From a virus, in the IMG/VR virus record IMGVR_UViG_3300042914_002485, positions 1 to 21,561 of that record: 21,561 bases of DNA; one strand, given 5' to 3'. This document shows, one piece after another, positions 1-21,561 of the stretch. The notes below the pieces were generated by a model that did no database searches, was not told where the DNA came from, and was given only the letters and a program-made list of their open reading frames with translations. The position numbers and the translations under genes are program-made. Numbering within the stretch: the first letter of the stretch is position 1; the number at the start of each line of letters is the position of its first letter.

Positions 1-1
1 C

Positions 2-118
2 GACGAGGTCGACGCCTGCGGCTGCCCGGTGAACCGGGCCGTCCTGCTCCGGGCTCGGGCGGCCCTCGAACACGCGATGCCCTACCTCGAGGACCAGGAA
101 GGCGAGGTGTGGAAATGA
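2..118 (+). CDS. C-terminal end of an unidentified protein (partial)
   Basis: The frame open from the window edge encodes 38 residues, beginning DEVDACGCPVNR and ending EDQEGEVWK, and stops at TGA 116-118. It contains a CxC pair near the start of the visible part and a predicted helical stretch (RAVLLRARAALEHAM). The next gene's ATG at 115 overlaps this stop in an ATGA arrangement, which supports a real coding frame. Nothing identifies the function. Confidence 0.6.
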   Translation, partial: DEVDACGCPVNRAVLLRARAALEHAMPYLEDQEGEVWK

Positions 119-384
119 ACGCCGCCGCATTGTTCGTCGGAGCCGTCCTCGGGATCGCCTTCGGCTGTGCCGGCCTCGCGATCGTCGGGATCGCCTACTT
201 CCGATCACTGGATGAGTTCGGCCGGGCGGAGCCCGACCGAGAGGGATGCCGGCGGGATGCCGGCCTGGCTGGAGGCCATGGCAAAGGATCGCGGCCGTCG
301 GAGACGGACCGCGAGACCCTGCTCCGGGTGTTCCGCGAGACAGGGTGGATCGACATCGACACCGTGAGGAGGTTTTCAAGATGA
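115..384 (+). CDS. Small single-pass membrane protein, unknown function
   Basis: An 89-residue protein. Residues 3 to about 29 form a long hydrophobic stretch (ALFVGAVLGIAFGCAGLAIVGIAYF), so an N-terminal membrane anchor is likely. The remainder is charged and Arg/Asp-rich and ends in an amphipathic segment (ETLLRVFRETGWIDIDTVRRF). ATG 115 is preferred because it forms an ATGA overlap with the upstream stop; a GTG at 109 would add two residues. Its own stop overlaps the ATG of the downstream ATPase at 381. The AGGAGG ribosome binding site for that next gene (367-372) lies within its 3' end. I do not recognise the family. Its place just ahead of recombination genes suggests early expression, but that is inference. 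Confidence 0.6.
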   Translation: MNAAALFVGAVLGIAFGCAGLAIVGIAYFRSLDEFGRAEPDREGCRRDAGLAGGHGKGSRPSETDRETLLRVFRETGWIDIDTVRRFSR

Positions 385-1352
385 GCGGATTTAAGAAGGC
401 AACGAAGGCAGCCGCGAAGCTGCGGCTCGGACTGATCGGCCCGGCCGGCAGCGGGAAAACGATGACGGCCCTCCGGATCGCGGCAGGGCTCGGTGGCCCG
501 GTCGCCGTTATCGACACGGAGCGAGGCTCCGCGAGCCTCTACGCTGGCGAGCGTGGGCTCGACTTCGATGTGATCGAGCTGGACACCTACGGGGTCGAGC
601 GGTTTATCGACGCGATCAAGGCCGCAGCCGACGGCGGCTACGCGACGCTCGTGATCGACTCGCTGTCCCATGCCTGGAGTGGCAAGGGCGGGATCCTGGA
701 GTTCGTCGACAACGCCGGCAAGCGGAACCAGGGCGGGGGAAACTTTGGGGCCTGGCGTGACGCGACCCCGAGGCACAACTCGCTGGTGGACGCGATCCTC
801 GGGGCTCCGCTCCATGTGATCTGTACCCTCCGGTCTAAGGTCGAGTATGTCGTCGAGAACGTGGGCGGCCGGAACCAGGTCCGGAAGGTCGGGCTCCAGC
901 CGGTCCAGCGGGACGGCCTCGAGTACGAGTTCACGGTCGTCGGCGACGTGACCCAGGACCACGACCTGGTCGTGACGAAGACGCGGGCCGCTTTCCTGAA
1001 GGACGCTGTGATTCGCGAGGCCGGCGAGGACCTCGGCCGGCAGCTCGCGGAGTGGTTGAACAACGGCAAAACTCCGGCGGCGGCTCCCTTGACCAAATCT
1101 GTCAAGGAGGTCGCACCAGGGATGACCGTGGCCCACGTCGATCGGTTCGAGCCGCCCGAAGGGCCGCTCTACGCTCAGATCGCCTTGTTCATCGCCCAGG
1201 CGGCGAACGTCCGGACGCTCGGCAAGATCGGGAACCGTCTCGACGAGCTGGTCTCGACCGACCAGATCACGGCCGACGAGTGGTCGCAGCTCACCGACCG
1301 GGTGAACGAGCGGCACAAGGAAATCGAGCCTGTCGCGGAGGTCGCCTCGTGA
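381..1352 (+). CDS. Sak4-like RecA-fold ATPase (phage recombinase, AAA_24 type)
   Basis: A 323-residue P-loop ATPase. Walker A is GPAGSGKT at residues 20-27, an acidic VIDTERGSA segment lies at 44-51, and the Walker B-like strand TLVIDS ends at D93-S94. The spacing and the 'IDTE.GSA.LYA' signature resemble Sak4-type phage ATPases, a RecA/Rad51-related group that supports single-strand annealing together with a partner SSB. The C-terminal third (about 225-323) lacks recognisable motifs and may carry partner-binding or DNA-binding surfaces. The start at ATG 381 is supported by AGGAGG at 367-372, eight bases upstream, and by overlap with the previous stop; an in-frame extension to 246 has no such support. 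The SSB-like gene 250 bp downstream strengthens the recombination role. The alternative is a generic phage AAA ATPase without recombinase activity. Confidence 0.8.
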   Translation: MSGFKKATKAAAKLRLGLIGPAGSGKTMTALRIAAGLGGPVAVIDTERGSASLYAGERGLDFDVIELDTYGVERFIDAIKAAADGGYATLVIDSLSHAWSGKGGILEFVDNAGKRNQGGGNFGAWRDATPRHNSLVDAILGAPLHVICTLRSKVEYVVENVGGRNQVRKVGLQPVQRDGLEYEFTVVGDVTQDHDLVVTKTRAAFLKDAVIREAGEDLGRQLAEWLNNGKTPAAAPLTKSVKEVAPGMTVAHVDRFEPPEGPLYAQIALFIAQAANVRTLGKIGNRLDELVSTDQITADEWSQLTDRVNERHKEIEPVAEVAS

Positions 1353-1615
1353 CCAGCCTCGAACACCTGACGTTTTCGGGCCTGCGGCACGACCACGATC
1401 GCGACTGGTTCCGATGCTCGGACCTGGTCGACGCGAGCCAGGCCGCAGGCTATCGGATGACCCGCTACGAGATCCGGACGGCGATCGCTCACCTGACTAA
1501 GCCGGAGAAGGCCTACGGACACTGCCACTACGGCCGCGACCACTTGATCGCCGTGATCGAGTTCGCGACCGCGAAATACCAAGAACAGGAGACACGCGAT
1601 GGACTGGGGACTTGA
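1349..1615 (+). CDS. Hypothetical 88-residue protein between ATPase and SSB-like genes
   Basis: Starts at GTG 1349, which overlaps the ATPase stop as GTGA, and ends 17 bases inside the next gene. The product begins MTSLEHLTFSGLRHDHDRDWFRCSDLVDASQAAGYRM. The segment DLVDASQAAGYRMTRYEIRTAIAHL looks like a compact helix-turn-helix or winged-helix core (about residues 26-52), but I cannot name a family. Translational coupling on both sides makes it very likely a true gene of the recombination operon, possibly a small DNA-binding accessory factor. That role is inference only. Confidence 0.6.
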   Translation: MTSLEHLTFSGLRHDHDRDWFRCSDLVDASQAAGYRMTRYEIRTAIAHLTKPEKAYGHCHYGRDHLIAVIEFATAKYQEQETRDGLGT

Positions 1616-2111
1616 TGACGATTTTCCGCCGGTTGCTGTCCGCGACGACTCGCGGGCTCCGGATCGCGAGCTGGTCCCCGAGGGCGACCACTCGCTCCAG
1701 ATCCGCGAAGTGATCGACCACGGCGAGAAGATCGAGTTTCGACTCGTCCACGACGAGCGACGGTTCGGCTGGGTGTTCGCAAAGATCCCGAAGGCCGACT
1801 GGGGCCGGCGGATTCTGTCGAGCCTCCGCCAGGCCGTCGGCATGACCCGCGAGGAGTGGGCCGCCGGCGAGATCACCGACCTGGTCGGTCGTCGCGTCCG
1901 GGCTCGGATCTACCACAAGGCCGGCAACGGGAAGACGTTCGTCAACGTGGCGGAGTTCCTGCCGACCGAGCAGGCCGTCGAGACCGCGACCGCGAAGCCG
2001 GCGGTCGAGCGAGCCGTCGCTCCGCCGACCTCGAGGCCGACCGTGAAGCGGACTACGACGAAGCAGGTCGACGACGCGTCGCGGATGCCGGGTGACGACA
2101 TTCCTTTCTGA
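1599..2111 (+). CDS. SSB-like single-stranded DNA-binding protein with DDIPF tail
   Basis: A 170-residue protein. The first 125 or so residues are beta-rich (HSLQIREVIDHGEKIEFRLVHDERRFGWVFAKIPK, then VGRRVRARIYHKAGNGKTFVNVAEFLP), consistent with an OB-like or DUF669-like phage ssDNA-binding fold. A low-complexity Ala/Thr/Pro linker (about 126-160) follows, and the protein ends in MPGDDIPF. The terminal D-D-I-P-F is the hallmark acidic tip by which bacterial SSBs recruit partner enzymes (E. coli SSB ends DDDIPF). The order globular domain, disordered linker, acidic tip is the SSB layout although the core is not obviously a canonical SSB domain. The gene follows the Sak4-like ATPase, a known functional pairing in phages. 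No gene follows its stop for 160 bases. Confidence 0.75.
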   Translation: MDWGLDDDFPPVAVRDDSRAPDRELVPEGDHSLQIREVIDHGEKIEFRLVHDERRFGWVFAKIPKADWGRRILSSLRQAVGMTREEWAAGEITDLVGRRVRARIYHKAGNGKTFVNVAEFLPTEQAVETATAKPAVERAVAPPTSRPTVKRTTTKQVDDASRMPGDDIPF

Positions 2112-2271
2112 TCTTCCGGCCGCTCCCGGCCGTAGTGGCTGCCTATCTCGGCCACGGGGAGAGCGCTGCCGGCGGTCGCGACATAACACCGGCTCCTAGT
2201 GAGGTCGTTCGCCTTGACGACCGGCACTAGGCGGATGCCCCACGACACGGGGCCAACACACGGAGGGACGG
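2112..2271 (+). other. Non-coding gap with several inverted repeats (possible structured leader or operator)
   Basis: The largest non-coding gap in the window. Perfect inverted repeats seen by eye: CGGCCG 2117-2122 with 2127-2132 (loop 4); GTGGC 2135-2139 with GCCAC 2151-2155; GCCGG 2168-2172 with CCGGC 2189-2193; a two-part stem with CCTAGTG 2195-2201 pairing CACTAGG 2225-2231 around GGTCGT 2203-2208 pairing ACGACC 2217-2222 (loop 8); and GCCCC 2237-2241 with GGGGC 2249-2253. The 13-pair element at 2195-2231 is the only one clearly beyond GC-rich chance. No T-run follows any stem, so a classical intrinsic terminator is not supported. GGAGGG at 2262-2267 is the ribosome binding site of the next gene. 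Could be an attenuator, operator or small RNA. Confidence 0.45.
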
Positions 2272-2490
2272 ATGACGATCACGGACGCGATCGACGCGAT
2301 CAACACGGCAGCCGACCGGCACGCCGCGATGCGGATCGCGAACGCGGTCGCCATGGAATCGATGGACGGCGCGAGACCCTACGCCGACGAGCTGGCGGTC
2401 CGGAAGGCCTGGTTCGAGCGGTGGGGCAACGCTCCGCAGCAGCTCGGCTACGCCGGGCCGCGGGTCGGCACTAACTGGACTGGAGACTGA
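2272..2490 (+). CDS. Hypothetical 72-residue protein
   Basis: A short soluble protein starting MTITDAIDAINTAADRHAAMRIANAVAMESMDGARPYADELAVRKAWFERWGN. The first 40 residues are predicted helical; the C-terminus (NAPQQLGYAGPRVGTNWTGD) is Gly-rich and probably extended. The GGAGGG ribosome binding site at 2262-2267 and the two-base gap to the methyltransferase start favour a real gene, the first of a new transcript or post-attenuator segment. No recognisable family. Confidence 0.6.
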   Translation: MTITDAIDAINTAADRHAAMRIANAVAMESMDGARPYADELAVRKAWFERWGNAPQQLGYAGPRVGTNWTGD

Positions 2491-2492
2491 CG

Positions 2493-3446
2493 ATGAAAAC
2501 AAATCAGACAGGCTACGAGATCACAGAAACTGGGCTGGTCGTTCACGACGGGTGGACTTCCGAGCTGTGGGAGGCTGCGGGCCACGAGATCGCCCGCTAC
2601 CAAAAGGGTCTGATGTGGCTGATCGGCGACTGGCTAAACGCCGGCGACCGCGAGGGCTACGTCGAGCGTGGAAAGCTCGACCAGGCCTGCGAGCGGTTCG
2701 GGATTGCTTACGGCACCGCGAAGAACGCGGCACTTGTCTCGGCAGCGTTTGAGGAAAGGTCACGACGAAGTGACCTTTTGGACTTCGCCCACCACCAGGC
2801 CGTAGCCAACAACCCGCAGGCCGACTACCTGCTCGCGTGGGCCGAGGACGAAGGGGCGACGGTCAAACAACTCCGTCAGCGCGTTCGCGAGATCAAGGCA
2901 GCCGACGCCCCGCCGCTCCCGGAAGGCGTCTACCGCGTGATCTATGCCGACCCACCTTGGGAGTACGGTGACAAGCGGACGAACGACGAGCAGTCGGGGT
3001 CGGCCGAGTCGCAGTATCCGACGATGCCGATCGACGCGATCTGCGGCCTGCCGATCCGCGAGATGGCCGCGACAGATTCCGTTCTGTTCCTGTGGGCTAC
3101 CGCTCCGCTCCTTGTCGAGGCCGTCCGCGTGGTCGAGGCCTGGGGATTCACATACAAGGCCCAGTTCGTCTGGGACAAGGTGAAGGGATTCAACGGCCAC
3201 TACAACGACGTTCGCCACGAGCTGCTCCTGGTGGCGACTCGCGGATCCTGTGTTCCGGCCGTCGATTCTCTGGATCCGAGCATCGTCCAGGAAAAGAGGA
3301 CGAAGCACTCGCGAAAGCCGGACTGTTTCTACGAGCTGATCGAGAGGCTTTACCCGGTCGGAGAAGAGACGCACGTCGAGATTTTCGCGAGGCGGTCTCG
3401 CGACGGGTGGAAGTCTTGGGGGAATCAAGTCGATGCCACTCCATGA
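2493..3446 (+). CDS. MT-A70-family adenine-N6 DNA methyltransferase
   Basis: A 317-residue protein of two parts. Residues 145-317 are an MT-A70 methyltransferase: VYRVIYADPPWEYGD holds the catalytic DPPW at 153-156, followed by the family-typical substrate and SAM segments (DSVLFLWATAPLLVEAVRVVEAWGFTYKAQFVWDKVKG, GHYNDVRHELLLVATRG) and the terminal RKPDCFYELIERLYP. It should transfer a methyl group from SAM to adenine N6 in DNA; target unknown. Residues 20-135 form a helical domain (QKGLMWLIGDWLNAGDREGYVERGKLDQACERFGIAYGTAKNAALVSAAF) resembling a DNA-binding module. ATG 2493 lies two bases after the previous stop. Its last 14 bases overlap a putative nuclease-like gene. Phages use such enzymes for protection from host restriction or for regulating packaging and replication; which applies here is unknown. 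Confidence 0.88.
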   Translation: MKTNQTGYEITETGLVVHDGWTSELWEAAGHEIARYQKGLMWLIGDWLNAGDREGYVERGKLDQACERFGIAYGTAKNAALVSAAFEERSRRSDLLDFAHHQAVANNPQADYLLAWAEDEGATVKQLRQRVREIKAADAPPLPEGVYRVIYADPPWEYGDKRTNDEQSGSAESQYPTMPIDAICGLPIREMAATDSVLFLWATAPLLVEAVRVVEAWGFTYKAQFVWDKVKGFNGHYNDVRHELLLVATRGSCVPAVDSLDPSIVQEKRTKHSRKPDCFYELIERLYPVGEETHVEIFARRSRDGWKSWGNQVDATP

Positions 3447-3894
3447 TGATTACGCGGCGAACCTTGAAGCGGCGAAGGACTTCGAGGACTTCGTCTTCGA
3501 CACGATGCTCCACGAACGGAGGCTGATAGTCGGTGGCTACAGAAGCAAGCGCTACCAGACATCGCACGGCGAGAGCATGACTGGCGTCGAAGTGAAGCAC
3601 GACATGAAGTTCAGGGAAAAACGCAACCTTTTCATCGAGATCATGGAAAGGGCAAACATAAGAGAAGATTACAAGCCGGCAGGGATTTACCACGAGACAG
3701 ATCCGTGGCTGATAGTCGTCGGCGACTACTCCACCTTCTGGGTGTTCGCTACTCAAACGCTTCGGAACATTCACGCACAGGCAATATGTCGAGAGGTAGA
3801 TAACAGGACGAACACTGGGCGAGGATTTCTGCTTCCGTTGGAAAAAGCTGATCGTCACAAGGCATGGAAATGGGAGGGAACGGATGGCCGGTGA
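3433..3894 (+). CDS. Putative PD-(D/E)XK-like protein overlapping the methyltransferase gene
   Basis: A 153-residue protein. The central segment GVEVKHD (51-57), then about ten residues on NLFIEI with E69, then KPAGIYHETDPWLIVVGD (81-98), resembles a group of small phage proteins with an ExK ... (TG)NLFIE ... PSGI ... D pattern that I associate with PD-(D/E)XK-like nucleases. E53 and K55 (with D57 and E69) are the candidate catalytic residues. This is motif reading only; no structure or alignment was run. It overlaps the methyltransferase by 14 bases, so the two are co-translated. Codon use differs from neighbours, with AGA, AGG and ATA codons and lower GC, suggesting later acquisition. It could be a restriction partner, a repair or resolvase-like nuclease, or a catalytically dead relative. 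Confidence 0.5.
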   Translation: MPLHDDYAANLEAAKDFEDFVFDTMLHERRLIVGGYRSKRYQTSHGESMTGVEVKHDMKFREKRNLFIEIMERANIREDYKPAGIYHETDPWLIVVGDYSTFWVFATQTLRNIHAQAICREVDNRTNTGRGFLLPLEKADRHKAWKWEGTDGR

Positions 3895-4753
3895 ATGGAT
3901 TCCCTACGACGTTTGCCTACCCCAAAAGCCCGAGGTCCTCGACCTCGTCGACCGGACCGGCCTCGAGGTCGACCAGGTCGTCGGGCGGCTCCTCATGCTC
4001 TGGGGCTGGTCGGCCCTGAACAGCTCTGACGGGTCGGCCCGGATGTCGCTCCGGCTCCTGTCGAAGGTCTGCGGGGGCGACGAGGCCTTCTGGTACGCGG
4101 TCCAGGACGTGGGCTGGCTCGTGATCGACGCGGAGAATGGGACCGTTGGTATCCCCGGATGGGACGCCAGGTTCTCGAAAGCCGCCAAATCAAGGGCTCT
4201 CGCGACCGTCCGGCACCAGGTCGACAAGGTCGGGGGCGCTACGCGCCCCCAGCCGGGGCGCGTAGCGCCCCCGACCGGGGCGCAACGCGCCAGAGAGAGA
4301 GGAGATAGAAATTCTTCTTCTTCCCCCGGGACGGCTGCGCAAGGGGACCCGGACCGAGTCCCTGCCGGGCCTGCCGGCTGGGAGACGCTCCGCAAGGCCT
4401 GGGCGGCTGGCACGGGTCGCCCCTGGCGGCTGCCTGGGCCGCCCGACAAGGTCGGGGAGCGGCTCTCGGAGGATGGCTGGTTCGAGAAGGCCCTGGCGGC
4501 GATCGAGGCCCTGCCTCGCTGCCGCTACTTCCGCGACCCGGTGACGCTGCCGCAGATCCTCGCGCCGGGCTTCGTCGACAAGGTCCTCGGGGGCCAGTTC
4601 GACAACGCTCGCGATCAGCCTGCCCGCGGCGGATTCCGAGGCCAGGAAGACCGGCCGCCTCCCCAGGCCTGGTCGGGGAGCGACGCCGCGGCGTTCGAGG
4701 CGACGAAGCGGAAGCTCGCGGATCAGATCAGGTCGCAGGAGGGAGCCGCGTAA
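3884..4753 (+). CDS. Phage replication initiator / replisome organiser-like protein
   Basis: A 289-residue protein in three parts. Residues 1-105 (GEWIPYDVCLPQKPEVLDLVDRTGLEVDQVVGRLLMLWGWSALNSSDG ... VGWLVID ... GIPGWDARFSKAAKSRALATVR) have the look of the winged-helix N-terminus of phage replisome-organiser proteins (DUF1376/DnaD-related style). Residues about 115-160 are a low-complexity Pro/Gly/Arg/Ser linker. Residues 165-240 (GWETLRKAWAAGTGRPW ... RYFRDPVTLPQILAPGFVDKVLGGQFD) resemble the C-terminal domain of such proteins, which load the helicase or bind primosome components. The DNA encoding the linker holds three palindromic 22-bp-spaced repeats, as in lambda O. It starts inside the preceding gene and ends TAATG with the next. 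No replicative helicase is visible nearby, so it probably recruits the host's. Confidence 0.65.
   Translation: MAGEWIPYDVCLPQKPEVLDLVDRTGLEVDQVVGRLLMLWGWSALNSSDGSARMSLRLLSKVCGGDEAFWYAVQDVGWLVIDAENGTVGIPGWDARFSKAAKSRALATVRHQVDKVGGATRPQPGRVAPPTGAQRARERGDRNSSSSPGTAAQGDPDRVPAGPAGWETLRKAWAAGTGRPWRLPGPPDKVGERLSEDGWFEKALAAIEALPRCRYFRDPVTLPQILAPGFVDKVLGGQFDNARDQPARGGFRGQEDRPPPQAWSGSDAAAFEATKRKLADQIRSQEGAA
4228..4327. repeat. Candidate replication origin: three palindromic iterons followed by purine/pyrimidine tract
   Basis: Three units of the palindrome GGGGCGC-NNN-GCGCC(CC) start at 4233, 4255 and 4277, exactly 22 bp apart, with centres TAC, GTA and AAC. Units one and two also form a perfect 22-bp inverted repeat, 4228-4249 with 4255-4276, around a 5-base spacer. 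Immediately after unit three, 4292-4325 is an AG-repeat plus AT-containing tract (AGAGAGAGAGGAGATAG, then AAATTCTTCTTCTTCC), the least GC-rich stretch nearby. Iterons followed by an easily melted tract inside the linker-coding part of a replication-initiator gene is the lambda O/ori architecture. Origin function is inferred. Confidence 0.55.
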
Positions 4754-4980
4754 TGGGACGACCGATCAACACAGGCGTCGAGCCGTGGGTGGACCCGGCC
4801 GAGGACGCCGCGAGCATGTCGAGTCTTCGACTCGCTCCGGCGATCGAGATCGAAGCCCGCAAACTCCGCGAGCGACACATCGGGCGACGCATGGCCGAGA
4901 CCGAGGAGGCCGCGAGCGCGAAGATCGCGAAATGGAACGCCGGGATCAGCCGGCCACAGGGCGGAGGACACAGGGCGTGA
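4753..4980 (+). CDS. Hypothetical 75-residue charged protein
   Basis: Starts at ATG 4753 overlapping the stop of the replication gene (TAATG). The product is MGRPINTGVEPWVDPAEDAAS followed by a strongly helical, highly charged stretch (LAPAIEIEARKLRERHIGRRMAETEEAASAKIAKWNAG, about residues 27-64) that could form a coiled coil. No family is recognised. Coupling to the replication gene suggests a replication accessory role, but this is only positional. Confidence 0.55.
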   Translation: MGRPINTGVEPWVDPAEDAASMSSLRLAPAIEIEARKLRERHIGRRMAETEEAASAKIAKWNAGISRPQGGGHRA

Positions 4981-5011
4981 GAGACAGAACACGCAGGATC
5001 AGGAGCATCGC

Positions 5012-5341
5012 ATGAGTGACGAAACTACACCGCAGGACGACAAGGCGATGTCTCCTGCATCCGCTGGTTCTCACGGGGAATCCCAACTGGAGCGGGGTGC
5101 CGAAATCGTCCACTGCGCCATGCGGTGGTATCGCGAGGGCACCACAAAGAAGTGGCAGGGCGGCAACAGTTACGCCGAAGACAGGGCGAGGCTTGCGGCG
5201 CGGAGGATTGCGAGGATTTTTCAGCCCACGCTCACCGACGAGGAGCGGGAGGCGGTGGAGTGGGCGGAAGAACTCGCTGGAAACTGCGAAGAGTTTGATC
5301 GCGTTGACACGCTTCGCAACCTACTGGAGAGGACAAAATGA
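5012..5341 (+). CDS. Small LTDEERE-module protein 1
   Basis: A 109-residue protein beginning MSDETTPQDDKAMSPASAG. The C-terminal module runs from L74 to the end (LTDEEREAVEWAEELAG ... VDTLRNLLERTK) and is shared with the two following genes. The middle (ERGAEIVHCAMRWYREG ... EDRARLAARRIARIF) is helical. AGGAG at 5001-5005 sits six bases before ATG 5012. The terminal LLERTK, stop, GGAGAGGAC and next ATG form a cassette-like junction repeated at the end of the next gene. Function unknown; such small helical proteins look like phage accessory factors. Confidence 0.65.
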   Translation: MSDETTPQDDKAMSPASAGSHGESQLERGAEIVHCAMRWYREGTTKKWQGGNSYAEDRARLAARRIARIFQPTLTDEEREAVEWAEELAGNCEEFDRVDTLRNLLERTK

Positions 5342-5861
5342 GCGACCTTGACGACCAGATGACCGAGTGGCGAAAAACGGTCTGGGGTACTGGGCCGTGT
5401 CAAGATTCTTCGCAGGAACACTTGACACTCACCGACGAGGAACGGGATTCTCTGAAGTTTGCGATCAACCAAATGAAATACATTCGCGCAGACAGCGCAG
5501 CCGCTACGCTCCGCGCACTACTGGAGAGGACGAAATGAGGACATTACTTTCGATGTGGATTTCTGTTGAAGAATCCCTGCCCGAAAAGGGCGGGGCCGTG
5601 CTGGGATTCCGCGATGCAGACCAGCACTGGGGAAACGCCGCATACGGCATGGCGTGGCGAGAGATCGACGATGAATCTCAACCCGGCCTGCGCTGGAATG
5701 AGTCAGGCAGGCCAACTCACTGGATGCGTCTTCCTGCACCTCCGCGTGATGAGGCACCGTACAGCGTCATGCTGTGGGTGACAGACGCGGATCGCGAGAA
5801 AATCATTGATGGCCTTTCCGGCCAACACGCCCTCACCGACGAGGAGCGGGAGGCGGTTGAG
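5231..5861 (+). repeat. Dispersed repeats: LTDEERE coding segment (three copies) and gene-junction repeat (two copies)
   Basis: The 30-bp segment encoding LTDEEREAVE occurs at 5231-5260 and again at 5832-5861 with one mismatch; a diverged copy lies at 5428-5457, matching closely only over its first half. A second repeat, 22 bp with one mismatch, spans the junction of LLERTK codons, ribosome binding site and next ATG at 5321-5342 and 5518-5539. Both repeat types are in the same orientation as the genes, consistent with tandem gene duplication or domain shuffling within this accessory cluster. Confidence 0.75.
5338..5538 (+). CDS. Small LTDEERE-module protein 2
   Basis: A 66-residue protein whose second half (L31-K66: LTDEERDSLKFAINQMKYIR ... 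AATLRALLERTK) is a diverged copy of the module ending the previous gene, while the first 30 residues are different and polar (MSDLDDQMTEWRKTVWGTG). ATG 5338 overlaps the preceding stop (ATGA) and its own stop overlaps the next ATG at 5535. It is essentially the module with a minimal N-terminus, which suggests that the module can fold or function alone. Function unknown. Confidence 0.65.
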   Translation: MSDLDDQMTEWRKTVWGTGPCQDSSQEHLTLTDEERDSLKFAINQMKYIRADSAAATLRALLERTK

Positions 5862-5963
5862 GCTGCGGCCCTGATCTACGAACAAGGCGCAAAGCAGATG
5901 GGCCACGTTGAGGATGGAAAACGGGCGGTTGCGTTGCGGGCCATGCTGGAACGATTGGTCTGA
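5535..5963 (+). CDS. DUF551-like domain fused to an LTDEERE module
   Basis: A 142-residue protein. Residues 7-67 (MWISVEESLPEKGGAVLGF ... GRPTHWMRLP) carry the DUF551 signature: an initial W-I-S-V-x-E-x-L-P-E and a terminal THWMxLP. DUF551 proteins are common phage-encoded accessory proteins of unknown role. Residues 100-142 (LTDEEREAVEAAALIYEQGAKQ ... RAVALRAMLERLV) are the same C-terminal module as in the two preceding genes. ATG 5535 overlaps the previous stop (ATGA) behind GGAGAGG; ATG 5553 is an alternative start that would begin exactly at the DUF551 domain. Codon use here is less GC-rich than in the structural genes. Confidence 0.75.
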   Translation: MRTLLSMWISVEESLPEKGGAVLGFRDADQHWGNAAYGMAWREIDDESQPGLRWNESGRPTHWMRLPAPPRDEAPYSVMLWVTDADREKIIDGLSGQHALTDEEREAVEAAALIYEQGAKQMGHVEDGKRAVALRAMLERLV

Positions 5964-5969
5964 GAACCA

Positions 5970-6176
5970 ATGATTATGCGGACCCTGATATTCACCAATA
6001 ACACGCCGCCCAGCCGCATATCACACCGCCGTTTCGCGCCGTACGGCCGCGAGACGCTGGTCGCCGCCGCTATCGTGGTCGGCGTAAAACGTCTCGGTGA
6101 CTCCATTGAATCCGCCCGCCACAGGACGCCAATAGACTCGACCGCGGAGGGCCACGGATGGCTTGCCTACACCTGA
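5970..6176 (+). CDS. Possible 68-residue hypothetical protein (weak)
   Basis: An open frame starting at ATG 5970 (a second ATG at 5976), encoding a basic protein (MIMRTLIFTNNTPPSRISHRRFAPYGRETLVAAAIVVGVKRLG). The hydrophobic LVAAAIVVGV segment (about 30-39) is short for a membrane span. No ribosome binding site is visible, and the start falls in a 6-bp inverted repeat, ATTGGT 5954-5959 with ACCAAT 5966-5971, directly over the previous stop. It overlaps the next, better supported gene by 19 bases. If it is not a gene, 5964-6157 is a non-coding spacer holding only this small inverted repeat. Confidence 0.35.
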   Translation: MIMRTLIFTNNTPPSRISHRRFAPYGRETLVAAAIVVGVKRLGDSIESARHRTPIDSTAEGHGWLAYT

Positions 6177-6457
6177 CGACCGAGCAGCTCGAAAAGGAGT
6201 TCGTCGCCGTGTTCGGCGATGGGGTCGCGACGCCGACGAAGCTCTGGGTCGATCACTTCCACGATTACCACACGTTCATTCGCGTCGTCTTCCCGAAGTT
6301 CACAGGGAAAGGGGCCGACCGGCTCCAGGATCTCCGAGACCGTCTGATGATCAAGTACGGATTCAAGCGGGCCGAGCTGTCGATCGTCGTCTTCATGGAC
6401 GACGACTCCTACGACTTCTTCGCAGCCCACCGGCTCCACATTCATCTCGCCGGTTGA
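6158..6457 (+). CDS. Hypothetical 99-residue protein
   Basis: ATG 6158 has GGAGGG a few bases upstream. The product is MACLHLTTEQLEKEFVAVFGDGVATPTKLWVDHFHDYHTFIRVVFPKFTGKGADRLQDLRDRLMIKYGFKRAELSIVVFMDDDSYDFFAAHRLHIHLAG, an alpha/beta-looking small soluble protein with a late acidic turn (MDDDSYD, about 80-86) and a His-rich end. No family is recognised. Its position just before the RusA gene suggests an accessory DNA-metabolism gene, on position only. Confidence 0.6.
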   Translation: MACLHLTTEQLEKEFVAVFGDGVATPTKLWVDHFHDYHTFIRVVFPKFTGKGADRLQDLRDRLMIKYGFKRAELSIVVFMDDDSYDFFAAHRLHIHLAG

Positions 6458-6504
6458 TTCGCAGGGCAGGAAATCTACGGTGAAGGTCCGCACGGAGGCG
6501 GATC

Positions 6505-6948
6505 GTGGAGTTCACCGTCGAGATACCAGGCGACGCCGTTCCGCAGCCGCGGGCACGAAGCACCCGCGGCGGCCGCATGTACACGCCGGACAACGGGATC
6601 GTCGCGTTCAAGCAGGCGGTCGGCCTGCTCGTGAAGGCCGAGGCGGCACGGCGGAGGATCTCACGGGACGATTCCTCCGCGTTCGTCCTCGAGGTCGTCT
6701 GTGTGTTCGGCCGCCCACTTTCCCACCTGACCACCTCGGGCGATCTGCGGACGACGGCTCCGGCCTGGCCGGGCCTGCGGTGTGGCGACTGGGACAATCT
6801 CGCGAAAGGCGTCCAGGACGCGATCACGAAGACCGGGGCCGTGTGGAAGGACGACTCGCAGGTCGTCGACGGCCGCTGCCTGAAACGCTACGCGATTTGT
6901 GGGGAAGGACCGCGGACAGGGATCACGATCCGGAGGCTGCCTCCGTGA
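6505..6948 (+). CDS. rusA: RusA-family Holliday junction resolvase
   Basis: A 147-residue protein with the RusA layout: beta strands at the N-terminus (MEFTVEIPGDAVPQPRARSTRGGRMYTP), then GDWDNLAKGVQDAIT with D95, D97 and D105, then VWKDDSQV with D116/D117. The paired D-x-D and the later Asp-Asp are the magnesium-binding residues by which RusA dimers cut four-way junctions symmetrically. Start GTG 6505 is preceded by GGAGG about five bases upstream. In phages RusA resolves replication and recombination intermediates before packaging, which fits the Sak4/SSB pair upstream. Its stop overlaps the next gene's GTG (GTGA). Confidence 0.9.
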   Translation: MEFTVEIPGDAVPQPRARSTRGGRMYTPDNGIVAFKQAVGLLVKAEAARRRISRDDSSAFVLEVVCVFGRPLSHLTTSGDLRTTAPAWPGLRCGDWDNLAKGVQDAITKTGAVWKDDSQVVDGRCLKRYAICGEGPRTGITIRRLPP

Positions 6949-7289
6949 GACGCCGCAGGCTCGCGGACGGTGATCGCGTGCTGACGGCCGCCGAGGAGCG
7001 GATCGTCCGGCGAGCTATCGCCGGCGGAGCAACGCGAGCCGAGGCGGCCGCGGCTGCGGGTGTGCCGGTGAAGCGGGTCTACCGTGCCCTTCACGGTCAA
7101 CTCTCCGACCTGCCTCCTGGGAAGCACGGCCCACGACCTGGCGTCGAGTATCCGCCCCAGCCCGAGTTCGTCGACCTTCCCGTCGAGGAAATCTACCGTC
7201 GCGCTGCCGAGCTGCGGGCCGAGCGATGGGGCGAGGACGAGACCGCGACGAGATGGAATCCGAGATTCACCCCGCTAGACGACGCGTAG
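6945..7289 (+). CDS. Small helix-turn-helix protein, possible late regulator
   Basis: A 114-residue basic protein starting at GTG 6945 (GTGA overlap; GGAGG at 6932-6936). Residues 14-50 (TAAEERIVRRAIAGGATRAEAAAAAGVPVKRVYRALHGQL) form a resolvase/homeodomain-like helix-turn-helix: an N-terminal helix, then a short helix, the GV turn and the recognition helix PVKRVYRAL. The remaining part (KHGPRPGVEYPPQPEFVDLPVEEIYRRAAELRAERW) ends in a helix. Lying as the last gene before the structural operon, it could control late transcription, as many phage late regulators do; alternatively it is a small DNA-packaging or terminase-like factor. Function inferred from HTH and position. Confidence 0.6.
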   Translation: MRRRRLADGDRVLTAAEERIVRRAIAGGATRAEAAAAAGVPVKRVYRALHGQLSDLPPGKHGPRPGVEYPPQPEFVDLPVEEIYRRAAELRAERWGEDETATRWNPRFTPLDDA

Positions 7290-7299
7290 GCTTTTCGTC

Positions 7300-7620
7300 A
7301 TGGCTACCGTATCCGCAACGCCCGGCACGCTGAACATCATCGTGAAGCAAGGCCAGGCCGTGTCGCAGCTCTTGGACTTCTCGATCTCGCTCACCGGCTA
7401 CACGTTCTCGGCCGAGATCGTGTCGGCCGTGACGTTCTCGACCGTCCAGGCCCTGACGGTGTCGACGGTGAACCTCGCGACCGGTCAGGTGAACGTCGGA
7501 CTGTCGGCCGCTAACGCGGCGAACGTCGCGGCCGGGACGTACCTGTGGCGTCTCGTCTGGACGCCGGCCGCGGGCAACGCCCAGACGGCCCTCGAGGGGA
7601 TCTGGGAGGTCGTCCGCTGA
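7300..7620 (+). CDS. Beta-sandwich baseplate/fibre-associated protein (BppU N-terminal-like)
   Basis: A 106-residue, Thr/Val/Ser-rich, all-beta protein: [33 protein letters not shown], then [51 protein letters not shown]. The pattern 'KQG ... DFSI.LTGYTF.AEI ... G.V.V.LS ... GTY.W.L ... L.G.W.V' resembles small immunoglobulin-like proteins found beside tail fibres and baseplate genes in many phages (BppU N-terminal style). Its stop TGA overlaps the ATG of the collagen-like fibre gene, supporting a partnership in the adsorption apparatus. It starts 10 bases after the HTH gene. Likely a virion component. Confidence 0.65.
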
Positions 7621-9143
7621 TGCCGATCGAAGTAAACGTCACCGATCAGAACGTCCAGGTCTCCACCAGCGGCCAGACAGTGAACGCGTCGGTCTCTGGC
7701 GGCGTCGGGCCTGCGGGTCCGACCGGGGCCACCGGCGCGACTGGAGCGACGGGGCCGGCCGGGGCGACCGGGCCTGCGGGGGCCACGGGATCGCCTGGGG
7801 CCACAGGGGCCACAGGGGCCACAGGGGCCACAGGGGCCACGGGTCCGGCCGGGACGACGACCTGGGCCGGGATCACCGACAAGCCCGCGACGTTCGCGCC
7901 GTCGACCCACGCGTCGAGCCATGCCTCGGCCGGGTCCGACCCGATCACGGTCGGCACGGTGTCGGGGCGGATAGTCACGACGACGACCGGCGGAAAACTT
8001 TCGACCGGCACGATAGCGGACGTGGTTTCCGGACAGGCCGTCGCACCTTCGGCGGTGACGGTATCGCCGCCAAACGTAGCCGCTGGAAACTTTCCGGCGG
8101 ACTTGATTCCGTTTTCGATCACATACGACGCCGCCTCGGTTTTTACGGTAAACGCTCTCGGCGACGTGCAGACGCCAGGAGTGATCGAAGCCGCAGCTTT
8201 TAGTGGGGCTGTGGACGCGACAAATCTCACCGGCACGATCCCGACCGCTCGCCTGGCATCCGGCACGGCCTCGGCTTCGACCTACCTCCGCGGCGATCAA
8301 GTGTGGTCGCAATTCGACTTTCTTCCAGGACTTGACGACGCCGCCGACTGGAAGGCTCGTGTAACTGCGGCCGGCGGAAGTGTTTCAGATTCGACATACG
8401 CAGCGGTTCAGCGATTCTGCGTGTCGATTTCATCGTCCGGCCTTCGGACGAAAATGTATCGGCTTAACCTTTTCTGCGGCTCCAGCCTGACGAGTGCGCT
8501 CGTTCCGCTGTATCGAGGGCCGACTTTGTCTGGGACACAATTTGGGAATGCAACGGACACGAACGTCGGATTCGTAAGCGGAAACTACACCGAGACAGGC
8601 ACGGGCGGAGGACTGCTAGGTGACGGGTCTAGTAAATATCTAAACACCGGGTTCGCCGCTAACGCTTTGCCAGATATTGGAAACCGACACCTAGCGGCGT
8701 ATATCAGGTCTTACTCGACAGGTAACTACAAGGTAAGAATCGGAACGCGAGATACTGGCGACACGAAATGGTTCACGCTGTGGAAGGGGATAACGCAAGG
8801 ATTCTCGGCGAAAGACGTTCCTTTTTTCGCGTCTTTCACAAGCACCAGAACGGGCGGGTTTCTTGTTGGAACAATGGACGCTCCAGCGTCCGGACACTCA
8901 ATCTACGAAGACGACGCTCTCCAGAATACCGCGACTTCTGGGGCTAACATCACGACCGTATCGTCTAAAAGTCTGTATGTTTTTGCGCTGAACGACTACA
9001 GCCCGTCGAGCGGGTCGGCGTCTACATTCACGGATGAGCGCATGCAGGGCTACTCGATCGGACTCAATCTGACGGCTGGTCAAGTCGCGGCCTACTCCGG
9101 AATCATGCGAGCGTTTCAGGCTTCGCTCGGGAGAAATGTGTGA
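7620..9143 (+). CDS. Tail fibre with collagen-like repeats
   Basis: A 507-residue protein starting at ATG 7620, overlapping the previous stop. After a short beta N-terminus ([28 protein letters not shown]), residues about 31-80 are G-x-y triplets ([19 protein letters not shown] ...), a collagen-like trimeric rod. [30 protein letters not shown] and [28 protein letters not shown] are typical fibre shaft and connector motifs. The C-terminal half (about 235-507: [22 protein letters not shown] ... LNLFCGS ... [15 protein letters not shown] ... [27 protein letters not shown]) looks like a beta-sandwich lectin-like head domain. From about 8400 on, base composition is clearly less GC-rich than in the rest of the structural genes, a sign of exchange of the receptor-binding end. 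Role: host recognition. Confidence 0.82.
7797..7841 (+). repeat. Five tandem copies of a 9-bp collagen-coding unit
   Basis: GGGGCCACA is repeated without change at 7797, 7806, 7815 and 7824, and the fifth copy at 7833 differs only in its last base. Each copy encodes a GAT triplet. Perfect identity at third positions in a region where other GxT codons vary points to recent slippage expansion, so the length of the fibre rod may differ between relatives. Confidence 0.9.
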
Positions 9144-9685
9144 AACTCTCAGACTTTCAGCTTCCCGTTCGGTATGAAAACGCTCGCGAGTTTGCCGTCG
9201 TTCTCGACGAGAGCGACGCGGCCGATGTGTGCCTCGCGTCTTCTGGCAGCGTCGAGCCTCGAGCCATGTCTGACGGACGGTTTTTTATGCCGGGAGACAT
9301 TCTGTCGGAGGTCGGCGCAGGAGGTATTCACGAGCTGTGGTTTCTGTCGCTCGACACTGATCGAGTAAAAGACTGGACTGTTATGCCGTCGGCCGATGCT
9401 GTCGCGCTGCTGCCTTGTCCGCGTGCTATCGGCGATCAATGCCCAGAGAACGTGTCGGCACGACAGATCCGACTCTGGCTGGTCACTAACGGCATTTCCC
9501 TAGCGACCGTCGACGCAACGATTGACTCGATCGCAGACGCGGCGACTCGCGACACAGTACGCGTCGAGTGGGACTACGCTCCGTATATCGAGCGGTCTCA
9601 CAGATTCCTTGTGCCTCTCGCCGCAGCCCTGGGGCTCGACGAGGCCGGAGTCGATCAAGCATTCCGCGAGGCCGCGACCCTGTGA
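9140..9685 (+). CDS. Tail fibre-associated protein
   Basis: A 181-residue protein starting at GTG 9140 (GTGA with the fibre stop). Residues 1-95 are beta-rich ([33 protein letters not shown] ...). Residues about 105-181 ([77 protein letters not shown]) match a helical C-terminal domain seen at the ends of many phage tail fibre-adjacent proteins: S-x-R-Q-x-R, then W-x-x-A/Y, then R-x-H/S, then LGLDxxxxDxxFxxAxxL. Such proteins act as fibre assembly factors or fibre accessory subunits. The AT-richer composition matches the 3' half of the fibre gene, so the two probably travelled together. Confidence 0.65.
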
Positions 9686-9978
9686 CGCAACGCGTCGAAC
9701 GCTGGCAGCCTCCGCGTATGCGTCGCACAACCGCGACGAAGGAGGTCGCCCACTATCGGACCGCCGACTGGAAGGCTCGCCGGCTGCGAATCCTGCGGAG
9801 GGACGCCTTCGTGTGTCGTGCCTGCTCTCGCGTGGTCTACGGCCAGGCCGCCCACGTCGACCACATCCAGCCCCTCGAGGAAGGCGGGACTGACGAGGAC
9901 AAGAACCTACAGACCCTGTGCCAGTCATGCCACGGGACGAAGACCAGGGAAGAGCAGCGGAGGCGAGGCAGGCTGTGA
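9682..9978 (+). CDS. HNH endonuclease of the packaging cluster
   Basis: A 98-residue HNH nuclease. C45-x2-C48 (FVCRACS) and C80-x2-C83 (LCQSCHGTK) bind the structural zinc; HVDHIQPLEEGGTDEDKNLQTLCQSCH supplies D60-H61, N75 and H84 of the beta-beta-alpha-metal site. GTG 9682 overlaps the previous stop (GTGA) and gives the 98-residue form; ATG 9718 is a possible alternative start. HNH proteins encoded just before the terminase genes are known in several HK97-like phages to work with terminase in cutting concatemeric DNA at cos sites. The gene order here fits that role rather than a homing endonuclease. Confidence 0.85.
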   Translation: MTQRVERWQPPRMRRTTATKEVAHYRTADWKARRLRILRRDAFVCRACSRVVYGQAAHVDHIQPLEEGGTDEDKNLQTLCQSCHGTKTREEQRRRGRL

Positions 9979-10442
9979 TTCACATCGTCACCGGCCATAT
10001 CTGCTCGGGGAAGACGACGTTCGTCCGCGAGCACGCGAGACGCGGCGACGTGATCATTGATATGGATCTCCTGGCCCATGCCATGACGACCGACGACATC
10101 GCGGACCACGACTACCCCGACCACGTCGGCGAGATCGCGAGGGCCGCTCGCTGGCACGCGATCGACGCTGCGGTCCGCCTTCACACCTCGGGGACGTTCG
10201 ACGTGTGGATCGTCCACGCGTATCCCGAGGCACGCGATTACGTCACCTACAGACGCATGGCAGCCACATGGCACGAGATCGAGGCGGAGCATGGCACGCT
10301 CCGTGATCGGGCCACACGCGAGCGGCCAGAGCGGTTCCGTCGCGTCCTCGAGGCCCGGATGGCCGAGGGGGTGGGGTCGGCCGCGGGGCCAAAAAAGGAC
10401 GGAAGACCCCACGAGCCCTCGACGCGAATATTTGGGGAGTAA
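9975..10442 (+). CDS. P-loop NTPase / kinase-like protein
   Basis: A 155-residue protein. The N-terminus MIHIVTGHICSGKTTFVREHARRGDVIIDMDLLAHAM carries Walker A G7-H-I-C-S-G-K-T14 right after the first beta strand and a D29-x-D31 after the second, the layout of small AAA_33/zeta-like kinases. DVWIVHAYPEARDYVTYRRM (about 76-95) is the third strand and following helix; R-rich ATRERPERFRRVLEARM may be the lid or arginine segment. Start GTG 9975 overlaps the HNH stop (GTGA). Short P-loop proteins next to HNH and terminase genes occur in other phages, perhaps nucleic-acid or nucleotide kinases aiding packaging or DNA end repair; the substrate cannot be read. Confidence 0.7.
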   Translation: MIHIVTGHICSGKTTFVREHARRGDVIIDMDLLAHAMTTDDIADHDYPDHVGEIARAARWHAIDAAVRLHTSGTFDVWIVHAYPEARDYVTYRRMAATWHEIEAEHGTLRDRATRERPERFRRVLEARMAEGVGSAAGPKKDGRPHEPSTRIFGE

Positions 10443-10448
10443 CAAAAA

Positions 10449-10931
10449 ATGGGAAGTAGAGGTCCGGCCCCGCAGCCCGGCAGCTCCGAGAGCAAACGCG
10501 GCCGAAACACGATGTACCGGAAGACTCCCGCCGTCGTGCCGGCCGGAGGCGTCGCCGTCCCCGCGAGCGTGCAGCTCGTGCCGGCGGCCGCCGCGTTCTG
10601 GGACCGCGTCGCCCCGACGCTGATCGCCGACGGCCGACTCGTCCCCGAGCAGGCCGACGCGTTCGCGATCCTGTGCCGGCTCCACTCCGAGATCCGACTC
10701 CTCGAGGACCAGGTCCTGGCCGAGGGCTTCGTGACCGCGACCGACAAGGGCCAGGCCGCGAGCCCCGTGGCGAAACTGCTCCGTGACTCGCGCCGCGACT
10801 TCGTCACACTGGCGAGGGACTTCGGACTGACGGCAGCCGCTGCCGCCCGTATCCCGCAGGACCCCAAGAATGGCGAAGAAGAAGACGACCCCGAAGCCGC
10901 GATCCTCGCGAAGCTCTCCGTCCGCGGGTAA
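10449..10931 (+). CDS. terS: Terminase small subunit, P27 family-like
   Basis: A 160-residue protein beginning MGSRGPAPQPGSSESKRG, the basic 'GxRGPxP' start characteristic of P27/phage_terS_P27 proteins, followed by helices (PAAAAFWDRVAPTLIADGRLVPEQADAFAILCRLHSEIRLLEDQVLAEGFVT) and KGQAASPVAKLLRDSRRDFVTLARDFGLTAAAAARI, the usual C-terminal core. It recognises viral DNA and recruits the large subunit. GGGGAG lies about ten bases before ATG 10449. Its last 62 bases overlap the large-subunit gene in another frame, a longer overlap than elsewhere in the window, so the acidic C-tail (EEEDDPEAAILAKL) is encoded over the large subunit's basic N-tail. Confidence 0.82.
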   Translation: MGSRGPAPQPGSSESKRGRNTMYRKTPAVVPAGGVAVPASVQLVPAAAAFWDRVAPTLIADGRLVPEQADAFAILCRLHSEIRLLEDQVLAEGFVTATDKGQAASPVAKLLRDSRRDFVTLARDFGLTAAAAARIPQDPKNGEEEDDPEAAILAKLSVRG

Positions 10932-12516
10932 ACCGCTCGACCCGAAGAAGCGGCCGGAGTATCTGCCGGGCTACAAGTGGGACGAGGACGCGGCCCAGGC
11001 CCCGGTCGACTTCGTCCAGGGGCTGTGTCGACACCCAGACGAACGCGGCGGAGATCCGAAGCGGATCGAGCTGATCGAGTGGCAGGCCGAGAAGGTCCTT
11101 CGTCCGCTCTTCGGCTGGCGTCGCCCCGACGGACGCCTCCGGTTCCGTCGCGCCGGGATCTTCGTCCCGAAGAAGAACCGAAAGTCGAGCCTGATGTCGC
11201 AGCTCGCCCAGTACATGGCGACTTGTCACGCTCCGGCCCAGGACGTGTTCCTCGCGGCGAACGACCGCCTCCAGGCTCGGACGATGTATCGCATGGTCCG
11301 GCAGTCGGTCGAGGCGAGCCCGCAGCTATCGAAGCGGCTCGAGGTCGTCGACTCGCGGAGCATCATCCGGAACCGCGAGACCGGGAAGGAGATCCGCTGT
11401 CTGTCCTCCGACTCGTGGCGGAATGAAGGCCTAAACGGCTCGGTGATCCTGGACGAGATCCATAGTTTCCGATCGCCCGACCTGGTCGACGCGTTGATCT
11501 ACGCGACCCGTGGCACGGCGAACGGTCTCGTGATCTCGATCTCCACGGCGGGCTCCGATCGAAACGGGATCGGCTGGCGTTGGTGGCAGGACTGCGAGCT
11601 GGTGATCAAGGATCCGAAGGCGAACCCGACCTTCTACGGTCTGATCTACGCGGCCGACGAGGACGACGACTTCTCCGACCCGAAGGTCTGGCGGAAGGCG
11701 AACCCTTCGATGGGGATCGCGTTCCCCGAGGACGAGTTCGCGGCCGACTACCAGGACGCACAGACCGACCCGCGGAAGATGTCGAAGTTCCTCCGCTACT
11801 CGCTGAACGTCTGGCAGGCCGGCGACTCGCGCTGGTTCGTCCCTCCGCTCGACTGGTCGGCCTGCTCCGCCGGTCCGCTCGATCCGACCGAGGGCCGGCC
11901 GTGCTGGGTCGGCGTCGACCTGGCGTCTAATCTCGACATGACGGCGGCCGCGTTCGTGTTCAAGGAGTCGGACGGCTCCTATTCGGTCGAGTGGCGCTAC
12001 TGGGTCCCACGCGAGACCGTGGCCGACCGCGTCCGCGAAGGGATCCCATACGACTCCTGGATCCGCGACGGCTGGGTGACCGTCACCGACGGACACCGGC
12101 TCGATCACGAGAGCGTCGCTCGCGACATCATCGCGTATGGAGAGACCCACGAGATCAAGGCCGTGGGCTGCGACCCCTGGCAGGCCGGAGCCCTGGAGAC
12201 GCTGCTCCAGCGTGAAGGGATCACGACGAAGGACATAGCGCAGCGGACCGCGACGCTCAACTCGCCATGTAAACTCCTCGAGGCCCTGGTCGTCGAGAAG
12301 CGGCTCCGCACGGGCGGGAATCCGGTCGCCCAGTGGAACGCGAACAATGTGTGCGTCTACACCGACCCCACCGGGATGATCAAGCCCGACAAGGCGAAGA
12401 GTACGGAGAAGATCGACGGCGTCGCGGCTCTCGTGAATGCCCTCGCTCTCGCGTCCACCGACGAGGACACGGGGACCGGCCGGAGCCTCGACGAGTGGCG
12501 GATCCGCGTCCTGTAG
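10870..12516 (+). CDS. terL: Terminase large subunit (HK97/P27-partner type)
   Basis: A 548-residue packaging motor. The ATPase domain has a degenerate Walker A FVPKKNRKSSLMS (P-loop 100-107, K105), and Walker B SVILDE with D195/E196, then STAGSD (226-230) as the coupling motif. The nuclease domain shows CWVGVDLASNLDMTA with metal ligand D350, and EKIDGVAALVNALALA with D516, plus WYVP-type linker sequences. These are the RNase H-like sites that cut concatemers. The first 30 residues are Lys/Ser/Pro-rich and disordered. Length and motifs fit the Terminase_1 family. The gene ends at 12516, and a 61-base non-coding gap precedes the portal gene. Confidence 0.93.
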   Translation: MAKKKTTPKPRSSRSSPSAGKPLDPKKRPEYLPGYKWDEDAAQAPVDFVQGLCRHPDERGGDPKRIELIEWQAEKVLRPLFGWRRPDGRLRFRRAGIFVPKKNRKSSLMSQLAQYMATCHAPAQDVFLAANDRLQARTMYRMVRQSVEASPQLSKRLEVVDSRSIIRNRETGKEIRCLSSDSWRNEGLNGSVILDEIHSFRSPDLVDALIYATRGTANGLVISISTAGSDRNGIGWRWWQDCELVIKDPKANPTFYGLIYAADEDDDFSDPKVWRKANPSMGIAFPEDEFAADYQDAQTDPRKMSKFLRYSLNVWQAGDSRWFVPPLDWSACSAGPLDPTEGRPCWVGVDLASNLDMTAAAFVFKESDGSYSVEWRYWVPRETVADRVREGIPYDSWIRDGWVTVTDGHRLDHESVARDIIAYGETHEIKAVGCDPWQAGALETLLQREGITTKDIAQRTATLNSPCKLLEALVVEKRLRTGGNPVAQWNANNVCVYTDPTGMIKPDKAKSTEKIDGVAALVNALALASTDEDTGTGRSLDEWRIRVL

Positions 12517-12550
12517 CGAGATTCTGCCCGGCAGGCCGCTGGGATATTGG
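12516..12550 (+). promoter_or_regulatory. Intergenic element, copy 1 (before portal)
   Basis: GCGAGATTCTGCC at 12516-12528 is identical to 18425-18437 before the major capsid gene. Both are followed by a similar CGGC(A)GGCC block and by ATAT (12544-12547 here; 18451-18454 there). It begins on the last base of the TerL stop. TTCTGC and TATTGG, 17 bases apart, could be read as a very weak -35/-10 pair, but the match to sigma70 consensus is poor. CTGC-CCG-GCAG can form a small stem here. Possible late promoter or RNA processing/leader element. Confidence 0.4.
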
Positions 12551-12577
12551 CGGGCACCGTCCACGAGGTCGCCGCCC

Positions 12578-14167
12578 GTGCCCGAAAAGAAGCCCAGCCG
12601 CAAGCCGACCGCCAATGGAGGCCGCGGCAGCCGCCGCCGCTCCCCGGCGAAGGCCGCCGCGGCCGCTCGCGTTATCTCGTTTCGGTCGACCTCGCTCGGG
12701 TCGCCCTACGCGTTCGGAGCGATCTCTCCGGGGAACATCGGACCCGAGACCGCGATCCGCGTCTCCTCGATTTTCGGGGTCGTGCGCTGGATCGCTCAGG
12801 CCGTCGCGATCTGCCCTGTGCAGATCATGCGGCAGCGGCCCGACGGACGCCGCGAGAAGGCCGACATCCCGGCCGCCTACACGCTCCGCAAGCGGCCAAA
12901 CCGCTGGCAGTCGGCGTTCGACTTCTACCTGCTGCAAGCCTACTGGGCGGCCCTCCACGGGAACGGCTACGCGAGGATTCTCTCCGGCGACCGCGGCTGG
13001 ATGTCGCAGCTCGTGCCCATGCACCCGTCGCGGGTGAAGGTCGAGCAGCTCGACGACTACTCGCTGTCTTACAAGTTCTGGACGGACCGCGGAGTGTGGG
13101 AGACGATCCCACAGGAGCAGGTCCTTCACTGGAAGTGGATCAGCGACAACGGAATCGTCGGGCACGCTCCGGCCGAGATGTGCGCGACCTCGATCCGCCT
13201 GGCTCAGAAGCTCGACACCGCGGCGACCGCGTTCTGGGACAACTCCGCCCGGCCCGACATGGTCCTCGAGACCGACGAGCGAATCCCCGACGAAGCGGTC
13301 GACGCTCTTCGCGAGTCGCTCCACCAGGTCTACGGCGGAGCCGAGAACCGCGGGAAGGCCGCCGTCCTCCCGAAGAAAACGCGACTGAAGCCGATCGACT
13401 CAAACTCGATGGAGGCGTCGCAGTTCCAGGAGCTGCGAGACGCGATCCTGCCGGACGTGTGCCGTCACTGGGGAGTCCCTTCGACGCTCCTCGGTGACGC
13501 GAAGATGAACAAGTACAGCACGGTCGAGCAGGAGCACCTATCCGCCCAGGTCTGGTGCCTCCTGCCCTGGGCTCGCCGCATGGAGTCGCCGATCGACATG
13601 GCGCTGCAGCCGGTCTACGGCGAGGACGTATACGCGAAGCTCGACACGCGAGGGATCCTCCGGGCCGACACGGCTGGCCGGGCTGCCCTGTATCAAACGC
13701 TCTGGAACCTCGGAGCAATCACGCCGAACGAGATAAGAGACAGGGAAGACTTCGAGCTGCTCGACACCGAGGCCGCGAACCAGACCTACATCCAACTCGG
13801 GTTCTCAACGCTCGACGCCGCGGCCGCCCAGGCCGGGGCCGCCGGGGGCGAGCCGCTGCCGCCCGCCGCCGAGGACTCGCCGGACGATCAGTCGTCCGAA
13901 GGCGAGAGCGTCGACCAGGCCGGCGGGTTCGCTCTCGGCCAGTACGTCTACTTCGACGGCGGCGAGGGAACGATCGAGCACTTGATGACCGACGGCGTCC
14001 TCGGTGTCGAAGGGTCGCCCTTCGCGATCTCCGCGTCGCCCGACTCGCCGGCCGCCTCGGTTCGCATTCACGACGGCGGGCAGGCGACCGAGTTCACGGT
14101 CGGGAAGCGAGTCTCGGACCTGTCGGCGGATCCCATGGACGGAGGCGAGAACGATGTCGCAAGTTGA
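12578..14167 (+). CDS. Portal protein (HK97 family) with extra C-terminal domain
   Basis: A 529-residue protein from GTG 12578 (GAGG about ten bases upstream; starts further upstream would overlap TerL and give low-complexity sequence). The basic N-tail PEKKPSRKPTANGGRGSRRR is followed by the HK97 portal core: SIFGVVRWIAQAVAICPVQIM, LRKRPNRWQSAFDFYLLQAYWAALHGNGYARI, LVPMHPSRVKV, VLHWKWISDNGIVGHAP, ILPDVCRHWGVPSTLLGD and YSTVEQEHLSAQVWCLLPWARRMESPIDMAL. It forms the dodecameric DNA gate at one head vertex. Residues about 449-515 (FALGQYVYFDGGEGTIEHLMTDGVLGVEG ... ASVRIHDGGQATEFTVGKRVSDL) add a small beta-barrel-like domain after an acidic linker, beyond the usual ~400-residue family length. 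The 3' end overlaps the protease gene by 14 bases. Confidence 0.9.
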   Translation: MPEKKPSRKPTANGGRGSRRRSPAKAAAAARVISFRSTSLGSPYAFGAISPGNIGPETAIRVSSIFGVVRWIAQAVAICPVQIMRQRPDGRREKADIPAAYTLRKRPNRWQSAFDFYLLQAYWAALHGNGYARILSGDRGWMSQLVPMHPSRVKVEQLDDYSLSYKFWTDRGVWETIPQEQVLHWKWISDNGIVGHAPAEMCATSIRLAQKLDTAATAFWDNSARPDMVLETDERIPDEAVDALRESLHQVYGGAENRGKAAVLPKKTRLKPIDSNSMEASQFQELRDAILPDVCRHWGVPSTLLGDAKMNKYSTVEQEHLSAQVWCLLPWARRMESPIDMALQPVYGEDVYAKLDTRGILRADTAGRAALYQTLWNLGAITPNEIRDREDFELLDTEAANQTYIQLGFSTLDAAAAQAGAAGGEPLPPAAEDSPDDQSSEGESVDQAGGFALGQYVYFDGGEGTIEHLMTDGVLGVEGSPFAISASPDSPAASVRIHDGGQATEFTVGKRVSDLSADPMDGGENDVAS

Positions 14168-15137
14168 GACCCGCTATCTGGCCCAGGCTGGCGACCCGGA
14201 CATCGAGCTGCGGCTGGAGACCCGCGACGACGGCCGGCCGCAGATCGTCGGCATGGCCCCGCCATGGAACAAGTGGTCGGTGGACCTGGGCGGATTCAAG
14301 GAACGCTTCATGCCTGGAGCGTTCCGGAAGTGGCTCGACCGCTCGCCGAACGATCCGCGAGGCGCTGCTGACGTGGTCGCGAAATACAACCACATGGACT
14401 CCGCCGTCCTCGGCCGGACGACGAATGGCACGCTCCAGATCCAAGAGAACGAGAAGGGGCTCGTGTTCCGGGCGACCCCTCCGGTCGGCACGCCGACGAC
14501 TGCCGAGGTCCTGCCTCTGATCAGGGAAGGCTATATCTTCGGCTCGTCCTTCGCGTTCTCGCTGCCCGATCCTCGAGGCGAGACCTGGGACGAGGATCCC
14601 GCCGGCAACGTGACGCGGACGATCACCGACGCGGCGATCTTTGACGTGTCGCCGGTGACCCACGCCGCGTATCCGAACAGTTCCGTCGGCCTTCGGTCCC
14701 TGTCGGCCTGGCGCGAAGCCCGAGGGCTCGTCCACCACAGGGCCGAGGGCCGCGGGCTCGTGATCTCGCTCGACTACGACAGGACCTACACCGCGGCCCC
14801 TGGCCTCTGGCGTTCGTTCGTCAACATGGCGACGGCCGCCGGGAACCGCGTCGTATGTATCTCGCGACGCGAGGCGACCGACGAAAACCGCGAGGAGCTG
14901 CGGCTGGCGTTCGCGGACCTCGAGGTCGGCGACCTGATCCTGTGCGGGACCGACACCCAGAAGCGCGACGCGGCCGCCCAGGCTGGGATCGCGGTCGACG
15001 TGTGGGTCGACGACTACCCCGAGGGAATCGTGGCGGCCCCGGCTCCGGCGGCTCGCTCGTTCAAGGTCTCGACGCTCGCGGGATCAAAGGCTGCCGCCGC
15101 GGCCGCCGTCGCCCGAATGCGAATCAACGCCGGCTAA
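14154..15137 (+). CDS. Prohead protease fused to a HAD-superfamily phosphatase-like domain
   Basis: A 327-residue two-domain protein. Residues 1-185 are an HK97-type prohead protease (peptidase U35): GMAPPWNKWSVDLGGFKERFMPGAF, KYNH with catalytic His80, GSSFAF with Ser132, and AIFDVSPVTHAAYPNSSVGLR, where D164 occupies the usual Glu/Asp position. Residues about 200-295 carry all four HAD motifs: GLVISLDYDRT (D207, D209, T211), VVCIS (S237), K270 in DTQKRDAA, and VDVWVDD (D286, D287). Such domains hydrolyse phosphate esters through an aspartyl phosphate. The reading frame is continuous. GTG 14760 (V203) with GAGGG ten bases upstream could start a free HAD protein internally. An Ala-rich C-tail (310-320) follows. 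ATG 14154 overlaps the portal end by 14 bases. The HAD substrate cannot be predicted. Confidence 0.85.
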   Translation: MSQVETRYLAQAGDPDIELRLETRDDGRPQIVGMAPPWNKWSVDLGGFKERFMPGAFRKWLDRSPNDPRGAADVVAKYNHMDSAVLGRTTNGTLQIQENEKGLVFRATPPVGTPTTAEVLPLIREGYIFGSSFAFSLPDPRGETWDEDPAGNVTRTITDAAIFDVSPVTHAAYPNSSVGLRSLSAWREARGLVHHRAEGRGLVISLDYDRTYTAAPGLWRSFVNMATAAGNRVVCISRREATDENREELRLAFADLEVGDLILCGTDTQKRDAAAQAGIAVDVWVDDYPEGIVAAPAPAARSFKVSTLAGSKAAAAAAVARMRINAG

Positions 15138-15149
15138 CACGAGGACGCT

Positions 15150-15656
15150 ATGCCTTCCGCTCTGACCGTTTCCGGACTCCTCCGGATCGACTGCGATCTG
15201 ACGAACACGCTCACCGTTGGGGCCGTGTCGGACTCGTCCGTCGTGCTGGAGAATATCGCCTTCGCGAACGGGACCGGCGCGAGCCAGGCGAATATCTACA
15301 TCAGGAAGTCGGGCAGCGTCGCCACTTCCGGGACCGATACGACCACGCTCTCCTCGGTGACCGCGCCGACCCAGTCGGGCACGACCTACACCGCGTCGAT
15401 CGACAAGGTCCGACTGCTCTATGTGAAGAACACAAGCGCGGCCCAGTTCCTCGGGATCATGCTCGCCGACTCGTCGTCGACGCCCTACTGGAGCGCCGAG
15501 GTTCATCCGGGCGGCGTCCTGCTCTGGTCGGTCGGTGTGTCGAATGTCGAGGGCTCCGCGACGGCGACTCCGATCGACAAGGTGATCGCGTACGGGATCT
15601 CCGGCAACACGCTGGCGGCCACCTACGACATGGTCCTCGTCGGGACGAAGACATGA
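15150..15656 (+). CDS. Putative virion decoration-like beta protein
   Basis: A 168-residue, Ser/Thr/Val/Gly-rich protein with few charges (MPSALTVSGLLRIDCDLTNTLTVGAVSDSSVVLENIAFANGTGASQANIYIRKSG ... YTASIDKVRLLYVKNTSAAQFLGIMLADSSSTPYWSAEVHPGGVLLWSVGVS). Alternating hydrophobic residues predict an all-beta fold. The composition and a place between protease and capsid genes suggest a head decoration or other virion surface protein, but no family is recognised. ATG 15150 lies 12 bases after the previous stop behind a GAGG. Its stop overlaps the next ATG at 15653. Confidence 0.55.
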   Translation: MPSALTVSGLLRIDCDLTNTLTVGAVSDSSVVLENIAFANGTGASQANIYIRKSGSVATSGTDTTTLSSVTAPTQSGTTYTASIDKVRLLYVKNTSAAQFLGIMLADSSSTPYWSAEVHPGGVLLWSVGVSNVEGSATATPIDKVIAYGISGNTLAATYDMVLVGTKT

Positions 15657-15805
15657 GCCTATGCACGACCTGCGGCGGCCGCTGCCGCGTCGAGTCGAGC
15701 AAGCGGGCCGGCGACCGCCAGGTCCGATACGTCGAGTGTCAGAGCTGCCGGCAACGTCGCCGACAAGTGGTCCCGGCCGATCAAGTCTGGAGGCGGAAGC
15801 GATGA
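15653..15805 (+). CDS. 50-residue zinc-ribbon protein
   Basis: A very short gene bounded on both sides by ATGA overlaps (ATG 15653; next ATG 15802), which makes it convincing despite its size. The product MSLCTTCGGRCRVESSKRAGDRQVRYVECQSCRQRRRQVVPADQ has C4-x2-C7 and C29-x2-C32, a four-Cys zinc ribbon with a strongly basic surface, suited to DNA or RNA binding. Similar mini zinc ribbons in phages are mostly uncharacterised; a transcription or assembly factor is possible. Confidence in the gene is good, in function low. Confidence 0.7.
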   Translation: MSLCTTCGGRCRVESSKRAGDRQVRYVECQSCRQRRRQVVPADQVWRRKR

Positions 15806-16179
15806 GCATCACGACCGTTCCGATCACCGAGGCCGTCGACCAGCCGGGCCTCCTCGACAAGATCACGACGTACATCGCGTCGGCGAAGGTCGCGGCCGCC
15901 GACGGCCTGACCTGGTCGGAGTTCGGCGAGCTGCTCCTCGCACTCCTCCGGCTTGTCGTCTCGGCCCTCGACTCCGTGGCGACTCTCTCCGGGAAGGAGA
16001 AGAAGGCCCTCGCCCTTGACGCGGTCGCCCGGCTCTTCGACGCCGTCGCCGACTACGCGGTCCCGGTGGCGCTCTACCCGATCTGGCTCGTGGCCCGCCC
16101 GGCCGTCCGGTCGCTGGTCCTGGCTCTCGCGGGCGGCGCGATCGAGCAGCTCCTTCCACTCGTGAGGCTCGCCCGATGA
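15802..16179 (+). CDS. Small membrane-active protein, holin candidate
   Basis: A 125-residue protein with two hydrophobic regions: 41-60 (FGELLLALLRLVVSALDSVA) and about 85-120 (YAVPVALYPIWLVARPAVRSLVLALAGGAIEQLLPLVRL), separated by a charged helix (GKEKKALALDAVARLFDAVAD). The C-terminus is basic (VRLAR). Size and membrane character are compatible with a holin or other membrane adaptor, but the segments are partly amphipathic and no holin family is recognised. It is coupled by ATGA to the zinc-ribbon gene and overlaps the next membrane gene by four bases, so it belongs to the membrane/peptidase block. Confidence 0.55.
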   Translation: MSITTVPITEAVDQPGLLDKITTYIASAKVAAADGLTWSEFGELLLALLRLVVSALDSVATLSGKEKKALALDAVARLFDAVADYAVPVALYPIWLVARPAVRSLVLALAGGAIEQLLPLVRLAR

Positions 16180-16724
16180 TCGTCGCCCTCCTGATCGCTG
16201 CCGCGGCTTATGCGTTCGCCGGCGACAAGTTGAACAAGTACATCGGCGACGTGTCGCTGCCGACCCTGGAACGGCGACACGTCGCCGGGGCTGCCCTGCT
16301 CGCGGCGGCCGCGTTCGCGTGGGGCTCGTCCGCTCCACCGTCCCCGGCTCCGCAGCCGGCCCCCGGCCCGGCCCCAGGCTTTAGCCTCCGCGGGACGTTC
16401 GTCGGCCCCGACGCCGCGGCCGACGCCGCGACCGTGTCGGCCCTAATGGAGGAGCTGGCCTCAGAGATCGAATGGGATTCGATGCAGGCCGAGCCGCTGA
16501 TCCGGACCGGAGTCGCCGTCGACGATCTGCGGCAGCGTGCCCGCGAGCTGCGATGTCGCGGCGTCTCGCTCGGTGAGAAGCATCCGCGAGCACGCGAGGC
16601 GATCAAGTCGCACCTCGACGCGACTGCCGGCACGTCCGGCGGTCCGCTGACGCCGGCCCAGCGGTCCGCGTGGGTCGCGGCCTACCGTGAAATCGCGAGG
16701 GCTGCCGCCGATGCCTCGCGCTAA
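16176..16724 (+). CDS. Two-span membrane protein with periplasmic-type soluble domain
   Basis: A 182-residue protein. Residues 2-15 (IVALLIAAAAYAFA) and 36-50 (VAGAALLAAAAFAWG) are short hydrophobic spans, followed by a Pro/Ala linker (52-68, SAPPSPAPQPAPGPAPG) and a soluble helical domain (about 70-182: TVSALMEELASEIEWDSMQAEPLIRTGVAVDDLRQRARELR ... LTPAQRSAWVAAYREIARAAADASR). A Pro-rich spacer after a membrane anchor is typical of proteins reaching across an envelope layer, so a spanin-like or envelope role is conceivable. It overlaps the cysteine peptidase gene by 14 bases, which suggests joint function. No family recognised. Confidence 0.6.
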   Translation: MIVALLIAAAAYAFAGDKLNKYIGDVSLPTLERRHVAGAALLAAAAFAWGSSAPPSPAPQPAPGPAPGFSLRGTFVGPDAAADAATVSALMEELASEIEWDSMQAEPLIRTGVAVDDLRQRARELRCRGVSLGEKHPRAREAIKSHLDATAGTSGGPLTPAQRSAWVAAYREIARAAADASR

Positions 16725-17841
16725 CGCTCTTCGCTGGCTGGCTGTCGCTCTGCTCTTGGGGCTCGCGGCCGCCGCGATCGTCGCCGGGCTCGACCGCGGC
16801 CCCGGCCCTGCCGGCTGGCCGGGGGACGAAAACTTCGGCTACCGTCCAGACCCGCAAGGCGTCGAGCGATTCCTCGCGGAGCTGCCCCAGCCGCTGTTTC
16901 GCGACGCCGGAGCCGAGACGGTCCGCGAGGCGAAAGGCGTCGACACGTTCCTCTATCGCTCCGCGGCTCGCGCTCACCTGGCTCGCTACGGGAAGCCCTG
17001 GGTCTGCGAACGCCAGGGGATCGGGGATTGTGTTTCCTGGGGCTGGGCTCACGGCGTATGGATCGCCCAGGCCGTCGACTGGGAGACGGGCCGCCTCGCG
17101 GAGCCTCCGTCGTTCCCGAGCACCGAGGCAATCTATGGAGGCTCTCGCGTCGAGGCCCGCGGCCGATCAGGTGACGGCTCGTCGCCGGTCGGCGGCTACT
17201 CCGACGGATCGTATGGGGCCGCGGCCGCTCGGTTCGTCCGCGACTGGGGCGTCGTCTACCGCGAGAAGTTCGACCGCTACGACCTCTCGGCCTACTCCGC
17301 GAACCGAGCGAAGGACTGGGGAGCCTACGGATGTGGCGGCCAAGGAGACGGCGGGAAGCTCGACGCGATCGCGAAGAAGCACCCGGCCGCCCATGTCGCG
17401 CTCGTGACCACCTGGGCCGAGGCTGCCGCCGCGATCGAGGCCGGGTTCCCCGTGCCTGTGGCTTCGATGCAAGGCTTCGCGAGCACGACCAACGCTCAGG
17501 GCTACGCGGCCGCCTCCGGCCAGTGGGCTCACCAGATGTGTTTCGTCGCGGTCCGCTACCAGGCGAACGGATCACCGTCGGACGCTCTCCTGTGTTTGAA
17601 TAGCTGGGGACCCCGATGGATCACCTATCGCGGAAAGTTTCCGGCCGATCAGCCCGACGGCTCGTTCTGGGTGACGCGGCCCGTCGTGGAATCCATGCTC
17701 CGGGCGAAGGACTCATTCGCGGTCGGCTCGGTCAGTGGCTTCGGCTGGCGCGATCTCCATAACGGAAACTGGCTCACGCCGGCCCCGCCCGAAACGATCG
17801 CCGACTGGTTCGCTCCGCACACGTTCACACTCGCCCCGTGA
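16711..17841 (+). CDS. Membrane-anchored papain-like (C1-type) cysteine peptidase
   Basis: A 376-residue protein. Residues 8-27 (RWLAVALLLGLAAAAIVAGL) form a signal anchor or signal peptide. The catalytic domain shows the papain pattern: Q102 (oxyanion hole) and C107 in CERQGIGDCVSWGWAHGV, H274 in GQWAHQMCFVAVRY, and N297 in LLCLNSWGPRW. Between them lie YGGSRVEARGRSGDGSSPVGGYSDGSYGAAAARFVRDWG and AYSANRAKDWG, features of a C1-like family I associate with planctomycete genomes and prophages. It should cleave peptide bonds outside the cytoplasm. No propeptide region is obvious beyond residues 28-95. ATG 16711 is chosen; GTG 16687 would add eight residues. It lies among four other membrane proteins, between protease and capsid genes, an unusual place for a peptidase. 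Confidence 0.82.
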   Translation: MPRANALRWLAVALLLGLAAAAIVAGLDRGPGPAGWPGDENFGYRPDPQGVERFLAELPQPLFRDAGAETVREAKGVDTFLYRSAARAHLARYGKPWVCERQGIGDCVSWGWAHGVWIAQAVDWETGRLAEPPSFPSTEAIYGGSRVEARGRSGDGSSPVGGYSDGSYGAAAARFVRDWGVVYREKFDRYDLSAYSANRAKDWGAYGCGGQGDGGKLDAIAKKHPAAHVALVTTWAEAAAAIEAGFPVPVASMQGFASTTNAQGYAAASGQWAHQMCFVAVRYQANGSPSDALLCLNSWGPRWITYRGKFPADQPDGSFWVTRPVVESMLRAKDSFAVGSVSGFGWRDLHNGNWLTPAPPETIADWFAPHTFTLAP

Positions 17842-17848
17842 GGATCCC

Positions 17849-18106
17849 ATGGATCGCCGAACGCTCGCCGCCGTCGCTGTCGCCCTGATCGTCGGCTACT
17901 GGCTCGCCTCGTCGCATGACATCACGCCGAAGCCCGCCGACCGGCCGGTCGTGCGGTGGATCGCCAGGGCCGCTCGGAGCCTGCTCTGGGTCGCCCTCCT
18001 GGCCGAGAAGCCTCCCGAGGAGCCGCAGCCCGACCACCACGTCGCCAGGTCCGCGAACGTCGGAGACGACGGCTATCCGATCATTCACAACGGGCGAGGC
18101 TGGTAA
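17849..18106 (+). CDS. Small membrane protein
   Basis: An 85-residue protein with an N-terminal hydrophobic span (MDRRTLAAVAVALIVGYWLASS, about residues 5-21), a second short hydrophobic helix (ARSLLWVALLAE, about 42-53) and a polar C-terminus (KPPEEPQPDHHVARSANVGDDGYPIIHNGRGW). ATG 17849 is seven bases after the peptidase stop. Its stop overlaps the next start (TAATG). No family recognised; membership of the membrane/peptidase block is the only clue to its role. Confidence 0.6.
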   Translation: MDRRTLAAVAVALIVGYWLASSHDITPKPADRPVVRWIARAARSLLWVALLAEKPPEEPQPDHHVARSANVGDDGYPIIHNGRGW

Positions 18107-18402
18107 TGATCTCCGCAGTCTGGAATGCCCTGATCGCCTTCCTCGTATGGCTCTCGTCGGACCCGAGGTCCGTCGACCTCGAGGCCCCGAAGGCCGCCGC
18201 GGCCGTGTCGGCCGCTCGTGCCTCGATGCTCGTCGACGCTCCGGCCCCGCCGTCGCCGACGCCGCAGGTCTGCAACTGCGGGAAGACGTGCGTCCGCGGA
18301 GTGTGGAAGCCCGACGGACGGATCGAGCAACGCTGCGGCTGTAAGTGCCCGCGATGTGTCGCGGAGCGCGCGAAGACATGCACGTCGGGGACGTGTCGCT
18401 GA
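18106..18402 (+). CDS. Cys-rich protein with N-terminal membrane span
   Basis: A 98-residue protein starting at ATG 18106 (TAATG). Residues 3-17 (SAVWNALIAFLVWLS) are hydrophobic, 20-54 an Ala/Pro-rich linker, and 55-98 a dense Cys domain: VCNCGKTCVRGVWKPDGRIEQRCGCKCPRCVAERAKTCTSGTC, nine cysteines (C56, 58, 62, 77, 79, 81, 84, 92, 97). The spacing suggests one or two metal sites or disulfides. If exported with its anchor it could be disulfide-bonded; if cytoplasmic, zinc-binding. It is the last gene before a 98-base non-coding gap and the capsid gene. Confidence 0.6.
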   Translation: MISAVWNALIAFLVWLSSDPRSVDLEAPKAAAAVSAARASMLVDAPAPPSPTPQVCNCGKTCVRGVWKPDGRIEQRCGCKCPRCVAERAKTCTSGTCR

Positions 18403-18424
18403 ACGTCCTACCGTAGAACGCTCC

Positions 18425-18457
18425 GCGAGATTCTGCCGCGGCGGCCTCTCATATCGT
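18425..18457 (+). promoter_or_regulatory. Intergenic element, copy 2 (before major capsid gene)
   Basis: Second copy of GCGAGATTCTGCC (18425-18437), followed by CGGCGGCC and ATAT at 18451. It lies in the 98-base gap (18403-18500) between the Cys-rich gene and the capsid gene, 64 bases before the ATG. A promoter giving extra capsid transcript is the natural guess. TTCTGC and TATCGT, 15 bases apart, are a weak sigma70-like pair. The copy before the portal gene argues for a common regulatory function. Confidence 0.45.
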
Positions 18458-18500
18458 GATGTGCGGTAAGGACACCACACGAACACGAAGGGACTCCCCC

Positions 18501-19724
18501 ATGCCGTCGCCACGACTCGCTCGCCTCCAGGACGAAGCCGCCCAGATCGCCACCGAGATCGAGACCCTCCGCTCGGTCGAGCCCTCGAACGACGAGGAGC
18601 GGACCCGGATCGAGGAGCGACTCGCGGGCCTGATCGCGAAGGCCGACATCGTGTCGAAGGACGCCGGCTCGGAGCGTGACCTCGACGAGAAGCTCGCCGG
18701 CCTCCGGAAGGTGACCGGCTCGGCATCGTCGCCGAAGGTTGCCGAGAAGGCTGCCGTCGAAGACTTCCAGGAGCCAGCCGACGTGCGGAGCGGGATCAAG
18801 CTCTTCTCCTCGCGGCGTGCTGCCGAGGCCGTCGGCTCGTACCTGAAGGCCCTCTACACGGGCGAGACCCGAGCGATGGGCGAGACCTCCAGCACCTACG
18901 ACGGGATCGGAGCCGAGTACGTCTATAAGGAGCTGTACGGCGCGATCGTCAACCGGCTCCAGTACGCGTCGGTCGCTCTTCAGCTCGCGACGGTCGTCCG
19001 ACCCCGCGGCCAGAAGATCGACTTCCCGAAGGTCGGCGACGCGACCGCGTCGCTCGTGGCCGAAGGGACCGCGACGACCGATCAGGACCTTGTGTCCTCG
19101 GTCGGTGCCCTGACCATGTACGAGATGCGTGGATCGGTCGCGATCTCGCGAAGCCTGATCGAGGACTCGCCGCTCGACGTGGCCGGCCTCGTGGCCGAGC
19201 GGTTCGCCCTGGCCTACGCTCAGAAGATGGACTCCCTCTGGCTCGCGGGCCAGGCGTCGAACCCGACGATCGGCGGCCTCGCGGCTGGCGTCGCGGCTGG
19301 CAACACGATCACCGTGGCGGCCGGCTCCACGGCGACGAGCCTCGCGAACCTGGCCGACGTGGTCGGTAAGGTCGACGAGGCCGTGATGGGGACCGCCTCG
19401 TGGGTCTGCTCGCGTGCTGGCTGGGTCGACCTGATGAAGATCTGGTCCGCTCAACAGACGACCCTGACGGTCGGCGGCGGCCGGGTCGTGCCGACGATCT
19501 TCGGCGCTCCGGTCTACCTCGTGAAGGGTCTGCCCTCCACGACGCTCGCCCTCTACGGCGACTTCTCGATGTCGACGGTGGTCGGCCTGAAGGACAGCGG
19601 CCTCGAGATCGAAGCGGGCCGCGAGATCCTGATGCGGAACCGCCAGGTGCTCTACGTCGCGAACACCCGGTTCGGTGTGAGCAACCACGCTCCGGAGTTC
19701 GTGGGTCGCCTCGCGAAGGCCTGA
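18501..19724 (+). CDS. Major capsid protein (HK97 fold)
   Basis: A 407-residue protein. Residues 1 to about 100 form the scaffolding-like delta domain: a coiled coil (RLARLQDEAAQIATEIETLRSV ... DEERTRIEERLAGLIAKADIVSK) expected to be removed by the prohead protease encoded upstream. The mature HK97-fold part contains YKELYGAIVNRLQYASVALQLATVVRPRGQKIDFPKVGDATASLVAEGTATTDQDLVSS, TMYEMRGSVAISRSLIEDS (E-loop/P-domain region), ERFALAYAQKMDSLWLAG, GTASWVCSRAGWVDLMKIW, and VPTIFGAPVYLVKGLPSTTLALYGDFS ... FGVSNHAPEFVGRLAKA (A-domain end). ATG 18501 follows AAGGGA; an in-frame upstream ATG at 18456 lacks a ribosome binding site. Preceded by its own intergenic element and followed by a strong hairpin. 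Confidence 0.93.
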   Translation: MPSPRLARLQDEAAQIATEIETLRSVEPSNDEERTRIEERLAGLIAKADIVSKDAGSERDLDEKLAGLRKVTGSASSPKVAEKAAVEDFQEPADVRSGIKLFSSRRAAEAVGSYLKALYTGETRAMGETSSTYDGIGAEYVYKELYGAIVNRLQYASVALQLATVVRPRGQKIDFPKVGDATASLVAEGTATTDQDLVSSVGALTMYEMRGSVAISRSLIEDSPLDVAGLVAERFALAYAQKMDSLWLAGQASNPTIGGLAAGVAAGNTITVAAGSTATSLANLADVVGKVDEAVMGTASWVCSRAGWVDLMKIWSAQQTTLTVGGGRVVPTIFGAPVYLVKGLPSTTLALYGDFSMSTVVGLKDSGLEIEAGREILMRNRQVLYVANTRFGVSNHAPEFVGRLAKA

Positions 19725-19744
19725 CCCTCGACGATGTGATTCTC

Positions 19745-19782
19745 GGGGGCCGGGGCTGGCAGGGATGCCGGCCCCGGCTCTC
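19745..19782 (+). terminator. Strong GC-rich hairpin after the major capsid gene
   Basis: A stem of 17 pairs: 19745-19761 with 19766-19782, with G-U wobbles at 19757/19770, 19748/19779 and 19746/19781, closed by the tetraloop GGGA (GNRA type). It begins 21 bases after the capsid stop. No T-run follows (TGACTATATGG), so full intrinsic termination is doubtful; it may instead attenuate readthrough or protect the capsid mRNA 3' end. The next gene's GGAGG lies within the palindrome CCTCCGGAGG at 19795-19804. Confidence 0.6.
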
Positions 19783-19809
19783 TGACTATATGGACCTCCG
19801 GAGGCGAGC

Positions 19810-20370
19810 ATGGCGAAGCCCGACACGATCCGCGTCCTCCAGTGGCCCCTCGTCGAGCCTGTGTCGCTCACCGACGCGAAGGCCCAGGTCTCGCTCGCCC
19901 AGGACCAGACCGAACACGATCGATTCCTCCTGGATAAGATCGCGGCCGCCCGGCGGCTGATCGAGCGGCGGCTCTCGGTGACGCTCGTCGCGACCCAGTA
20001 TCGGGCGACGTGGCAGACGGGCGGCGACGTGCTCGACCTGCCGGCTCCTCCGGTTCTGATCTCGGCCACCTACCCGATCACCGTCACCGTCGACGGCGTC
20101 GCCCTCTCGGCCTCCGACTACGAGGTCGACCAGGACGCGTTCCCGGCGACCCTGACGCTCGACACCGCGACGACCTCGAAGGTCGTCGTCGTCTACTGGG
20201 GAGGCGTCGCTCCTGGCGGCGTGATCGAGCCCACGATCCGCTCGGCCCTCCTGGCCTATGTGAACCACCAGTTTGAGAACCGCGGCGTCCTCAACACCGA
20301 AGGCGGCGGCGAGCTGCCCCAGGCCTTCGAGACGCTCCTCGCGGCCAGCTCGTGGAACGGAGGCTGGTAA
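19810..20370 (+). CDS. Head-tail connector / adaptor (HK97 gp6-like)
   Basis: A 186-residue protein. The helical N-terminus (PVSLTDAKAQVSLAQDQTEHDRFLLDKIAAARRLIERRLSVTLVATQYRATW) is the signature of gp6/phiE125 gp8-type adaptors: 'VSLxxAKxxL ... D.FLxxxIxAAxxxIExxxxxxL'. A beta part follows (DVLDLPAPPVLISATYPITVTVDGVALSASDYEVDQDAFPATLTL), and a C-terminal helix (IRSALLAYVNHQFENRG). The protein forms the ring bound to the portal that continues the DNA channel. GGAGG at 19800-19804 is five bases before ATG 19810. Its stop overlaps the next ATG (TAATG). Confidence 0.87.
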   Translation: MAKPDTIRVLQWPLVEPVSLTDAKAQVSLAQDQTEHDRFLLDKIAAARRLIERRLSVTLVATQYRATWQTGGDVLDLPAPPVLISATYPITVTVDGVALSASDYEVDQDAFPATLTLDTATTSKVVVVYWGGVAPGGVIEPTIRSALLAYVNHQFENRGVLNTEGGGELPQAFETLLAASSWNGGW

Positions 20371-20702
20371 TGGCACGAGCTGCCGGCCGCTATCGCGAGG
20401 TCTTCGTCCTGGAGCGACCTGTCCGCACGCGGAACGCGGCCGGCGGGACCGTCGAGACCTGGGAGACGGTCGCGACGATCTTCGGTTCCTACGAGGCCAC
20501 GTCCTATAACGAGCAGGCCCGACGCGGGCAGGTCGGCGGCGGGATCTCGGCCACGGTCTACACGCGTTACCGCTCCGGGCTGGCAGGTGACCAGCGGCTC
20601 CGATGGCTCGCCCGCGGCGGCAGGCTGCTCTATATCTCGGCCGTCGTCGAGCAGGGGAACCGCGAGGACCTGGAGCTGACCGTCGAGGAGCAGGTCTCGT
20701 GA
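20370..20702 (+). CDS. Head closure protein (phage head-tail joining family)
   Basis: A 110-residue protein from ATG 20370 (TAATG overlap). MARAAGRYREVFVLERPVRTRNAAGGTVETWETVATIFGSYEATSYNEQARRGQVGGGISATVYTRYRSGLAGDQRLRWLARGGRLLYISAVVEQGNREDLELTVEEQ follows the joining-protein pattern: 'R..V.L.RP....N..GG..ETW..V.T.WAs.....' then 'T.Y.RYR.GL..D.R..W..R.Y.I.aV.E...R...LE.....E'. It stoppers the filled head and offers the docking surface for the tail (SPP1 gp16/HK97 gp7-like role). The stop overlaps the next gene's GTG. Confidence 0.87.
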   Translation: MARAAGRYREVFVLERPVRTRNAAGGTVETWETVATIFGSYEATSYNEQARRGQVGGGISATVYTRYRSGLAGDQRLRWLARGGRLLYISAVVEQGNREDLELTVEEQVS

Positions 20703-21241
20703 TCGTTCTCGGGTGGAATAACGTCGAGGGACAGATCGGGGCGCTAATGGCTCGGTTCGAGGAGCTGCCGCGCTACATCGCGAAAAAGCATCTTAAGGCA
20801 GCGATGAAGAAGGCCGGAAAGGACGCGATTCCGATCCTGAAAGCGAACACGCCGGTCGGTGGCGGCCGACGCGTGAAGGCTGCCGTCGTCCGCGGCGAGC
20901 TGAAGATGAACTACAAGCGGCGAGGCGGATCGCTGCGGCGGGCCTCGACGTTCATGTCGAAATACAAGGGCACGAACAAGGACGGGGCCGTCTTCGGAAT
21001 CCTTGGCTACAAGTATGGATTCGAGTCGAGAAAAGCGATCTGGCTGGAGTTCGGCACGAGCCGCGGGATCGAGCCGCGGAAGATGGTCGAGAAGAGCCTC
21101 GCGGCCTCAAAGGGAATCGTCGGCAGCAAACTCGAGGCCGAGATGGCGGCCGCCCTAGAGAAGGCCGCGATCGAGCTGGCGTCCGGAATGAATCCCGGCA
21201 TGTCGAAACGCGGTCTCGCGGCCGGCGTCGCCCCACGATAG
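20699..21241 (+). CDS. HK97 gp10-like head-tail component
   Basis: A 180-residue basic protein from GTG 20699 (GTGA overlap). NVEGQIGALMARFEELPRYIAKKHLKAAMKKAGKDAIPILKANTPVGGGRRVKAAVVRG and KAIWLEFGTSRGIEPRKMVEKSLAASKGIV give the gp10/HK97_gp10_tail signature: helix, 'A..P..TG..K' loop, and 'EFGTS...P.P....A'. These proteins occupy the neck/tail-completion position. The C-terminal helix (KLEAEMAAALEKAAIEL) and a basic tail complete it. Stop TAG is seven bases before the next start. Confidence 0.83.
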   Translation: MIVLGWNNVEGQIGALMARFEELPRYIAKKHLKAAMKKAGKDAIPILKANTPVGGGRRVKAAVVRGELKMNYKRRGGSLRRASTFMSKYKGTNKDGAVFGILGYKYGFESRKAIWLEFGTSRGIEPRKMVEKSLAASKGIVGSKLEAEMAAALEKAAIELASGMNPGMSKRGLAAGVAPR

Positions 21242-21248
21242 GAAAAAC

Positions 21249-21561
21249 ATGAGCACCCCGCACGTCTGGCTGAAGGAAGCGATCGAGGACGCCACGTCGG
21301 CCACGGCCTGGCCGGTCGGCATGACCGGCACCCAGTCGCCGCCGTTCACGATCTACGCCCGCGAGGCGACGGGCCGCGAGCAGGTCCTCGCCGACACGTT
21401 CGACGACACCCCGGCCGCCGACCAGGTCAACCCAGTCGCCCGGTTCCTGGTGGCGGTCTACGCCGACGACTACGTCCAGGCCTGGACGCTCGCCGGCCAG
21501 ATCACCGCGGCGATCCACAAGTTCGCCGGCACCGCCGACGGGACGACGGTCGAACACTGCC
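21249..21561 (+). CDS. Tail terminator / completion-like protein (cut by the window edge)
   Basis: Open from ATG 21249 to the window end, 104 residues visible: MSTPHVWLKEAIEDATSATAWPVGMTGTQSPPFTIYAREATGREQVLADTFDDTPAADQVNPVARFLVAVYADDYVQAWTLAGQITAAIHKFAGTADGTTVEH. The order N-terminal helix, 'PV..........P.Y...R', then 'F.V.VYADDY.QAW.LA..I..AI....G' is that of tail terminator-like proteins (DUF3168/gp17 style) that follow gp10-like genes in HK97-type modules. The 3' end is missing. GGAAAAAC lies directly before the ATG. Confidence 0.7.
   Translation, partial: MSTPHVWLKEAIEDATSATAWPVGMTGTQSPPFTIYAREATGREQVLADTFDDTPAADQVNPVARFLVAVYADDYVQAWTLAGQITAAIHKFAGTADGTTVEHC

Follow-up and report, generated by a model that had tools for sequence, protein, structure and literature searches.

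The prohead protease gene of a virus in IMG/VR (record IMGVR_UViG_3300042914_002485; all 21,561 nucleotides were analysed and are called the window here) was found to encode, in the same open frame, a predicted phosphatase domain of the HAD superfamily, placed after the protease core and ahead of a C-terminal helix that is conserved. Comparison with relatives showed that this domain is an optional and swappable cassette, and that the same HAD family is repeatedly associated with head genes in other phages. The reading that we favour, with some reserve, is that the protease carries an active HAD phosphatase as head-loaded cargo that acts on nucleotides or nucleic-acid ends.

An S78 prohead protease and a HAD domain in one open frame

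The fusion ORF (P0001, 327 aa) occupies positions 14154..15137 on the plus strand, which also holds the parts of this gene given below and the portal, terminase and capsid genes. Its ATG is preceded by GGAGG and overlaps the 3' end of the portal gene. The S78 (HK97-type) prohead protease domain spans residues 20-180 (14211..14693) and was identified by PF04586 (1e-28; 100.9 bits, cut-off 21), phrog_80 (3e-37), TIGR01543 (score 66.5, cut-off 59) and alignment. A preliminary description of this DNA had pointed to H80, S132 and D164 as protease residues; all three were present and were invariant in the alignment of 25 diverse homologues, the catalytic role being the putative assignment of that description. 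The gene lies between those of the portal (12437..14167; PF04860, 1.7e-76), which bears no HAD domain in the window, and an HK97-fold major capsid protein (18456..19724; PF05065, 1.9e-24), whose N-terminal stretch has by eye a coiled-coil, delta-domain-like look. The terminase large subunit is encoded at 10870..12516 (PF20441, 7e-41; PF03354, 4.5e-16). Both the protease domain and the position between portal and capsid are common to HK97 gp4-type prohead proteases (Peptidase_S78, phrog_80, TIGR01543); unlike these, the window protease has a HAD domain between its core and its C-terminal helix.

Behind the protease domain, a junction of residues 181-200 (14694..14753) marks the start of the cassette and the place where identity switches in recombined phages. 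It is followed by the HAD cassette core, residues 201-292 (14754..15029), which was delimited by family matches, residue invariance, AlphaFold2 and Foldseek, and by a conserved tail helix at about residues 303-325 (VSTLAGSKAAAAAAVARMRI; 15060..15128), which was recognised from the alignment, the model and relatives lacking the HAD domain. Both domains were matched by profiles within a single open frame, as the preliminary description had proposed. A sequencing or assembly frameshift joining two genes, which that description had named as the finding that would overturn the fusion, has practically no probability left and was ruled out, since the full fusion with the same uninterrupted frame was present in more than 100 independent IMG/VR contigs from many samples, 50-99% identical to the window. 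These contigs also answered the database search for the same two-domain order that had been suggested as a check. A Planctomycetaceae MAG also has the fusion on one of its contigs, where the gene order (terminase, portal, protease-HAD, capsid) is similar. Among 50,697 named phage records, none had a single joined match extending over 80% or more of the fusion.

The HAD part (residues 199-301) matched phrog_4919 (2e-16) and phrog_4256 (1e-15), both annotated as 'unknown function' and both also matched by all 27 of the diverse cassette members that were searched; Pfam and NCBIfam gave no confident name for it. HAD superfamily enzymes are defined by motif I (DxDxT/V), motif II (S/T), motif III (K/R) and motif IV (DD), and all four are intact in the window as D207xD209xT211, S237, K270 and D286D287. 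In the 243 copies retrieved, which form 27 clusters at 82% identity, D207, D209, T211, K270, D286 and D287 were invariant and position 237 was Ser or Thr; motifs I and IV served partly as search seeds, so the conservation is unbiased for S/T237 and K270 only. Mean identity was higher in the HAD domain (71%) than in the protease domain (57%), and the median dN/dS of the HAD domain, 0.33 (approximate because of saturation), showed purifying selection at the codon level.

The structure prediction that had been suggested as a check was run for the HAD domain alone. The AlphaFold2 model (pLDDT 91.5) showed successive strands that carry the four motifs where they end on the C-terminal side, as is usual for HAD folds, and lacked a cap domain. 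Foldseek searches against the PDB returned high-probability matches that were mostly HADs (KdsC 1k1e, 2pr7, the CopA P-domain and T4 Pnkp), at E values of at least 0.05, which is weak, and with non-HAD Rossmann folds among them. Matches to viral models reached E values of 1e-7 to 5e-6 and included one phage protein named HAD-like. Sequence searches of the PDB, with the single sequence and with a profile, found no HAD match; the best profile match was a designed protein in which no stretch passed alone. The full-length fusion model was of moderate confidence (pLDDT 75.9), placed the tail helix at residues 307-326 and gave no usable Foldseek match. By the model, the domain is a HAD fold with a Rossmann-like core, in agreement with the preliminary description, and given its residues it is probably an active capless phosphatase. 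In four fused ORFs (L122:2655-3734, L124:1999-3078, L125:5344-6423 and L131:1816-2895), the profile search gave two HAD matches each, which may represent one domain split by an insertion.

The phosphatase domain of T4 polynucleotide kinase/phosphatase has the HAD motifs in common with the window domain and was one of the stronger matches in Foldseek (2ia5, probability 0.87-0.92); it differs in that the match has an E value of about 0.1 and 15-18% identity and in that the fusion has no kinase domain. The Swiss-army-knife HAD phosphatases of phage RNA repair (HAD_SAK_2, PF18143) are small and stand alone in phages (PMC7824862). The cassette resembles them as a small HAD of phages, and membership in that family was rejected, as PF18143 matched none of the 27 cassette members and nothing in the genomes of the four phages with stand-alone homologues described below.

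The preliminary description had also suggested that a GTG at 14760..14762 may yield the HAD part alone. This suggestion was not upheld: the codon is GTG, CTG, CTA, GTC or ACG in relatives, and in the window it is probably an ordinary Val203. An internal ATG before the HAD domain of the portal fusions was considered likewise; it occurs in 32 of 47 distinct sequences, with codons that are no starts (CTC, CTA, TTA and others) elsewhere, and was not taken as programmed.

An optional cassette before a conserved tail helix

HAD-less relatives were found by a scan with the protease of a distant relative, L101. Their proteases, which are among L264, L265, L267-L280, L282, L286 and L287, are mostly 82-97% identical to that of L101 (94-97% for those cited here as empty sites), and they retain the same C-terminal tail, ADKRRRWSYALTAAAARLVSARLKSNAPRIK. 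In a DNA alignment of L263, which carries the HAD domain, with L271, which lacks it, both flanks were mostly about 85-95% identical, and the open frames differed in length by 279 bases. No HAD was found elsewhere in six HAD-less contigs (21-37 kb); ten HAD-positive contigs had exactly one each. On the protease tree, the HAD state has to change four times, and two or more of these changes fall on well supported branches. In a related clade, the corresponding tail helix was present with or without the HAD domain.

The domain is also exchanged. The window and L025 share 97% identity in the protease, 58% in the HAD domain and 93% in the tail, whereas the window and L054 share 58% in the protease and 98% in the HAD domain; between L129 and L130, the protease is 56% and the HAD domain 100% identical. 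In these swaps, nucleotide identity changes near residues 175-210, at the domain boundary. Gain, loss and swapping, read from these alignments and trees, thus showed the HAD domain to be a cassette set between the protease core and the C-terminal helix. The preliminary view of the HAD domain as the C-terminal part of the protein was correct in that it follows the protease, and has to be revised in that it precedes a conserved tail helix and is missing from close relatives. The tail helix probably serves the protease itself in assembly, the HAD domain being cargo placed before it.

A HAD domain at this place could instead work in head assembly as a sensor of phosphate or DNA, a binding module or a spacer, with no need for turnover. 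Its location, flanked by the protease core on one side and the conserved tail helix on the other, would suit such a role, and binding modules do exist among HAD-fold domains. We regard this explanation as quite improbable, because the catalytic residues, including the motif III lysine, are invariant in the 243 copies, because close relatives assemble without the domain, and because its exchange for a HAD only 58% identical suggests no tight structural role.

The same HAD family on portals and as separate genes

In about 80 further contigs (L175-L253), a long ORF ends with a C-terminal domain of the same HAD family. All six HAD-bearing long ORFs examined were portals by PF04860 (E 1e-85 to 1e-107). 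The HAD domain of these fusions, for example L176:1741-3591 and L194:4507-6357, is preceded by a Pro/Ala-rich linker, and most of the contigs have a recognisable HAD-less S78 protease downstream. A separate HAD gene was found in the head module of L071-L073 and L143-L146 (e.g. L071:4839-5213, L072:3240-3677 and L145:5815-6306). In L071 and L072, the two contigs in which gene order was read, packaging genes are lambda-type, the free HAD is 55-57% identical to the window's domain, and its gene is flanked by those of a lambda-type portal and of an unrelated protease. The link of the HAD domain to the head that had been suggested for the window is therefore strengthened by the portal fusions and by HAD genes standing between portal and protease.

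The head-linked copies all grouped in one clade of the HAD tree (100/98), within which protease-borne and portal-borne copies formed two separate supported clades, indicating that tethering arose more than once or that the tether was switched. BFVD models A0A6J7WLI9, A0A6J5N6Z6, A0A6J5R419 and others, named XkdF or 'Prohead protease' and derived from uncultured phages, also matched the HAD model, which suggests further independent protease-HAD fusions.

Stand-alone homologues in phrog_4919 and phrog_4256 are gp47 of phiEco32, gp116 of Seunavirus 4MG, CHOED_035 of a Vibrio phage and gp01 of Vibrio phage 1.034.O. These small phage HADs have a homologous domain with the same catalytic motifs as the cassette. 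They differ from it in being separate genes, of which three lie in regions for replication or nucleotide metabolism, and the head-linked copies form a supported clade of their own. The distant stand-alone homologues adjoin genes for MazG, dNMP kinase, DNA polymerase and exonuclease, a context that points to nucleotides or nucleic-acid ends as likely substrates; the fourth, gp01 of 1.034.O, lies upstream of a terminase gene.

Enzymes tethered to head proteins are a known theme. Fusions to MuF or portal have been described for PBECR, 2H, InPase and RelA/SpoT domains (Iyer et al. 2017, PMC5512222), and fusions to MuF, portal and a capsid-processing serine peptidase for NudE-type Nudix domains (Iyer et al. 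2022, PMC9503650), with packaging and injection proposed there for tethered NudE, 2H and InPase. The peptidase fusions of NudE-type Nudix domains (PMC9503650) also make the earlier statement that prohead proteases usually stand alone or are fused to scaffold or capsid too narrow. The present case is like the NudE, 2H and InPase systems in that a small nucleotide-related enzyme domain is fused to a head protein, here the S78 protease and, in relatives, the PF04860 portal. It differs in its cargo, as a HAD fusion to portal or protease is mentioned in neither PMC5512222 nor PMC9503650 in the searched passages, and, compared with the tethered enzymes described in them, in forming a cassette that is removable, has empty sites, is swapped at its boundary and lies before a conserved tail helix. 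The fusion was not reported in the literature searched for a HAD combined with prohead protease, portal or XkdF, nor were the HAD cargo, its insertion before a tail with empty sites and its exchange between proteases.

A proposed role inside the head

S78-type proteases do their work within the procapsid, and the C-termini of portals point into the capsid. The repeated attachment of one enzyme to both proteins makes the capsid interior a likely common destination. What we infer for the HAD domain as head-loaded cargo (its catalysis, packaging, release, injection and substrate) would run as follows. The protease part would carry the fusion into the procapsid, where the HAD domain would be freed by the protease during maturation or left attached, and would stay in the head. 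It could then work on nucleotides or nucleic-acid ends, at the time of packaging or once it has entered the next cell together with the DNA. In other phages, the same placement would be reached through fusion to the portal C-terminus or through a gene between portal and protease.

Head proteases frequently undergo degradation and are able to leave the capsid, and a protease-borne HAD could be released and act in the producing cell only. Fusion might then be a means of co-expression: the HAD domain would be translated late with the protease, cut off by it and work as a soluble nucleotidase, with the virion uninvolved. The self-processing of S78 proteases, the soluble distant homologues in nucleotide-metabolism regions and the stand-alone HAD copies inside head modules all agree with this. 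We nevertheless hold it to be unlikely, since the portal fusions would tether the enzyme to a structural protein, since expression timing alone would not lead one to expect repeated attachment to two different proteins of the procapsid interior, and since a dense operon gives co-expression without any fusion.

The head-loaded cargo reading can be taken further, to a mobile phosphatase cassette that is traded among phages, docked repeatedly on the protease or the portal, depending on which procapsid-interior protein is at hand, and injected against host defences based on nucleotide signals or nucleic-acid damage, the patchiness and swapping reflecting an arms race. This extension is possible but doubtful. 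A PADLOC search matched no defence family.

Several neighbouring genes were recorded. A P-loop kinase-like gene (9918-10442; AAA_33, E 9e-6, just under the cut-off) lies between an HNH endonuclease and the small terminase; it is a possible partner for an end-processing phosphatase and was not seen at the corresponding position of the MAG phage L141. The portal of the window ends in an add-on (13883-14164) related to a segment of L202 (4830-5090; BLASTP 9e-10) that bears PF11160 (Hva1_TUDOR) and is found on some HAD-portals, making it a second add-on domain on portals. An ORF between protease and capsid (16687-17841) had no Pfam match; by eye, its QGIGDCVSWGW and LNSWG motifs have a papain-like look. 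The window also encodes an MT-A70 methyltransferase (2493-3446; PF05063, 5e-26) and a collagen-repeat protein (7545-9143; PF01391, 3e-8) that is probably tail-fibre-like. Both genome-collection matches were Planctomycetota MAGs, and a scan of 392 Planctomycetota genomes found the cassette in one only, the seed itself; the host may be planctomycetal, a tentative assignment.

With the fusion, a predicted HAD phosphatase joins the enzymes that are tethered to head proteins in phages. A natural experiment is provided by near-identical phages that have or lack the HAD domain, by HAD domains swapped between proteases, and by the same family on the protease, on the portal or free; it makes the head-cargo question for tethered enzymes directly testable. 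The cassette site itself is a natural, cargo-tolerating position in a head protease.
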